Assembly: GCF_002742335.1 (NCBI RefSeq)
Contig: NZ_MDGR01000007.1
Coordinates: 4,406,501 to 4,470,500, forward strand
From: Reichenbachiella sp. 5M10
Lineage (GTDB): Bacteria; Bacteroidota; Bacteroidia; Cytophagales; Cyclobacteriaceae
Reading direction: 5' to 3'
DNA: 64,000 bases
Shown: piece by piece, positions 1 to 64,000 of the stretch
Numbering within the stretch: position 1 is the stretch's first letter
Layout of the letters: each line of letters begins with the position of its first letter
The notes under the pieces: generated by a model
Databases searched by the model: none
Told to the model about the DNA's origin: nothing
The model's input: the letters and a program-made list of their open reading frames with translations, nothing else
Position numbers and translations under genes: made by a program

Positions 1-608
1 CTGCTCGCGTCCACCACGATGTTGAACATTTGGATGGCTTCTACATTGCCGGTATTGTCTGCAGAGTATACTTTGATGTCGTAATCTTGGTCTGTGTCGA
101 GTGCTATTGACTCCCCAAAAGTCGAGAAGGGACTATTATCGATCGAATAGAATGTTTTTTGTACCCCAGAGTGACGGTCAGTAGCTTGGGCATTTAGACG
201 GAGGCCTTTGCCGTAGTATTGTATTCCTTCGGGACTTTTGTAGAGCGTGGCACCTTCGAAGGTTACCTTGGTCTCGGGAGCATGACTGTCACGGTAGACT
301 TCAAAGAGGACCTCTACCTTGGGAGAGACCTGTTTTAAGCTAGAGTCTGCTGCCCAGTTGGTACGGAAATAGTTGATCCCTTCTGTGTCCAAATACAGCG
401 GGTTGGTAAATTGTGGATGAATTTGACTTTCTAATTTATGGGCATTTGTGCCCTCAGGGTTATCAGCTATGAAGATATAAACGGGCTTGTTTCCGTGCCA
501 GTAGAGTTTGCCGTCTTCTCCGACATAGTAGTTGGCGTCTACTGCTTGCTTTTCCTGTGCAAAAATATACAAGGGGCAAAACAGAAGAATCGTAAAAAGC
601 TTTTTCAT
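1..608 (-). CDS. Secreted OmpL47-like beta-sandwich protein, N-terminal part only
   Basis: The reading frame starts at the ATG at 608-606 and runs off the left edge, so about 202 N-terminal residues are visible. The protein opens with a signal peptide (MKKLFTILLFCPLYIFAQ). It continues with a short segment on bound or displayed residues (NYYVGEDGKLYW), then a stretch around residues 95-200 (ATDRHSGVQKTFYSID, then ADNTGN) typical of the OmpL47-type or Ig-like repeat found in secreted Bacteroidota proteins. Such repeats are structural or adhesive. The enzymatic or binding role, if any, would lie in the missing C-terminal part. It is divergent from the TPR-CHAT gene, with 126 bases between them. 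Confidence 0.7.
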   Translation of the reverse strand, partial: MKKLFTILLFCPLYIFAQEKQAVDANYYVGEDGKLYWHGNKPVYIFIADNPEGTNAHKLESQIHPQFTNPLYLDTEGINYFRTNWAADSSLKQVSPKVEVLFEVYRDSHAPETKVTFEGATLYKSPEGIQYYGKGLRLNAQATDRHSGVQKTFYSIDNSPFSTFGESIALDTDQDYDIKVYSADNTGNVEAIQMFNIVVDAS

Positions 609-734
609 AACTAATAATAAATTATTTTTACTCCTAGAATGCAATTTCAATTAAATACATTGCGCCTGCAATATCAAAAAAAAAGAAACAAAAAGGACTT
701 ATCATAAAAGTCTTTTCCAAGAAAAATATTTGAA

Positions 735-3700
735 GTGAAATTTAGAATTGTTTTAATACAAGCCTTTTTATTTACCTGTATTTATAATTCTGCGTATTCT
801 CAAAAGGATCTGGGTGATGAACATTTTCACAAGGGGGATACCTTTTTGCTTTTCAATAAGCATGATAGCTCTATATATCATTTCGAAAAAGCTCGAGAAA
901 TCTATGTGAAAGAGGCTTATTGGAGAGGGATCATTGCTTCGGACAACAAGATTGCTGAAAACCTCTGTGGAACATTTGATTTGATCAAGGCCATGGACTT
1001 GGCGAATGAAGCTTTCGAAATGGCTGACCTTCATTTGGGAGAGTGGGATATTGAGAAGGCCAACGCCCTCAACAACATTGGAAACATACACTATCTCACG
1101 GGCCAGCATGAGCAGGCACTGGAAGATTATGAACGGGCGCTAGATATAGCCCATCACGAATTTCACGAAGAGGTGCTTTTTTCTGCCCCAACTAGCTTGG
1201 GTATTGGCAATGTCTACTTTGGGAAACACCAATATGAGGAGGCATTCAAACATTTTCAGACAGCACTAGAAACCAACATTGCTATATTGGGAGAGGATCA
1301 TCCTTATGTAGCGAATTCTTATTTGAGCTTGGGTAACCTCTACCGAAACAAGGGGTCATACAATCTTGCTACGGAATATTATGAACATGCTTTGCGGATC
1401 AATAAGAAGGTGTTTGGAGAGAACCATCCGGATGTCGCGACGACTTATGTAGGGATTGCAGACATTTACAAAAACAGTGGAAGTTACGATCTCGCGATGC
1501 AATATTACCGTCAGGCATTGGTGATATACAAGCGGTTTTTGCACGAAAAAAATCCAAAATATGGTGCGATCTACTTAGGTTTTGCGGATGTGTTCAAAAA
1601 TGAGGGAGATTATCTCCAAGCAGAGGAATATTATCAAAAGTCACTTGATTTGTTTTCTGAGACGATTGGTCTAGAACATCAAAATAGTGTGCGAAGCTAT
1701 TTGGGTTTGGGCAACACCTACATGTATCAGGAGAAATTTCCTGAAGCACTGAAGTACTACAATCAGGTATTGGATATTAATTTTAAGTTGGTGGGAGAAA
1801 ATCACGTCAATTCGTCTGCGGCGAATAACAATCTGGGGAGTATTTATTATTTCTTTGGGGATTTTGAGTTGGCATTGCGCTTTTTTACCAAAGCACTGGA
1901 TATAGATATTGCCATTCATGGGTCGGAGCACCCCAATGTTGCCAACGCTTATCATAACATCGCACGGGTCTATGGTGAAAAAGGAGATATCTCGATGGCT
2001 TTGCAAAATATACAAAGCGCCATCAATTCGAGTATCATTGATTTTGACGATCAGAATGTATTCATCAATCCAGTCTTGGTGAATTTCTTTGACAACCAAG
2101 ACTTGCTCTATTATTTGAGTTACAAAGGGGAATTGCTTGAGGAAGGTTTTCGCCGAAGCGAAAATGTCAAAGGGTTGGATATTTCGCTCAACAGTTTCAT
2201 CTTGAGTGACAGCCTAGTGGATCAGATTCGACAGTCCTATACCGATCGTAGAGATCAAGTGATGCTGGGCGATCTGTCGAGCAAAATTTACGAATCTTCG
2301 ATCAATGCGTCTTATGCTTTGACGCGATTGCTCAACGAGGACAATGTGAAGTATCTTGGAACAGGCGCATCGTACAGCCAAAAGAAGAAGGAGTACGAGG
2401 ACAGGTTCTTTTTCTTTACTGAAAAAGACAAAGGAGCAATTCTTTTTTCTTCTTTGGCAGAATCTAATGCCAAGGCCTTTGGTGGGATACCAGAGACTAT
2501 GCTCTATCAAGAGAAGGAACTCAAGGATCTCATCAATAGCTACACACAAGAATTGGCCGCCAATCCAGACAGTACGATGCTTGAGTTTTATCAGCGGGAG
2601 TTGTTTGCTGCCAACCGGGAGTATGAGGATTTGATTTATCAATTTGAAAGTGACTATCCGAAGTATTATGACTTGAAATACGACATTCAAATCACTTCTC
2701 TGGATGAAGTGCAGGAATTTTTGGATGATTCTACGATGATGCTTTCTTACTATATCGCTACTGATAGCATCTATATCTCTCAAATTGAAAAGGATGATTT
2801 TAAGATAGGTAAGATCTACAAGAAACGAGACTATGAGAAGGCCCTCAAGGCGGTACGTCAAGGGATTTTGTACAAGAGTGACCGAGTCTATGCCAAGTAT
2901 GCCAGAATACTCTACCAACAGCTTTTTCCTATAGAGATTCCGAGCCACATCAAAAACCTGATCATTGTGCAGGATGGTGTGATGTCTACGATTCCGTTTG
3001 AGGCACTACTCACGGAGGATGTCAATGCAGAAGCCATGGACTATGCAACTCTGCCATATTTGGTAAGGGATTACAACATCTCTTATACTTTCTCAGCCAA
3101 TTTGCTCTATAAGACCTTTATGAATGAGAAAACAATTCGTAGCAAAGCAGAGAAGGATGGTATGGTTCTGGCCCCTGTTGATTTTGACAATGCCCTGGAC
3201 GCACTTCGTGAAGCGAAAGAAAAATCCTACACAGAGTCTGACAAGGCCATGAACCTACGTAAAGGGATCGCAATATCCGAGAATCAAATTCCGTCCTTGC
3301 CTGGTACGGAGATTGAATCTATGACTCTCATTGATATGTTTTCAGAGAATGGGAAAACAGCTGATAGTTATTTGCATTATGAGGCAAAAGAAGAGGTGGC
3401 CAAATCGGGGAAGATGGATGAGTACAATTATGTGCACATTGCCTCCCATGGCTTTGTCAATCAGGAGGAACCTGAGTTTTCGGGAATTTTCATGACGAGA
3501 GACTCACTGACCAAGATAGAAGATGGAATTTTGTTTTCTGGGGAGGTGTATAATATCAACCTCAATGCAGAACTCGTGACACTATCTGCTTGTGAGACAG
3601 GTTTGGGTAAAATCAAGAGTGGAGAAGGGATTATCGGTTTGTCGCGTGCGTTGATTTATGCAGGGGCCAAGAATCTAACGGTCTCATTGTGGAAAGTCTC

Positions 3701-3890
3701 GGATGAATCGACCAAAGAATTGATGATTGATTTTTATAGTAATTTCCTAGATCAAGAGATCCCTGAGGATATTCACACCAGTCTCAGCTATGCCTATGCA
3801 CTCAAAAAGGCAAAAATAGACTTGATCAATAAAGGCGGGCAATTTGCTCATCCATATTATTGGTCTCCTTTCGTACTCATTGGGAAATAA
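735..3890 (+). CDS. Secreted TPR-CHAT domain protein (caspase-like protease family)
   Basis: A 1051-residue protein that starts at GTG (735), followed by a signal peptide ending near SAYSQ, so export is expected. Residues about 40-430 hold eight or more kinesin-light-chain-like TPR units with recurring GExHPxVAxxYxxLG and A-x-x-YYxxAL patterns. A helical linker follows, and the last 300 residues form a CHAT domain. The clan CD His/Cys dyad is visible: HIASHG with the likely His at 905, and SACETG with Cys 953, then a conserved GxxGLSRALxYAGA segment and a WSPF end. TPR-CHAT proteins are predicted peptidases that recognise partners through the TPR part. Substrate is unknown. No gasdermin or CRISPR partner lies beside it. 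Confidence 0.88.
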   Translation: MKFRIVLIQAFLFTCIYNSAYSQKDLGDEHFHKGDTFLLFNKHDSSIYHFEKAREIYVKEAYWRGIIASDNKIAENLCGTFDLIKAMDLANEAFEMADLHLGEWDIEKANALNNIGNIHYLTGQHEQALEDYERALDIAHHEFHEEVLFSAPTSLGIGNVYFGKHQYEEAFKHFQTALETNIAILGEDHPYVANSYLSLGNLYRNKGSYNLATEYYEHALRINKKVFGENHPDVATTYVGIADIYKNSGSYDLAMQYYRQALVIYKRFLHEKNPKYGAIYLGFADVFKNEGDYLQAEEYYQKSLDLFSETIGLEHQNSVRSYLGLGNTYMYQEKFPEALKYYNQVLDINFKLVGENHVNSSAANNNLGSIYYFFGDFELALRFFTKALDIDIAIHGSEHPNVANAYHNIARVYGEKGDISMALQNIQSAINSSIIDFDDQNVFINPVLVNFFDNQDLLYYLSYKGELLEEGFRRSENVKGLDISLNSFILSDSLVDQIRQSYTDRRDQVMLGDLSSKIYESSINASYALTRLLNEDNVKYLGTGASYSQKKKEYEDRFFFFTEKDKGAILFSSLAESNAKAFGGIPETMLYQEKELKDLINSYTQELAANPDSTMLEFYQRELFAANREYEDLIYQFESDYPKYYDLKYDIQITSLDEVQEFLDDSTMMLSYYIATDSIYISQIEKDDFKIGKIYKKRDYEKALKAVRQGILYKSDRVYAKYARILYQQLFPIEIPSHIKNLIIVQDGVMSTIPFEALLTEDVNAEAMDYATLPYLVRDYNISYTFSANLLYKTFMNEKTIRSKAEKDGMVLAPVDFDNALDALREAKEKSYTESDKAMNLRKGIAISENQIPSLPGTEIESMTLIDMFSENGKTADSYLHYEAKEEVAKSGKMDEYNYVHIASHGFVNQEEPEFSGIFMTRDSLTKIEDGILFSGEVYNINLNAELVTLSACETGLGKIKSGEGIIGLSRALIYAGAKNLTVSLWKVSDESTKELMIDFYSNFLDQEIPEDIHTSLSYAYALKKAKIDLINKGGQFAHPYYWSPFVLIGK

Positions 3891-4034
3891 AATAGTCCCT
3901 GTATCGTAAAGATTGGAGTTGTTTCGTGTGGTCAGAGTTGCCCCCATCGAGATGATGAGTGACAAATAGAGAGAAACCCATGCAGGTTGCAAAAGAACTC
4001 AAGAAAGAGATACTTTGTTTAGGTCAGGGTGGCA

Positions 4035-4541
4035 TTATGCCATTTTACGTGCTTGACTCTTGCTGTAGTGAGTGGTAGGGCCTTGTTCTTTGAAACCATT
4101 CTTGTATCGTTTCTTTCTTGTTTTCCAGACCTTAAAGTTATTCTTGTTGCCCACCTCAAACTGGAAAGACATATGCTCAGAAGGAGAAACCCATTCGAGA
4201 TTGGTCGAATCGTTGTTTTTTGGGTTGTTGTCCAAGTGGACGATCATCGTGTATTCTTCTGGAATGATATTGATACAAAACGCTTTGGCGACCTCTTTGT
4301 GCGGATAGACCGTTTTGCGCTTGCCCTCATCATTGAGCAGGTCGAGGAAAAAGCATTTGCAACTTTTGTTCCAACGCTGTCTCATAATTCTTTCTTTGAG
4401 GAGGATGTCTTTTTTGGATCCGCTATGCCAAGTCTTACGAGCCTTGCGACGGATAGTACCTTGGTTGGATACCTCGTAGTTCGAAAAACCCTCTATGGTT
4501 TTCCAAACTTCACTTATTCTTTCTATTCTTTGATACCCCAT
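4035..4541 (-). CDS. Orphan NUMOD4/HNH homing-endonuclease-like protein
   Basis: A 168-residue basic protein. The N-terminus carries a NUMOD4-type motif (WKTIEGFSNYEVSNQG, residues 13-28, followed by IRRK). The middle has an HNH_3-type core (VHLDNNPKNN, then NLEWVS and a final SEH) near residues 98-125. This order is typical of phage or intron-encoded HNH endonucleases, which cut DNA through a single metal-bound beta-beta-alpha fold. No intron, intein or phage gene is seen around it, so it is a free-standing copy between two housekeeping-type genes. The C-terminal 40 residues are Lys/Arg-rich and may bind DNA. Activity is uncertain; the family call is fairly safe. Confidence 0.75.
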   Translation of the reverse strand: MGYQRIERISEVWKTIEGFSNYEVSNQGTIRRKARKTWHSGSKKDILLKERIMRQRWNKSCKCFFLDLLNDEGKRKTVYPHKEVAKAFCINIIPEEYTMIVHLDNNPKNNDSTNLEWVSPSEHMSFQFEVGNKNNFKVWKTRKKRYKNGFKEQGPTTHYSKSQARKMA

Positions 4542-4694
4542 AATGATTAAGATCTGCGCTTTTCAGATAAGGAAGTAAATGTAAACTTTGTTGGATCAGG
4601 ATTTAGAATTCTTCGACGAATGACGGAAATAAATCTATTACTTTGATAAAACCGGGGATTAATGGATTTTTGCTGCATACAAACAATTTGAATT

Positions 4695-4997
4695 ATGGTA
4701 CTCTATAACGTTACGATGAATGTGGATAAAAGGATTGAGTCAGATTGGCTTCAGTGGATGAAAACCATTCATATTGAGAAAATGATAGCTACAGGACATT
4801 TTGTAGAGTGCAAGGTTTTTGAATTGCTCAGTGATGAGCCTCAAGGGACGACCTATTCGGTGCAGTTTTTTGCAAAGAATGAAGAGGATATCTTGGCGTT
4901 TCAAGAGTCTCTAGGCGAACAGTTTCATCACGAGATCATTTCAAAGTATGGAGACAGTGTGATGCTATTTCGTACGATGCTCAAGCAAGTGCACTAA
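4695..4997 (+). CDS. DUF4286 family protein
   Basis: A 100-residue soluble protein with no signal peptide or membrane segment. It begins VLYNVTMNVD and contains the pattern W-x-x-WMKxxHI followed by E/D-rich beta strands, which matches the DUF4286 family common in Bacteroidota. No biochemical function is established for the family; the size and predicted ferredoxin-like alternation of strands and helices suggest a small binding protein (inference). Its stop codon overlaps the end of the convergent acetyltransferase gene by four bases, so both genes share the same terminal sequence. It is divergent from the HNH gene, with 153 bases between their starts. Confidence 0.75.
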   Translation: MVLYNVTMNVDKRIESDWLQWMKTIHIEKMIATGHFVECKVFELLSDEPQGTTYSVQFFAKNEEDILAFQESLGEQFHHEIISKYGDSVMLFRTMLKQVH

Positions 4998-5452
4998 GCA
5001 AAGTCCAAGTGGCAGTTGACCCACTCTTCGTCAAAGCTCGCTTTGTAGGTTTTGTAAAAGTTGAGAGCGGGCTCGTTCCAGTCCAGGGCTTGCCACATCA
5101 TGCCTGTGCATTTTTGGCTTTTGCCAAAAGCAATGGTGTGATCCATCAGGAGTTTTCCTACGCCGTTTCCTCGTTCAGACTCTGTCACGATGAGGTCTTC
5201 TAGATACAAACGTTTGCCTTTCCAGGTGGAGTAGCGGTAGTAGTAGAGGGAGAGGCCTATGATTTTGTCTTGGGATTCAGCCACGAAAAAGCCAAAGATG
5301 GGTTGAGGTCCGAAACCGTCCTCTGCCATTTTTTCTAGAGTGTTGTTGACTTCATGGAGAGCTTTTTCGTAGATAGCGAGTTCTCGGATCAGCTCGAGCA
5401 CAGCAGGCAAGTCTGCTTTGACACCTTGTCGGATTGAGTAGGTCTTTTGCAT
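4994..5452 (-). CDS. GNAT N-acetyltransferase, SSAT2/thialysine-like
   Basis: A 152-residue Gcn5-related N-acetyltransferase. The acetyl-CoA binding motif A reads RGNGVGKLL near residues 88-97, preceded by the beta-4 strand LYLEDLIV. The string YRYSTWKGKRLYLEDL and the end WNEPALNFYK closely resemble the diamine/thialysine acetyltransferase branch (SSAT1/SSAT2), so a small amine or lysine-like substrate is likely, though substrate cannot be fixed from sequence. Its ATG overlaps the stop codon of serS by one base, so it is translationally coupled to serS and transcribed from the same promoter. Confidence 0.85.
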   Translation of the reverse strand: MQKTYSIRQGVKADLPAVLELIRELAIYEKALHEVNNTLEKMAEDGFGPQPIFGFFVAESQDKIIGLSLYYYRYSTWKGKRLYLEDLIVTESERGNGVGKLLMDHTIAFGKSQKCTGMMWQALDWNEPALNFYKTYKASFDEEWVNCHLDFA

Positions 5453-6726
5453 TAGTCGATGATTTTGAACCCGGTGTATTGGGTCAGTATCTCTGGTAGT
5501 TCGATGCCCTTGTCTGTTTGTCCGTTTTCGAGTAGGGCAGCGATGATTCTTGGGAGTGCAAGTGCACTACCATTGAGTGTGTGCAGGAGTTGTTTTTTGT
5601 TGTGCTCGTCTTTATAGCGTAGTTTGAGACGGTTAGCTTGGTAGTTTTTAAAATTGCTTACCGAACTGACTTCCAACCACCTTTTTTGTGCTGCAGAGTA
5701 CACTTCAAAATCATATGTGAGGCATGAGGTGAAACCCAAGTCGCCTGCGCATAATTTTAAGATTCTGTAAGGCAATTCTAGTTTTTGTAGTAGCGTTTCT
5801 ACGTGCTTGACCATTTGCTCCAATGTCTCGAAGGACTTGTCTGGGTGCTGTACTTGCACGATCTCGACTTTGTCGAATTGATGCAAGCGGTTGAGTCCTC
5901 TCACATGAGAGCCCCATGAGCCAGCTTCTCTTCTAAAACATGGAGTAAAGCCTACATTTTTGATTGGTAGATCTTTTTCATCTAAGATCACATCTCTATA
6001 TAGGTTGGTCAAGGGCACCTCAGCTGTAGGTATGAGGTACATGTCTGTATCGGATAGGTGGTACATTTGACCTTCTTTGTCTGGTAGTTGCCCTGTGCCA
6101 TAGCCGGAAGCTTCATTGACTACTATTGGGGGTTGAATCTCATGGTATCCAGCTTGTTGGGCTTCATCCAAGAAAAAGTTGACCAAAGAGCGTTGTAGTC
6201 GCGCTCCTTTGCCTTTGTATACAGGAAATCCCGCACCTGTGATTTTGACACCCAGATCGAAATCGATGATGTCGTATTTTTTGATCAACTCCCAATGTGG
6301 CAAAGCTTGACCGTCTAGTTCTGGGATAGTGTCTACCGTGTAGATGATTTCATTATCTTCTTCTGATTTGCCTGTAGGCACTTGATCCTCAGGGATATTA
6401 GGGATCTGGTAGAGTTTGTTTTCAAGCGCTGTCTTCGTTTCTTCCAGTGTTTGCCCGAGATCTTTGGATTTAATTTTGAGATGGGCCGTTTGCTCTTTGG
6501 CAGAATTGGCTTCTTCTTTTTTACCCTCTTTCATGAGGAGGCCTATGGACTTGGAAACTTGATTGGATTCAGCCAAGACTTCGTCCATTTCTGTTTGTGT
6601 ATTTTTTCTTTTGAGATCCAGTGCGATGACTTCTTCCAGCAGTTCGTTCGCGTTTTCTATTCCTCTTTTTACTAAGCCGGCAACAAATTGCTCTTTGTTG
6701 TCAATAATGTCTGAAACCAATAACAT
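5452..6726 (-). CDS. serS: Serine--tRNA ligase
   Basis: A 424-residue class II aminoacyl-tRNA synthetase, the usual length for bacterial SerRS. The N-terminal third (about residues 28-110) is the long antiparallel coiled coil that reaches the tRNA-Ser variable arm. Class II motif 2 is visible as FRREAGSWG near residue 263, and motif 3 as NGSALALPRIIAALLENGQ near residues 384-402. It charges tRNA-Ser (and tRNA-Sec where present) in the cytoplasm. The gene is divergent from rho across a 276-base interval and overlaps the downstream acetyltransferase start by one base. Confidence 0.98.
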   Translation of the reverse strand: MLLVSDIIDNKEQFVAGLVKRGIENANELLEEVIALDLKRKNTQTEMDEVLAESNQVSKSIGLLMKEGKKEEANSAKEQTAHLKIKSKDLGQTLEETKTALENKLYQIPNIPEDQVPTGKSEEDNEIIYTVDTIPELDGQALPHWELIKKYDIIDFDLGVKITGAGFPVYKGKGARLQRSLVNFFLDEAQQAGYHEIQPPIVVNEASGYGTGQLPDKEGQMYHLSDTDMYLIPTAEVPLTNLYRDVILDEKDLPIKNVGFTPCFRREAGSWGSHVRGLNRLHQFDKVEIVQVQHPDKSFETLEQMVKHVETLLQKLELPYRILKLCAGDLGFTSCLTYDFEVYSAAQKRWLEVSSVSNFKNYQANRLKLRYKDEHNKKQLLHTLNGSALALPRIIAALLENGQTDKGIELPEILTQYTGFKIID

Positions 6727-6822
6727 ATCTGATGTATTCTATATTGAGGAGCAAATTTATAACATCAGACCGTTATTGGACTATTATAATTACGCTTTAT
6801 AGGAGGATGAAATAATATAATA

Positions 6823-6830
6823 TATATTTG
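6823..6830 (+). promoter_or_regulatory. Candidate -7 box of the rho promoter
   Basis: TATATTTG is an exact match to the Bacteroidota -7 consensus TAnnTTTG. A clear -33 TTG at the ideal distance is not present. Transcription from here would start near 6837 and give rho an untranslated leader of about 165 bases, long enough for leader-based autoregulation of the kind known for rho in other bacteria (inference). Confidence 0.45.
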
Positions 6831-7002
6831 CGTATGATACGTGGTTGGTATATACTTGTGCCACCATCAAATGTGCTATTTCTTTTCTGCTTCTCGAGCA
6901 GTGCTGTAGGTTTAGCATTCACACATTACCGATTATATTCAAAATACACACATCAGAATATTAGGCTTACTAAGTTAAGCACAGATCTTTATAAGAATTA
7001 TT

Positions 7003-8697
7003 ATGTACAACATCGAAGAATTGAACGATAGGTTGTTGTCGGAGCTAAAGGATATAGCTGACAACCTAGGGATCAAAAATTTTAAAAGAGCGGCTAAGAA
7101 GGATCTTATTTATAAGATATTAGACGAGCAGGCTGTCAACCCAGAGCCTGCAAAACAAATCAAGGCTAAGGAAGAGAAATCTAAAAGCACTGAGGCCCCT
7201 CAGAGCGAGCCAGTAGCAGAAAAGGAAGTGAAAAAGGAAAAGCCTCGTCGAGACAACAAGCCGAGAGCGGAGAAAAAAATCAACGAAGACAAGGAACCTA
7301 AAAAAGTTGAAGTTGATAAAGGAACTGCAGATGTATTGAAGTCATTCAATCTTGACGTGGATTCTTCTGCAAGCAAGGGGGCTCAGCCCAAAGCAGAAGC
7401 GAGTGAGTCAAAACCAAAGGCAGAACCGAAAGAGTCGAAGGATTCTTCTCCTGAAAACAAAAGAGAAAGAAACGACAGGCCTGAGAGAAGGGAAAAGCAA
7501 GAGAATAGAGGGAATCAAGATCGTGAAAAACGTCCTGAAAAAACATCTAAAAAGAACGAATACAACAACAGTGTCAAGGATTTTGATGGTGTGATCGAGA
7601 ATGGCGGTGTATTGGAAATCATGCAAGACGGTTATGGTTTCTTGAGATCGGGAGATTATAACTATCTCGCTAGTCCTGATGACATCTATGTGTCACCTTC
7701 ACAAATCAAGCTGTTTGGCTTGAAAACAGGGGATTCGGTTATTGGCCAGATTCGTCCCCCGAAGGATGGTGAGAAGTATTTTGCATTACTAAAAGTGACC
7801 ACTGTCAATGGCAAGACTACCGAAGAAATTAGAGATCGAGTGCCGTTTGAGTATTTGACACCATTGTTTCCAGAGGAGAAATTAAACTTGAGTTACAAGC
7901 CGACAGATTACTCTACTCGTGTGATGGATTTGTTTTCTCCTATTGGTAAGGGCCAAAGAGGTATGATCGTGGCTCAGCCCAAAACAGGTAAAACCGTTTT
8001 GCTCAAAAACGTAGCGAACGCTATTGCCCAAAATCATCCAGAGGTTTATTTGATGATTTTGTTGATCGATGAGCGACCTGAGGAAGTGACCGATATGGCT
8101 CGAAGCGTCAAGGCGGAAGTGATTGCGTCTACTTTTGATGAGCAAGCAGAGAAGCATGTCAAAGTAGCTAACATTGTCTTGGAAAAAGCAAAAAGAATGG
8201 TTGAATGTGGTCATGATGTTGTGATTCTGTTGGATTCGATTACGCGCTTAGCAAGAGCACACAACACTGTAGTGCCGTCTAGTGGCAAGATTTTGTCAGG
8301 GGGTGTGGATGCCAATGCACTGCATAAGCCGAAGAGATTCTTTGGAGCAGCTAGAAATGTAGAGAATGGCGGGTCTTTGACTATTTTGGCAACAGCCTTG
8401 ATCGAGACAGGTTCGAAAATGGACGAAGTAATCTTTGAAGAATTCAAAGGAACCGGTAACATGGAGCTGCAGTTGGATCGTAAATTATCTAATAAGCGTG
8501 TCTACCCTGCGATTGATATTCCTGCTTCGGGTACTCGTAGAGAGGACTTGTTGATGGACAAAGATGAGCTATCTAAAGTATGGATTTTGAGAAAGTTCAT
8601 GGACGACATGAACTCTGGCGAAGCGATGGAGTTCTTGCTTGGCAAAATGAAAGGAACAAGAAACAACGAAGAGTTCCTCATTTCGATGAATGGATAA
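7003..8697 (+). CDS. rho: Transcription termination factor Rho with long charged insertion
   Basis: A 564-residue Rho, longer than the 419 residues of E. coli Rho. Residues 1-45 form the Rho N-terminal helical domain ([20 protein letters not shown]). Residues about 47-190 are a low-complexity Lys/Glu/Arg/Ser-rich insertion. The cold-shock-like RNA-binding domain follows ([13 protein letters not shown]). The RecA-type motor has Walker A AQPKTGKT at 324-331 and Walker B VILLD ending at Asp 411. Rho is a hexameric RNA-dependent ATPase that ends transcription of untranslated RNA. Such insertions are common in Bacteroidota Rho and are thought to bind extra RNA. A structured terminator follows the gene. 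Confidence 0.97.
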
Positions 8698-8747
8698 TTA
8701 AGCTCAGTAGTCATCGGCAGAGGCCATGATGAGATCATATATATTAG

Positions 8748-8810
8748 CTTTAATTCTGCTCTGAGGTCATTCCGAAAGGGGAAATCTCGTGCAGAGTTAA
8801 AGTTTTTTTT
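8748..8810 (+). terminator. Large structured terminator after rho
   Basis: A 12-base-pair outer stem (8748-8759 with 8791-8802, one T-G wobble) is followed by eight T residues (8803-8810). The 31-base loop is itself able to fold, with ATTCC and GGGGA flanking a GAAA tetraloop. This fits an intrinsic terminator with an internal hairpin. Confidence 0.65.
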
Positions 8811-8855
8811 ATGTAATTTTAGCAATGCCTCGGTATGCGGATTACGTATTTTATA

Positions 8856-8863
8856 TATATTTG
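8856..8863 (+). promoter_or_regulatory. Candidate -7 box for the zinc-ribbon membrane protein gene
   Basis: TATATTTG matches TAnnTTTG exactly and lies 73 bases before the ATG at 8937, just after the rho terminator. No good -33 TTG is visible at 19-base spacing, so confidence is moderate. Confidence 0.4.
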
Positions 8864-8936
8864 GCTAATTTCTGTATTAGAAATAAAAGAAGTAAAAAAC
8901 CTTAACTACAAATACCACTAATTAAAGCTTAACGCT

Positions 8937-9671
8937 ATGAATAAAATCGATCAAAGCCTACTGGATACTTGGAACACGTACGGTCACTACGTTTCATATG
9001 CGATCGCAGGTGTAGGGTTGCTTATACTATTGAGTCATTATTTCAAGTTGCTGATTACAAAGGATTACAAGACAAGATATGATTACATCAATATGTATGA
9101 AATCAATTTGTTGTGGTATAGTGCCTTGTTGATAATTATTGCAGGAGCTGTATATGCCAATACCTTGGTGACCGAATCAGGAATACTATGGTTTGTGGTG
9201 AGACTATTTGTGAGCACAATGTTTGCAATCATTGCAGGGGTTATTGTTCAGAATATCTTGAAATTTTACTACCCATTCTATATTGAAAAACGATTGAAGC
9301 AGCTTCGTTTTGCTCCAAGGATTTCACCTGATGGTAGAAAGATGAAATTGTTGAGTGAGGAAGAAGAAGATGTGTACCTTGATGAAGGAATGCAGGCAGA
9401 AGAAGATGCTTTCTCTGTAGACTATGATGTATGGATTGACGAAGAATCAGGGTTTACTAAAATTGAAAAATACAACGGTAGATTGCATGCATTGAAGTGC
9501 TCTGAGTGTAACTACCAGACGTTGAAAGTCAACAAAGAGGAAATTGTACAGTCTCCATCTACAACCGAAGAAGGTGAATTGGTTAAATTTTTCACTTGTG
9601 GATATTGTGGACACAAGGAGAAAAAGTCGTTTAGCATAGCGAAGTTAAAGGCGGAAAGCGAAGTGTCTTAA
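8937..9671 (+). CDS. Membrane protein with C-terminal zinc ribbon, function unknown
   Basis: A 244-residue protein not assigned to a named family. Three hydrophobic segments lie at about residues 19-37, 58-77 and 85-107. An acidic stretch follows (LSEEEEDVYLDEGMQAEEDAF). The C-terminal cytoplasmic part carries two CxxC knuckles, Cys188/Cys191 and Cys221/Cys224, a spacing typical of a zinc ribbon. No enzymatic motif is seen. It has its own promoter candidate and terminator, so it appears monocistronic. A membrane-anchored metal-binding or protein-binding role is a guess from architecture only. Confidence 0.75.
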   Translation: MNKIDQSLLDTWNTYGHYVSYAIAGVGLLILLSHYFKLLITKDYKTRYDYINMYEINLLWYSALLIIIAGAVYANTLVTESGILWFVVRLFVSTMFAIIAGVIVQNILKFYYPFYIEKRLKQLRFAPRISPDGRKMKLLSEEEEDVYLDEGMQAEEDAFSVDYDVWIDEESGFTKIEKYNGRLHALKCSECNYQTLKVNKEEIVQSPSTTEEGELVKFFTCGYCGHKEKKSFSIAKLKAESEVS

Positions 9672-9693
9672 CACTTATTTCATAAAGGTATTG

Positions 9694-9724
9694 AAACCCT
9701 GTCAGCGATGTCAGGGTTTTTTTA
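9694..9724 (+). terminator. Intrinsic terminator after the zinc-ribbon gene
   Basis: AAACCCTG (9694-9701) pairs with CAGGGTTT (9712-9719) around a ten-base loop, followed by T residues. It sits between the zinc-ribbon gene and the convergent recG stop at 9728, and mainly serves the plus strand. Confidence 0.8.
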
Positions 9725-9727
9725 TGC

Positions 9728-11815
9728 CTAAGATATATTGCTCCACAGAAGTTGGCGCTTGTGTGTGTTGAGGTGAATTTTGAGTATGGGGTATTGGTCT
9801 AGGCTTGGGTTTTTTTCTAAGATGGTTCGGGCCTGTTCGCGGGCTTGTTTGAGCAGCTGCCCATCGTTGGTGATATCGGCAATTTTGAGGTCAAGAACTC
9901 CGCTCTGCTGTGTACCCATTAGGTCGCCAGGCCCACGTAGCTCTAAATCTTTTTCGGCAATCCTAAAGCCGTCTGTAGTGTCAACCATGCATTTGATGCG
10001 CTCTCGGGCTTCTTTGGATATTTTGGAGCCGCTCATGAGTATGCAGTAGGATTGGTCTGCTCCCCGCCCTACCCGGCCTCTCAATTGGTGCAACTGAGAG
10101 AGGCCAAAGCGTTCTGCGTTTTCGATGACCATGACCGAGGCATTGGGGACATTGACACCTACCTCGATGACTGTTGTGGCGACCATGATTTGTGTCTTGT
10201 GTTCAACAAAACGCCGCATTTCAAACTCCTTGTCAGCAGCCTTCATCTTACCGTGTACGATGCTGATTTGTTGATTGGGAAATGCTCGAGTGATGCTTTC
10301 ATATCCATCCATGAGGTCCTTGTAGTCCAATTTTTCGGATTCTTCTATCAGAGGATAAACGATATATATTTGACGGTTCTCTTCAATTTGTCTACGGATG
10401 AAACCAAAGAGCTTGGATCGGTTGGAGTCAGTCAGATGAGTGGTCTTGATGGGTTTTCTTCCTTGTGGCAGCTGATCGATGGTTGAGATTTCTAAATCAC
10501 CATAAAGGGTCATGGCCAAGGTTCTTGGGATTGGGGTAGCTGTCATCACAAGTACATGAGGGTAGTGGTTTTTGTTTTTTTGCCATAGCTTGGCTCGCTG
10601 TGCAACTCCAAAGCGGTGTTGCTCATCGATGACGGCTAATCCTAGGTTTCGAAAGGCCACGTTGTCTTCGATCAACGCATGTGTTCCGACGACTATGTCA
10701 AGCTCTCCTGATTGTAGTTGCTCTAGGTTAGTTCTTTTTTGGCTTTTTTTAGTAGACCCTGTGATGAGGGCAGTGTTGAGCCCTAGTTGTTTGCTAAATT
10801 CAGACAAGCCGTGATAATGCTGAGTAGCGAGGATCTCGGTAGGAGCCATGATACTGGTCTGATAGCCACTACTGATGGCAATGAGCATGCAAATGAATGC
10901 GGTGATGGTTTTGCCACTACCAACATCTCCTTGCATGAGACGATTCATTTGATATCCTGATTGGAGGTCGGTGTATATTTCTTTGATGACCCTTTTTTGT
11001 GCGTCTGTCAGGTCAAAGGGGATGTGGTCTGTATAAAATTGATTGACGAGATGACTGTTTTTGAATACAATGCCTTGGTGTTTTTCTTTTCGTTCCGATT
11101 TTTCTTGGAAAATTTTGATTTGAATGAAAAATAACTCGTTGAATTTTAGTCGCTTGAGAGCCTTGTCTAGTTGTTCTTGGTCGTTAGGGTAGTGAACCCA
11201 AGTGAGTGCAGATTTGAGCCCAATGAGCTCATTGCTATGTAGTAAGTGAGGGTCTAGATTTTCTTGAATTTGAAAGCTTGGGCTCTGAAGGAGCGCTTTG
11301 ACGAGTTTGGCGATGGCCTTGCTATCTAGGTAGCGTTTCTTAAGTTTTTCGGTGGTGGAGTATACCGGGTGGTAGCTATTGCTGGTCTGCTCGTTGCTTG
11401 GCGTGACAATTTCAATTTCCGGGTGGCTGATTGAGTATTGACCGTTGAATACGGAGGGTTTGCCGTAGACGACATATGCAACGCCTTGTCGGAGCTTTTT
11501 CATCATCCAGCTCGCACCAGTAAACCACACCAATTCTATTTGCCCTGTGGAGTCAACGAATTGAGCAGATAGTCGTTGTTTTCGGGCTTGCCCTTTGAGT
11601 CCAAAGGACTGGAGTGTTCCTTTGATTTGTACGAAGGAGTCTGTTTCAGAGATGTCTTTGATTTGATGAAACTCGGATCTGTTTTCGTAGCGAAAGGGAT
11701 AATAGTGCAGGAGGTCCTCATAAGTAAATATGGCCAATTCTTCTTGGAGTAGTTTGGCTCTAGTGGGGCCTACTCCTTTCAGGAATTCTATTTTCGTGTC
11801 GAGAAAAGAGGCCAT
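9728..11815 (-). CDS. recG: ATP-dependent DNA helicase RecG
   Basis: A 695-residue RecG of normal length. The N-terminal wedge/OB domain lies at about residues 55-140. The superfamily 2 motor has Walker A GDVGSGKT at 296-303, motif Ia MAPTEILA, motif II DEQH at 397-400, motif III TATPIPRT and motif VI QLRGRVGRG. RecG reverses stalled forks and migrates branched junctions in the cytoplasm. It is the last gene of the mutY-ssb-gldE-gldD-recG run, eight bases after gldD, so it is probably co-transcribed with the gliding genes. Confidence 0.98.
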   Translation of the reverse strand: MASFLDTKIEFLKGVGPTRAKLLQEELAIFTYEDLLHYYPFRYENRSEFHQIKDISETDSFVQIKGTLQSFGLKGQARKQRLSAQFVDSTGQIELVWFTGASWMMKKLRQGVAYVVYGKPSVFNGQYSISHPEIEIVTPSNEQTSNSYHPVYSTTEKLKKRYLDSKAIAKLVKALLQSPSFQIQENLDPHLLHSNELIGLKSALTWVHYPNDQEQLDKALKRLKFNELFFIQIKIFQEKSERKEKHQGIVFKNSHLVNQFYTDHIPFDLTDAQKRVIKEIYTDLQSGYQMNRLMQGDVGSGKTITAFICMLIAISSGYQTSIMAPTEILATQHYHGLSEFSKQLGLNTALITGSTKKSQKRTNLEQLQSGELDIVVGTHALIEDNVAFRNLGLAVIDEQHRFGVAQRAKLWQKNKNHYPHVLVMTATPIPRTLAMTLYGDLEISTIDQLPQGRKPIKTTHLTDSNRSKLFGFIRRQIEENRQIYIVYPLIEESEKLDYKDLMDGYESITRAFPNQQISIVHGKMKAADKEFEMRRFVEHKTQIMVATTVIEVGVNVPNASVMVIENAERFGLSQLHQLRGRVGRGADQSYCILMSGSKISKEARERIKCMVDTTDGFRIAEKDLELRGPGDLMGTQQSGVLDLKIADITNDGQLLKQAREQARTILEKNPSLDQYPILKIHLNTHKRQLLWSNIS

Positions 11816-11823
11816 AGGACGGA

Positions 11824-12402
11824 CTAGTTATTCCATTCGAGTGTGTTAAGCATATGGATCATGTCCATTTTGATATGGTCAATCACAGGTTTGAGTGAGT
11901 CATTGGCTGTGGAGGTTTTGAAGTATAGTGCGCATCTTAGAAAATTCTCTGTGGAGTCCGTGACATGAAATTGAAATTGACTTGGCACTTGACCTGAGAG
12001 CTCCATGAGTGTTGCGTTCATTCCATTCGGTAGTGGGATGACACTTTCTTCGATGGCATAGGCCTTGACGCCATGTTCAGAAGTTAGTTTGTAGGAATCT
12101 CGAAGTAGCTCTTCAAGTACGGCACGACTGTTTTGGACAGGTTTGTAGGTGACCTGAATATCTGCATCGTATGCGGGATAATAGAGGTCAATCCAGTAGC
12201 GTTCCGAAATCCAAGATTTGTCTTTGATGATTCGTGCGGCTTGAGGGTATTCAAACTGATAAGGGAAACTGTCTGGGATTGATTGATAGGTGGAAGGCGT
12301 CAATTCAATCCTGTTGTAGCCCTTCGGCTTGGGGACAAAATTGGACTCACCGCATGAAGCGATCAATAGAAGGATGAGGGTATAGCCAATGACTTCTTTC
12401 AT
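11824..12402 (-). CDS. gldD: Gliding motility lipoprotein GldD
   Basis: A 192-residue lipoprotein. The signal peptide ends in a lipobox (LIASC, Cys at about 17). The mature N-terminus carries the GldD hallmark [13 protein letters not shown], followed by a beta-rich domain with conserved aromatic residues ([16 protein letters not shown]). GldD is required for gliding in Flavobacterium johnsoniae and is linked to function of the T9SS/gliding machinery, where its exact role is not settled. Its start codon abuts the gldE stop with no gap, so the two are translationally coupled. Confidence 0.93.
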
Positions 12403-13722
12403 TTATCTTTTGATTACGACTCTTACTTTTTTTATTCTCTTTTCGTTGACCGAAGTAATTACAAAAGTGTAGCGATCAAAGATGATTTTTTCTCCAGCGT
12501 AGGGTAAGGTGGAGTTGATTTCTAGCAGTAAACCGCCGAGGGATTCACTTTCTCCTTTTACTTCTTCGAATACCTTGTGGTCTACGTCAGTGATTTTGCA
12601 AAAATCCATGATAGAGGTTTTGCCCTCAAAAATGAAAGTGTTGCTATCTATTTTTTTGTATTCAGCATCCGTTTCGTCATCGAATTCATCATTGATTTCA
12701 CCAACGATTTCTTCGATGACATCCTCCATAGTGATTAGGCCTGAGGTACCACCGTACTCATCTACTACAATGGCGATATGTATTCGTCTTTCTTGAAAAT
12801 CTTTGAAAAGAGTATCTATTTTTTTGGTCTCAGGAACAAAATAACCTGGTCTTAAGAGTTCTTGCCAGGCATAGTCTTCTTCTTCGTTGAGGTGGGGTAG
12901 GAGATCTTTGATATACAGGATGCCTTCGATGCGGTCTATGGTTTCCTTGTATATGGGGATTCTTGAGTATCCTGTTTTGTTGATTTGATTCATCAATTCA
13001 TGAAAGTCGGTTTCTATGTCTAGAGCCGTGATGTCCATCCTAGATTTCATGATTTGCTTGACAGATAGTGTTCCGAAGTTTACGATTCCTCTGAGGATAC
13101 CTTTTTCTTCTTCGGTTGTTTCGGTGTCTGTAGCGAGTTCTAGGGCTTGGTTGAGTTCATCTACAGAGACATTGTAGCCTTTTCGGACGATTCTTCGCTC
13201 GATTACACTACTGACCTTGATGAGTAGCCATGACAAAGGACTAAAAAAATTGTTAGAGAGGGTGAGTAGTTTGGAGGTCTTTTGAGCGAAAGACCAGTTG
13301 TTTTGATTGGCGTATACTTTGGGGACAATCTCTCCCAGAAACACGATGAGAAAAGTGACAATAATAGTCAAGATTCCGAGGACACTTTCGGTAGAGTAGT
13401 ACGCAGCGGTCAAATGGAGTGTCGCATAAGTTGTCAACATCACGATGGAGATGTTGATGAAGTTGTTGAGAATGAGGATTGTCGCAAGGAGCTTTTTGGG
13501 ATCCGAAAGGAGATGGATGATTCGCTTGTTTTTGGGCGAATCATCTCCATCGTGGATGACTTGATCGAGGGAAAGCGAGAAGTAAGCTACCTCTGACCCT
13601 GAAACCAATGCGGACCCTATGAAGAGAAGCCCGATCAAAAGCAAGTTGCTAATCAGAAAATAGATTTCAGGACCAGAGAGAAAAGCTGTGAGTATGTAGT
13701 TTCCCGGAAATGGGTCGTCCAT
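12403..13722 (-). CDS. gldE: Gliding-associated CNNM/CBS membrane protein GldE
   Basis: A 439-residue CorC/HlyC-type protein. The N-terminal CNNM (DUF21) part has about four membrane segments between residues 20 and 170, including SGSEVAYFSL and a VFLGEIVPKVYA segment. A CBS pair follows (GYSRIPIYKETIDRIEGILYI and VDEYGGTSGLITMEDVIEEIVGEI, each cited here only as landmarks), then a CorC_HlyC transporter-associated domain at the C-terminus. The family includes magnesium or cobalt transport proteins; in Bacteroidota this gene sits beside gldD and can compensate for its partial loss. It lies 17 bases after ssb. Confidence 0.93.
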   Translation of the reverse strand: MDDPFPGNYILTAFLSGPEIYFLISNLLLIGLLFIGSALVSGSEVAYFSLSLDQVIHDGDDSPKNKRIIHLLSDPKKLLATILILNNFINISIVMLTTYATLHLTAAYYSTESVLGILTIIVTFLIVFLGEIVPKVYANQNNWSFAQKTSKLLTLSNNFFSPLSWLLIKVSSVIERRIVRKGYNVSVDELNQALELATDTETTEEEKGILRGIVNFGTLSVKQIMKSRMDITALDIETDFHELMNQINKTGYSRIPIYKETIDRIEGILYIKDLLPHLNEEEDYAWQELLRPGYFVPETKKIDTLFKDFQERRIHIAIVVDEYGGTSGLITMEDVIEEIVGEINDEFDDETDAEYKKIDSNTFIFEGKTSIMDFCKITDVDHKVFEEVKGESESLGGLLLEINSTLPYAGEKIIFDRYTFVITSVNEKRIKKVRVVIKR

Positions 13723-13739
13723 TAGATATCAATTAGTTT

Positions 13740-14186
13740 TTAAAAAGGAAGATCGTCAATTTCGTTTGAATCTTCCACGGTAGAGTCTACGATTTCCGAA
13801 TTAGAGGGTTGACTAGCCGCCGCAGGAGGGGTGGAGTTGTCGGCCCCTTCTTGTCTCGGCCCACCTAGTAGGGTCATTTCTCGCCCGACTACTTCTGTGA
13901 TGTATTTGGTTACACCGTCTTTGTCTTCGTATGATCGAGAGGTCAACTTGCCTTCTATGTATACCTGGTTTCCTTTTTTGAGATACTTTTCAGCGATTTC
14001 AGCGAGAGGAGACCAGAGCACCATGTTGTGCCATTCGGTTGTCGTGACACGTTCGCCTTGTTTGTTTTTATACGTTTCACTGGTTGCAATAGAAAAATTT
14101 GCCACTGCTCTACCATTGTCGAGGTGTCTGACTTCTGGGTCTCTGCCCAAGTTTCCGACTAGAATTACTTTGTTTACTCCTGCCAT
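13740..14186 (-). CDS. ssb: Single-stranded DNA-binding protein
   Basis: A 148-residue SSB. I chose the ATG at 14186 because the protein then begins MAGVNKVILVGNLG, the conserved start of the family; an upstream extension would add 16 unrelated residues overlapping the spacer after mutY. The OB fold covers residues 1-110 with RDPEVRHLDNGRAVANFSIA. A glutamine/serine-rich linker follows and the tail ends DDLPF, the acidic hydrophobic tip that recruits repair proteins, including RecG, encoded in the same operon. It binds single-stranded DNA as a tetramer. Confidence 0.96.
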   Translation of the reverse strand: MAGVNKVILVGNLGRDPEVRHLDNGRAVANFSIATSETYKNKQGERVTTTEWHNMVLWSPLAEIAEKYLKKGNQVYIEGKLTSRSYEDKDGVTKYITEVVGREMTLLGGPRQEGADNSTPPAAASQPSNSEIVDSTVEDSNEIDDLPF

Positions 14187-14211
14187 GATAATAGGTTGTT
14201 TTGATTGGAAA

Positions 14212-15303
14212 TTAATTGAATATAGAGAACTCACTCGCCAAAAACGTTTCTATCGGTTTTGGTACGGCTAAGCCTTCTAGTTTACTAATATGCAATGCTT
14301 CCAATTCATATTTCTGACAAATTACTTCAAAATTCTGCCATTCTTTGATTTCAACGAGGTGAAAATGAATGTGCAACTTTTGATGGCTGAGGAGGTGCTT
14401 GTATTCTTGTGAACTATTCACGTTTTGCACTTCCTTTAAGCCCAGTTCTTTTAACAATTCAAAAATACGGTTTTTTGAGAGTATATCGGTTTCGAAAAGG
14501 AGAAAATCATACAGTCCTTGCCATATATCTTTGCCTTCTCTTTTGTGGACGAGTAGAGAGTCCTTATGCTTGAGTACGACATAGTCCATGTAGCGGTCCT
14601 TGACTTTGATCTTTTTGGTTTTGATCGGGAGTGTATGTTGTTCTTTTTTGCTCTTGGCAAAACAGGATGTATGGACTGGACAGTCCTCGCATAGTGGCTT
14701 TTTGGGCAGACATATCCTAGCTCCCAATTCCATGACGGCCTGATTGAAGTCCCCAGGGTTGTCTCTAGGCATGATTGCTTGTCCTTGCTCAAAGAATATT
14801 TTAAAGGTTTTGCCTAAGGAGATGTCTTCGTATATCCCAAAATACCGCGCATAGACCCGAAAGGCATTGCCGTCTATAGCGGGTACCGGTTGATCAAAGC
14901 AGATCGAAGCGATGGCTGCCGCTGTGTACTTGCCTATACCGATGAGTTGGATGAGGCGGGCATAGTTTTGAGGGAACTGGCCATGCTCATACTCGACGAT
15001 CTGGTGAGCACACTTATGCATGTTGCGCGCTCTTGAATAGTAGCCGAGTCCTTGCCAGAGCTTGAGGATGTCATCCAAAGGGGCTCGTTCAAAATCATAG
15101 ATCGTGGGATAGTGCTCTACAAAATTCTGATAATATGAGGTACCCTGCGCTACGCGTGTTTGTTGTAGGATGATTTCGGATAGCCAGATTTTGTAGGGGT
15201 CTTTGGAGGCTCTCCAGGGTAATTCTCTGTGGTTCAGCGTGTACCATACTGATAAATTATTCGTGAATTTGTCGGCAATCGAAGAGTCTATTTTGGCTTT
15301 CAA
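14212..15303 (-). CDS. mutY: A/G-specific adenine glycosylase MutY
   Basis: A 363-residue base-excision repair glycosylase that removes adenine paired with 8-oxoguanine. The catalytic glutamate is Glu43 in WLSEIILQQT. The helix-hairpin-helix-GPD core has IGIGKYTAAA and the catalytic Asp144 in VPAIDGNAFRV. The four iron-sulphur ligands are Cys198, Cys205, Cys208 and Cys214 with the canonical C-x6-C-x2-C-x5-C spacing. The C-terminal part is a NUDIX-like 8-oxoG recognition domain. It heads the run mutY-ssb-gldE-gldD-recG and is divergent from the HU gene across 123 bases. Confidence 0.97.
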   Translation of the reverse strand: MKAKIDSSIADKFTNNLSVWYTLNHRELPWRASKDPYKIWLSEIILQQTRVAQGTSYYQNFVEHYPTIYDFERAPLDDILKLWQGLGYYSRARNMHKCAHQIVEYEHGQFPQNYARLIQLIGIGKYTAAAIASICFDQPVPAIDGNAFRVYARYFGIYEDISLGKTFKIFFEQGQAIMPRDNPGDFNQAVMELGARICLPKKPLCEDCPVHTSCFAKSKKEQHTLPIKTKKIKVKDRYMDYVVLKHKDSLLVHKREGKDIWQGLYDFLLFETDILSKNRIFELLKELGLKEVQNVNSSQEYKHLLSHQKLHIHFHLVEIKEWQNFEVICQKYELEALHISKLEGLAVPKPIETFLASEFSIFN

Positions 15304-15426
15304 TCCGGAATATTATTTCTAAGTGAGCGAATTTTTACTTTAATTTGCGGTTCTGAATTCGTAGGAGTTCAGTTGGCTAAAATAGCTTTAAAATCAAGAT
15401 TTCTACTACATATAAATTAATTCAAC

Positions 15427-15717
15427 GTGACGAAAGCAGATGTGATCAACGAGATCGCCGAGAAAACAGGAATAGACAGATTGGATGTCCAAGCTTCAGT
15501 GGAGGCATTTTTTAGCGTAGTGAAAAGTTCAATGGCCGAGGGAGAGAACATTTATGTTCGTGGTTTTGGGAGTTTCATCAACAAAAAAAGAGCAAAGAAA
15601 ATAGCTCGAAATATATCAAAGAATACGGCGATGGTGATCGATGAGCACTACATCCCTAGCTTCAAACCTTCAAAGGTGTTTGTAGAGAAAATCAAAACAA
15701 GTAGCAAAATAGGATAA
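15427..15717 (+). CDS. HU family DNA-binding protein
   Basis: A 96-residue nucleoid protein starting at GTG (15427). The HU/IHF fold is clear: a helical N-terminus (MTKADVINEIAEKTGI), the GFGSF turn before the DNA arm (VRGFGSFINKKRAKK) and a C-terminal helix. The arm keeps a short RNISKNT segment, and a proline in the tip (IPSFKPSK) is typical of DNA-intercalating arms. It bends and compacts DNA as a dimer. A weak -7-like TTAATTTG lies at 15340-15347. The next gene starts eight bases after its stop. Confidence 0.93.
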   Translation: MTKADVINEIAEKTGIDRLDVQASVEAFFSVVKSSMAEGENIYVRGFGSFINKKRAKKIARNISKNTAMVIDEHYIPSFKPSKVFVEKIKTSSKIG

Positions 15718-15724
15718 ACAACAC

Positions 15725-16540
15725 ATGTCACTACATCGTTGGGTAATATTGATCGGCGGCCTGGGGCTCGTCTTTATTCTCTTTACATTGCCTAAAGTTG
15801 TGGTGGACAATGATGCGATAGAGACGGAGATAGCCGATTCTCAGGCGGAAGCTGTAGATGAATCACATGGCTTTTCCTTCAGTGCAAAGGATGTAGAGCG
15901 ACGGAGCTCTCTCTTAAAATTGTTGGAGACTTCCTCTGGGCAAGAAAAAAGTGTTATCTTTGCGGACTCTTTGGCTAGGTTGTACCTATCATACAACATG
16001 TTGGACAGTGCGGGGTATTTCGCAGATGAGATATTGAAGCAAGATTCATCATGGTTAGGTCAGCTGAAAGCAGGAGAGATTTATTTCCAATTGTTTGGGA
16101 TTTCGTTGAGTCAATCGGACTTGGCGAGGTATAGCCATAAGGCTGGGGAGTGTTTTCGGCGTGTGTTGGCACGTGAGTACAGCCCGGATCTAGAGGCGAA
16201 GTTGGGAATGACGATGGTAGTTTCTGACAATCCTATGCAAGGAATCACAGTGCTACGAGGAATACTAGAAGAGTATCCCGAAAACATCACAGCTCTGTAT
16301 AGTCTAGGGTTGCTGTCCATACAATCTGGTCAGTATGAAAAGGCGATAGGGAGGTTTGAGAAATTGATGACTATTGATCCGACGAATCAACAAGCTGCTT
16401 TTCTTTTGGCAACCAGCTATTTTGAGACTAGTCAGTATGACGAAGCGGGACGATGGTTTGAAAATATAAAAAGTACTAGTACTGACCCAGCGATTTTATC
16501 CTCGACGGATCAATACTTGAAGAAGTTAAATGAATTATAA
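15725..16540 (+). CDS. Membrane-anchored TPR protein
   Basis: A 271-residue protein with an N-terminal membrane anchor (residues about 5-22, WVILIGGLGLVFILFTL) and no clear cleavage site, so the bulk is probably periplasmic. Several TPR-like helical pairs follow, clearest at residues 180-262 (ALYSLGLLSIQSGQYEKAI). TPRs bind proteins; the partner is unknown. It is placed between the HU gene (eight bases upstream) and the tiny COX24-like gene (19 bases downstream), a plus-strand set that appears to be co-transcribed up to ribonuclease G. Confidence 0.82.
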   Translation: MSLHRWVILIGGLGLVFILFTLPKVVVDNDAIETEIADSQAEAVDESHGFSFSAKDVERRSSLLKLLETSSGQEKSVIFADSLARLYLSYNMLDSAGYFADEILKQDSSWLGQLKAGEIYFQLFGISLSQSDLARYSHKAGECFRRVLAREYSPDLEAKLGMTMVVSDNPMQGITVLRGILEEYPENITALYSLGLLSIQSGQYEKAIGRFEKLMTIDPTNQQAAFLLATSYFETSQYDEAGRWFENIKSTSTDPAILSSTDQYLKKLNEL

Positions 16541-16559
16541 ATTTTAAAGATTTTTTGTT

Positions 16560-16649
16560 ATGCCGTGTGGTAAAAAAAGAAAAAGACATAAGATCTCTAC
16601 TCACAAAAGAAAGAAGAGACTAAGAAAGAACAGACACAAGAAGAAGTAA
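16560..16649 (+). CDS. AURKAIP1/COX24-like 29-residue basic protein, probable ribosomal protein
   Basis: A 29-codon frame starting ATG CCG TGT GGT and ending TAA. The product begins MPCGKKRKRHKIS and ends with lysines; about 60 percent of residues are Lys, Arg or His. This is the signature of the tiny AURKAIP1/COX24-domain proteins annotated across Bacteroidota, related to mitochondrial mS38 and mycobacterial bS22, which sit on the small ribosomal subunit. A ribosomal role here is inferred from that kinship. It lies just before the ribonuclease G gene, 57 bases apart. It is easily missed because of its size. Confidence 0.85.
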   Translation: MPCGKKRKRHKISTHKRKKRLRKNRHKKK

Positions 16650-16706
16650 TTGTGCTTTCTTGGGTTATTTGAGTTTATCAAGTTTTACATATTAAACATT
16701 TAAGAA

Positions 16707-18257
16707 TTGAGTAACGAATTAATAATTAATTCAACTCAAAATGGATGTCGAATAGCCCTTTTAAAAGATAAAAAATTATCCGAGTTCCATCAAGATGATG
16801 ATGGGCACCAATTCAATGTAGGTGACATTTATCTAGGTCAAGTCAAAAAGGTTGTGCCTGGATTAAATGCCGCCTTTGTTGATATTGGCTATGAGAAGGA
16901 TGCATTTTTGCATTATTTGGATCTCGGACCTCAACTGCAGTCACTTAATAAGTATACCAAGCAGGTACTCTCTGGAAAAATGACCGGAAAGAATCTCAAT
17001 GGTTTTAAGCGGCTACCTGATATCAATAAGTTGGGGAAGATGAACCAGGTTTTGTCAAAAAACCAACGCGTTCTCGTACAGGTTGTAAAAGAACCTATTT
17101 CTACAAAAGGGCCAAGACTATCCAGTGAGTTGTCAATTGCTGGTAGGTACATAGTACTCGTTCCGTTTTCTGATTCAGTGAGTGTCTCAAAGAAAATTGC
17201 GGACAGTGCTGAAAGAAAAAGATTACTTCGTCTGATCAATTCGATCAAACCAGAGAATTTTGGAATTATTATCCGTACAGTCGCACAAGGAAAAGATGTG
17301 GCTGAGTTGGATAAGGATTTGACCAATTTGACCGAAAAGTGGTCAAAAGGTATGCAAAGGCTGAAACAAGTGAAGCCTAACGAAAAGGTGATCGGTGAAA
17401 TGAACCGAGCCAATTCAATACTACGTGATGTACTCAATGAGTCGTTTGACAGTATAGTAGTTGATGAAAAGCAACTCTATCAAGATGTCAGAGAATTCAT
17501 TCGAGAGATTGCTCCTGACAAGGAAAAAATCACCAAACTCTACAATGGTAGAGCAAAAATCTTCGAAGCATACGGCATAGAAAAGCAGCTCAAGGGCTTG
17601 TTTGGGCAGTCTGTGAGCATCGATGGAGGTGGCTACCTAATCATTGAGCATACAGAAGCTCTTCATGTCATAGATGTCAATAGTGGCAACAAATCCAATG
17701 CGGAGGACAACCAAGAAAGCACTGCTTTGAAAGTGAACTTGGATGCCGCAAGAGAAGTAGCCAGACAATTGCGACTTAGGGATATGGGAGGAATCATCGT
17801 CATCGATTTCATCGATATGCGAAAAGTGGAGAATAAGAAAGCCCTTTTCCAAAAGATGAAAGATGAGATGAAGACAGATAGATCGAAATTTACGATCCTG
17901 CCTTTGTCTAAGTTTGGATTGATGCAAATCACCAGACAGCGAGTGAGACCAGAGCTCAATATCAAGACGAGGGAAGTATGCCCGTCCTGTAATGGGTCAG
18001 GAAAAGTCACTGCATCGATTTTGGTGACCGATCAGATCGAAAAAGATGTGGAGCATATCATGCTCAAGCAAAACGAAAAGAAGCTAACCATTTCGCTTCA
18101 TCCGTATTTGTACGCGTATTATACCAAAGGCTTGATTTCAAGACAATGGAAATGGTACTTCAAGTACAAACGATGGATCAATTTGGTAGAAGATTCGTCA
18201 ATGGCCATTCTAGAATACAAATTCATCAATGGTTTAGGAGAAGAGATCGCACTTTAG
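16707..18257 (+). CDS. rng: Ribonuclease G/E family endoribonuclease
   Basis: A 516-residue RNase G-type enzyme. I accept the TTG start at 16707 because the protein then begins MSNELIINSTQNGCRIALL, the usual family start. The S1-like domain lies at residues 35-140 (GDIYLGQVKKVVPGLNAAFVDIG spans its start). The catalytic domain has the metal-binding segment HVIDVNSG and VIDFIDM, then the zinc-link Cys pair CPSCNGSG near residue 425. It matures rRNA and decays mRNA by cutting single-stranded AU-rich RNA. Its stop codon lies inside a terminator hairpin. Confidence 0.95.
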   Translation: MSNELIINSTQNGCRIALLKDKKLSEFHQDDDGHQFNVGDIYLGQVKKVVPGLNAAFVDIGYEKDAFLHYLDLGPQLQSLNKYTKQVLSGKMTGKNLNGFKRLPDINKLGKMNQVLSKNQRVLVQVVKEPISTKGPRLSSELSIAGRYIVLVPFSDSVSVSKKIADSAERKRLLRLINSIKPENFGIIIRTVAQGKDVAELDKDLTNLTEKWSKGMQRLKQVKPNEKVIGEMNRANSILRDVLNESFDSIVVDEKQLYQDVREFIREIAPDKEKITKLYNGRAKIFEAYGIEKQLKGLFGQSVSIDGGGYLIIEHTEALHVIDVNSGNKSNAEDNQESTALKVNLDAAREVARQLRLRDMGGIIVIDFIDMRKVENKKALFQKMKDEMKTDRSKFTILPLSKFGLMQITRQRVRPELNIKTREVCPSCNGSGKVTASILVTDQIEKDVEHIMLKQNEKKLTISLHPYLYAYYTKGLISRQWKWYFKYKRWINLVEDSSMAILEYKFINGLGEEIAL

Positions 18258-18272
18258 TGCGATCTTTTTTTT
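18244..18272 (+). terminator. Terminator containing the rng stop codon
   Basis: AGATCGCAC (18244-18252) pairs with GTGCGATCT (18257-18265) around TTTA, followed by a run of T. The rng TAG stop (18255-18257) lies in the loop and first stem base. It ends three bases before the stop of the convergent barrel gene. Confidence 0.85.
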
Positions 18273-18274
18273 GG

Positions 18275-18928
18275 TTAAAACTTGAGTCCAATCTTGAGGT
18301 ATAGCATGTCCGTGCGGATGACGAGGTCTTCAGTGATATCGTTGTTTTGGTTTTTGACGACATTGACTAGTCCACGGTCGTAGAATACACCGCCATATAT
18401 CAAGGTATTGACCCCTGCTCCATACTCCACTCCTGCTCCTCCTGTAAAGGAGACGTCAAAGAACCTGAATTCATCAATCATCACATTGCCAGCTTCGACA
18501 TCTTGACTATGAAGCAAAATCTCACCCATGAATCCCAGTTGAAAGAAGACCTTGAGGTCTGGTTGGATTTCACTGGTGTAAAGCTTGAGCGTAACCGGAA
18601 GCTGTAAGTACTGAAGTTTATACTCCTCAGTTTGGTTGATCATCTCACTAGTCCCTTCGTTGAATCCGCTGGATTTGATTTCGAGCTTTTTGGGGGCATA
18701 GATGAGTCCTGTGGCAAATGCGTAAGTTTCCGTGATTGGAAACTCAAATTCCAATCCAAATTTTGCCCGAAAAGGAAGGCCTTTTTTGTTGACATGCGTA
18801 TCATCCGTGTTTTGGTAATGCACTTGATTGAAGTTGAGGCCAGGAGCGACCATCAATCCGATACGGGGCTGTGCATAACTAACAAGTCCAGTAAAAAGGA
18901 ATAGTATTAACGGTAGGTTTTTCTTCAT
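18275..18928 (-). CDS. Outer-membrane beta-barrel protein (porin/PorT-like family)
   Basis: A 217-residue protein. I chose the ATG at 18928, which gives a proper signal peptide (MKKNLPLILFLFTGLVSYAQ); an upstream extension of 55 residues is unlikely. After cleavage come PRIGLMVAPGLNF and alternating amphipathic strands ending in YLKIGLKF, the pattern of the small eight-stranded barrels with the 'outer membrane protein beta-barrel' domain common in Bacteroidota. It may be structural or part of the PorT/secretion environment; nothing more specific is visible. It is divergent from gldB. Confidence 0.8.
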   Translation of the reverse strand: MKKNLPLILFLFTGLVSYAQPRIGLMVAPGLNFNQVHYQNTDDTHVNKKGLPFRAKFGLEFEFPITETYAFATGLIYAPKKLEIKSSGFNEGTSEMINQTEEYKLQYLQLPVTLKLYTSEIQPDLKVFFQLGFMGEILLHSQDVEAGNVMIDEFRFFDVSFTGGAGVEYGAGVNTLIYGGVFYDRGLVNVVKNQNNDITEDLVIRTDMLYLKIGLKF

Positions 18929-18942
18929 GAGAATAAAATAAA

Positions 18943-18950
18943 TACTTTTG
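18943..18950 (+). promoter_or_regulatory. Candidate -7 box of the gldB promoter
   Basis: TACTTTTG matches TAnnTTTG exactly. Transcription would begin near 18957, which argues that translation of gldB starts further downstream (TTG at 19008) and not at the TTG that forms part of this box. A -33 TTG is not obvious. Confidence 0.45.
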
Positions 18951-19007
18951 TTCGATCCGAATAGTCTTACAGGACAACAGAACGGTACAAATCTAAATGT
19001 CAGAAAA

Positions 19008-20054
19008 TTGAAGATAGAAATTATTTCTCGAATTATTGAAAAAAGTCTAGGGCTAGGGCTGTCTCTGGGGGTGTTGGTGGCTTGCGAATACAATGCCTGT
19101 GATGCCGTGTCTCAATATGATCATGTGTCTGTGGAGATCCCAGTGAGGCATTTGGAAGGTGAGATCAGTGAGTTAGGTACGTGGGAGGAGACGGCTAGTT
19201 ATTTGGGAGACCATCGGGTTGTTGCAGATTATTTTTTGGATGCCAATCAGTACCCAGATGATAGTATTTTGGCGAAGCGTTTGTATCGTTTGATGCAAAA
19301 TCCGCACATTGATTCGTTGTATATGGAAGTAGACGAGTATTTTGTTGATTTTGATCAAAAGGTAGTCGCGGAGCTAGAAGGAGGTTTTCGCTTCATCAAA
19401 TATCATTATCCAGAGACGCGTGACCCTAGAGTAGAGACCATCATTACTGGGCAGTACAATGATCTGTATGTGTCGGATTCATTGATAGTAGTGGGTTTGG
19501 ATTTTTTTATGGGAATGAATGGGAAATACCCTCCCAATGATGTGCCAGCGTATATCGTACAGCGCTACATGAAGGAAAGCGTAGCTCCTATTATTTTGAG
19601 TTTTGTATCCAATGAATACAATCACATCGATCAGTCACATGGGACACTTCTGGCTGATATGATTAATGTCGGTAAGTCGTATTATTTCGTCTCCTCGGCA
19701 CTGCCGTGTAAACCAGATTCACTGATCATAGGGTATACTGCCGAAGAAATGACGCTAGTCGAAGCAAACCAAGAGGTCATTTGGGCGAACCTCATCGAGA
19801 ATGAACTGCTGTATGAGACGGATCATTTCTTGAAAAATAAGTTCGTAGGAGAAAGTCCAAATGTCTATGAGATCAGTGAGAAATGTCCTGGACGAGTGGG
19901 GGCATGGGTCGGGTGGCAGATCGTTCGAAAATACATGGAGAACAATCCTGATGTGACACTACAGGAGTTGATGAAAGAAACTGACGGGCATAAGATTTTT
20001 CAAAAGTCGGGTTACAAGCCTAAGAATGTGGAGCCCCTACCCTCACTGATATAA
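19008..20054 (+). CDS. gldB: Gliding motility lipoprotein GldB
   Basis: A protein of about 348 residues. I prefer the TTG at 19008, giving MKIEIISRIIEK and a hydrophobic stretch ending in the lipobox LVAC; the frame is open back to 18948 but that TTG lies inside a promoter box. Family features are the C-terminal PGRVGAWVGWQIVRKYMENNP, the IGYTAEEM segment, and a DSLIVVGLDFFMG segment. GldB is an essential gliding lipoprotein in Flavobacterium johnsoniae. The 3' end overlaps the convergent glycosyltransferase gene by 35 bases. No gldC follows, unlike in F. johnsoniae. Confidence 0.9.
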   Translation: MKIEIISRIIEKSLGLGLSLGVLVACEYNACDAVSQYDHVSVEIPVRHLEGEISELGTWEETASYLGDHRVVADYFLDANQYPDDSILAKRLYRLMQNPHIDSLYMEVDEYFVDFDQKVVAELEGGFRFIKYHYPETRDPRVETIITGQYNDLYVSDSLIVVGLDFFMGMNGKYPPNDVPAYIVQRYMKESVAPIILSFVSNEYNHIDQSHGTLLADMINVGKSYYFVSSALPCKPDSLIIGYTAEEMTLVEANQEVIWANLIENELLYETDHFLKNKFVGESPNVYEISEKCPGRVGAWVGWQIVRKYMENNPDVTLQELMKETDGHKIFQKSGYKPKNVEPLPSLI

Positions 20055-21183
20055 ACTGTAAGAGTGTATGGCTCTGTAGTTTGAGGTCAAAGCGTGTCTC
20101 AGCAAGATGGCGCGAGTGACCTTGATAGCGTTGCAACAAAGAGGTGTCATTGAGAAATGGCCTTATTTTTTGAGCGAAATCCTCACTTGAGTCATGGGCA
20201 AAGTAGAAGCCGCATTCGGAAGAAGTAATTAATTCACCTATCCATCCTTCAAAATTTGTAATGATGAGTTTACCGGCTGCTAGTGCGTCAAACAGTTTGT
20301 TGGGGCTGCCGGTAAAGAGGCTGGGGTAATTGGCAAAGGATATAAACATGGCATGGGATTGGTTGAGGACTTTGGCCATGCCGATTTTGTCTTCAAAGTC
20401 ACGGACTTCCACATTGGTGAGCTGTAGATCCGCCACCTCTCTTTCTATCTTCGGCTTGTCTGCTCCTGCTCCGATCAATATGAACCGCACGGGTAGGTCT
20501 TGGATTTGATGTGCGATCTGAATGATACGTGAGAGGTCATTAGCGAGACCAAATGTTCCTGTATAGCAGATGACAAACTCGTCACCGGATGGCTGTGGAG
20601 CAGGACGAAAAAAATCACAATCGCTGATGTTGTACACTGTGGCGACTGGAGTTGACGGACAGGCTTCTTGTATGTAGTCTGTGATCGGGGGAGACATGCC
20701 GATGTTGCCTAGGGCATGGCGATAGAAGAGTTTTTCCATCCCAAATGTGATCTTTTTTAGGAAGCGGGCATTGATGAATCCCATCTCGACAGGTACCAAA
20801 GGCCATAGGTCTCCTACTTCAAAAAAATAGGGCCTTTTGTGAAAAAGCTTGTTGTAAAGGCCGATCAAACCTGTTGTCAGAGGAGTTGTCATGATGTAGC
20901 AGAACCCAATGTCTTGGACCTTGCTGGATTCGATGCATGCGAGCCAGGCATAATGTAGGAAGGCTTTGACTCGTGCCCAAAACTTGTACGTATTGTCATA
21001 GGGTACGTGCAGGTAGACGGTACGAATTCCATTGATGTTTCTGTGTGTTTTGGGTCCGTTGTGAGCGGTAATCATCGTCACTTCATAGCCTTTTTTGATC
21101 ATTTCGAGGGCAAGCAGGTAGGACCTGATGCTGCCTCCATCGGATGGAGTTTTGAAATGTTGATGAAAATAAAGGACCTTCAA
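20020..21183 (-). CDS. Glycosyltransferase family 4 protein (WbuB-like)
   Basis: A 387-residue GT-B glycosyltransferase. The N-terminal Rossmann half begins KVLYFHQHFKTPSDGGSIRS, with the GG loop and a following TMITAHNG segment typical of the WbuB/WcaI-like group. The C-terminal half has the donor-site string IGAGADKPKIE and FTGSPNKLFDALAAGK, with the E/P/N-type donor binding region. It probably transfers a sugar from a nucleotide donor during lipopolysaccharide or capsule synthesis at the inner face of the membrane. No other sugar genes lie nearby, so the acceptor is unknown. It overlaps gldB by 35 bases tail to tail. Confidence 0.87.
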   Translation of the reverse strand: MKVLYFHQHFKTPSDGGSIRSYLLALEMIKKGYEVTMITAHNGPKTHRNINGIRTVYLHVPYDNTYKFWARVKAFLHYAWLACIESSKVQDIGFCYIMTTPLTTGLIGLYNKLFHKRPYFFEVGDLWPLVPVEMGFINARFLKKITFGMEKLFYRHALGNIGMSPPITDYIQEACPSTPVATVYNISDCDFFRPAPQPSGDEFVICYTGTFGLANDLSRIIQIAHQIQDLPVRFILIGAGADKPKIEREVADLQLTNVEVRDFEDKIGMAKVLNQSHAMFISFANYPSLFTGSPNKLFDALAAGKLIITNFEGWIGELITSSECGFYFAHDSSEDFAQKIRPFLNDTSLLQRYQGHSRHLAETRFDLKLQSHTLLQFISVRVGAPHS

Positions 21184-21323
21184 AGTGACAGTAGTTGACG
21201 ATATTGTTTGTGCTTCGAATTTAGTATCATCTATTGTATCCTACTAGCAAATGGTAGATTCTATGTGACCGAACCGTCATGGAAGGAGGCTTTGCTCGAT
21301 TGGGAAAGTGGGTATAAAGTCAT

Positions 21324-21344
21324 AGGTAGGGCTATGCCCTACCT
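21324..21344 (-). terminator. Hairpin downstream of the OsmC gene
   Basis: AGGTAGGGC (21324-21332) pairs perfectly with GCCCTACCT (21336-21344) around a three-base loop, 16 bases past the osmC stop. There is no strong T run after it on the minus strand, so it may be a Rho-assisted end or RNA-stabilising hairpin. Confidence 0.5.
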
Positions 21345-21359
21345 GCATCGCCTACAGAT

Positions 21360-21776
21360 TTAGGCTGAGACGATCTCAAAACTATGTGTCATATCAATCT
21401 CTGGAGAGAGCGATGATGCGACACTGCAGTAGCTGTCCACGGCTAGATCAATGATACGTTCGGCTTCTTTGTCGGTGAGATCCGGTGAGGTGATGATAAA
21501 TTTTTTGTGGATCTTGATGAATTTGGCAGGGTGTCCTTCGGCACGCTCGGCGACAGTTTCGACCTTGAGATCGATGAAGGTCTTGCGGCGCTTTTTGATC
21601 ATCGATACGATATCTACAGCCGCACAGCCTGCGAGACCGGATAATACAAGGTCCATGGGGGATTGATTTTTCTTTTCGTCTTGAGGGTACATGTCCATCG
21701 CGACGGTATTGCCCGCCTGATTGGTTGCTTCGTATTCTTTGTCTGCTTTGTAGACTAATGTCGAGGTAAGTGCCAT
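21360..21776 (-). CDS. OsmC/Ohr family protein
   Basis: A 138-residue OsmC-family protein, normal length. The two redox cysteines are present: Cys51 in SGLAGCAAVDIV and Cys117 in DSYCSVASSL. The family includes thiol-dependent peroxidases that reduce organic hydroperoxides; this protein is closer to the YhfA/OsmC branch (ALTSTLVYKADKEYEA). It is cytoplasmic. The gene follows the haem operon in the same orientation, 61 bases after the small Cys-containing gene, and may help cope with oxidative stress linked to haem, though co-transcription is not certain because a terminator lies upstream. Confidence 0.9.
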   Translation of the reverse strand: MALTSTLVYKADKEYEATNQAGNTVAMDMYPQDEKKNQSPMDLVLSGLAGCAAVDIVSMIKKRRKTFIDLKVETVAERAEGHPAKFIKIHKKFIITSPDLTDKEAERIIDLAVDSYCSVASSLSPEIDMTHSFEIVSA

Positions 21777-21837
21777 GTCGAATGTTTGTTTGTCAACTAA
21801 TAGGGCAAAGATAAGTCAGCGGATGCATCCGTGGGAA

Positions 21838-22158
21838 TCAAATCAAGGCTTTTACTTCGAGCATCAAGATACTCTGTTGTAGTACATCACACAGCAGTTC
21901 GAATTCGTGTCTACGGAGGTTGAGCTGGATGTCGGGTTGTGGGGTTTGGACGATGATGCGCTCGCTCTGATCTGGAAACAGGATGACGTGATCTTCGAAG
22001 CGAACGCGCGCCAAGCCACGACAAAAGCGGTAGAAGTCTTTGGGGTCGAACCCAATCATGATGTGGTGGTAATGTAGGCCGAAGCGTTTGCATCCGCGAC
22101 ATTGGCTGACACAGTAGTTGGCTCCTTCGACGAGGGGGATGGGCTTGCAGTGACTCAT
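21838..22158 (-). CDS. Small Cys-containing protein, DUF6686-like
   Basis: A protein of 106 residues when started at the ATG at 22158. I chose this start because the frame upstream reads through a terminator hairpin (22173-22201). It has a C-x3-C-x2-C cluster (CVSQCRGC, near residues 16-23) followed by FGLHYHH and a basic helix-rich region, a pattern I recall from DUF6686 proteins, but the match is from memory. The Cys/His group suggests metal binding. It follows the haem operon in the same direction and may be expressed separately or by readthrough. Confidence 0.7.
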   Translation of the reverse strand: MSHCKPIPLVEGANYCVSQCRGCKRFGLHYHHIMIGFDPKDFYRFCRGLARVRFEDHVILFPDQSERIIVQTPQPDIQLNLRRHEFELLCDVLQQSILMLEVKALI

Positions 22159-22172
22159 AGTGGGTAGAGAAA

Positions 22173-22201
22173 GTGTGGGGTGCGTGATGTGCACCCCACA
22201 C
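22173..22201 (-). terminator. Terminator at the end of the haem operon
   Basis: GTGTGGGGTGC (22173-22183) pairs perfectly with GCACCCCACAC (22191-22201), an 11-base-pair GC-rich stem with a seven-base loop, ten bases after the DUF6607 stop. On the minus strand it is followed by TTTCTC, a short pyrimidine tract. Confidence 0.7.
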
Positions 22202-22210
22202 AGGGTTGGT

Positions 22211-23146
22211 TTACAGCGAACTGAGCAGTTGGTTGCTTTTTAAATGCATTTGAATGACTTCTCTGATTTTGGTTTTGGCCAATTCAGAATTATAAATATC
22301 CTCACTCATCATTTCTTTTTCTAGTCCGAAAAGTCGTTGATACAAAATCTTGTCATCGACTTTCATTTTGATGGAGATGTCTTTTTTCTCGGCGAATAGC
22401 TCATCCCAAACCACGCGTACGTCGGCCCAGTAGACTTGATTGGTTGCCCACCACGTTTTGGCTGCTTGGCATTTTGCCTCTTCCACTTTGGTGTAGGTGT
22501 TCCACCCTTTCTCTTGTGCGATCAATGTTTCTCCATCGTCAGCACGTTGGATTTTGTCATTGTCCTGCTCGTGTACCCATCCGTAGTCTGTGATTTCTTG
22601 TCGGTTGGTACGGGCCATGACGTTGTAGTCGCTGCGCTTGGTTCGGTCTCTACGAGGGAGTGGTGCATCGGCAGTGTTTTCCCAATAGTGGCGGCCGTCG
22701 TAGTGTACCCATGTCGCAGAGCCTTCGTAGCGAGGACTATCATCAACTTGATATACTTTTTGAGTCCATTGACCAGCAACTTGCTTGGAGGATAGACTTG
22801 TGTACTTCCACGTGCTGTTTTTTTCGTACTCGTAGAGGTCAGTGTTTTCATAGAGCCAGTCTTGTCTCCAGTGTTTGATGATCATGGTGTCACTGATGAC
22901 GAGCAAGTGTTGCAGGACGATTTTGTCTTTGCTGTCTTCGACCGGTAGGACGTATTCGAGCGCTCCTGTTTTGTAATTGTCATAAAAGCTGTACTCAGCG
23001 TTGGGTGAGAAGGTCTCGGCAAAATTGAAAGAGACAGTATAGCAGCCACACATGTCTTTGATGGCCTGCTGGTCTTGTTTTTTTTTGTTCTGAGCCGTGG
23101 CTGAGAAAGCCAGCAGGGAAAGAACGAGGATGGTCAATTGCTTCAT
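22211..23146 (-). CDS. DUF6607 family secreted protein of the haem locus
   Basis: A 311-residue protein with a signal peptide (LTILVLSLLAFSATAQ). It has family landmarks MCGCYTVSFNFAET, KHWRQDWLYENTDLYEY, GQWTQKVYQVDDSPRYEGS and WVHEQDNDKI, typical of DUF6607. Members are periplasmic or surface proteins of unknown role. It is the last gene of the minus-strand set TonB receptor, HmuY, DoxX, DUF6607, starting four bases after the DoxX stop, so a role in haem handling is suggested by context. The Cys-Gly-Cys near residue 34 could bind metal or haem (guess). Confidence 0.87.
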   Translation of the reverse strand: MKQLTILVLSLLAFSATAQNKKKQDQQAIKDMCGCYTVSFNFAETFSPNAEYSFYDNYKTGALEYVLPVEDSKDKIVLQHLLVISDTMIIKHWRQDWLYENTDLYEYEKNSTWKYTSLSSKQVAGQWTQKVYQVDDSPRYEGSATWVHYDGRHYWENTADAPLPRRDRTKRSDYNVMARTNRQEITDYGWVHEQDNDKIQRADDGETLIAQEKGWNTYTKVEEAKCQAAKTWWATNQVYWADVRVVWDELFAEKKDISIKMKVDDKILYQRLFGLEKEMMSEDIYNSELAKTKIREVIQMHLKSNQLLSSL

Positions 23147-23150
23147 AGTA

Positions 23151-23576
23151 TTATATGTTTTGATTTAAAAAAATGAATTTTAATCGGGGGTAGTCAAAAG
23201 CCAGCAACACGAGGTTGGCAGACAGATACAAGCCCGTAAGGAAGAGGTCGGGTAGATCATGCCCTTCGAGAAAGACATGAAATAGGAATATGTTGAGCGT
23301 AAGGGGTACCGCCATGACGGCACCCAATAAGGAAAAGACCTGGCTCAGCAGAAGTAGACCGCAGAGAATTTCTGCTACGCCCAAGAAGGGCCAGAAGTAA
23401 CCGCTCTGTTTGAGTCCTCCTACGAAGGCCTTGATCTTGACTACATGGTCAGGCAACTCCTGGCTCACTACTGATGTCGACGGTTTAGGAGCCTTGGGCA
23501 AGAACTTGTTGATCCCGCCGTACACCAGTAGCAATCCAAGGGTTATTCTGATTGTGAATAAAATGATTGTTTTCAC
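23151..23576 (-). CDS. DoxX family membrane protein
   Basis: A 141-residue protein with four membrane helices (about residues 5-22, 62-80, 82-100, 108-128). The N-terminus IRITLGLLLVYGGINKFLP is the DoxX signature. The family includes small membrane redox-linked or quinone-linked proteins whose function is not fixed. The gene is nine bases after hmuY and four bases before DUF6607, so it belongs to the haem operon. A membrane step in haem-derived iron use is a possible role, inferred only from position. Confidence 0.87.
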   Translation of the reverse strand: MKTIILFTIRITLGLLLVYGGINKFLPKAPKPSTSVVSQELPDHVVKIKAFVGGLKQSGYFWPFLGVAEILCGLLLLSQVFSLLGAVMAVPLTLNIFLFHVFLEGHDLPDLFLTGLYLSANLVLLAFDYPRLKFIFLNQNI

Positions 23577-23585
23577 GCTGAGGTC

Positions 23586-25100
23586 TTATTTGAGTTGTGC
23601 ATAGACGAACTGACCATAGCCTCTTTCACCCTCTTCGCTGAGGAGTTGGGTAAATTGGAGTTTGAAGTAGTTGCCGTCGAGGTCTTTGATGACATAGTAG
23701 CGGTCGTCTTTGGCGATACCTGCACTGCTGTCTCTCCAATCACTCCCTATGACAGCTCTATTGTCGCTGATGAGGTTTTCTTCATGGACGTCACTGAGAG
23801 AGAATGCTTCGTAACTTGGTACGTCGTTTTCGCTTATGGAGCCCTCCTCGTCTTTGGTGTATGTGATCACTTCATAGAGTGATACCCCATTGAGTGTATT
23901 GTGAAGGGCGTAATCAGAGTAGGTCAATCCAGCACCAAATCCAAAATCGAAACCATAGTAGGAGTATACGCCACTGAAGTTGATGTCCCAGTTTTCTTTG
24001 GCAGGCTCGACAGCTACCTCACTGCCTGCGGTCATGCTGAAGTAGGTGTGGTTGTATGTTGGGGTTTTTGCGATCGTTACTTCTTGGTGTGTCTTCGCAT
24101 CGAGTGCCGCATATTGCAATTTGTAATTGTCACCATCTAACAAGACTCTGATTTTGTAGATACCTCGAGATTCTCCTGTGGTGGTGAGGCCTCCTTCGGT
24201 ATTGTGCTCAGCTGGTATGCTACTGCCTAGAGATATGAGGTAAACTTTATTTTCACTGTCTGTAGCCGAAATTTCGGCAATGGCAGTGGATTCCAATTGA
24301 CCATCTTTAGCGTCAGTGTATGAACCATACATGCTGTAGCCGATAGGTAAACCTGCGGTTAAATCTGTGACGTTGCTGACCGTGACTGGCTGGCCATATG
24401 AGGTCAACTCCAAGGGGGGGGTAAAGACGGTCTCGGAGGAGACTGCATCAATGTCTGTAAATTCGGTGAGCTCAGCAGCGGTGACAAGCAAGGCCGCATT
24501 GAGGAATACTCGGTTCTCTGTGCCAGAGTAAAAGGCCAGTTCCCAAGTATCTCTTCTTACGACCGTTTGGGTAAATGTACTCAAGTCTATGTAGCACTGG
24601 TTGGGCATGTTTGATCCACCAGTGAGTAGATCTATGACCCCTCCGTCGGCGATGACTTCTTCAAACTTGATGGATAAGGCGGGACTGCCGACGATTTCTA
24701 CAGATTCTTCTCCTGTGATAGACGAAAGGGAAAGCTCTAGCGAGTTGCCAGCAGGTAAAAAGTCGACCAGACGAGTGACAGTGACTTGTGCACTTTCGGC
24801 ACCTACAGGTACGGTCAGAGTGATTACTCCGTCGACCGCTGCGGGGGAAGTCTGGTAGTCTGTGCCGTAGCTCACGCCTTGTTCTGTGAGATCCAAGGTG
24901 ACGGTTGATTCGATGATGGTCGGTATGGAAAAGTTGACCACTACCTCTCTGCTTTCGTCAGCGGCACTGAGGCCGATGGTGTTGGTCTGGAAGCCTGCCT
25001 CAAAGAGACGTTCTACGCCATCTTCTGAGTCACACGCGGTGAAAACAAGGAGGATTCCTGCCAACAATGAGAGCGTTTTAAATGTGATTTTTGGTATCAT
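23586..25100 (-). CDS. hmuY: HmuY family haem-binding lipoprotein, extended
   Basis: A 504-residue lipoprotein, much longer than the about 216 residues of Porphyromonas HmuY. The signal ends in the lipobox FTAC. Residues about 35-150 form an extra Calx-beta-like or adhesin domain (VVVNFSIPTIIESTVTLDL). The C-terminal two thirds resembles HmuY, with WELAFYSGTENRVFLN and WDINFSGVYSYYG, the two-WD/W pattern of the family. HmuY takes haem from host or environmental haemoproteins and passes it to the TonB receptor. It follows that receptor by 32 bases. Haem ligands cannot be named by eye. Confidence 0.85.
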   Translation of the reverse strand: MIPKITFKTLSLLAGILLVFTACDSEDGVERLFEAGFQTNTIGLSAADESREVVVNFSIPTIIESTVTLDLTEQGVSYGTDYQTSPAAVDGVITLTVPVGAESAQVTVTRLVDFLPAGNSLELSLSSITGEESVEIVGSPALSIKFEEVIADGGVIDLLTGGSNMPNQCYIDLSTFTQTVVRRDTWELAFYSGTENRVFLNAALLVTAAELTEFTDIDAVSSETVFTPPLELTSYGQPVTVSNVTDLTAGLPIGYSMYGSYTDAKDGQLESTAIAEISATDSENKVYLISLGSSIPAEHNTEGGLTTTGESRGIYKIRVLLDGDNYKLQYAALDAKTHQEVTIAKTPTYNHTYFSMTAGSEVAVEPAKENWDINFSGVYSYYGFDFGFGAGLTYSDYALHNTLNGVSLYEVITYTKDEEGSISENDVPSYEAFSLSDVHEENLISDNRAVIGSDWRDSSAGIAKDDRYYVIKDLDGNYFKLQFTQLLSEEGERGYGQFVYAQLK

Positions 25101-25132
25101 TCGTTTTATGAATTTGTAAAGTGATGAAATGT

Positions 25133-27496
25133 TTATTTTTTGAACGTATAGGTGAGATTGACAAAATAGGATCGGCCATACCCAAACAGTTGGCTGGTAG
25201 AGGTACTGGAACTGTGCCCACTAGAGGGTAGACCTGTGGTTGATACTGAGACTACATCGAGTAGGTTTCTAGCTCCGATTTTGATGCTGAGACTGTTGTC
25301 GAATAGGTTTTTTTGCATACTGGCATCCAAGAAGGTGTATGGGGCCACGGTGATTTTGTTGATACCGTCTTCATTTTGGGCATAGCGCTCGTTACTGCCG
25401 TTGTATTTGATATTGACTGCCGCGGTGGTGTTGATTTTACTGAAGAGGTAGGCCAGTTGCCCACTTCCAGTCAAGGTGAAGAGGTAATCTTCGTCTGTGT
25501 TTTCGTTTTCGAGGGATTGTCGCACGCCCGTATACGCTGCCCCGAGCTGGAGGCTGAGGTGCTTGATTTGGACTTGGTTGCTGGTCGAAATACCGATGGT
25601 CTGGTACTGGTTGATGTTGAGATAAGTCGATCTCTGGATGTCGCTAACCGCAGTGGGGTCCGCGTCAGTGACGAGGGCGAGATCGACTTTGTCCTTGATG
25701 TTGAAATGATAGCCTTTGATTTCATTTTTGAATGTCACCAGTCCAAGATGACTTGGCTTGGAGAGGTTGAGCATGATGGAGACGCCATCTTCTGGCTCGA
25801 GATCGGGATTGCCGGTCACGTCATGGTTGGCATCTACAAAATAGCGGTATAGCTGTGTGTAGTTGGGTGTCTTGTAGGCAGAGCCTACTACTAGCTGTGT
25901 GGTGAATTGCCTCGGAGACTTGAGTATAGCTGCCATGGACCAAATCAAGTGGTTGTCATAGCTGGAGTTATTGTTGATCCGCAGGCCAGGGGATAGGGTC
26001 AGTGAGGGGATCATACTCCAGTCCGTCTGTACGAAGATGTCGGTATTGCGGAGACTTTGTTGAGAGACGTTGTTGGAGTATTTGCCACTGGCGATGGCGT
26101 CATATCCACGCTGAAAGTCAAACTCGTATCCAGTTGTTAGGCTCAGCCAAGTGAGGTGAGGGAGTAGGTTGTCAACCAGCCCCTTGGAATAGATCAACTC
26201 ACTTGATTGGTTTTTGTACAGACCGGTAGTGCTCACCTTGGCTTGGTGCTCTATGTCATAGGTGTAGTCTTCGAGGTAGCGCGTTTGCTTCTGATAGGAT
26301 AGGAATATCGTAGCAGAAGATTGCCCGATTTGCTGATCCAAACTGAGGCTTTGGACTTGGCGTTTGGTGAGGTACTTTTTGTCTCTGGCTTTGTACTCTG
26401 GCAATCCATCGATTCCCACACCTCCCAGGAGGGTGGTGTCGTGGATGTATAAGTTTTCTTGGTAGTATGCGAATTTGTAAGCAAGCTTAGTGGATTGGCT
26501 GATCCGGTAGTTGATTCCAGCGTTGAGGTTGAGCTGTTCTTTGGGGTTCCATTCATACCCACGTACACCTTCCGAGCCGTAGTAGTTTTCACCACGGTGG
26601 TCGTTTTTGAATCCTTTGAAGTCGTTGTGATTGGCACCAGCAGTGAGGGTTAGTTTTGGGTTGATACTGCTGGATAGTTGGATGCGTTGGATGTGTCTGC
26701 CCTCGTCACTCCAGTTGTATTCACTGCCGACGGTTTCTTCTTGTACTGAAGCGCTGATTTGTAGCGGACTTGGGTTGTCTTTTTTGGTAATGATGTTGAT
26801 GATGCCGGCGATGGCATTGGAGCCATACATGACACCCATTGATCCTTCGGTCACTTCGATGCGTTCGACATTGTCAAGGTTGAGTTGCGTGATGTCAATG
26901 TCATTGCCTACCCCATTGTCACTGATGACTGGGATGTTGTCAATGAGGATTTTGACGTATTCTCCGCTGAGACCAAACATACTGACCGTTGATTTGCCGT
27001 CGCTGGCATTGGGTGTCACGCTGATGTTGGGGTTGAAATTGAGTACGTCAGATAGATCATTGCCCCCGAGTTGCTCGATGGTTTGTCTGTTGATTTCTTG
27101 GACGACATAGAGGTCTTTGTCAGTCGCGTGATTTTGGTAGGCATCTGACATGACAGTGACATCTTGCATGACTGTAGCTGTAGGTTGGAGTCGAAAGGGC
27201 TCCTTTTTTGCCTCGGAGAGAGTCTCTATGAGAGCCTCATAGCTGAGGTGTTGGGTTTGCAAGCGTAGCGGGTGAGCTAGGTCGGATGTTCGGAAATACC
27301 CGTCGATATCCGTGACCCCTTGCACAGATTGCTGCGGATCAGAGATAGATTGGAGCAGCACACCCATCCCGACAATAGGTTCGTTGGTCTCATGATCTAG
27401 AAATTGGAGTTCTACAGATTGACCTTGTGCTGCTCCGCTATAAAGCAAAATCGTGAGGGCTAGCGCCCAAAATATGGTTACATTTCTTTGTCTCAT
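25133..27496 (-). CDS. hmuR: TonB-dependent haem receptor (HmuR-like)
   Basis: A 787-residue outer-membrane receptor. The signal peptide ends near GAAQGQS. An N-terminal CarboxypepD-like domain (residues 28-105) is followed by the plug with LIDNIPVIS and VERIEVTEGSMGVMYG, then INIITKK, which are typical plug landmarks. The barrel contains AYKTPNYTQLYRYF and GNPDLEPE, a variant of the haem-receptor FRAP/NPNL region, and ends FVNLTYTFKK. It imports haem across the outer membrane using TonB energy. It heads the operon with hmuY, and a palindromic operator candidate overlaps its start region. The gene symbol rests on context. Confidence 0.88.
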   Translation of the reverse strand: MRQRNVTIFWALALTILLYSGAAQGQSVELQFLDHETNEPIVGMGVLLQSISDPQQSVQGVTDIDGYFRTSDLAHPLRLQTQHLSYEALIETLSEAKKEPFRLQPTATVMQDVTVMSDAYQNHATDKDLYVVQEINRQTIEQLGGNDLSDVLNFNPNISVTPNASDGKSTVSMFGLSGEYVKILIDNIPVISDNGVGNDIDITQLNLDNVERIEVTEGSMGVMYGSNAIAGIINIITKKDNPSPLQISASVQEETVGSEYNWSDEGRHIQRIQLSSSINPKLTLTAGANHNDFKGFKNDHRGENYYGSEGVRGYEWNPKEQLNLNAGINYRISQSTKLAYKFAYYQENLYIHDTTLLGGVGIDGLPEYKARDKKYLTKRQVQSLSLDQQIGQSSATIFLSYQKQTRYLEDYTYDIEHQAKVSTTGLYKNQSSELIYSKGLVDNLLPHLTWLSLTTGYEFDFQRGYDAIASGKYSNNVSQQSLRNTDIFVQTDWSMIPSLTLSPGLRINNNSSYDNHLIWSMAAILKSPRQFTTQLVVGSAYKTPNYTQLYRYFVDANHDVTGNPDLEPEDGVSIMLNLSKPSHLGLVTFKNEIKGYHFNIKDKVDLALVTDADPTAVSDIQRSTYLNINQYQTIGISTSNQVQIKHLSLQLGAAYTGVRQSLENENTDEDYLFTLTGSGQLAYLFSKINTTAAVNIKYNGSNERYAQNEDGINKITVAPYTFLDASMQKNLFDNSLSIKIGARNLLDVVSVSTTGLPSSGHSSSTSTSQLFGYGRSYFVNLTYTFKK

Positions 27497-27498
27497 TA

Positions 27499-27515
27499 TT
27501 TAGATTGATTCTAAA
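27499..27515 (-). promoter_or_regulatory. Palindromic operator candidate of the haem operon
   Basis: TTTAGA (27499-27504) and TCTAAA (27510-27515) form an inverted repeat around TTGAT, only three bases upstream of the hmuR start codon. Flanking ATT/AAT extend the symmetry. The position before a haem-uptake gene suggests an iron- or haem-responsive repressor site of the Fur or DtxR type (inference; the regulator is not in the window). Confidence 0.55.
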
Positions 27516-27715
27516 CAATGCAAATCTGCTGCAATCTCTATCACTACACAATCGCTAGACCTAGTGAAAAGCCTAGCTAGTATTAGTGAATTTGATGAGA
27601 CAGGTCTTTTGATACGTGTCATCGATTAGGTAGGGATGAAAAGTAGGACGGGCCTGAGTGTTATTTTGTGAAGGATTGATTAGTTTGTGAGACATTCTGA
27701 ACTAAATGAAAAAAC

Positions 27716-28318
27716 ATGAAAATCAAATTTACACTTGTAGTAGCGATGCTGCTGATGGTTTTTGGGAGTCAAGCTCAAAAATTGAAAGTAACGTCGGGGA
27801 AGTTGAAAGCACTCTCTTCGTATAAATCTTATAATATGGAGTATAGCTATCACGAGGGCTTGAAAATTGGCAAGAAAACCGAGGAAGAGTATTTGGCTGA
27901 GAAAAAGGAAGCCAAAAATGAAAAGGAAGCAGGAACTGGAGACGCTTGGGTAGCGACTTGGCACGAAAACAAAGAGGGAGGTAAATTTTTTGACAAGTTC
28001 GAGACACTTTTCAACGAAGTGCTATCCAAGGACGGTGTGACCGCTAGTAGAGACAATGCAGACGCTCCGTGCACGATCAAAATAGAAGTGTATTTTTTGG
28101 ATCCAGGGTATCACATTGGGATTTCGTCTAAACCCGCTTACGTGAGCATGAAGGCTACTTTTGTGGCAGATGGTAGCGAAATCGCCGTAGTAGACTTGGC
28201 CAAAGCACCAGGGCAAGGAGCTGGAGGATACGATTTTGATGCTTCATATAGAATATCGGAGGCCTTCGAAAAAACCGGAAAGACCTTGGCAAAAGAGCTG
28301 TCTAAGCAGGCGTATTGA
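27716..28318 (+). CDS. Secreted protein of unknown function
   Basis: A 200-residue protein with a signal peptide (MKIKFTLVVAMLLMVFGSQAQ). The mature part has an acidic/lysine-rich helix (KKTEEEYLAEKKEAKNEKE), then beta-rich CTIKIEVYFLDPGY, and a C-terminal helix. It does not match a family I can name with confidence; it looks like the single-domain periplasmic proteins widespread in Bacteroidota. It is divergent from the haem receptor with 219 bases between starts and ends in a good intrinsic terminator, so it appears to be transcribed alone. Confidence 0.8.
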   Translation: MKIKFTLVVAMLLMVFGSQAQKLKVTSGKLKALSSYKSYNMEYSYHEGLKIGKKTEEEYLAEKKEAKNEKEAGTGDAWVATWHENKEGGKFFDKFETLFNEVLSKDGVTASRDNADAPCTIKIEVYFLDPGYHIGISSKPAYVSMKATFVADGSEIAVVDLAKAPGQGAGGYDFDASYRISEAFEKTGKTLAKELSKQAY

Positions 28319-28345
28319 TTGGTCCTACCCAACAGTAGAAAATTT

Positions 28346-28376
28346 AAACCCTGATTTGATCGAGTCAGGGTTTTTT
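28346..28376 (+). terminator. Intrinsic terminator after the 200-residue secreted protein
   Basis: AAACCCTGA (28346-28354) pairs with TCAGGGTTT (28365-28373) around a ten-base loop, followed by more T residues. It resembles the terminator at 9694-9724 in stem sequence. Confidence 0.85.
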
Positions 28377-28455
28377 GTTGTTCAATTTTGCCAGACATCT
28401 CCAAACATTTTTGTCCTAGATCAGTTCAACTCATTAACGAAAAAATGAATAACTC

Positions 28456-29616
28456 ATGAAGAATTTCGAATTATACAATCCTACCAATCTAATTTTTGGC
28501 AAAGGCCAAATCGAAAAGATAAAAGATCTCATCCCTACTAGTAGCAAAGTACTGATGCTCTATGGAGGAGGAAGTATCAAGACCAATGGAGTCTACAATC
28601 AAACGATTGCTGCTTTGGCAGAACATGAGGTGGTTGAGTTTGGAGGGATCGAAGCGAACCCCGAGTATCAGACCTTGCTCAAAGCTTTGGCGGTGATCAA
28701 AGAGGAAAAAATTGATTTCCTATTGGCAGTGGGAGGCGGTTCAGTGATCGATGGGACCAAATTTCTTTCTTCAGCTGCTTTGTATGAAGGAGATACTCCT
28801 TGGGATATACTAGCCAACCGCATTCGTACGGTCAAGGGGATGCCATTTGGGACGGTACTCACTCTGCCAGCTACGGGCAGTGAGATGAATAGTGGGGCAG
28901 TCGTCAGTCGCAAAGAGACGAACGAAAAATTAGCGATGGGTGGACCAGGCTTGTTTCCTCAGTTTTCGATTTGTGATCCTGAGGTGGTGCGTTCGATTCC
29001 AGAGCGGCAGTTGGCCAATGGAGTAGCGGATGCATATACCCATGTGTTGGAGCAGTATATGACCTACCCGACAGAGGCTCATCTGCAGGATCGAATATCC
29101 GAATCCATCATGCAAACTTTGGTAGAGGTAGCACCGAGAGTGATTGTTGATCCATCCAATTATGATGTAGCGGCTAACTTCATGTGGTGTTGTACCATGG
29201 CTCTCAATGGTCTGATACAAAAGGGCGTCCCGACAGATTGGTCTGTACACATGATCGCTCATGAGATCACAGCACATTATGGCGTAGACCATGCCCGTAC
29301 TTTGGCGATTGTTTTGCCGAGTGCCTATCAGCTTCAGTTTGACAAGAAGAAAGAGAAACTGGCACAGTATGCCGAGCGTGTATGGGATGTGACCGAGGGT
29401 ACGGTCGAAGAAAAAGCGAAGATAGCGATCGAGAAAACAGAGTCTTTTTATCAATCGCTTGGCATCAAGACTAAGTTGAGAGACTACACAGATGACTATC
29501 AAGGGTTTGCTGCCAAGGCAGCACAGAGCTTGAGAGAGCATGGCTTGGTCAAGCTTGGTGAGCATGGAGATATCACCCCTGAGGTCGCGGAGAAGATCCT
29601 AGAGATGTCGTACTAG
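28456..29616 (+). CDS. Iron/zinc-containing alcohol dehydrogenase, YqhD-type
   Basis: A 386-residue group III alcohol dehydrogenase. The nucleotide-binding GGGS is at residues 93-96. The four metal ligands can be placed as Asp192, His196, His265 and His279; the intervals (4, 69 and 14 residues) are the same as in E. coli YqhD. The HARTLAIVLP string and DWSVHMIAHE fit that branch too. YqhD-like enzymes reduce aldehydes with NADPH and protect from lipid-peroxidation aldehydes. It is cytoplasmic. The gene stands alone and ends at a strong bidirectional terminator. Confidence 0.93.
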   Translation: MKNFELYNPTNLIFGKGQIEKIKDLIPTSSKVLMLYGGGSIKTNGVYNQTIAALAEHEVVEFGGIEANPEYQTLLKALAVIKEEKIDFLLAVGGGSVIDGTKFLSSAALYEGDTPWDILANRIRTVKGMPFGTVLTLPATGSEMNSGAVVSRKETNEKLAMGGPGLFPQFSICDPEVVRSIPERQLANGVADAYTHVLEQYMTYPTEAHLQDRISESIMQTLVEVAPRVIVDPSNYDVAANFMWCCTMALNGLIQKGVPTDWSVHMIAHEITAHYGVDHARTLAIVLPSAYQLQFDKKKEKLAQYAERVWDVTEGTVEEKAKIAIEKTESFYQSLGIKTKLRDYTDDYQGFAAKAAQSLREHGLVKLGEHGDITPEVAEKILEMSY

Positions 29617-29641
29617 CTTCGATTGCTGGGCCACAAAAAAT

Positions 29642-29693
29642 AAAAAGGTCTTTGGAAGAGTTACTTAGACGACTCTTCCAAAGACCTTTTTTT
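29642..29693. terminator. Bidirectional terminator with a perfect 20-bp stem
   Basis: A 20-base stem at 29642-29661 is perfectly complementary to 29672-29691, with a ten-base loop. The stem starts with A5 and ends with T5 (extended to T7), so it can end transcription on both strands between the convergent alcohol dehydrogenase and lactonase genes. Confidence 0.93.
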
Positions 29694-29716
29694 ATGCCTA
29701 GCGGATGTTGGTCTTA

Positions 29717-30844
29717 CTAAAACTTCAAGCACACAGGCTGAGAGATTTCGAGCTGCTGATCCGTGTAGTACATCATACCTGTTTCCTTGTCACGTTTGAA
29801 CACCGTGATGTTGTTGGATTTTTTGTTGGCCACCAGTATGTAGTTGTTGTCAGGTGAGAGTGTGAAATTTCTTGGCCAATCTCCCATTACTGATTCTGTA
29901 GCGATCATTTTGAGTGCAGAGGTCTCTGGGTCGATACTGAAGATGGCGATGCTGTTGTGTCCACGGTTGGAGGCGTAGAGGTATCTACCGTCGTCTGAGA
30001 CATGGATGTCTGCACAGCTGTTGTCTCCTTCGTGTCCTTCGGGTAGAGTGCTGACTTTGGATAGAGCAGTCATTTTTCCAGTCAAGGGGTCTATTGATGC
30101 AGTAGTCACCGTGCTAGAGAGCTCACTTATCACGAAAGCTATGTCCTTGTTGGGGTGGAAGGTCAAATGTCTTGGTCCGTCTCCTGCATCGAGTTGGAGT
30201 GCTACTTCTCCTTCTGCTGTGAGATCCGCTACGGAGTACATGCGGATTTGGTCTATACCTAGATCCACGCCGTAAAGGTATTGACCGTCTTTGGAGAATA
30301 CCGCACAGTGTGCATGAGGAGCTTCTTGGCGATCGGAATTCGGTCCAGTGCCTTCGTGCTGCTGGTTGACAGGGTTGTCACTCAATGCGCCTGCTGCGTC
30401 GAGTGGGTACGACACGACATTGCCTCCACCGTAGTTGGCGATGGCAACTAGACTGTCTTGTAGAGATACATAGCACGGATAGAGTCCTTGAGAGGATTGG
30501 CTGTTGATGAGGTCGAGTTGGGTGTGAGAGTCATTCCACTGGTAGGCGGTGACATTGCCCTCTCCCCCTTCGTTGACGGCATAGACGCGTTGCTTGTCTG
30601 GGCTCAGGGCCAAATACGAAGGGCTAGTCGTAGTAGCGACTAGCTGCTTGTCTGAGATTGCTCCAGTAGCAGGATCAAACTGGATGCTGTAGATACCTTC
30701 ACTGCCTTGCCCGGTGTAGGTTCCGACGAGTATTTCGAGTCTAGGGGTTGGCTCAGTGACCGATTCCTGTTGACTTTTATGTGTTTGAGTACTGCAGGCG
30801 GTGGACACTAAGGCCAAGAGTACATAAATCGTGTGACGTTTCAT
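29717..30844 (-). CDS. Lactonase family beta-propeller lipoprotein (Pgl-like)
   Basis: A 375-residue protein with a lipoprotein signal (LLALVSTAC). The remainder is a seven-bladed beta-propeller of the lactonase/6-phosphogluconolactonase (YbhE) type, with LVGTYTGQGSEGIY at the start and repeated LSPDKQRVYAVNEGG, FSKDGQYLYGVD and VSDDGRYLYASNRGH blade motifs. Cytoplasmic relatives hydrolyse 6-phosphogluconolactone; the signal places this one in the periplasm or on the outer membrane, so a different lactone substrate is likely. It is convergent with the alcohol dehydrogenase gene, ends at the shared terminator and has no partner in an operon. Confidence 0.88.
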   Translation of the reverse strand: MKRHTIYVLLALVSTACSTQTHKSQQESVTEPTPRLEILVGTYTGQGSEGIYSIQFDPATGAISDKQLVATTTSPSYLALSPDKQRVYAVNEGGEGNVTAYQWNDSHTQLDLINSQSSQGLYPCYVSLQDSLVAIANYGGGNVVSYPLDAAGALSDNPVNQQHEGTGPNSDRQEAPHAHCAVFSKDGQYLYGVDLGIDQIRMYSVADLTAEGEVALQLDAGDGPRHLTFHPNKDIAFVISELSSTVTTASIDPLTGKMTALSKVSTLPEGHEGDNSCADIHVSDDGRYLYASNRGHNSIAIFSIDPETSALKMIATESVMGDWPRNFTLSPDNNYILVANKKSNNITVFKRDKETGMMYYTDQQLEISQPVCLKF

Positions 30845-30960
30845 AAGATGTGTTTTTAGGTGTTGCTAAACTAATAAATCAAACCGGATAATTGCCAACT
30901 ACTCGCTGAGCGCGTGTACTTTGTCTCTGAACTGTGTTTTTCTCGATTCATGGTTTGGGT

Positions 30961-33900
30961 TTAGTGAGTCAACAGGATACGCTGTACCATATGATGGCCG
31001 TCAGTGATGACCTGTATCAGGTAGACACCACTAGTATATTGTCCAGAAGGCACCCATGTATACTGGTGCGTGCCTGGATTTTGTGGGCCATCGTGCAACG
31101 TCAGCAATGGTCTACCATATAAGTCGATTATCTGCACTTGGAGCGGGCCATTAGAGAGTGTCTTTATGGATACTGTCATCTCTTGGCTGAATGGGTTGGG
31201 GTAGGTGAGTACTTGAATGTTTGTAGGCTCAGTCACATCGAGTATGACGCTGTTGGCTTCTCCAGGGTTGCTATCGTTGAGTGCATACCAGCTGCTTGCT
31301 TTGGTGTTGTCGTAGTTGGGGTTTTGGAGTGCCAGCGAAGCGCCTTTGCCATCGGGTGAGGAGGGCCATGGGGCTACCGATTCGTAGCATACCTCTTCGG
31401 CGAGGTTGCCGTCTGCATCGAAGATTCGGACACACTCGGCTTCATTGCCCAATCCGAAATCAAAATCCCCCACTGTAGGGATATTGCCCTCGTAGTGGGC
31501 TGAGAAGTTTTCTACACTGCGGCAGAGTATCAAGAAGCCTCCCGCGGCTAGTGTTGTTTGATCTGGAACCGTAAAGATGTGATCGTCCTCTCCATCCTTC
31601 ATCACCCAGCCACTGAGGTCTAGGGTTTGGCCACCCTTGTTGTAGAGTTCTACCCAGTCCTCTATGTCTGGATCGTCTGCGGATTTGTAGAATATTTCAT
31701 TCACGATCAGGTCATTGAGCGGATTGTCTACCTCTTCGAATACTGCAGTAATTGTTGTGTTCTCGGTCAGGGTAATGTGGGTTTGCTCGTCGGTCTCGTC
31801 TATCCCCTCCCATCTGACAAAACGATGACCAGGTTTGGCAATAGCCGTCAGAGGAACGGGTACATTTCTGAAATACTCTCCTGTCCAGTTGGCTTGATCG
31901 ATGGTCAGCGTGCTGAGCTGGACAGATCCATAGCTATTGTTGTTGATCTCAACAGTGACCGAAACGGATTGACCGACCGAGAGTGTAGAACTGACGATAT
32001 TTTTCATCACAGCAGGTCGCTTCTGAGCAAAGTCACGCATGACATCCGCACGCTCCTTCCAGTAATTGTAGTCTCCATACCACCGGTTCATGTGGGCTTG
32101 GATTTCGTTTTCGATAGTGGCGATTTTCGCTTCCAGATTTTCACTGATATTGGCAGGGAGCCAAGTTGTGTTGAGTTGATCAGCGATGGTATTGACGAAC
32201 TGATGCTTAAAGCTGTCGTTGGTCATCAGCCTGCGGAGGATGAGTGTAGACCAGGGGGGATTGGGCCAGTCTGGTCCGTTGGATGCCAGTGCAAAACTCA
32301 GCGTATTGTTGCTGTGATCATTTTCTTCCCAAATGCCAAAACCAAAATCAGTATCATAGGCAATCCATCGCCATTTGGCTGTATCATTGGCTTCTCGCCA
32401 GTATTTGATGTTGTTGCCGGGCCAGTCCGTATTGTTGATGAATATGTTGGCACTCTGATAGTAGATGAAATTTTGGATATCTATCTGAGTAGCGATATAG
32501 GCTAGGTCTTCATCTGTGATAGTGCTGTGGTTTTCGAGGTATTGGACGAGTGCAAGGTAGTGCGCTTCGTCCCCATGAACAGGTATCCCTGAGGTTTCGA
32601 GCATTTCGATCTCGTCACTGTCTACATCGTGGTTGTCGGCGAGGAAATGTTCGTTGATTTTCTCACGCACGTTGTGGATGCCCCAGTACTCACCGTTGAT
32701 ATAGAGCACTGCGGGTTGGTATCCTTGTTTGTCTACACTTTCGTGAAAAAGTGACGTGTTGAACCCATCTCTTAGCATGGTGTTGTTCCAGTCGTTACCG
32801 GAGTTGCGTAGAACGATACTTGAAAATTCGTCTAGGTCTTTTTGATCGAAGAGCTCGTACTCGATAGGTCCGTCTCCGTAGGATTTTCTGAAATGTATGG
32901 CGAGGGACTTTTGGTCATTGCCCCGGCTGTATGCGCCGAATATTTTGGCCCCTGCATGCGCAGAAAACGCAATGTCTCCGTCGGTATCGATCATAGTGAG
33001 GTGTACGGGTTTTTCCCAGTCCTGCCAAAAATTCGACCCAAAATAGGGAAAGTCGTTCTCTGCGTTGGGGCCTTTGACATACATCCCCGTCGTGGGATCA
33101 AAGAAGTCGTCATGATCCACGATCAGGGATAGTACGGGTATCTCATGGCTGATGTTGATCATATAGGAAGCCGACGAGATCGGACCCGCCAAGGTGTTAG
33201 GAGCCAGTACTCTGGCACGGATGACGGTACTATTCGATACGGTGATCGCGGTGCTGTAGATAGCATCGGTATCCGTCGGTTCGCTACCGTCTGTCGTGTA
33301 GTAGATCGTGCCTGCCACGTCCTCGGTGTTCATCTCTACGGTGACATTGCCTTGGTAGAGGCCACTTGGTTGGGCGAGTGTCACCTCGCCCGCGATGGCA
33401 TCATAGGCGGTCGTGTTGTTTTCTGTTCCAGGTGTAGCTTCTGCAAAATAGTGTAATTCGTCAGATCCTGATAAGCGACCGATAGAGATCCCAGCGCGGA
33501 GCGAACCGGTGTAGAGCGTATCGATAATTTCCTGTACACTGTTGCGTAGAAACAAAGAATCGCCCGACGAAGAAATTTTGAAGTCCGTATGAAAACTGTT
33601 TTGGTAAAGGGAGATGTCGTCGGAGATCACTCCGGCATGTGCAGCGGCTGTACTGCCCAGCGTTAAGATAGGAATGATCGTCAGGTCAGAAGATCCCGAA
33701 CCAGCGTTGTGCAGTTGGATGGCCAGGAGATTCTCTCCCTCCACCAACAGATCACTGTGATCGGATACATCGTAACGTTCGGGTGCTCCACCGTGGTACA
33801 TGGTCGCTTCGCGCAACGCTGAACTTTCGTCAAAGGCTGGCGGAGTACCTGTCAGTCCTGAGCGAGCGATCTCTGTCCCATTGAGATAGGCAACAAAACC

Positions 33901-34464
33901 ATCGTCATAGTCAATATCAAGGAGTAGACGGTCTATGGATGCAGCCCCATCTACTGCAAAGGTCTTGCGGAGGTAAACAGCGTTAGTCGCCTCGATGATC
34001 GTCTGGTCGTCATCGTCTCCATAGCCGATACTTGTTGGGCCTTCTAACCAGCCCGATGCATCGAAGCTATCGCTGATCCATTCGCTACTCGGCTCTGCAG
34101 TCGGCACGAAGTATTGCCAGGTGTCTCCCTGATCGATCACGGTGCGCCAGTAGGTCGGAGGGGTTTTGCGGTCTTTGTCCGAGGCAAATACCAGCAAGTA
34201 GCCCCCAGCTGCGAGTTCAAACTCGGGGAAGGTCCAAAAGCTATCAGGGGTGGAGCTATCTGAGACTCCGTAGCCCGAGAGGTCAATAGAAGCATCGGTC
34301 GGGTTGTAGATTTCGAACCAGTCTGAGCTTTCGCCATCTTCGTCGTAGATGGTCTCGATGTTGGAGGCCATCGCTTCGTTGAACTGTAGCCCTTGAGCAG
34401 AGAGGGTCTGTGTCGTGAGTAGAGCGAATCCTGTTACTATCCAAAATTTAGTCATAGCTATCAT
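30961..34464 (-). CDS. Large CotH-kinase surface protein with T9SS sorting domain
   Basis: A 1167-residue exported protein. Order: signal peptide ending SAQ; lamin-tail (LTD) domain at about 26-100 (SSDWFEIYNPTDASIDLSGY); jelly-roll-like region to about 275; chitobiase-type beta domain 355-435 (GTIYYTTDGSEPT); CotH domain about 440-800 with YINGEYWGIHNVREK and a W-x-W-I-x-YDTDFGFG segment near 700; InlB-like repeat (GHRFVRWEGI); second LTD near 910-1045; and a T9SS type A sorting domain from about 1085 (YPNPFSQEMTV). CotH proteins are atypical protein kinases first known from spore coats. It is the last gene of the five-gene operon, 16 bases after tolC. Confidence 0.9.
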   Translation of the reverse strand: MIAMTKFWIVTGFALLTTQTLSAQGLQFNEAMASNIETIYDEDGESSDWFEIYNPTDASIDLSGYGVSDSSTPDSFWTFPEFELAAGGYLLVFASDKDRKTPPTYWRTVIDQGDTWQYFVPTAEPSSEWISDSFDASGWLEGPTSIGYGDDDDQTIIEATNAVYLRKTFAVDGAASIDRLLLDIDYDDGFVAYLNGTEIARSGLTGTPPAFDESSALREATMYHGGAPERYDVSDHSDLLVEGENLLAIQLHNAGSGSSDLTIIPILTLGSTAAAHAGVISDDISLYQNSFHTDFKISSSGDSLFLRNSVQEIIDTLYTGSLRAGISIGRLSGSDELHYFAEATPGTENNTTAYDAIAGEVTLAQPSGLYQGNVTVEMNTEDVAGTIYYTTDGSEPTDTDAIYSTAITVSNSTVIRARVLAPNTLAGPISSASYMINISHEIPVLSLIVDHDDFFDPTTGMYVKGPNAENDFPYFGSNFWQDWEKPVHLTMIDTDGDIAFSAHAGAKIFGAYSRGNDQKSLAIHFRKSYGDGPIEYELFDQKDLDEFSSIVLRNSGNDWNNTMLRDGFNTSLFHESVDKQGYQPAVLYINGEYWGIHNVREKINEHFLADNHDVDSDEIEMLETSGIPVHGDEAHYLALVQYLENHSTITDEDLAYIATQIDIQNFIYYQSANIFINNTDWPGNNIKYWREANDTAKWRWIAYDTDFGFGIWEENDHSNNTLSFALASNGPDWPNPPWSTLILRRLMTNDSFKHQFVNTIADQLNTTWLPANISENLEAKIATIENEIQAHMNRWYGDYNYWKERADVMRDFAQKRPAVMKNIVSSTLSVGQSVSVTVEINNNSYGSVQLSTLTIDQANWTGEYFRNVPVPLTAIAKPGHRFVRWEGIDETDEQTHITLTENTTITAVFEEVDNPLNDLIVNEIFYKSADDPDIEDWVELYNKGGQTLDLSGWVMKDGEDDHIFTVPDQTTLAAGGFLILCRSVENFSAHYEGNIPTVGDFDFGLGNEAECVRIFDADGNLAEEVCYESVAPWPSSPDGKGASLALQNPNYDNTKASSWYALNDSNPGEANSVILDVTEPTNIQVLTYPNPFSQEMTVSIKTLSNGPLQVQIIDLYGRPLLTLHDGPQNPGTHQYTWVPSGQYTSGVYLIQVITDGHHMVQRILLTH

Positions 34465-34480
34465 GTTCTTTTTAGTCGAA

Positions 34481-35716
34481 TCAATTGCGGTTGATTATAG
34501 GTTGGAAGTCTCGGGAAAGGTAGTTGATCAGAGGGCTGTTGGCAAGTAGGCCTTTTTGGTCGAGGTATTCGATGAAGGCGATCCTGATTTTCTTTTCCAG
34601 CTGGGCCAGCTCCATGTCCAAATCTAGGTGGTAGTTCTTCAATTTAGACAATTCGGTCCAGTCTACTGCTATGTTGGCATTGACCTGGATCTTTTGTGCA
34701 AGGGCTTGGCGCTGGCGCAACATTTCGTATTGTGCTATCCAAGCGTCTAGTTGGAGGGTGTTGAGTTTGGATTCGTTTTGTACGAGGCTTTTGGTAGCCT
34801 CTACTTTGGCAGCTTCATCGATGAGCTTGACCCGGTCGCGGTTGAGCTTTGGTTTGTCCGGGTTGACGATGGGTAGGCGTATCCCCACCTGAAAGCCCAA
34901 GTGGTCGTTGATGTCAGCGCCACGTTCGGTATCGATGTTGCCTTGGATGTAGCCAATGTTGCTGCGGGCTTCTGCTTTGTCGATTTTGAGCATTTGCTGG
35001 TTGAGAGCAAGCTCTTGTTCTGCTTCGATGATGGCTAGGTTTTGATGGTCGGCTAGCGCAGTACTCGTGAGGTAGTCTTTGATCTGAGCTACTGTGATGA
35101 GATGATTTGTATCTATCGTGAGGGTGTCGGAGATACCATAGTCTAGCCCGATGTAGCAGCGTGTGACAAGGCTTTGTGTTTTGATTTCCTCGTACTGAAG
35201 GAGATGCTTGGTTTGGTTGGATTGGAAGACGATGATGTCTTTGAGCTCCATGCCTTGTTGTGCGTTGTTTTGGAGGATTTTTTCTTCCAGCTGGATACGT
35301 TCGCTCAGGTACTTTTCTTGCTGGGTCAAGTCTATCAGGTCGATGACCATGAGGTAGCGGTTTTTGAGCGCTTCGTTGAGGACGATCTGGTGTTTGGTGG
35401 TGAGGCTCTCTAGATGTTGGTTGTAGTAGATTTTGTTGGCTTTGATCTCAGCGGGATTGGTGGGTGATAGGCGTAGACGGTACTCGTTGAGTGAAGCGTT
35501 GGCGTCTTCACTACCGACGCGGAGTTCGACACGGTTGAGCCAGGGCGAGTTGTAGTTGTTGTCGCTGAGGAACTGCTTCTGCGCTTGGTATCGCTCCAAT
35601 GCCTGATCTTCTAGCGCCGTGGCTAGGTAGCCTTCTATGGAGAAGGTCATTTGGCCGTGTGCCTGATAAGTGATGGCGTACATACCTATCAACAAAAGAA
35701 TCAAGTAGCGCATCAT
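34481..35716 (-). CDS. TolC family outer-membrane channel protein
   Basis: A 411-residue protein with a signal peptide (LILLLIGMYAITYQAHG). Long amphipathic helices and repeat symmetry (about residues 80-200 and 260-400) match the TolC/OEP alpha-barrel fold, with an N-proximal VELRVGSEDANASLNEYRLRL strand region. TolC trimers form the outer-membrane duct of tripartite exporters. Its gene overlaps the HlyD gene by four bases, so the pair is translated together. It is divergent in sequence from the second TolC-like gene at 47 kb. No pump gene of the ABC, RND or MFS type is present in this operon. Confidence 0.85.
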   Translation of the reverse strand: MMRYLILLLIGMYAITYQAHGQMTFSIEGYLATALEDQALERYQAQKQFLSDNNYNSPWLNRVELRVGSEDANASLNEYRLRLSPTNPAEIKANKIYYNQHLESLTTKHQIVLNEALKNRYLMVIDLIDLTQQEKYLSERIQLEEKILQNNAQQGMELKDIIVFQSNQTKHLLQYEEIKTQSLVTRCYIGLDYGISDTLTIDTNHLITVAQIKDYLTSTALADHQNLAIIEAEQELALNQQMLKIDKAEARSNIGYIQGNIDTERGADINDHLGFQVGIRLPIVNPDKPKLNRDRVKLIDEAAKVEATKSLVQNESKLNTLQLDAWIAQYEMLRQRQALAQKIQVNANIAVDWTELSKLKNYHLDLDMELAQLEKKIRIAFIEYLDQKGLLANSPLINYLSRDFQPIINRN

Positions 35717-36723
35717 TTCAGTTTTACGTAGACTTTTTCCCCATGGAGGAAATTACTTTGGTCGGGGATTTTGATGAAAATCTCTCGACCGTACATCGGT
35801 AGTTCTTGGTTGATTTTGAGCCGTGAGGGATATTCGATGATGCGTGATCCGATCTCGGAGATGGTACCTGATACGTGGTAGGCTCGGTTGGTTGACTCGA
35901 CAATGACGGATTGACCGGTGTTTAGTTCTGCATTTTGACGCTCGTTGATCAAGGCGCGGATCACAGAGGGGTCGTGTGCATAGATGGTCATCAGCGTGGT
36001 GAAAGGCGAGGCGAGTTCGTCCTGCTCGATGAGGATGTTACCGACCGTACCGTCTTCTTTGGCGACTTGGTAGAGTTCGCTTTCTTCTTGCTGGAGCAGC
36101 ACCAGTTGATCGTCGTATTGCTTCATTTCATTTTCGGATTCTTTGATTTTGAGCTCATAGAGTGTGTTGAGTTTTTTCTTTTTCAGCTGGTATTGCTGTT
36201 TGGCATGGCTGATTTCTTCGCGGAGCACTTCGATACGGAGTTGGACATAGGAGCGATCTGTGGAGGTATTGCCACTTGGGCTGATGTTGAGGCTTTCGAT
36301 GCTTTGGGCGATCTCCGCTTGCTGCTGCAGGAGGAGTTTGAGGCGTTCGATTTCGGCCTGATTGTCACTGGTGATGAGGTCTACGTCCATCTGTGCCAGG
36401 TCCATCTCATGTTGTTTTTCGATCTGATAGATGGAAATCTGTGATTGGAGGCGTTCCAGATTATTTTTCATGTTATCCACTTCGAGGAGGAGGTCTTGGC
36501 GCTCGACTTTGAGTAGGGGGTCACCTTTTTTGACTTCCTGGCCTGGAAGGACAAAAATTTCTTTGACGCGCACCGCTTTGTGGTAACTGATGGCGTGTTT
36601 TTGGGGCTCGACCTGTGCTAGGATGGATGTCGTAGAGTTGTAGGATTGAAACGAAACCAAAGCCAACAGTCCACCGATGACAACCCAAAGGACGTATAGG
36701 AGATTTTTTTTGATCAAACTCAT
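35713..36723 (-). CDS. HlyD family periplasmic adaptor
   Basis: A 336-residue membrane fusion protein with one N-terminal membrane helix (residues 8-27). The first lipoyl half contains VRVKEIFVLPGQEVKKGD; a coiled-coil hairpin of about 150 residues follows (rich in Gln, Glu and Leu, LQSQISIYQIEKQ); the second lipoyl half has EDGTVGNILIEQDELASPF, then a beta-barrel ending in KVYVKLK. It bridges the inner membrane to TolC. Start and stop overlap the genes on both sides by four bases, so DUF4956, HlyD and TolC are co-translated. Confidence 0.9.
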   Translation of the reverse strand: MSLIKKNLLYVLWVVIGGLLALVSFQSYNSTTSILAQVEPQKHAISYHKAVRVKEIFVLPGQEVKKGDPLLKVERQDLLLEVDNMKNNLERLQSQISIYQIEKQHEMDLAQMDVDLITSDNQAEIERLKLLLQQQAEIAQSIESLNISPSGNTSTDRSYVQLRIEVLREEISHAKQQYQLKKKKLNTLYELKIKESENEMKQYDDQLVLLQQEESELYQVAKEDGTVGNILIEQDELASPFTTLMTIYAHDPSVIRALINERQNAELNTGQSVIVESTNRAYHVSGTISEIGSRIIEYPSRLKINQELPMYGREIFIKIPDQSNFLHGEKVYVKLK

Positions 36724-37397
36724 AGCTGTGTCAGGTTATCACTTCTTTCCAACTTGATGCTTTCGAATCCCTCTTTGGCTTTGAGCTCGGTGTAGAAGGT
36801 GTCCTTGCTGTGTCCAGTGCTCAGGGTCAAGAAGAATTCGTAGCGGTCGCCACGGCTTCTGCTAGAGACGGAGAGCATGCGGTAGTCTTGGCATTTTTCT
36901 TTCAAGAAATCATGCATGGTTTTCTCAGACGTTTCCGTCAGGAGGAGAAAACCAAGGCTGAACTCCTGATTGAGTTGTTTGCTGCCATAGGGGGAGAAAT
37001 AGAGAATGCCAGCGATCATACAGTAGACCAAAGTCCCCGCTATGGCAATCGAATAGCCATAGACCCCAGAAGCGATCCCGACGGAGAGTGCTGCGAAGAT
37101 GAATATGATGTTTCGTGGGTTTTCTATCCTGAGACGAAAACGCACAATGGCGATCGCTCCCATGATACCGAATCCCGCTGCGACGTTGTTGCCCACAGCC
37201 ATGATGACCATACAGGTCACGATAGAACTCAAGATCATGGCTTGGATAAAATTGCGCGAAAGCGCAGTCCCTTGGCTGGTCAAGTGATACGTGAAGCTAA
37301 TCGCGCTACTCAGCACAAAGGATAGCAAGATAGAAAAGAGTGCTACCTCAAAGGAGGGGAATTCATAGAAGTCCCCGTCAGTCAATACATCAAACAT
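36720..37397 (-). CDS. DUF4956 family polytopic membrane protein
   Basis: A 225-residue protein with four predicted membrane helices (about residues 17-40, 48-70, 93-113, 115-137) and a C-terminal soluble part of about 80 residues. The conserved loop reads GIMGAIAIVRFRLRIENPRN, the DUF4956 hallmark, with a charged RFR pair in the membrane-facing segment that faintly recalls MgtC. In other bacteria DUF4956 genes sit beside CotH and VTC-type polyphosphate polymerase genes; here no VTC gene is seen. It occupies the position an exporter pump would take in front of HlyD and TolC. Confidence 0.88.
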   Translation of the reverse strand: MFDVLTDGDFYEFPSFEVALFSILLSFVLSSAISFTYHLTSQGTALSRNFIQAMILSSIVTCMVIMAVGNNVAAGFGIMGAIAIVRFRLRIENPRNIIFIFAALSVGIASGVYGYSIAIAGTLVYCMIAGILYFSPYGSKQLNQEFSLGFLLLTETSEKTMHDFLKEKCQDYRMLSVSSRSRGDRYEFFLTLSTGHSKDTFYTELKAKEGFESIKLERSDNLTQL

Positions 37398-37471
37398 GCC
37401 CTTAGTAATTATTTTTTGGTAGGCATATCTCTACCCACCATTCACAATGTTAACAAATTATGATGGATAAT

Positions 37472-39499
37472 CTAATTTCTTAACATTTTCGTAACCGACT
37501 GATTTGTCGCCGTACGGACGTGTACAAAATAGACCCCCGGTTGAAGAGCAGTGAGTGTCAAGGTGGCCGAGGGACTATGGGGCTGCATCATGAAGACTAC
37601 CTGGCCGTTGAGGTTGGTGATGTGGAGTTCCGAGATGTCTTCTTGGGCTTGGACGTGGATTGATCCTGTGCTTGGGTTGGGGTAGAGCAGCACCTTGTCA
37701 CTGCTTTTTTTTTCGCCCGTCGATAGCGGCACAAAGTCCACGTCCTTGGTGCGTATCCAATTACTCGCGACATTGTTGTCACTGTTGGGATCACTGAGCT
37801 CTAGGTAATAGCCACTGCCATCTGCATCAGGCCAGTCACCTTCATCGCTGTAGGTCACTTCGTCGATGGTATTGCCGTAGGCATCTAGGAGCTGGATACG
37901 TTGACCGCCGTTGGATAGACTTCTGTAATACTGATCGTCAGCTGCCAAGCCATATTTTTGCTCGTAGATGCTGGCGTTGCTAGCGAGTGTGGTGGTAGCT
38001 CCTGCTGCGAGTGTACTCTCTGCAAACTGATAGACGAGCCCCGTCCCTCCAAAGTAGACGCCCGTCAGATCGACTGTTGTGCTGCCGTTGTTGAGGATTT
38101 CGATGAACTCTAGTTCTTTGCTTTCCACCGGGTCTTGGTCTTCGGGATTGTAGTGGATTTTGGTGATGACGAGTGGAGGAGTGGAGACTGCTGCACAGGC
38201 ACTGTAGTCGCCCAACTCTGTGGTCATCCAGGTGATTCTCTCGGAGAGAAAATCTTTGATCTGTGTGATGTGCTGGTCATGATCGACAATGGTACCCCAG
38301 CGTGCCTCTTCGCGAATGGTAGCCTCGCTGATTTCTGCGACGATTTCATCGATACGGGTATTGAGACGAGTCTCGTTGAGCGGCTGGTCGGGAGTAGTGA
38401 GTTCGTTCCAGCGTTTAGATAGGTAGCAGCGGTAAGTGTCGTCCTCGTAGAGATCAAGCCAAAACTTGGAACCGACATTGTCGCCATTGTCAAACTGCCA
38501 TATATCTGGTTTGCTTCTGTCCAGTCCCCAAAAACGGAGATCATTGTCGAAGGTCAAATTCAGATCCCAGATCGGTCCTGCACGTAATTTCCCCATCTTG
38601 TCCTTGTGAAAGTAAGTGCTGTACTGGTAGGCATCCGAATTGGACGACAGCTCATTGATCAGCATAAAGTCGATGAATGAAGGTATGTCGATGAGAGAGG
38701 GGTAACCGTCGGCCTTATCGCTATTTTGATTGCGAGAGGTACTCGCCAGTTGGATGAATACTGATTCGATGTAGGAGGTCTGGGTATTGGTGGCGTCTTC
38801 GGGTTTGGGTACGACATGGACATAGTCTACGTTTTGACCTGTGTTGGTAGACATACTCCATGCGAGGGGGTCGTCATCTGCTCTGTCTGCCTGGGTGATA
38901 TAGCCACCACTGAGGTCAGGTTGTGTCGCAGCGGATTCCTCTATTTGGTCTATGTCTACCCGGTTGTCATCTGCTTTAATTTTTTCCATCAGGATGTATA
39001 GGCCGTTGTAGGATCCGTTGAGGATAAGCTCGCAGTATCGCGTGCGGGGGGCGTAGTTGCCCAGCTGACGAGAAAGCTCGTAGCAGAGGTAGTCTCGGAT
39101 GAGCGAACTGTCATAGGCAATCCCGCTCAGGATCCAGTCGTTTTCTTTGGGCATATCGAGGAGGCTGACATTGTCTTTGTCTGAGCCATCTGTAGTATAG
39201 GTGGTGAATCCGTATTGCTTTTTCGCGAGGGATTGTGAGCTGGAGCCGCGAACTTCTATTTTGATTCGGCTATCAAAGTCTAGGTAATCGTCCGTGTTCT
39301 GATCATTGAGATAGTTTCTTTCTCCCTCGCCTCGATAGATGATTTTCATATCTGCCCAGACTTTGGGTTCGTCTGGGATCGTCTGGTCATTGTCGGTATC
39401 GACAAGTACGATGGGGAGGTTGCTATCGGTGAAAGTCTGCGCCATAGAGGTGCAGCACATCGCCCATACGGCGAATAGTAGTAATGTAAATCGTTTCAT
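37472..39499 (-). CDS. CotH-kinase surface protein with T9SS sorting domain
   Basis: A 675-residue exported protein and the first gene of the operon. The signal peptide ends near TSMAQ. The CotH domain spans about residues 25-430, with KIEVRGSSSQSLAKKQYGF, YDSSLIRDYLCYELSR, LILNGSYNGLYILMEKIK and GPIWDLNLTFDND near 306-318 (the metal-site region; the second Asp of the usual D-x-D is Asn here, as in many Bacteroidota relatives). An LTD domain lies at 430-560 and a T9SS type A sorting domain at 600-675 (LYPNPSTGSIHV). It should be displayed at the cell surface. DUF4956 follows 74 bases downstream. Confidence 0.9.
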   Translation of the reverse strand: MKRFTLLLFAVWAMCCTSMAQTFTDSNLPIVLVDTDNDQTIPDEPKVWADMKIIYRGEGERNYLNDQNTDDYLDFDSRIKIEVRGSSSQSLAKKQYGFTTYTTDGSDKDNVSLLDMPKENDWILSGIAYDSSLIRDYLCYELSRQLGNYAPRTRYCELILNGSYNGLYILMEKIKADDNRVDIDQIEESAATQPDLSGGYITQADRADDDPLAWSMSTNTGQNVDYVHVVPKPEDATNTQTSYIESVFIQLASTSRNQNSDKADGYPSLIDIPSFIDFMLINELSSNSDAYQYSTYFHKDKMGKLRAGPIWDLNLTFDNDLRFWGLDRSKPDIWQFDNGDNVGSKFWLDLYEDDTYRCYLSKRWNELTTPDQPLNETRLNTRIDEIVAEISEATIREEARWGTIVDHDQHITQIKDFLSERITWMTTELGDYSACAAVSTPPLVITKIHYNPEDQDPVESKELEFIEILNNGSTTVDLTGVYFGGTGLVYQFAESTLAAGATTTLASNASIYEQKYGLAADDQYYRSLSNGGQRIQLLDAYGNTIDEVTYSDEGDWPDADGSGYYLELSDPNSDNNVASNWIRTKDVDFVPLSTGEKKSSDKVLLYPNPSTGSIHVQAQEDISELHITNLNGQVVFMMQPHSPSATLTLTALQPGVYFVHVRTATNQSVTKMLRN

Positions 39500-39687
39500 A
39501 GTGCCCTTAATCTTAGTCCCGAATCTACGATGAACTATCTAGGTTTCAAACTTTGGTGTAGAGGACTATTGGGTTGGGACTTCAATTTGTCATCAGAATT
39601 TTTTTTCACCATTGTGAAAAAAAGTGAAGGGAGAGAGCAAGTTTCTTGTTTTAAGATCATCTAACCTTTCAAAAAACATATTGTACT

Positions 39688-40101
39688 ATGACATTTGATT
39701 TTCAAAAGGGGATATTTCTCGTTCTATTATTTACGCTCGTAGGGTGGCAATCTATCGCTCAGCCCGGTGGACGTATGAGTCCTGAAGATAGGGTCATGCG
39801 TGAAAAGCAAAACCTATACAGTAAGATTGATGATCTATCTGATGATCAAACCATGATCATCGACGGGATCTACGATGAGTATGCTCAGTCAATCAAGGAG
39901 AATTTTGAAGAGGCTAGAAAGAATAGGAATTGGGAGGAAATGCGGACCAAAATGGAAGTGCTCAACGAAGAGAAAGACGGATTGATGTTTGACATTCTCA
40001 GTGAAGAGCAATACGCCATCTACGAAGAGATGACGACCGCTCAACGCGAGCGTATGAAAGAGAGACAAGGAAACAGAAAGCCAGGAGAGGGACCACAATA
40101 A
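39688..40101 (+). CDS. Spy/CpxP-like periplasmic protein
   Basis: A 137-residue secreted protein (signal near GWQSIAQ). The mature part is almost all helical and charged, with PEDRVMREKQNLYSKIDDLS and an ILSEEQYAIYEEM helix close to the LTxxQ-type motif of Spy/CpxP chaperones, and ends in a Gly/Pro/Lys-rich tail. Spy-like proteins act as periplasmic chaperones or stress sensors. The stop codon TAA shares its last base with the ATG of the following TonB-type barrel, so translation is coupled, which suggests a joint function, perhaps in helping that barrel or its ligand. Confidence 0.75.
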   Translation: MTFDFQKGIFLVLLFTLVGWQSIAQPGGRMSPEDRVMREKQNLYSKIDDLSDDQTMIIDGIYDEYAQSIKENFEEARKNRNWEEMRTKMEVLNEEKDGLMFDILSEEQYAIYEEMTTAQRERMKERQGNRKPGEGPQ

Positions 40102-42830
40102 TGAGAAAAATCGTACTCAGCATGATTGGCTTGGCCATAGCTTTGACCACATATGGTCAGGAAGTTGTCCATAGCAAAGTATATGGTCGCTTGGTCGACA
40201 AAACCGACGGATCGATGTTGATCGGTGCTACGGTGCAACTCTACAACCTCAAGGATTCGACCAAGTCCCGCTATGCGGTGACGGACGTAGAGGGGATCTT
40301 CTTGATAAAGGATGTCGAGAGTGCTTTTTACAAAATGAATATCAAAAGCCTCGGGTACAAACCATACTCACGTACCGTGCGGATCTCGATAGAGGAGATG
40401 AATTTTGGAAACATATTCATGGAGCAGGATCAGAAAGTCCTCGATGGGATAGAGGTACAAGGTGCCGTCGTAGCGATGGAGGTCAAGGGGGATACCGTCC
40501 AATACAACGCAGATGCCTACAAAGTAAATCCGGATGCGAGTACCGCAGATCTCGTCAAAAAGATGCCAGGTATCGTCATCGACGAGAATGGCGTCAGTGC
40601 CAACGGCGAGACGGTCGAGCAAGTATTGCTGGATGGCAAACGATTTTTTGGACAAGACCCTTTGTTGTCGCTCAATACCATTCCGGCAGAAGTCGTCCAA
40701 AAAGTGGAGGTCTATGATCAGAAAAGTGAACGGTCGCAGTTTACAGGCTATGACGATGGCAACACGACCAAAACCATGAATGTCGTCACTAAAGAGGGCA
40801 AGCGCAACGGCCAGTTTGGTAAGGCCTATGCGGGGTATGGCACTGATGACCGATACAAGGCAGGAGCCAATATCAACTCTTTCAAAGACGACCAACGCTT
40901 GACGTTGATCGGGATGACGAACAACATCAACCAGCAGAACTTTAGTGGAGAGGATCTCGCCGGAATCAGCGGAGGAGGTGGCGGATTTCGTCGAGGCAAT
41001 AGCAGCCTCATGACCGGTACCCAGAGTGGGATTACTCAGACCAATTCGGTGGGGCTTAATTTCACGGACGAGTGGGGCACCAAGGCTAAATTCGAGGGGA
41101 GCTATTTTTTCAATCAAACACACAATAGTCGAGACGAGACGACCAACAGAGAAATTTACAACGGGGACAGTATACAGTATTATGACGAAATCAAGAACGC
41201 CGATACGGATAACCTCAACCATCGTTTGGACTCTCGTATCACCTACGATATCAATGACAACAACCGGTTGATGATCCGTCCGAAGATCAGCTACCAGGAC
41301 AATGAAAGCCTCACCTATACCGATGGCAATACCGTCAACGAAGGAGGAAGCCTGCTCAACCAGACAGAGAACAATTACAAGAGTGGTAATAAGGCCTTCA
41401 ACATAGACAACTACATCAGCTACATGCACAAATTTGAGAAGATCGGACGGACTGTGTCGCTGGAGCTAGAGACTGATTACAAGCAGACCAATCGCGAAAA
41501 CTACTACGAAGATCTCGGTGCAGATTCGGTCACACAGTACCTGACCGATGAGCTGGACTATACCCTAGGTGCTACGGTAGGTTATACGGAGCCTGTTGGC
41601 AATACTGCACAGCTGTCTGCCACCTATGAGTTGAGCTATCGGGAGCGTGACTCGGACAAAAACACTTATCAAATCAATCCCAATTCGGGCACCAAGGATT
41701 TCAACGCAGCACTCTCCAATCATTTTGTCAGTGGCTATACCGAGCACAAGACTGAGGTGTCGTTGAGCAACCGTACCATGGGGACATTCTATCGCTTTGG
41801 GTTGGCCTATCAGTATGCCGAACTGGCCAATAAGCAAATACAGCCAGAGACTGGGGATTTTGTCAATACTTTCCATAGTGTTTTGCCTTTCGCCATGGGC
41901 CGCATCGAGCTAGGTAGTGAAGCAGACGTGTTTGTCAGGTATCGTACGAGCACCTCTACTCCATCTATCAATCAGCTTCAAAACGTAATTGACAATAGCA
42001 ATCCCTTGTTTATCTCTACGGGTAACCCGGAGCTGGATCAGAGTTACTCGCATTCCTTGATGGTGCGATTCAATAAGCCCAACCCGGACAAGAACCGATC
42101 GATAGCCAATTTCACACGTGTGGAGACAACCCAAAACTATATCACCAATGAGACCACTTACGCACCACAGGATTCGGTCTATGCGGGAGGCATCGTCGTG
42201 CAGCAAGGGGCACAGGTGTCCAAACCGATCAATATGAACGGCTACTGGAATGTAAATAACAATACGACCCATAGCATCCTAGTCGAAAAACTAAAGTCCA
42301 ATTTTAACACCTCGTTGGGATTCAATTACCGCAGGCTACCTGGACGGACCAATGAGCAAACCAATATCTCCAGTACCTATTCGGGGAATATCAAGTTTGC
42401 CCTTGCCAGCAACTTTAGTGAGAATTTTGATTTCAATATCTACTACGATGTGAGTAGCAACTTGGTCAACAACTCCATCGAGTCAATTGCCAATACCAAC
42501 TACACGACGCAGACGACGGGAGCAAAACTCAACTGGATATTTGGAGGTGGTTTTGTCTTTCGAAATGACATCTACTATCAGAAATACAACGGGATCGAGG
42601 ATTCATTCGATAGCGAGTATGTCCTCTGGAACATGAGCGTCGCACGCAAATTCTTGAAAAATGACGTGGGAGAATTGGAGCTGTCAGTGTTTGATTTGTT
42701 GGGGCAGAACCAAAGTTTCTCCCAGAGTGTCAATCCTGCTTATGTGGAGGAAGTACGTACCGAGGTGCTCCAGCGCTATTTTATGTTGACCTTCACCTAT
42801 CAGCTTCGTCGATTCTCTGGTGCGAAGTAG
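40101..42830 (+). CDS. TonB-dependent receptor-like outer-membrane barrel
   Basis: A 909-residue outer-membrane protein with a signal ending near TTYGQ. A CarboxypepD_reg-like domain at about 28-115 (YGRLVDKTDGSMLIGATVQL) leads to a plug-like part (LVKKMPGIVIDENGVSANG, VEQVLLDGKRFFGQDP, VVQKVEVYDQKSE) and then a barrel of the OMP_b-brl_3 type that ends in MLTFTYQLRR. Such proteins are called TonB-dependent receptors but lack a firmly known ligand. It begins on the last base of the Spy-like gene stop codon. A large hairpin with a T run follows the stop. Confidence 0.85.
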   Translation: MRKIVLSMIGLAIALTTYGQEVVHSKVYGRLVDKTDGSMLIGATVQLYNLKDSTKSRYAVTDVEGIFLIKDVESAFYKMNIKSLGYKPYSRTVRISIEEMNFGNIFMEQDQKVLDGIEVQGAVVAMEVKGDTVQYNADAYKVNPDASTADLVKKMPGIVIDENGVSANGETVEQVLLDGKRFFGQDPLLSLNTIPAEVVQKVEVYDQKSERSQFTGYDDGNTTKTMNVVTKEGKRNGQFGKAYAGYGTDDRYKAGANINSFKDDQRLTLIGMTNNINQQNFSGEDLAGISGGGGGFRRGNSSLMTGTQSGITQTNSVGLNFTDEWGTKAKFEGSYFFNQTHNSRDETTNREIYNGDSIQYYDEIKNADTDNLNHRLDSRITYDINDNNRLMIRPKISYQDNESLTYTDGNTVNEGGSLLNQTENNYKSGNKAFNIDNYISYMHKFEKIGRTVSLELETDYKQTNRENYYEDLGADSVTQYLTDELDYTLGATVGYTEPVGNTAQLSATYELSYRERDSDKNTYQINPNSGTKDFNAALSNHFVSGYTEHKTEVSLSNRTMGTFYRFGLAYQYAELANKQIQPETGDFVNTFHSVLPFAMGRIELGSEADVFVRYRTSTSTPSINQLQNVIDNSNPLFISTGNPELDQSYSHSLMVRFNKPNPDKNRSIANFTRVETTQNYITNETTYAPQDSVYAGGIVVQQGAQVSKPINMNGYWNVNNNTTHSILVEKLKSNFNTSLGFNYRRLPGRTNEQTNISSTYSGNIKFALASNFSENFDFNIYYDVSSNLVNNSIESIANTNYTTQTTGAKLNWIFGGGFVFRNDIYYQKYNGIEDSFDSEYVLWNMSVARKFLKNDVGELELSVFDLLGQNQSFSQSVNPAYVEEVRTEVLQRYFMLTFTYQLRRFSGAK

Positions 42831-42885
42831 GGATCGTATTGTCGCTTATGGTCAAAAGCTGCCACGAACGGAGATGGTTGATTTG

Positions 42886-42970
42886 GGTAGGTTGAAGAGC
42901 GTATGATTGGGTTTTGTCATGGTTAGATCATGGGCCACAAAACGCAATCCTATGAAAAACCTACCTTTTT
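42886..42970 (+). terminator. Long imperfect hairpin ending in T run
   Basis: GGTAGGTT (42886-42893) pairs with AACCTACC (42958-42965), and an inner stem of about 16 positions (42902-42917 with 42937-42952, two mismatches) includes GTTTTGT with ACAAAAC. Five T residues follow (42966-42970). It is unusually large for a terminator, about 80 bases, so a structured RNA or a degenerate mobile repeat is possible. Confidence 0.6.
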
Positions 42971-43202
42971 GACGCCCCCATGGGTCATAGGGTGTTCATC
43001 CTCAAAGCAAAAATCGGCTAATGAGCAGTAGCTCGAGTACGAGGGAGATTCCCAATATACCAGCGAAACCACCCCTCCCAATCAGATGATTCTTAACTAT
43101 ATTTTGGCAGCCAAGTACCGATTTGGTCAATGCCAAGAACCCAAAAATTATCAATAGGTCCTAAGAATCAGAGAACTATTCCTGCTTTTAGTCGTAATAG
43201 TA

Positions 43203-43232
43203 TTGCTATCATAGTCAATATGAATACTTTTG
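43203..43232 (+). promoter_or_regulatory. Promoter of the TetR-ABC operon
   Basis: TTG at 43203-43205 and TACTTTTG at 43225-43232 match the Bacteroidota -33/-7 elements with a 19-base spacer. The -7 box ends four bases before the tetR ATG (43237), so the predicted start point coincides with the start codon and the mRNA would be leaderless. Confidence 0.65.
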
Positions 43233-43236
43233 CATC

Positions 43237-43920
43237 ATGTCTACAGTACATATTCAGATCGGAGAAAAATATTTTAACAAAGATCCTCAATCCACCGAGT
43301 TGGGGAGAAATATTGTCTCGGAGAGTATTCAACTTCTCGATCAGTTAGGGTTTGAGGAATTTACATTCAAAAAACTAGCGAACAAGATCGGGTCTACAGA
43401 AGCATCGATCTACCGTTATTTTGACAACAAATTAAAGTTGTTGGTGTATTTGACTTCATGGTATTGGGCATGGATGGAGTATATGATTGACTACAAAACA
43501 CACTTTATAGAAGACCAAAGTCAGAAACTCAAAGAAACCATCAAGATACTCTGTCATGCGGATCAAAGCCTTTTTAGTATGGGGCTGCCAGGTATCAAAA
43601 CCTCGGTGCTCAAACGTGTGGTGGCCAGTGAGTCTGACAAAACCTATTTGACCAAAAAAGTGGATGAGATCAACAATGAAGGTTTGTTCAAAGGGTTCAA
43701 AGATCTGTGTCACAAGATCGCATTGGTGGTTCGAGGTTTTAATCCAGATTATGCCTACCCACACGCTATTGTCAGTACGATTTTGGAGGCATCACATCAG
43801 CAGGTGTTTTTTGCTCAGCATTTGCCTTCACTGACAGAGATTAGCAAAGACAGTGAAGTGAGCATAGATCATCAGGTGTATCATTTTATAGATCAACTAA
43901 TTTTCAAATTGCTTCGCTAA
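43237..43920 (+). CDS. TetR/AcrR family transcriptional regulator
   Basis: A 227-residue TetR-type repressor. The N-terminal helix-turn-helix lies at residues about 42-68 (FTFKKLANKIGSTEASIYRYFDN is its core). The C-terminal ligand/dimer domain is all helical and lacks a recognisable substrate signature. It stands first in the operon with an ABC protein, HlyD and TolC (13 bases before the ABC start), so it most likely represses its own operon and responds to a compound that the exporter would handle. A promoter overlaps its start codon, leaving no room for an untranslated leader. Confidence 0.9.
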   Translation: MSTVHIQIGEKYFNKDPQSTELGRNIVSESIQLLDQLGFEEFTFKKLANKIGSTEASIYRYFDNKLKLLVYLTSWYWAWMEYMIDYKTHFIEDQSQKLKETIKILCHADQSLFSMGLPGIKTSVLKRVVASESDKTYLTKKVDEINNEGLFKGFKDLCHKIALVVRGFNPDYAYPHAIVSTILEASHQQVFFAQHLPSLTEISKDSEVSIDHQVYHFIDQLIFKLLR

Positions 43921-43933
43921 AAGAACAATCCAA

Positions 43934-45667
43934 ATGAATAGTAACATCAATATGCAAAGCACTCATGATTCCCCCGAGATCAAGTTGACTCCTATCAGGC
44001 GCTTGTTTCGGATGCTGTCTCTGGACAGCCGAGAGATTTTCGTCATTTATGCTTATGCCATTTTCAATGGTTTGATCAACCTGTCTCTCCCATTGGGTGT
44101 ACAAGCGATCATAGGTTTTGTGATCAGTTCGGAGTTTTCTGCCTCATGGGAGTTATTGATTTTTATCGTGGTGATAGGTGTAGCAACTACAGGAATTATA
44201 CAGATACTACAGCTATCTCTGACCGAGCTTTTGCAACGTCGGATTTTTACCCGTGCATCTTTCGAGTTTGCTTATAGAATCCCACGATTTAAAATGGAGG
44301 CCATTTCTGGCTTTTATCCACCAGAGTTGATGAACCGGTTTTTTGATACGCTCAATATCCAAAAGGGTCTGCCTAAGATACTGATTGATGCTTCCACATC
44401 CGTACTTCAAATTCTCTTTGGGCTTATTTTATTGTCTTTTTACCATTCATTTTTCGTCTTCTTTGGGATGGCGCTGTTGGGGATGATTTCTTTGATTTTT
44501 TTCATCAGTGGGCCAAAGGGGCTCAAGACGAGCAATTTAGAATCTAAATATAAGTATCAAGTGGCGCATTGGCTCGAAGAGCTGGCACGTGTGATGGCGA
44601 CTTTCAAATTGGCAGGTAGGACCAACCTACCCAGTGACAAAATGAATTACTATGTCACCAACTATCTGAAATATAGAAAGCAGCATTTTAATATCCTGAT
44701 ACTCCAGTTTTCTAATATCGTAGCGTTCAAAACGATCGTCACAGGAGGACTACTCATCTTAGGGAGTATTTTGGTGATCAATCAAGAGATTAACCTAGGG
44801 CAGTTTGTCGCTTCAGAGATCATCATTCTTTTGGTACTCAACTCATCAGAAAAACTCATCCTCACCATGGAAACGATCTATGATGTACTGACAGGACTAG
44901 AGAAGCTCGGTCAGGTCACCGATATAGCTACCGAGAGTGAAGAGGGTATTGATTTGGACGAAATCACACAAGGAAAGGGGATTTCGTTGGAGCTTTCGGG
45001 ACTTACTTACCAATACGCGGGTCAAACCAAACCTACCGTTGAGGGGGTGGATTTGAAAGTGGAGGTTGGCGAAAAGGTCTGTATCACAGGCGTCAATCAA
45101 TCAGGAAAATCTACGTTGCTTTCGCTCATTTCTGGATTGTACAACGACTATGAGGGATCAATTCATTTCAACGGGATTCCGCTCGGAGACATCAATATCA
45201 TGAGCTTTAGGTCGGTGATCGGCGATAACCTCGGCCTACAGGACATCTTCTTTGGTACGCTGGAGGAGAACATCACCATTGGCAAGCAAGATATCAAAAT
45301 GGAAGACATGCTATGGGCTATTGAGCAGGTAGGACTCGGGGAGTTTTTCAAACAACTGCCCAAAGGGCTGAGTACCATGATTCAGCCAGAAGGGCAAGGC
45401 CTCTCCACGAGTATCAAGCAGAAGATTATACTGGCACGAACCCTCTCCGAAAAGCCTAAACTCATCGTGATGGACAATACCTTGCACGGACTGGACTATG
45501 AAGACCGTAAGCGTATCAGTACGATATTGACTAACCCGGAGGCTAGCTGGACGCTACTCACAGTCACGAGTGATCCGCTGATGCTATCCAGGTGCGACAA
45601 AATCGTGACTATGGAAAAAGGAAAAATTGTAGATATAGAAATCCAAAATAAAAAATCAGATGCTTAA
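43934..45667 (+). CDS. ABC half-transporter with degenerate ATPase domain
   Basis: A 577-residue fusion of a six-helix membrane domain (about 30-310) and an ABC ATPase domain without a peptidase domain. Walker A is intact, GVNQSGKST at 386-394. The signature motif is replaced: GLSTSIKQ at 489-496 in place of LSGGQ. Walker B ends MDN (Asp514, Asn515), so the catalytic Glu is missing. The H-loop His is absent (TVTSDP, 543-548). A D-loop-like GLD is kept. The Q-loop also looks altered. This suggests ATP binding with little or no hydrolysis. HlyD overlaps its end by eight bases. It may act as a conformational partner or regulator. Confidence 0.9.
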   Translation: MNSNINMQSTHDSPEIKLTPIRRLFRMLSLDSREIFVIYAYAIFNGLINLSLPLGVQAIIGFVISSEFSASWELLIFIVVIGVATTGIIQILQLSLTELLQRRIFTRASFEFAYRIPRFKMEAISGFYPPELMNRFFDTLNIQKGLPKILIDASTSVLQILFGLILLSFYHSFFVFFGMALLGMISLIFFISGPKGLKTSNLESKYKYQVAHWLEELARVMATFKLAGRTNLPSDKMNYYVTNYLKYRKQHFNILILQFSNIVAFKTIVTGGLLILGSILVINQEINLGQFVASEIIILLVLNSSEKLILTMETIYDVLTGLEKLGQVTDIATESEEGIDLDEITQGKGISLELSGLTYQYAGQTKPTVEGVDLKVEVGEKVCITGVNQSGKSTLLSLISGLYNDYEGSIHFNGIPLGDINIMSFRSVIGDNLGLQDIFFGTLEENITIGKQDIKMEDMLWAIEQVGLGEFFKQLPKGLSTMIQPEGQGLSTSIKQKIILARTLSEKPKLIVMDNTLHGLDYEDRKRISTILTNPEASWTLLTVTSDPLMLSRCDKIVTMEKGKIVDIEIQNKKSDA

Positions 45668-47018
45668 TATATCTCAGAACCCTATCGATCGGGACGAAGT
45701 GTTGAAAAACCAGTCTGCCTATCAGGAGGTGATGTCAAAGTCTGCCTCTAGACGATTGGTCTATCTACTGACAGGGTTGTTTGTTTTGGGTATAGTGATC
45801 CTTTTTTTGCCATGGACGCAGAACATCCGTGCCACGGGCAAACTCACAACCCTACGTCCCGAAAACAGAGAGCAAGCCATACACTCGATGATCTCTGGGA
45901 GAATAGAGGCCTGGTATGTGAGCGAAGGACAGTTGGTCAAACAAGGAGATACGATCGTGTTTATTTCGGAGATGAAGTCTGACTACCTAGATCCCCAACT
46001 CGTGGAACGCTCTACCAACCAAACCAATGCCAAAAAGGCGTCCATAAGTGCCTACCAAGAAAAAGCACAGGCACTTGCTGATCAGATCAGTGCACTGACG
46101 CGCAATCGAAGGTTGAAAATCGAACAGGCCGAAAACTACTATAACCAAGCCCGCCTCAAAGTAGTGTCGGATAGCATTGACTTTCAAACCGCTGTGGTCA
46201 ATTATGAAATTGCGCAAAAACAGTTTGATAGACAGCAGAAACTCTATGACCAAGGGCTGAAGTCTCTCACTGAGCTGGAGCAGCGCAAGCAGAAGCTCCA
46301 AGAAGCACGCTACAAACAGGTGTCGGTAGAGAACAAGTGGTTGGCGAGCAAGAACGCCTTCATCAATGCAAAACTCAACCTGTCAATCGTACGCAATGAC
46401 TTTAGCGAAAAAATAGCCAAGGCCAAATCCGACCGTATGTCTGCCTTATCGAGTGCTCTCGAAGCGGAGGGGGCTTTCAACAAACTCTCCATACAGCAAT
46501 CCAATTACACGAGGCGATCGGGCTTTTATTATATCACAGCGCCTCAAGATGGGTATGTGACGCGCGCATTGATTACAGGGATAGGAGAAACGGTAAAAGA
46601 AGGCGCACCCGTATTTAGCTTTATCCCTGCTAACTATGAGTTGGCCGTAGAGATGTTCGTACGACCGATAGATCTGCCGTTGATCCAAGAGGGGCGCAAA
46701 GTACAGCTTCAGTTTGACGGTTGGCCCGCACTGGTGTTCAATGGTTGGCCAGGCATGTCCTTTGGCACCTTTACTGGTCGTATAGTAGCTTATGACAAAG
46801 CCGCCAGTTCCAATGGCAAGTTTAGGGTACTGGTCGCACCAGATCCAGAGACTGAGCCTTGGCCAAAGCTCCTTCGTCTCGGGTCGGGTAGCTATGGGAT
46901 TGCATTGTTGAAAAACGTGCCAGTCTGGTACGAGCTATGGCGAGACCTCAACGGATTCCCTCCTGATTTTTACATGGAGCCTGAAGGAGCCTCTAATATT
47001 AAAAAGACTAAAAAATGA
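45660..47018 (+). CDS. HlyD family periplasmic adaptor of the ABC operon
   Basis: A 452-residue membrane fusion protein with one membrane helix (about 35-52). The first lipoyl half has GRIEAWYVSEGQLVKQGD, a long coiled coil spans about 125-290, and the second lipoyl half has APQDGYVTRALITGIGE, followed by a beta-barrel with VQLQFDGWPALVFNGWPG. The extended C-terminus WYELWRDLNGFPPDFY is unlike HlyD from Gram-negative type I systems and typical of the Bacteroidota branch. It bridges the ABC protein and TolC. It overlaps the ABC gene by eight bases and the TolC gene by four, so all three are co-translated. Confidence 0.92.
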   Translation: MLNISQNPIDRDEVLKNQSAYQEVMSKSASRRLVYLLTGLFVLGIVILFLPWTQNIRATGKLTTLRPENREQAIHSMISGRIEAWYVSEGQLVKQGDTIVFISEMKSDYLDPQLVERSTNQTNAKKASISAYQEKAQALADQISALTRNRRLKIEQAENYYNQARLKVVSDSIDFQTAVVNYEIAQKQFDRQQKLYDQGLKSLTELEQRKQKLQEARYKQVSVENKWLASKNAFINAKLNLSIVRNDFSEKIAKAKSDRMSALSSALEAEGAFNKLSIQQSNYTRRSGFYYITAPQDGYVTRALITGIGETVKEGAPVFSFIPANYELAVEMFVRPIDLPLIQEGRKVQLQFDGWPALVFNGWPGMSFGTFTGRIVAYDKAASSNGKFRVLVAPDPETEPWPKLLRLGSGSYGIALLKNVPVWYELWRDLNGFPPDFYMEPEGASNIKKTKK

Positions 47019-48412
47019 CCCCTCTACGTTACCTTTTTTTCTTGGTCTTATTGGTTCCTACGCGATCCATGGCACAGACAGATCCTTCGACACTTTTGAC
47101 GTTGGATGAGTTCTATCTGCTGGTTCAGAACCACCATCCGATGGCCAAACAAGCCAATCTGATGACGCAGAAGGGTGCATTGACAGTCAGTCAAGCTAGA
47201 GGAGCTTTTGACCCCAAACTCATGTCAGATTTTGACAAAAAAACCTTTGATGGCAAAAATTACTATGACACTTGGGACACATATGTCAAAATCCCTACCC
47301 TGCTCAACGTGGATTTCAAAGTAGGATACGAAAGAAACAGCGGGATTAATCTAAACCCGGAAAATAGTGTGCCCACGGATGGGTTATACTATGCAGGCAT
47401 ATCAGTGCCTGTGGGGCAGGGATTGATTTATAATCAAAGCAATATCCAACTCAAGAAAAGCAAATTCGAACAAGAGAGCATACAGAATCAAGCAAGAAAG
47501 GTCCTCAACAACCTCTATCTAGATGCCAACTATGCCTACTGGTGGTGGTACGAAAACTACCAGAAACGAGAAGCGGTCAATGCCAATTTGCAGCTCATCC
47601 AAGTACGGTTCGAAGGCATACGTCAGGGAGTGTACAACGGTGACAAGGCGGCCATTGATAGTACAGAGATGCTCATACAAGTACAGCAGTGGCACAACAA
47701 TCTCAATGAAGCCGAACTCAATTTGCAAAATAGTTTGCTGCTGTTGCAAAATTTCGTCTGGTCAGACAGCATAAGCTTACATGCTTTGATCCCAAGACAT
47801 GACACCACGACACAAAACGAAAATCTGGATAGCTATTTGGACTGGGCTATTGCCAATCACCCAGATCTCAAAAACCTCTCGATTGAGAGCAATATTCTTG
47901 AGCTAGATCGCAAGATGAGTGCATCTCAGGTTTTGCCTGACTTCACTGTGGATTATAACGTTTTGCTCGCAGGACAAGAGACCGAGTCTCCGCTTTTTTC
48001 CAACAATTACAAAATGGGCTTTCAATTTGCCTTTCCTCTTTTGACCCGAAAGGAACGCTCTAAACTGAAAATTGTCAAAATCAAACAACAGGAGTATGAT
48101 TGGAAAATCAAACAAAAGAACCGTGAGATCATGAACAAGATCCAACAGAGTTATAACAAGGTGTATACCCTTCAAGATATGATCGAACAGCAGCTCGCCA
48201 TGCAGATCAACTATGAAAGCATGCTGATCGCTGAGCAGTCTAAATTTGACAATGGAGAGAGCTCGGTATTTTTGCTAAACAGTCGTGAAAACAAGAAACT
48301 ACAAGGAGAAATAAAACTCATAGAGCTCCAGGCCAAATACAATAGAGCCATCGCAGAGCTCAAGTGGGCGACAGGAAAATTGAACGAAGAAGTGCAAGAG
48401 CTAATTCCATAA
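47015..48412 (+). CDS. TolC family outer-membrane channel of the ABC operon
   Basis: A 465-residue protein with a signal peptide (FFLVLLVPTRSMAQ). It shows the long helices of the TolC/OEP family (for example ANLMTQKGALTVSQARGAFDP and ISVPVGQGLIYNQSN in the strand region, and a C-terminal helix with AELKWATG). It would form the outer-membrane duct with the HlyD protein. The ATG overlaps the HlyD stop by four bases. No clear terminator follows. It is only distantly similar in length and sequence to the TolC-like protein at 34.5 kb. Confidence 0.9.
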   Translation: MTPLRYLFFLVLLVPTRSMAQTDPSTLLTLDEFYLLVQNHHPMAKQANLMTQKGALTVSQARGAFDPKLMSDFDKKTFDGKNYYDTWDTYVKIPTLLNVDFKVGYERNSGINLNPENSVPTDGLYYAGISVPVGQGLIYNQSNIQLKKSKFEQESIQNQARKVLNNLYLDANYAYWWWYENYQKREAVNANLQLIQVRFEGIRQGVYNGDKAAIDSTEMLIQVQQWHNNLNEAELNLQNSLLLLQNFVWSDSISLHALIPRHDTTTQNENLDSYLDWAIANHPDLKNLSIESNILELDRKMSASQVLPDFTVDYNVLLAGQETESPLFSNNYKMGFQFAFPLLTRKERSKLKIVKIKQQEYDWKIKQKNREIMNKIQQSYNKVYTLQDMIEQQLAMQINYESMLIAEQSKFDNGESSVFLLNSRENKKLQGEIKLIELQAKYNRAIAELKWATGKLNEEVQELIP

Positions 48413-48621
48413 GGCTGCCATCGGAGATATTGATGAAAGAGGTTTTCTAGGTAATCCGCTTTCCGTAGAGACACTATTTTTGATGGATCAGGTCTATCAG
48501 GGCCTCGTAGGGTGTTGGATTAATGAGCCTCGTGCCAACAAAAAAAACAAATAGAATGGGCTGAGCGTGTTCATAAGCTTTTCGATTTGTTACTTTGCCC
48601 CTATAGGAATGAAAAAATACA

Positions 48622-49308
48622 ATGAGTAAAGAGGGTAAAGTGAAAAAGAACGTGGTGAAAAGTAGTGCTTTTGAAGCAATAAGAACTTTGTATTATTCGG
48701 GCAAGGTAAAACCGTCATTGAATAAGATAGCTGTTGAATTGGAGGAGGATCCCGAAAATGTAGACCTCCTAGCATTGGGGTGTCAGTGCATGCTAAGAGC
48801 GAAGCATTATGATGAGATGTCTGCCTATGCAGATTCTATTTTGGAGTTAGCTCCTGAAAATGCCTCAGGGTATTATTACAAAGGAGTGGCATTCCAGAAT
48901 ACAAAGGGTAAAGAGCAAGAGGCATTAAAAAATTTTACCAAGGCATTGGATTTGGACGAAGACAATACGGTATATCTCAAAAGTAAGGCGACCACTCATT
49001 TTTTGCTCTATACGGACTATGACTTGCCAATCAAATTTGCTGAAAAACACAGAGCCAAGGCAGAAGAAATCCTCTTGAAAGTGATCGAACTGGTAGAACA
49101 AAAGGAGAACCCTAGTTACACCAATTTTTTAACAGCTGGTGATGTGAGCACGATGCTAAACCAAAACCTAGATGCTAAGAAGTATTACATCAGGGCGGTA
49201 AATGCCTTCGAAGAGGCAGATGAGTCAGTACAAGATAAGAATACCTATAAGGATATTATTAAAGCGCAAAAGGCCTGCGTCAAATTGCTGGAGAAGTTTA
49301 CCGAATAG
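48622..49308 (+). CDS. Cytoplasmic TPR protein
   Basis: A 228-residue protein with no signal peptide. TPR-type helical pairs are clear around residues 75-125 (ASGYYYKGVAFQNTKGKEQEA and ALKNFTKALDLDEDN), and more divergent repeats extend to the C-terminus. It is likely a protein-binding scaffold; partners are unknown. A -7-like TACTTTG lies at 48591-48597. It is not closely linked to the TolC gene (209 bases away). Confidence 0.82.
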   Translation: MSKEGKVKKNVVKSSAFEAIRTLYYSGKVKPSLNKIAVELEEDPENVDLLALGCQCMLRAKHYDEMSAYADSILELAPENASGYYYKGVAFQNTKGKEQEALKNFTKALDLDEDNTVYLKSKATTHFLLYTDYDLPIKFAEKHRAKAEEILLKVIELVEQKENPSYTNFLTAGDVSTMLNQNLDAKKYYIRAVNAFEEADESVQDKNTYKDIIKAQKACVKLLEKFTE

Positions 49309-49492
49309 CCACTGTGTACACTGTCTAACCCTGCCAAGATAAGTAAGGAAGACGGATCTACTTTGTGATACGTTTGAGAGGAAGAAATGCCGAGACAGGC
49401 ACAATTTTTTTTAGGGGCATTTTTTCTGTTTAGGAGCTAGTGGGTATATTGAGCAAGAAGCCAACTAGACTATTAAACTTCGATTCTACACC

Positions 49493-49891
49493 ATGAAACC
49501 AGAAGACCTCAGTCGCGCATGGACGCATCGACAAATCCTTGAACTCAACTTCAACAACAGGCTCAATTTCTTTTTGTTGTTTCAGTCCATCCTCTTGGCC
49601 GCTACTGTCAATGGGATTGGCGATGGCAATGACCACATGATCTTGATGGCTCTCTGTGTGTTTGGGGGAGTGATCACCGTCATCTGGTGGCTCATCCAAT
49701 CCAAAGAGCACCACATGCTGGACAAGGTCAAGAATTTCCTCAGAGAAAATGATGAGAGCTATCGTGAGCGAAGAAAGCTCTACGACAGCTACCTCTCCAA
49801 GTTTTCTGTCAATCAACTATTCAGCAGAGTGATCCCGCCAATGTTGACGGTGATTTGGATCTTGCTGATGATCTATTTGTTGGTCAAGTAG
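49493..49891 (+). CDS. Small membrane protein, function unknown
   Basis: A 132-residue protein with three hydrophobic segments, about residues 24-42, 48-67 and 112-131, and a cytoplasmic or periplasmic charged loop between them (KNFLRENDESYRERRK). The N-terminus has no signal peptide. It does not match a family I can name. It follows the TPR gene in the same direction after 184 bases and is convergent with the PAS-chemotaxis gene. Confidence 0.7.
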   Translation: MKPEDLSRAWTHRQILELNFNNRLNFFLLFQSILLAATVNGIGDGNDHMILMALCVFGGVITVIWWLIQSKEHHMLDKVKNFLRENDESYRERRKLYDSYLSKFSVNQLFSRVIPPMLTVIWILLMIYLLVK

Positions 49892-49990
49892 GATCTCTTC
49901 TTGAACGTTTGTCCATCCGGTATTTAAGAAGTCAACCGACTCGGTTCGAAACCTAGTTCGATTGAGCGTAGAAGCTAGATGTCTCTCTCA

Positions 49991-51703
49991 CTAATTACTT
50001 CGGTTGATACTAGAGATAACCTCGAAGAGTTCTTGTGCTATTTGATTCATTCTTTTGCTAGACACGGATATGTCTCCAATCCCAGAATTAAGTTGTGTAG
50101 TAGAAGATGCCAACTCTTCGGATCCAGCGGCAGTTTCTTCAGAGACAATCACTATTTTTTCAATGGATTGCACCGAGTTGTCTATAGATTCGTTTTGAAA
50201 ATTAGCCGCAATTTCAATTTGCGAAGTTTGTTCGAAAGTATTCAAAATACTGCTATGGATCTCATCAAAGGCATTTTTGGCTAGGAGAGCTGCTTTTTCT
50301 CCCGTTTGTACATTTCCTTTCATTTTGGTCACTGACGCGATGACTCCAGAGATGTGTTCGGAGACACTGTGTATTACCCCTTCTATTTTCTTGGAGTTCA
50401 ATTTGGATTCTTCAGCTAGGATTCGGGTTTGCTCGGCAATTACTGCAAAGCCATTCCCTGCATCTCCAGCTTTTGCTGCCTCTATTCCAGCATTGAGGGC
50501 TAGAAGGTTCGTTTGTGTAGCCACGCCAGACAAGACTCCGACGATCTTTGTGATTTCATTGGAGAGGTGTGCCAATGAGTCGATGGCTTTTTGTGTGTCC
50601 TCCGTACCGTTGTTTATTTCACTTACGCTACTGACGACAGATTGGATGGTCTCTCCTCCTAATTGTGCCTTTTGAGTGCTTTGTTCTACTACCGTTTTGA
50701 TGTTGTGAGCCTTGTGGTTGGTTTTGCTGGACGAAGCTTTGATTTCATTGAGCAGTCGTGATATTTCATCCACTTGTCTGGATTGATCTTGTGCTCCCAT
50801 CGATATCTGTGTGATAGCAGAAGAAGCTTCTTCTACACTGATTCGCATTTCGTTGATTTTGCCATCCATCGCGGTAGAGCCTTGTGCTAGTTCTGTACTC
50901 AATTGATGGATTTTGGTTTTCAATATTGCATTGAGGTTTTCTTTGTTCTGTACGGAATCCGTGATATTGGAGGCTATCTTGATTATTTTTACCACGTTGT
51001 TATTGGTGTCTCTTACGGGGGTATAGTTGGCATATAGCCAGACCTCTTGCCCTTCTTTATTTAGTCTTTTATACTCTCCTGCTTTGACGCGGCCTTGAGC
51101 GAGTTCTGCCCAAAAATCTGAGTAGGAGGTGGAGTTGGTGAGTGTTGTATCACAAAATATTCGATGATGCTTTTTGCTGATTTCTTGAAGAGAGGAGTAA
51201 CCAAAAATTTTGAGAAAGTTGTCATTGGCATTGGTGATTAGACCTGTGGGGTCAAACTCTATCATCGCCCATCCCGTGTCAATAGCAGATTTCATCCAGT
51301 TGCTTTCTAGCCGAGTAGTGACCATTTCGCTGATCTCGACTGCTACCTTTATTATTTTTTCGACTTTTCCATCTTGATCAAAAACAGGAGTGTATGAGGC
51401 CTGTAGCCAAACTAGTTCCCCTGTTTTTTTTGTACGGACAAATTCCCCTGAATTCGATTGTCCTGCAGCCAGATTGTTCCAAAACTGTTTGTAATCGACT
51501 GAAGAGGTATACTCACGAACGCAAAACATCTTGTGATGCTTTCCTACCACTTCGTCTAAAGAGTAGCCGAGGGTCTGCAAAAAATTGGCGTTGGCATCCA
51601 AAATGACACCTGAAGGAGCAAATTCAATAAATGCCCAAGATGTGTCAATGGCTTGTTTGAGGTAGTTGGTATGAGTGGATTTTTTTTGGGTTAATCCGAA
51701 CAT
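49991..51703 (-). CDS. Soluble double-PAS methyl-accepting chemotaxis protein
   Basis: A 570-residue transducer without membrane segments. PAS domain 1 spans about 17-130 and PAS domain 2 about 140-255; each has the YSLDEVVGKHHKMF or LQEISKKHHRIF pattern and a GEFVR/GEYKR strand. The signalling domain from about 280 to 570 contains the hairpin tip NLLALNAGIEAAKAGDAGN, the CheA/CheW contact region. PAS pairs of this type often bind haem or FAD and sense redox or oxygen (as in BdlA). In a gliding organism without flagella it may tune gliding or surface attachment. It is divergent from the porin-like gene. Confidence 0.93.
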   Translation of the reverse strand: MFGLTQKKSTHTNYLKQAIDTSWAFIEFAPSGVILDANANFLQTLGYSLDEVVGKHHKMFCVREYTSSVDYKQFWNNLAAGQSNSGEFVRTKKTGELVWLQASYTPVFDQDGKVEKIIKVAVEISEMVTTRLESNWMKSAIDTGWAMIEFDPTGLITNANDNFLKIFGYSSLQEISKKHHRIFCDTTLTNSTSYSDFWAELAQGRVKAGEYKRLNKEGQEVWLYANYTPVRDTNNNVVKIIKIASNITDSVQNKENLNAILKTKIHQLSTELAQGSTAMDGKINEMRISVEEASSAITQISMGAQDQSRQVDEISRLLNEIKASSSKTNHKAHNIKTVVEQSTQKAQLGGETIQSVVSSVSEINNGTEDTQKAIDSLAHLSNEITKIVGVLSGVATQTNLLALNAGIEAAKAGDAGNGFAVIAEQTRILAEESKLNSKKIEGVIHSVSEHISGVIASVTKMKGNVQTGEKAALLAKNAFDEIHSSILNTFEQTSQIEIAANFQNESIDNSVQSIEKIVIVSEETAAGSEELASSTTQLNSGIGDISVSSKRMNQIAQELFEVISSINRSN

Positions 51704-52190
51704 AAACGGTGCTGTGTTTTGAGTTAGTTAGAATGAGAGTATTGGGATATGGTAGTGGGACTGAATCAGCAAATTGTTATTTGTGAGTCAACTACAGCAG
51801 GATAAAAGAAAGGTGGAGGAGGGGGGTGGTTTATATATTTCTCTTGAGAGGATTCAATCTATTCTTGTATTCGAATCACATGCTTGTGAATACAAAATGG
51901 TTGTATAAGATTTCAAAATTGCTTTAAAATAAGTCTAACACGAGGCTAAGGTAGTGATACTGTTTGGATTATCGAAAGATGATACTTAGAAATATCAACA
52001 AGTGTTTATTTATTGTCTTGTTGTTCTTGGTAGAAGACTGATTGTAGAATGCCCTCTTGTACCCTTGCTGTTTTATAAGCATGTTTTTTTAATGTTAAAT
52101 AGCATAAAATAATATGACATCCTTTTCGATTTTGTTTGTTGCAAACTTGCCTTTTGGTTAATTTCAAACTCGACATTTTATAAAACCGAC
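51704..52190. other. Intergenic region between the PAS transducer and the porin-like gene
   Basis: A 487-base gap holding divergent promoters. It contains an inverted repeat at 51865-51895: TTGTATT pairs with AATACAA, and inner CACA pairs with TGTG across a bulge. No coding region is supported. Confidence 0.5.
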
Positions 52191-53300
52191 ATGAACAACA
52201 TCAGAAAAATAGGAGCACTCAGTCTACTCCTGAGTCTCACGATACTCCATGCCCTTCAGGCACAGGACAAGGAAGAAAACAGCGATTTGGGTCTATCCAT
52301 CAGTGCTTTTGTGGATGCATATTATGCTTATGATTTTGATCGACCGACACAAGGTTATCGTCAGTCGTTTTTCTACAACCACAACCGTCACAACGAATTC
52401 AACATCAATCTCGCCCTGATCCGAATGGCGGTAGAGAATGATCGCTACCATGCCGTGGTGACATTGCAGGGAGGCACCTATGCGCAGGACAATTACAGTC
52501 CAGAGCAAGACCTGCTCCAGCATCTACACGAGGCATACGCAGGCGTAGCTCTCAACGCATCGGGTAGTCTCTGGCTTGATGCAGGGGTGTTTGCTTCCAA
52601 CTTGGGGTTCGAAAGTGCCGTATCGATGGACAATTATACATTAACTCGCTCTTTGGTTGCGGAGGAATCTCCTTACTTCCTCTCTGGGGCAAAGTTGACC
52701 TACACTCCCTCGGATCAGTGGCTTTTCATGGCGCTCGTCTCCAACGGGTGGCAGCACATCCAGCGTGTCGATGGCAACAGTCTGCCGGCATTTGGTTCAC
52801 AGATACAGTATATGCCCAATGACAACATTCTCCTCAATTGGAGCACCTTCATCGGGTCGGACGATCCAGACGCGACCCGACGCATGCGCTACTTCAACGA
52901 CATCTTCGGGACATTCAAACTATCCGACAAACTAGACCTCATCGCGGGCGTAGATGTGGGATGGCAGCAGACCGCCAAAGAGAGTTCTACTTACGACAGT
53001 TGGATCGCTCCGGTAGCGATTTTGCACTACCAGATCGATGACCAGTGGGGCACGGCTGTGCGTGGAGAGTACTTCAACGATGCACAGCAGATTGCTGTGT
53101 CGACAGACAGCGGTCTGGGGTTCAAGACCACCAGCGTCTCTTGGAATCTCGACTACCAGCCTGACCAGAAAGTCATGTGTCGTGTAGAAGGCCGATACTT
53201 CAGTAGCCCAAATGACATCTTCAACAACGGCGAGGTACTCTCTGACAGCAACTTTTTTATCACCGCTTCGCTAGCCGTCAAACTCAACAAGGATTTCTAA
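52191..53300 (+). CDS. Porin-like outer-membrane beta-barrel protein
   Basis: A 369-residue protein with a signal peptide (LSLLLSLTILHALQAQ). The mature part is a beta-barrel of the BBP2 (putative OmpL-like porin) type, with LGLSISAFVDAYYAYDF at the start and a run of 14-18 amphipathic strands (for example MRVE-like segments VMCRVEGRYFSS) ending in VKLNKDF. Such proteins form non-specific pores. The gene has no coding neighbour within 300 bases and is expressed from the divergent interval at 51704-52190. Confidence 0.85.
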   Translation: MNNIRKIGALSLLLSLTILHALQAQDKEENSDLGLSISAFVDAYYAYDFDRPTQGYRQSFFYNHNRHNEFNINLALIRMAVENDRYHAVVTLQGGTYAQDNYSPEQDLLQHLHEAYAGVALNASGSLWLDAGVFASNLGFESAVSMDNYTLTRSLVAEESPYFLSGAKLTYTPSDQWLFMALVSNGWQHIQRVDGNSLPAFGSQIQYMPNDNILLNWSTFIGSDDPDATRRMRYFNDIFGTFKLSDKLDLIAGVDVGWQQTAKESSTYDSWIAPVAILHYQIDDQWGTAVRGEYFNDAQQIAVSTDSGLGFKTTSVSWNLDYQPDQKVMCRVEGRYFSSPNDIFNNGEVLSDSNFFITASLAVKLNKDF

Positions 53301-55924
<2,624 letters not shown>

Positions 55925-55951
55925 GATAGCAGAGTCCTATCCAAGATAAAG

Positions 55952-55989
55952 ACGCACCGTAGGCCGATGGCTTACGGTGCGTTTGTTTT
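55952..55989 (+). terminator. Intrinsic terminator after katG
   Basis: ACGCACCGTA (55952-55961) pairs with TACGGTGCGT (55973-55982); inner GGCC/GGCT extends the stem to 14 base pairs with one wobble and a three-base loop. A GTTTT tract follows. Confidence 0.85.
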
Positions 55990-56145
55990 ATAAGTATAGG
56001 CTACCCTATCCTACGATTCGTTAGACGATCTACCTCCCTCATGAATAATTATATATTTTGAGGTGTGTTGAATGGATAAAATGCAAAGTGTCTTGTATAC
56101 AGGGATTTATCCCCTAGATTTATAGAATAATCAACTTTAGAAAGC

Positions 56146-56844
56146 ATGAAAAGAATAATTTATTCCCTCCTCATTACAGTATGTTCCATGACTTTGGCTG
56201 GCTGTATTTCTGGCGAAGGCGATCCCGGTCCAGCTGGTGAGGATGGTTCAGATGGTCGAAACGGTATCGACGGTCGTGACGGTGTAGACGGTCAAAATGG
56301 GGTAGGCTTTGATGAATTGACGAAGTTTGGGGATGTGAAAATATACTTGGAAGGGATTCGTCCAGATGATGAGGCCTTTCAGGACACCTCATCTTTCAAG
56401 TTTCTACCCATAGACAGGATGGGAGAGTTCAATGTCGTCACCAAGGGGCCTGAACTTTATTTTTTCGAATTGAGGCGATTCCTTAGTGCACCAGATGACG
56501 TGTACCAAAGTTCCTATGTAGATCTGAATTTCACATTGACCGTAGCGGACCCTCCTGCTTTTGATACTTTGTCATCTATTAGGATTTACAAAAACGTAGT
56601 GACGCATGATTTGAAGGTGTTTGAAATTTATGATCAATTTATGCAGACGAATGATTTACAAAATGACATCCTCAACTTGTCTACCAGTGACCTAAGTTAT
56701 GATGAGTCGACAGGTCAGGTTATGTTTAAGTTTTCCTTTGAGGTCGAAGAAGACAACAATTCTACAGGGAGTGGTCTCAAGGTTTCAGGTGAGGTGGATG
56801 CCATTGTCTTCGAGAATATCGGAAGTATAGAACGCTACGAGTAA
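56146..56844 (+). CDS. Collagen-like lipoprotein
   Basis: A 232-residue lipoprotein (lipobox MTLAGC). Directly after the Cys comes a Gly-X-Y collagen-like stretch with about ten triplets (GDPGPAGEDGSDG, GRNGIDGRDGVDG and so on, residues about 24-54). The remaining 180 residues form a beta-rich domain with FELRRFLSAPDDVYQS and LNFTLTVADPPAFD. Collagen-like segments in bacteria form stalks that hold a domain away from the membrane. The role of the C-terminal domain is unknown. A 52-residue lipoprotein gene follows 129 bases downstream. Confidence 0.85.
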   Translation: MKRIIYSLLITVCSMTLAGCISGEGDPGPAGEDGSDGRNGIDGRDGVDGQNGVGFDELTKFGDVKIYLEGIRPDDEAFQDTSSFKFLPIDRMGEFNVVTKGPELYFFELRRFLSAPDDVYQSSYVDLNFTLTVADPPAFDTLSSIRIYKNVVTHDLKVFEIYDQFMQTNDLQNDILNLSTSDLSYDESTGQVMFKFSFEVEEDNNSTGSGLKVSGEVDAIVFENIGSIERYE

Positions 56845-56973
56845 AGTAGACCTTGGGCAATTGTATCATAGAGATAGGATGAGTGTTATGAAGACGATTG
56901 AGGGTTTCTTTTCTGGTAAGTTTGTGTGGCTTGTTTTTTTGTTGTTTCTTGAACTGAATCAATAAAATCAATC

Positions 56974-57132
56974 ATGACCAAGAAACTGTTAATAAGCGTA
57001 GTGTTTTGCTTAAGCCTTGTTGGCTTTTCCTCATGTGGGGATGAAGAGCTAGAAGTGATCCCTTCCACTGGAGAACAAGAAGTGGTAGATGTCGCATATC
57101 GTCCAGGGAATTCCCAATTCCTTTTTAAATAA
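56974..57132 (+). CDS. 52-residue lipoprotein
   Basis: A short frame from ATG 56974 to TAA 57132. The product starts MTKKLLISVVFCLSLVGF and has a lipobox (FSSC, Cys21), leaving a mature peptide of about 32 residues, acidic at first (GDEELEVIP) and ending NSQFLFK. It is too short for standard gene lists. It shares a terminator with the convergent membrane gene. It may be an orphan or co-transcribed with the collagen-like lipoprotein, 129 bases upstream. Coding potential rests on the intact signal and lipobox. Confidence 0.65.
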   Translation: MTKKLLISVVFCLSLVGFSSCGDEELEVIPSTGEQEVVDVAYRPGNSQFLFK

Positions 57133-57134
57133 TC

Positions 57135-57168
57135 AAAAGAGAGTAGCTGATAGGGCTGCTCTCTTTTT
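57135..57168. terminator. Bidirectional terminator after the 52-residue lipoprotein
   Basis: AAAAGAGAGTAGC (57135-57147) pairs with GCTGCTCTCTTTT (57155-57167), 13 base pairs with one wobble and a seven-base loop, followed by T. The A/T flanks allow it to act on both strands between convergent genes. Confidence 0.85.
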
Positions 57169-57197
57169 GCTCAAATAACCTGATACGAAACGAAGGT

Positions 57198-58046
57198 TTA
57201 AAACCACTCCTTGAGCATATGGATGTAGTTGAACAACTGCAAAACACCAAAGGCGAGGGTAAGGAGGGTTACAATAGACCACAGTTTAGAACCGCTTCGA
57301 TTTTCTTTTGCGACAAGCGTACTCATGAGGAAATAGAGGCCTCCGCCTAGCATGGGTACGAAGTACAGTAGACTCTGTCCTTCACCAAAAAACTGAGCGA
57401 AAGTAAGCCCCTCCCCAAAGAATTTTGCTGTGATCCAGTGCAGGCCAAAAAGTAGCATCTGAAAAATCAATGCGGCGAATATAGGAATGGCATGTTGCTC
57501 TTGGGTTGGTTGCTCTCCGTCCGCTTCTTGTTTTTGGGTTTCTTTGGCGAAAAGCAGGAGCTGCAACGGCATGAAGGCATGTCCTACAAAGCCCAACCAA
57601 AAATAGCGTGAACTGACATGGGGTGCGGAGATGTCGATGGAGAAAGAAAAAAGGTCAGAGACATTGATAGCTATCAGGGCGAGAGAGGTTACGGTGATCA
57701 TTGGAAAGAAAATAAAGCCCATGATGTTGCCCTCCATGCCTGAAAAATAGGTCTTGAGTGTCGCTATCGTCACGCACCACCCGATGATTGACAACCACCA
57801 GTATTTGGGCTGGTAGGCATGCCAGAGGTCAAAATCAGTAGAAAGGGCATGTCCTGCCCCATAACTGATCCCAAGTACGGAGACAGTGTATAGGATCATG
57901 TAAACGGCATAGGGCTTTACTTTGAGCTTGCTGGTGTTGGTGCCGTCAGGGATGAAATAGGCCGGGCCCGAAAAGCAAATGAAGAAAAGAATCAAGCCAA
58001 AGGGGCTTAGCAGGATGTTGACCAGGGCTATCGCTACTTCTATCAT
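57198..58046 (-). CDS. Polytopic membrane protein of unknown function
   Basis: A 282-residue protein with about eight predicted membrane helices, beginning VAIALVNILLSPFGLILFFICFSG and including a GFIFFPMITVTSLALIAI helix. A loop at about 168-180 is charged (KETQKQEADGEQ). I do not recognise a family. It lies after an ABC exporter on the same strand (126 bases gap with a small hairpin), so it could be a partner of that exporter, but spacing argues for a separate unit. It is convergent with the 52-residue lipoprotein gene. Confidence 0.78.
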   Translation of the reverse strand: MIEVAIALVNILLSPFGLILFFICFSGPAYFIPDGTNTSKLKVKPYAVYMILYTVSVLGISYGAGHALSTDFDLWHAYQPKYWWLSIIGWCVTIATLKTYFSGMEGNIMGFIFFPMITVTSLALIAINVSDLFSFSIDISAPHVSSRYFWLGFVGHAFMPLQLLLFAKETQKQEADGEQPTQEQHAIPIFAALIFQMLLFGLHWITAKFFGEGLTFAQFFGEGQSLLYFVPMLGGGLYFLMSTLVAKENRSGSKLWSIVTLLTLAFGVLQLFNYIHMLKEWF

Positions 58047-58108
58047 ATATATATGAGTATGGTCGAGCCAGCATAAAACGGAGGATAACTTGTGCTCCGC
58101 GGTATGAT

Positions 58109-58126
58109 TTTGTCCGAAAGGACAAA
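58109..58126 (-). terminator. Small hairpin between NatB-like and membrane protein genes
   Basis: TTTGTCC (58109-58115) pairs with GGACAAA (58120-58126) around GAAA. It lies downstream of the NatB-like stop on the minus strand but lacks a long T run, so it may be a weak terminator. Confidence 0.4.
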
Positions 58127-58172
58127 CTCGACATTGTCTAAATCTAAAATGTTAAATTATTTGCCCGCTGGC

Positions 58173-59492
58173 TCAGCTCTTCATCATAAACCATTTGGCG
58201 AGAGTTTTGTAATTGACTTTGGTGCCGTGCATGAAGATACCGACTCGGTAGATTCTACTGGCTAGCCATGTCGTAAAGATAAACCCAGCGATCATAGAGA
58301 TCATAGATAGGCCAATCTGCCATACAGGGACATCAAAGGGTATACGCATCATCATGATCACAGGCGAAGTAAAGGGAATTAGCGAAAGCCAAAAAGCCAT
58401 TGTACCGTGTGGGTCATTGATCACCGCAGAGAGTACGACTACCGAAAAGATAAGAGGAATTGTCACGGGAAACATGAATTGTTGTGAATCAGCGTCACTG
58501 TCGACAGCCGACCCGATTGCGGCAAACAGCGCTCCGTAAAATAAATAGCCCGCAATGAAATAGAAAACGAAACAGCCAATCACAAGGGGTAGATTGATCT
58601 GACCGACGGCATTCATCGATTTTTGCATGACCTCCTGAGCTTGCGAATTGTTGGACTGCATCATGGGTGACTGGTTGGCTTCTGATAAACTCTCCATCTG
58701 CGCTGGTGTCATGTCACTGGTGAGTACGGCACTGACGCCGGAGACAATGGCACTAGAAAGTGCGACCCATAGGAGAAACTGCGTGAGACCGACACTGCCT
58801 ACGCCGATGATCTTGCCCATCATCAAGTGGAATGGTTTGACAGATGCAATGATCACCTCAATGATGCGATTGGTTTTTTCTTCGATCACACCCCGCATGA
58901 TTTGTGCTCCATAGAGGAAGATGAAGAAGTAGATCAAGAAGGCTCCCAAATACCCCACAGCAGTCGCTGCTCCTGTACTACTCTCGCTCTCGGCACCTGA
59001 CTCGGACAGGTTGACGGTCTGTACAGGTACGTGGGCTTTCAAGCCATCGAGGAACTCCTGGTTGAGTCCAGAGTTGATCAATTTGATGTTTTCGATACGG
59101 TCTCGGAGTTTCTTTTCTAGATTGCCTTGGAGTCCGATACCAGGGTTTTGTGTCGAATAGAATTTGACTCCATAAGGAGTCTCGACTGTCATATCTGGGA
59201 TATAGAGCAGTCCAAAGACCTCATTGTAGTTGAGGGCTGCCTTGGCGTCTTCTAGGTTTGATGAGATGTAGACATAGGTAGTTTCGTCATCACTTTTAAA
59301 CTCCTCTCCGAAGAGTCCAGACTCGTCCAATACTTCGATGACCTTGTGGTCTGCGTCACGTGTGGCTAGCCATATTGGCACGACGAACAACCCCGAAAAT
59401 AGCAGAGGACCTAGGATTGTCATGATGACGAATGATTTCTTTTTGACGCGAGAGATGTACTCTCTTTTGATGATGAGGAGTATTTTATTCAT
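58173..59492 (-). CDS. ABC-2 type permease, NatB-like
   Basis: A 439-residue permease. It has one N-terminal membrane helix (about 20-40), a large extracytoplasmic domain to about 180, and five further helices (starting TAVGYLGAFLIYFFIFLYG), the layout of NatB/YhaP-type exporters. With the overlapping ATPase gene (eight bases) it forms a sodium or small-molecule exporter of the NatAB class; the cargo is not clear from sequence. The partner has a DUF4162-like C-terminus, usual for this class. The gene ends 126 bases before the polytopic gene. Confidence 0.88.
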   Translation of the reverse strand: MNKILLIIKREYISRVKKKSFVIMTILGPLLFSGLFVVPIWLATRDADHKVIEVLDESGLFGEEFKSDDETTYVYISSNLEDAKAALNYNEVFGLLYIPDMTVETPYGVKFYSTQNPGIGLQGNLEKKLRDRIENIKLINSGLNQEFLDGLKAHVPVQTVNLSESGAESESSTGAATAVGYLGAFLIYFFIFLYGAQIMRGVIEEKTNRIIEVIIASVKPFHLMMGKIIGVGSVGLTQFLLWVALSSAIVSGVSAVLTSDMTPAQMESLSEANQSPMMQSNNSQAQEVMQKSMNAVGQINLPLVIGCFVFYFIAGYLFYGALFAAIGSAVDSDADSQQFMFPVTIPLIFSVVVLSAVINDPHGTMAFWLSLIPFTSPVIMMMRIPFDVPVWQIGLSMISMIAGFIFTTWLASRIYRVGIFMHGTKVNYKTLAKWFMMKS

Positions 59493-60396
59493 GATTGGCA
59501 GGCTTTACAGTAGAGATGAAGATGTCGTTGATCGAGGGGATTTTTTCGTTGAGTGAGATCAGCGCATTGTCCTTCATGACCAAGGAGGCGAGCTCGTTGA
59601 TGCTGAGTCCTCCCGAGAGCTTGACTTCTGTGCGGGTTGTATCGCCTACGGTCGTGTTGGTGAGGACTTCTACGTTTTCCATAGGGCTCATGCCTGTGCC
59701 TAGGTACTCCAGTTCGAAGATGTTGTCTCGGTATTGGTTTTTGATGTCTTCCTTGGATCCAGAGAGAATCACTTTTGCATGATGGATCAGGGCGATATCG
59801 TCACAGAGTTCTTCGACAGATTCCATACGGTGAGTCGAGAAAATCACCGTGGTGCCCTTCTCTCTGAGTTCGAGGATTTCGTCTTTGATGAGATTGGCAT
59901 TGACTGGGTCAAAGCCCGAAAAGGGTTCGTCTAGGATGATCAGCGAAGGCTCATGCACAACAGTTGCAATGAACTGGATTTTTTGTTGCATGCCTTTGGA
60001 TAGGTCTTCGATGGTTTTGTTGACCCAGGAGTTGATCTCCAATTTTTTGAGCCAATATTTGATTTTGCTGAGAGCTTCGGACTTTTCCATTCCCTTGAGC
60101 TGCGCAAGGTAGAGGAGCTGCTCTCCTACTTTCATTTTTTTGTAGAGCCCCCGTTCTTCGGGTAAGTAACCGATTTTTCGGATGTGGGCGGGCTCTAGTT
60201 TGGCTCCCTTGAAGAGGACCTCCCCTGCGTCGGGCATGATGATCTGAGTGATGATCCGGATGAGGGTGGTTTTGCCCGCTCCATTGGGTCCTAGCAATCC
60301 GAATATGCTGTTTTCGGGAATTTCGAATGAAATCTCCTCTATGGCCTGATGGTTGCCATAGGATTTAGAGATGTTGCGGATATCTATTAAGTTCAA
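59485..60396 (-). CDS. ABC ATPase, NatA-like
   Basis: A 303-residue ABC ATPase with every motif intact: Walker A GPNGAGKTT at 36-44, the signature LSKGMQQ at 132-138, Walker B ILDEP at 154-158 and the H-loop His189 in STHRMES. The C-terminal 80 residues are a DUF4162-like domain (ELEYLGTGMSPMENVEV). It powers the NatB-like permease encoded next to it (overlap of eight bases). The intact motifs contrast with the degenerate ABC domain at 43.9-45.7 kb, so degeneration is specific to that gene, not a reading error across the genome. Confidence 0.94.
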   Translation of the reverse strand: MNLIDIRNISKSYGNHQAIEEISFEIPENSIFGLLGPNGAGKTTLIRIITQIIMPDAGEVLFKGAKLEPAHIRKIGYLPEERGLYKKMKVGEQLLYLAQLKGMEKSEALSKIKYWLKKLEINSWVNKTIEDLSKGMQQKIQFIATVVHEPSLIILDEPFSGFDPVNANLIKDEILELREKGTTVIFSTHRMESVEELCDDIALIHHAKVILSGSKEDIKNQYRDNIFELEYLGTGMSPMENVEVLTNTTVGDTTRTEVKLSGGLSINELASLVMKDNALISLNEKIPSINDIFISTVKPANHE

Positions 60397-60523
60397 GTCA
60401 AGTGAATTAAGTAATACATGGAATTAGTATCGATTCACTCGAATTTATTACATCATGAGGGATTTATTGGTCTAAGACGGGCTTAAAAATCTGCAACAAA
60501 AATTTCTGTTCGAGGATTCTGGT

Positions 60524-61420
60524 TTATTTGATGTATTCGAAGGTGATGTTGCCAAGTGCTACATCGATGACAAACTCCATGAGGTTGTCTGCATCGGCAG
60601 AATAGGCTTTGTTGACGTAGACATCTTTTTCAATTTGCTCAAAGCCTTGCTCGAGAGAGTACTTACATAGGGGGGAGCTTTTGAAATGAATGATGGCGGG
60701 AAATTCGGACTCGGGGATCAAGATTTTGAGAGTGCCGGCTCCTACACTAGCATTGACTTTGCACTTTTGTGTCATGCCCTTGCCAAAATCCAGGACTGCT
60801 GTTCCAAACCCGACCTCTGCGATGACGTTTTTGGCTTGAGCCAAGTGCATTTTTTGTGCGACGAGTGTGCCTAGGTCTACAGCGACCGAAAAAGTATCCA
60901 TCAGACAGCGGTTTCGCTTGCCTTCGTCGTATTTGATGTTGACGTCTGCGCTGCCTGATTCGATCTTGAAATTGGCCACAGCCACATCCGAAAGGTTGAT
61001 GTAGCTGTCTCCTACACCATAGGTGAGTTTGAGGTTGTATATTTTTTGATCTGTCAAGTAGACTTTCCAAAAGTCTTTTTCTTCACGATTGTCATCATTG
61101 CCAAAGACGTTGTAGGTTATGGCATGACTAAGTCCTTTTTTGTTGTAGTCTTCGAGCTCGAGAGTGACGTAATTGGTGGATTGACGAACGGTGGTATTGA
61201 AGGTAGGGTTGACTTCTGAGAAAGAAGGGTTGCCGTAGATGGTGAGGGGGTCGTGGTGATGGGAGGGTTTGACAAAGCATGTGCCGGAGGTTGCTTTCAT
61301 CGAAAAGTCAACCGTATCGTAGGAGACGTTATTCTTGACAGTGTAAAACTTTTTCAGTTGACAATGTCCCTCCAATCCACATATACATGCTGCCAAAGCA
61401 ACCAATAGAATCCTTAACAT
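60524..61420 (-). CDS. Secreted beta-rich protein, adhesin-like
   Basis: A 298-residue protein with a signal peptide (LRILLVALAACICGLEGHC). The mature part is almost entirely beta, with repeated short strands such as YVTLELEDYNKKG, FKIESGSADVNIKY and LGNITFEYIK, a pattern recalling DUF2154/LiaF-like or auto-adhesin beta-solenoid domains. I cannot assign a family firmly. Several Cys residues (about five in the mature part) could form disulphides. It stands alone between the NatA-like gene and the dnaJ terminator. Confidence 0.75.
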   Translation of the reverse strand: MLRILLVALAACICGLEGHCQLKKFYTVKNNVSYDTVDFSMKATSGTCFVKPSHHHDPLTIYGNPSFSEVNPTFNTTVRQSTNYVTLELEDYNKKGLSHAITYNVFGNDDNREEKDFWKVYLTDQKIYNLKLTYGVGDSYINLSDVAVANFKIESGSADVNIKYDEGKRNRCLMDTFSVAVDLGTLVAQKMHLAQAKNVIAEVGFGTAVLDFGKGMTQKCKVNASVGAGTLKILIPESEFPAIIHFKSSPLCKYSLEQGFEQIEKDVYVNKAYSADADNLMEFVIDVALGNITFEYIK

Positions 61421-61478
61421 GAGTGTACGTACGGGAAACAGAACTTTCTGGTTTGATTCAAACCTCGAAAATATAACG

Positions 61479-61513
61479 AAAGGACTAGAATCAAAAATTC
61501 TAGTCCTTTTCCA
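61479..61513. terminator. Terminator after dnaJ
   Basis: AAAGGACTAGAAT (61479-61491) pairs perfectly with ATTCTAGTCCTTT (61497-61509), 13 base pairs with a five-base loop, 28 bases past the dnaJ stop. T residues follow on the plus strand and a weaker T-rich tract on the minus strand. Confidence 0.75.
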
Positions 61514-61536
61514 TACTCTCTTGACGGGATGCTTTG

Positions 61537-62667
61537 TTAAAAGAATTCCTTGATTTTTTCGAAGAAGCCTTTGTCTGTTTTAGATGGATTGGGAGCGAAG
61601 TTGTCCGATTCACGCATGCTTTCGAGTTTTTCGCGCTCGTCTGCGGTGAGGGTTTTAGGAGTCCATACATTGACATGTATCAACTGGTCACCTTTGCCGT
61701 ATCCGTTGAGGTCCTTTATCCCTTTGCCTCTCAATCGTAGGATCTTTCCACTTTGGGTTCCCGAATCGATTTTAATTTTGACTTTGCCATCTATGGTAGG
61801 TACCTCGATCGAAGTGCCCAACACTGCATCTACAAAGCTGATGTAGAGATCGTAGACGATGTTATTGCCGTCACGTTTGAGGATTTCCTCTTCTTTTTCT
61901 TCTACGACGATCAATAGATCACCAGGCACACCGCCACCTGGGGCTTCATTTCCTTTACCGGACATGGAGAGCTGCATCCCTTCTACTACGCCAGCGGGGA
62001 TTTTGACTGAGATGACTTCTTCTTTGTAGGTCAACCCTGAGCTATCTACTCCTGGAGGCTTCTTGTCGATGGTTTGGCCTGCACCGTTACACGACGGACA
62101 GGTTGATGCAGAGACCATCTGACCCAGCATGGTATTGACTACTTTTTGAACTTGCCCCGAGCCCTGACATTGTGGACAAGTACGAAAGGTTACCCCATCG
62201 GCAGCCACCAATCGGTTTACTTTGATTTTCTTTTCTACACCATGTGCAATATCCTCGAGGGACAATTTGAGTTTGATGCGTAGGTTGGTGCCTTTGCGTC
62301 TGCGCTGACGACCACCGCCACCGCCTCCAAAGAAGCTCTCAAAACCGCCACCACCTCCGCCACCGAAGATGTCACCAAACTGGGAGAAGATGTCATCCAT
62401 TGACATTCCTCCGCCACCGAAACCTCCGCCACCGGATGCTCCGCCCATGCCGGCGTGACCGAACTGATCGTAGCGTTGTTTTTTGTTTGCATCGCTGAGC
62501 ACCTCATAGGCCTCTGCGGCTTCTTTGAACTTCTCTTCAGCCTCTTTGTCATCTGGATTTTTGTCCGGATGAAACTTGATGGCCATTTTGCGATAGGCCT
62601 TCTTGATTTCTTCGGGAGTAGCTGATTTGCTCAGTCCCAGTATTTCGTAATAATCTCTTTTTGCCAT
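61537..62667 (-). CDS. dnaJ: Chaperone DnaJ with reduced zinc finger
   Basis: A 376-residue type I DnaJ. The J domain has HPD at 33-35. A long Gly/Phe region follows (residues 72-120). The zinc region has only two CxxCxGxG repeats, CPQCQGSG at 164-171 and CPSCNGAG at 190-197; the first and fourth repeats of normal DnaJ are gone ([10 protein letters not shown] and KPPGVDSS stand in their places). That removes zinc centre I and leaves centre II, a form known in Cytophagales. Substrate-binding beta domains ([13 protein letters not shown]) are intact. It activates DnaK and follows grpE by one base. Confidence 0.96.
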
Positions 62668-62668
62668 G

Positions 62669-63241
62669 TTATGCTCCTGTTACAACTTTGGCAAATCGAA
62701 TCACTTTTTCGCCGAGGGTGTAGCCCTTTTCGACGACATCTACGATTTTGCCTTTCAATTCTTCGGTAGGGGCTGGTATTTGAGTGATCGCTTCGTGTTT
62801 TTCAAGGTCAAACTCACTGCCTGCTTCGGCCTCTATGACCTTGATCCCTTTGGCTTCCAATATGCCTTTGAATTTGGTCGAGATCAAATCCACGCCTTCT
62901 TTGACAGATTTGAGGTCTGCATCTTCGGTCATTGATTTTTCGGCTCTTTCGAAATCATCTATCACCGGTAGCATGGCTTGTAGCAAGCTTTCGTTGGCAG
63001 TACTGATCAAGTCCAACTTCTCTTTTGAAGTCCTTCTTCTGAAGTTCTCAAATTCTGAATACAATCTCAAGTACTTGTCTTGGGATTCTTTCAACTCTGC
63101 TTTCAATTTGTCCTCGGTAGAGAGCTCAGGTTGTTCCTCTACTTTTTCCTCTGGTGCTTCGGTGGTTTCTTCCACTTGATCTAGCACTTCTTCTTTTATG
63201 TCTTGAGACTTTTTGTCTGCTTTTTTTTCGCCTTTTGCCAT
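62669..63241 (-). CDS. grpE: Nucleotide exchange factor GrpE
   Basis: A 190-residue GrpE. I chose the ATG at 63241 ([14 protein letters not shown]), not the TTG nine bases upstream. The N-terminus is a charged coiled coil (residues 30-100, [26 protein letters not shown] spans its end), and the C-terminal beta domain carries [24 protein letters not shown]. It releases ADP from DnaK. The dnaJ gene follows with a one-base gap. No CIRCE or similar operator could be identified in the 118-base interval before obgE. Confidence 0.95.
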
Positions 63242-63359
63242 TTGTGTCAAAAATTAAATGCTCACATATCCAGTCAATTACTTTGCCAATGTGATTTTCG
63301 TGTCAATATGTCTTGGTTTGAAGCACATAAGGAGTCAAACCGTCCATTCGTCAGTTGTG

Positions 63360-64000
63360 TCAGTTGAGTTTTTCCCAAAGCATGTCTTTGAGTTTGTCGA
63401 GGTTGAAATGTGCCACACTTGAGATGAATAAAGAGGGGATGTCCTTAGGAAGTTCTTTACTCATCATCTGCATCAAGTCTTCGTCTAGCATGTCGGATTT
63501 GGTGATGGCTAGTAGGCGTTCTTTGTCCAGTAGCTCTGGGTTGTACTTGGTGAGTTCACCGAGTAGTATTTCGTAATCTTTTTGGATGTCGTCTGAGTCT
63601 GCAGGAACCATGAAGAGCAGCATAGAATTGCGCTCGATGTGTCTCAGAAAGCGTATTCCGAGACCTTTGCCTTCTGAGGCTCCTTCGATGATCCCAGGGA
63701 TATCTGCGATTACGAAGGATTTATTGTCTCGGTAGCCTACTACTCCGAGGTTGGGGACGAGGGTAGTGAAAGGGTAGTCTGCGATCTCAGGCTTGGCTGC
63801 TGACAGGACAGAGAGTAGTGTCGATTTTCCTGCATTAGGGAAGCCGACTAGTCCGATGTCTGCGAGTACTTTGAGCTCCAGGACGACCCAATGTTCTTGC
63901 CCATCCTCACCGGGTTGGGCGTAGTAGGGGATTTGATTGGTAGCGGTTTTGAAGTTGTCATTGCCTAGTCCTCCACGGCCGCCAGGGGTTAGGATGATTT
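63360..64000 (-). CDS. obgE: GTPase Obg, C-terminal part (runs off window)
   Basis: A minus-strand frame ending at 63360 and open to the right edge, about 213 residues visible. It includes the end of the Obg fold ([11 protein letters not shown]), the G1 motif [10 protein letters not shown]3 [18 protein letters not shown] and the G4-like ITKSD. Obg is an essential ribosome-associated GTPase for 50S assembly. Its stop lies 118 bases from the grpE start, and both are on the same strand, so they may belong to one transcript, with obgE upstream of grpE. Confidence 0.96.

Follow-up and report, generated by a model that had tools for sequence, protein, structure and literature searches.

A five-gene operon in the window, the 64,000-nucleotide stretch of DNA analyzed here from the marine bacterium Reichenbachiella sp. 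5M10, encodes a DUF4956 membrane protein, a HlyD-type adaptor and a TolC-like protein between two CotH proteins, and neither its ORFs nor a Pfam scan revealed an ABC, RND or MFS pump gene. We tentatively propose, at somewhat below an even chance, that the three middle proteins form an envelope conduit with DUF4956 as the inner-membrane partner, which arose with a VTC polyphosphate polymerase for polyphosphate export and was kept with CotH after VTC was lost.

The operon and its products

The operon is real: the ORF coordinates bear out the five-gene minus-strand arrangement described in the sequence-only reading, with 4-base overlaps between DUF4956 and HlyD and between HlyD and TolC, and intergenic gaps of 74 bases from CotH2 to DUF4956 and of 16 bases from TolC to CotH1. 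All five ORFs lie on the minus strand in the order CotH2-DUF4956-HlyD-TolC-CotH1.

37472-39499, minus strand: CotH2, 675 aa; CotH kinase, lamin-tail and T9SS sorting domains; signal peptide judged by eye
36720-37397, minus strand: DUF4956 membrane protein, 225 aa; PF16316; MgtC-like motif region
35713-36723, minus strand: HlyD-type membrane fusion protein, 336 aa; HlyD_3; one N-terminal hydrophobic helix
34481-35716, minus strand: TolC-like predicted outer-membrane channel protein, 411 aa; AlphaFold2 model and Foldseek
30961-34464, minus strand: CotH1, 1167 aa; signal peptide judged by eye

No Bacteroidota-type promoter pattern was found upstream of the operon or in excess in the window, and scans for sigma-70 promoters and terminators gave scores no higher than shuffles.

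Both outer proteins carry a CotH domain spanning the whole PF08757 profile (E 4.4e-55 and 2.5e-45) and a T9SS type A sorting domain (TIGR04183, 43.8 and 36.8 bits, cut-off 23), as had been claimed from the sequence. CotH1 is composed of lamin-tail, chitobiase-C-like, CotH kinase, InlB-like repeat, lamin-tail and T9SS sorting domains. The catalytic aspartates equivalent to D228 and D251 of Bacillus subtilis CotH, whose D228Q and D251A variants are called inactive in a passage of PMC7821199, are kept in both proteins (23 residues apart in CotH2, aligned in CotH1). The CotH family profile recovered the solved CotH chain 5jd9 (E 1.3e-46), which phmmer with single CotH proteins either missed or reached at E 0.51. 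CotH1 and CotH2 are predicted surface kinases.

The HlyD-type protein matches HlyD_3 (E 4.7e-10), has a hydrophobic segment at residues 7-25 and is predicted to be a periplasmic adaptor of the tripartite efflux and type I secretion kind. Taken alone, the TolC-like protein finds nothing better than 0.04 in Pfam and nothing in NCBIfam; its AlphaFold2 model, built from three sequences, is of moderate confidence (mean pLDDT 62.7), and Foldseek placed it with CmeC/TolC/OprM-type channels (probability 1.00, best E 4.5e-5, TM-scores 0.35-0.53). Profile comparison related the TolC profile to OEP-family proteins (probability 71.5%, E 3.6e-5); searched against solved chains, the profile found none. A TolC-fold outer-membrane channel is therefore the predicted, moderate-confidence identity of this protein.

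DUF4956 is a domain of unknown function. The window protein matches PF16316 (E 6.5e-9, 36.2 bits, cut-off 30.6) over profile positions 19-107 of 169 only; all 38 family members match this profile at E up to 0.1. Its MgtC-like motif region, GIMGAIAIVRFR, contains R86 and R88, both invariant in all 38 family proteins. Against MgtC/SapB NF007431 the window protein scored E 4.1e-7 and 29.8 bits, far below the cut-off of 214, and against MgtC PF02308 it gave no match at E up to 0.1; across the family, PF02308 is matched by 24/38 members (E up to 0.1, best E 4.1e-5) and NF007431 by 19/38 (E up to 0.01). The window protein has hydrophobic segments and no Walker A motif. A poor model from four sequences (pLDDT 51) hints, by low-confidence secondary-structure order only, at a soluble babbab C-terminal part, and the family profile aligned with ACT-like (2ko1, E 0.045) and other solved structures, none better than E 0.045. 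The earlier suggestion of a small four-helix gate probably falls short, because DUF4956 resembles MgtC and has a predicted C-terminal soluble part, and so is probably more than such a gate.

Conservation of the cassette and the missing pump

Among 395 genomes of the phylum, HlyD adjoins 62 of the 65 strong (window-type) DUF4956 genes, and the pairing occurs in three gene orders. The DUF4956-HlyD-TolC order is found in all five family relatives fetched, two of which, as well as locus L024, have CotH directly after TolC. The DUF4956-HlyD order extends far beyond close relatives, as the sequence-only reading required, and since it is conserved across the phylum it is not a product of chance. Within the genus the cassette is patchy, with a match in two of seven other genomes; Reichenbachiella agariperforans is a close relative of the window. 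The simple ORF caller skipped the DUF4956 gene in L062, L085, L095 and L119; a six-frame search placed HlyD beside DUF4956 in the first three, and L119 (partial DUF4956 match, E 2.9e-11) was left out of the 65.

No pump gene lies inside the gene runs of 73 HlyD-bearing loci. Pump-type genes occur within 6 kb of 12 of these loci, on the same strand in four, and an ABC, RND or MFS gene just outside the cassette is accordingly not the usual partner, in keeping with the original proposal. The 6-kb scan took in 746 genes around the 73 loci, 50 of them with at least five hydrophobic segments; 28 of the 50 were family-scanned, L115 in a separate run, and the others resemble scanned genes by start and length (f43 BrkB, DUF6580, L118, L122). 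A same-strand neighbor scan covered 127 of 131 chosen genes from 202 and the best 25 of 192 families, with 14 near-copy f43 loci and genes longer than 1300 aa dropped; of the four genes too large for it, all but one in L076 were covered by a separate scan. The ABC-like neighbors in L104 and L112 were rejected as pumps because they have no membrane domain, and we read them as ABCF proteins. A 304-aa membrane protein in the gene run of L061 has no family match. Among the matches listed, genes for Cthe_2159 (carbohydrate-binding), SdiA-regulated/phytase-like and glycoside hydrolase proteins stand beside some VTC cassettes.

The closest solved chain to the HlyD family profile is EmrA (E 6e-24), the adaptor of an MFS pump, so an orphan pump elsewhere in the genome could be the partner. 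On this alternative, HlyD-TolC would serve an unlinked MFS, RND or ABC pump, and DUF4956 would be an MgtC-like regulator of VTC, CotH or that pump. Proteins related to MgtC are known chiefly as regulators, less so as channels, and Salmonella MgtC reportedly acts through PhoR. By the title of a paper, this virulence protein promotes phosphate uptake inside macrophages. The PF02308 and NF007431 matches within the DUF4956 family likewise speak for a regulator. Against it, HlyD accompanies DUF4956 in three different gene orders and descends in parallel with it, and the cassettes themselves showed no pump gene; we regard this explanation as somewhat unlikely, while giving it real weight.

DUF4956 and HlyD descend in parallel. 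In the DUF4956 tree the window belongs to a 28-row clade (support 99/97) with the order DUF4956-HlyD-TolC; its basal member, L079, has CotH, DUF4956, HlyD, TolC and VTC, and the other 27 are without VTC. The HlyD tree recovers the same clade, again with L079 basal, and the DUF4956 and HlyD distances correlate at 0.91 over 68 pairs, a value reached in 0 of 2000 permutations. Of 69 DUF4956-HlyD pairs, these 68 entered the correlation and 62 the HlyD tree (7 near-copies left out). L078 and L111 were labeled as VTC-less on the DUF4956 tree though each has a VTC gene overlooked by the ORF caller, so the six VTC label changes counted on it are inflated.

Linkage to VTC and to CotH

VTC matches number 64, in 56 of the 395 genomes. 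Fifty-six lie within 5 kb of DUF4956 and seven more proved adjacent on reading, so that 63 of 64 adjoin DUF4956, the remaining one being an 87-codon fragment; one DUF4956 position in this count (G010:C10) was taken from a separate search. VTC adjoins 44 of the 65 strong DUF4956 genes, 42 of the 44 also with HlyD, and 41 of the 62 cassette-bearing genomes contain it. Profile search related VTC to VTC4 (E 7e-21), with conservation of the residues aligned with K200, R264, R266 and K281, and the bacterial proteins, of about 250 aa, correspond to the catalytic domain alone.

VTC sits in the cassette in 42 of 62 HlyD-bearing loci, and this polymerase together with the TolC-fold channel argues for substrate passage. 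It weighs against a second alternative, in which the envelope trio would be a structural or sensing bridge without transport, DUF4956 reporting on phosphate or energy state in the cytoplasm while the bridge positions the surface kinases. The window operon encodes no energy source, and the predicted soluble babbab part, weakly ACT-like (2ko1), would suit ligand sensing; the babbab reading, however, comes from a low-confidence model, and a pure bridge appears improbable to us.

A TolC gene was recognized by HMM in 19 of 20 VTC-less HlyD loci versus 1 of 42 VTC-bearing ones, which, with the HlyD pairing, agrees with the expected co-occurrence of DUF4956 with both HlyD and TolC. These HMMs missed the TolC gene of L079, which Pfam detected, so other divergent TolC genes in VTC-bearing loci may have been missed. 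As most VTC-bearing loci have no recognized TolC gene, a conduit there would need a TolC protein from elsewhere or would stop at the periplasm.

The VTC domain has no match in the window genome or in six family relatives, so the link of the window to polyphosphate is by descent only. A PP_kinase gene is present in the window genome; as a discriminator PP_kinase was discarded, being present in 66 of 68 genomes. Loss of VTC has happened repeatedly: in G030 and G115, HlyD-DUF4956-TolC stands without VTC, apart from the order of the window, and the loss is therefore not special to the CotH-linked form.

CotH occurs in 57 of 58 genomes with strong DUF4956 versus 78 of 337 others (raw counts, with kinship ignored), and both CotH genes found in the window genome lie in the operon. 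It is also possible that CotH merely shares an operon with an exporter of an unrelated small molecule, both being envelope functions. In the VTC-less f43 cassettes CotH is unlinked and present only elsewhere in the genome, and the Cthe_2159, SdiA-regulated/phytase-like and glycoside hydrolase genes beside some VTC cassettes fit such co-localization. CotH is nevertheless no more than three genes away in 17 of 65 DUF4956 loci (window included) and in the same gene run in 11 of the 14 DUF4956 loci without HlyD, and with its presence in nearly all such genomes we consider mere co-localization quite unlikely.

The proposed conduit and related systems

Overall, the sequence-only reading is supported in part, with gating by DUF4956 and donor supply to CotH as putative functions. 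As to how the conduit would assemble and be energized, what it would export and how CotH would use it, we infer the following. DUF4956 would take the place of the pump in the inner membrane, HlyD would span the periplasm and the TolC-like protein would open the outer membrane. The conduit would have arisen together with the VTC polymerase, which would use ATP at the cytoplasmic face to polymerize phosphate, the polyanion passing through DUF4956 as it grows; polymerization itself would be the drive, so that no further ATPase would be needed. In the clade of the window, VTC would have been lost after TolC joined the cassette, and the conduit would have been kept, in the window alongside two T9SS-sorted surface CotH kinases. 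There it would most likely still export a phosphate-rich substrate, such as PPK1-made polyphosphate, a nucleotide or another phosphate donor, for use by the surface kinases or for binding to the proteins they phosphorylate. The more specific version, in which VTC-DUF4956-HlyD(-TolC) is a polymerization-driven polyphosphate exporter to the Bacteroidota surface, surface CotH uses the polymer as donor and the window holds a VTC-less form exporting another phosphate donor, is in our judgment unlikely as a whole.

A precedent is offered by the yeast VTC complex, in which, according to a passage of PMC9911596, synthesis and translocation are coupled by way of a basic channel in the membrane. As in the eukaryotic complex described there, the VTC catalytic domain in relatives of the window is tightly linked to a small membrane protein whose arginines are invariant; unlike it, the bacterial system has its membrane part in an MgtC-like protein of its own, HlyD and TolC would extend the path across the envelope, and the window has no VTC. 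Tripartite exporters, built of an ABC, RND or MFS pump with HlyD and TolC, share with the window the adaptor and the TolC-fold channel in consecutive overlapping genes, whereas the window has DUF4956, with no Walker A motif, in place of the pump gene. About half of the 38 DUF4956 members have the motif region and, by NCBIfam match, the C-terminal part in common with MgtC/SapB; the DUF4956 loci that were read differ in being linked to HlyD or VTC, except L103, L126, L127, L132 and the partial L119. Accessory genes for CotH, a polyphosphate polymerase, DUF4956 and DUF4832 adjoin Gram-positive Pel operons, according to a passage of PMC7112168 that names neither HlyD nor TolC. That cluster shares CotH and DUF4956 with the window, and the polymerase with many relatives of its cassette; by Pfam scan the window operon is without the polymerase and DUF4832, and there is no Pel gene among its five. 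A literature search covering few subscription papers found no description of a DUF4956-HlyD-TolC/VTC system and no paper joining the bacterial VTC domain with HlyD.

With 63 of the 64 VTC matches sampled in the phylum beside DUF4956 and 42 of the 44 VTC-linked strong DUF4956 genes also having HlyD, the destination of the bacterial VTC product becomes directly testable. The source of ATP for spore-coat CotH is given as an unanswered question in a passage of PMC7821199, and the operon suggests a route by which extracellular kinases could be supplied with a phosphate donor. A conduit that works with no pump would, if real, represent a new means of energizing a HlyD-TolC path, and the cassette pattern across the phylum suggests that phosphate-rich substrates may leave the cell by an unrecognized route.

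The operon and its genome

The sequence-only reading described five minus-strand genes, the middle three overlapping by four bases each, with 74 and 16 bases at the ends, and this arrangement was borne out when the open reading frames were read; domain searches likewise recovered a CotH domain and a T9SS sorting domain in each outer protein, along with DUF4956 and an HlyD-type adaptor. The stretches concerned are:

30961-39499, minus strand: operon CotH2-DUF4956-HlyD-TolC-CotH1
43237-48412, plus strand: TetR-type regulator (weak matches), then ABC protein (577 aa, Walker A present), HlyD and OEP/TolC gene

The fourth gene of the operon gave no family match from its own sequence in the domain searches. 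The TolC-like label is nevertheless right, because its predicted structure (pLDDT 62.7) matches, at probability 1.00, CmeC, TolC, OprM and VceC; TM-scores run from 0.35 to 0.53 and the best E is 4.5e-5. Both CotH domains retain aspartates equivalent to D228 and D251 of Bacillus subtilis CotH, and mutants of either residue are described as inactive (PMC7821199). The same five genes in the same order occur in Reichenbachiella agariperforans (locus L022), the nearest named relative. A polyphosphate polymerase (VTC) elsewhere in the genome, which the sequence-only reading had thought worth looking for, had no match in this 98.6% complete assembly; PP_kinase has one match and CotH two, both inside the operon. 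The plus-strand stretch, about 4 kb from the operon, is an ordinary-looking complete ABC exporter.

Spread and partners of DUF4956-HlyD

A DUF4956 profile built from eight proteins matched in 80 of the 395 Bacteroidota genomes sampled, with 65 strong matches (E 1e-30 or better) in 58 genomes; surroundings were read for 64 of these loci, the 65th being that of the window. Conservation of the DUF4956-HlyD order extends beyond close relatives, HlyD lying at most three genes away, in the same orientation, at 62 of the 65 strong loci (all except L102, L103 and L105). By comparison, DUF4956 matched in 8 of 59 genomes in a sample of relatives, including, within the genus, 2 of the 7 genomes besides that of the window; the module is therefore widespread across the phylum yet patchy in close relatives. 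All five relatives' loci fetched (L145-L149) carry DUF4956-HlyD-TolC, with CotH directly downstream of TolC in L148 and L149 and upstream of the three genes in L146, which belongs to the window's genus.

Of the 65 strong DUF4956 genes, 44 have VTC no more than 5 kb away. There are 64 VTC matches in 56 of the 395 genomes; 56 have a DUF4956 match within 5 kb, seven more adjoin DUF4956 when read, and the one left over is a fragment of 87 codons. In Bacteroidota, VTC thus appears almost never to occur without DUF4956 beside it. Against yeast VTC4 the VTC proteins score E 7e-21, and the 15 columns invariant across 23 of them include the positions aligned with K200, R264, R266 and K281, a numbering that rests on taking the aligned lysine as K200; we take these to be residues with roles in VTC4. 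In L065 an SdiA-regulated/phytase-like protein, named by domain match, follows HlyD-VTC-DUF4956. Such matches number 4 among 127 scanned neighbour genes; we guess from position and look that L066 and L070 have this gene downstream of DUF4956, and these proteins perhaps act on the product of the cassette. Carbohydrate-binding Cthe_2159 proteins directly adjoin HlyD-VTC-DUF4956 in L058 and L060.

CotH matched in 57 of the 58 strong-DUF4956 genomes versus 78 of the 337 others (raw counts, relatedness ignored), and in 61 of 62 genomes on direct search. It lies within three genes of DUF4956 at 17 of 65 loci, the window included, and in the same gene run at 11 of 14 DUF4956 loci without HlyD. The would-be TolC position is taken in L120 and L128 by a DUF2490 protein with weak similarity to outer-membrane barrels; in L103 (9715-12501), where neither HlyD nor VTC is near, the genes after DUF4956 encode a protein resembling phosphate-selective porin O/P and a CotH protein. 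With these replacing TolC, the combination of DUF4956, an outer-membrane protein and CotH recurs while its outer-membrane part varies.

Two forms of the cassette and their descent

The 62 HlyD-bearing loci comprise 42 with VTC and 20 without. TolC was recognised by HMM in 19 of the 20, the other (L101, genome G159) having a 416-aa gene at that position matched by no model, and in one of the 42 (L079, via Pfam OEP). At the genome level VTC was found in 41 of 62 cassette-bearing genomes; the cassettes of the other 21 run DUF4956-HlyD-TolC or HlyD-DUF4956-TolC, that of G159 with its TolC unassigned. In the order sample, three loci that are not among the 65 (L121, L122 and L124) read HlyD-VTC-DUF4956-TolC.

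In the DUF4956 tree, whose bootstrap did not converge, the DUF4956-HlyD-TolC order falls within one 28-row clade (support 99/97) that includes the relatives of the window. L079 branches off at its base, and VTC is missing from all 27 remaining rows, among them L132, which also has no HlyD and sits unsurely on a very long branch. The sister clade (100/100) holds 13 rows ordered VTC-DUF4956-HlyD. Both sister clades reappear in the HlyD tree, where L079 is likewise basal in the first of them (SH-aLRT 94); six pump-associated HlyD proteins group together there, apart from the 62 associated with DUF4956, though support for this is weak (52). The HlyD-VTC-DUF4956 order makes up the remainder of both trees and forms no resolved clade in that of DUF4956. 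Distances of the two proteins correlate at 0.91 over 68 pairs, a value inflated by shared species history. Further losses of VTC are seen in L062 (G030) and L123 (G115), both HlyD-DUF4956-TolC in genomes without VTC; L123 is placed outside the 28 rows and L062 is absent from the tree.

L023, labelled as a Thalassovita MAG (Pseudomonadota), groups with Reichenbachiellaceae in both trees, and its contig is probably mis-assigned. In L075, L081 and other loci of f43, a group of VTC-less cassettes, a short-chain dehydrogenase gene follows DUF4956-HlyD-TolC, overlapping in most, and DUF6580 and YceI genes lie upstream, in an order fixed in most. The DUF4956 gene of L064 (9635-10333, G400) has an in-frame TGA and the HlyD gene of L080 (7890-8947, G328) is split over two frames; these are either decayed genes or assembly errors.

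Pump genes and the proposed conduit

We propose that DUF4956 would stand in for the pump of the conduit. The main rival is that DUF4956 is an MgtC-like regulator and HlyD-TolC works with an unlinked pump. All 38 HlyD-type DUF4956 members match PF16316 (E up to 0.1), 24 also match MgtC and 19 the MgtC/SapB model. The survey took in all 746 genes called up to 6 kb from 73 HlyD-bearing loci, 50 of them with at least five hydrophobic segments; 28 of these and L115 were scanned for families, the remainder being look-alikes of scanned ones. Pump-type genes lie near 12 of the 73 loci.

Pump-type genes within 6 kb of HlyD-bearing loci
L058, same strand as cassette: MacB-like permease
L067, same strand: MFS protein
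L115, same strand: RND protein with its own HlyD
L146, same strand: RND-OEP fusion with its own HlyD
L064, L069, L111, opposite strand: MFS-type
L086, L117, L118, opposite strand: RND (L118 by likeness to L117)
L123, opposite strand: ABC exporter
L147, opposite strand: MacB-like permease

No kind of pump recurs at a fixed position around the 73 loci, and the absence of a pump gene claimed for the window holds at all of them, none lying within the uninterrupted DUF4956 gene run. The in-line ABC proteins of L104 and L112 were rejected as pumps, both being without a membrane domain. A pattern search found no Walker A motif in the DUF4956, HlyD, TolC and CotH proteins of the window.

DUF4956 has about four membrane segments by hydropathy, and six columns are invariant over the 38 proteins (M1, R86, F87, R88, G107 and G111). 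Basic loops face the cytoplasm under the positive-inside rule; among the loops compared none is as basic as the RFR stretch, which is predicted to lie on that side, the one on which VTC would work. The membrane channel of yeast VTC that receives the growing product is lined by basic residues (PMC9911596). In Gram-positive bacteria, Pel clusters are described as carrying DUF4956, polyphosphate polymerase and CotH as accessory genes (PMC7112168). A literature search, with most subscription papers outside its reach, found no account joining these three with HlyD or TolC.

With DUF4956 in the pump position, polymerisation could drive export in the VTC-bearing form; in the VTC-less form, as in the window, the drive may be a gradient, proton-motive force or a PPK1-made polymer. 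Our guess, from gene linkage, is that the CotH kinases use the substrate. L079 (G208, contig 24) is the sole locus read with all parts in one run, CotH-DUF4956-HlyD-TolC-VTC-LTD, and is the best candidate for structure and biochemistry.
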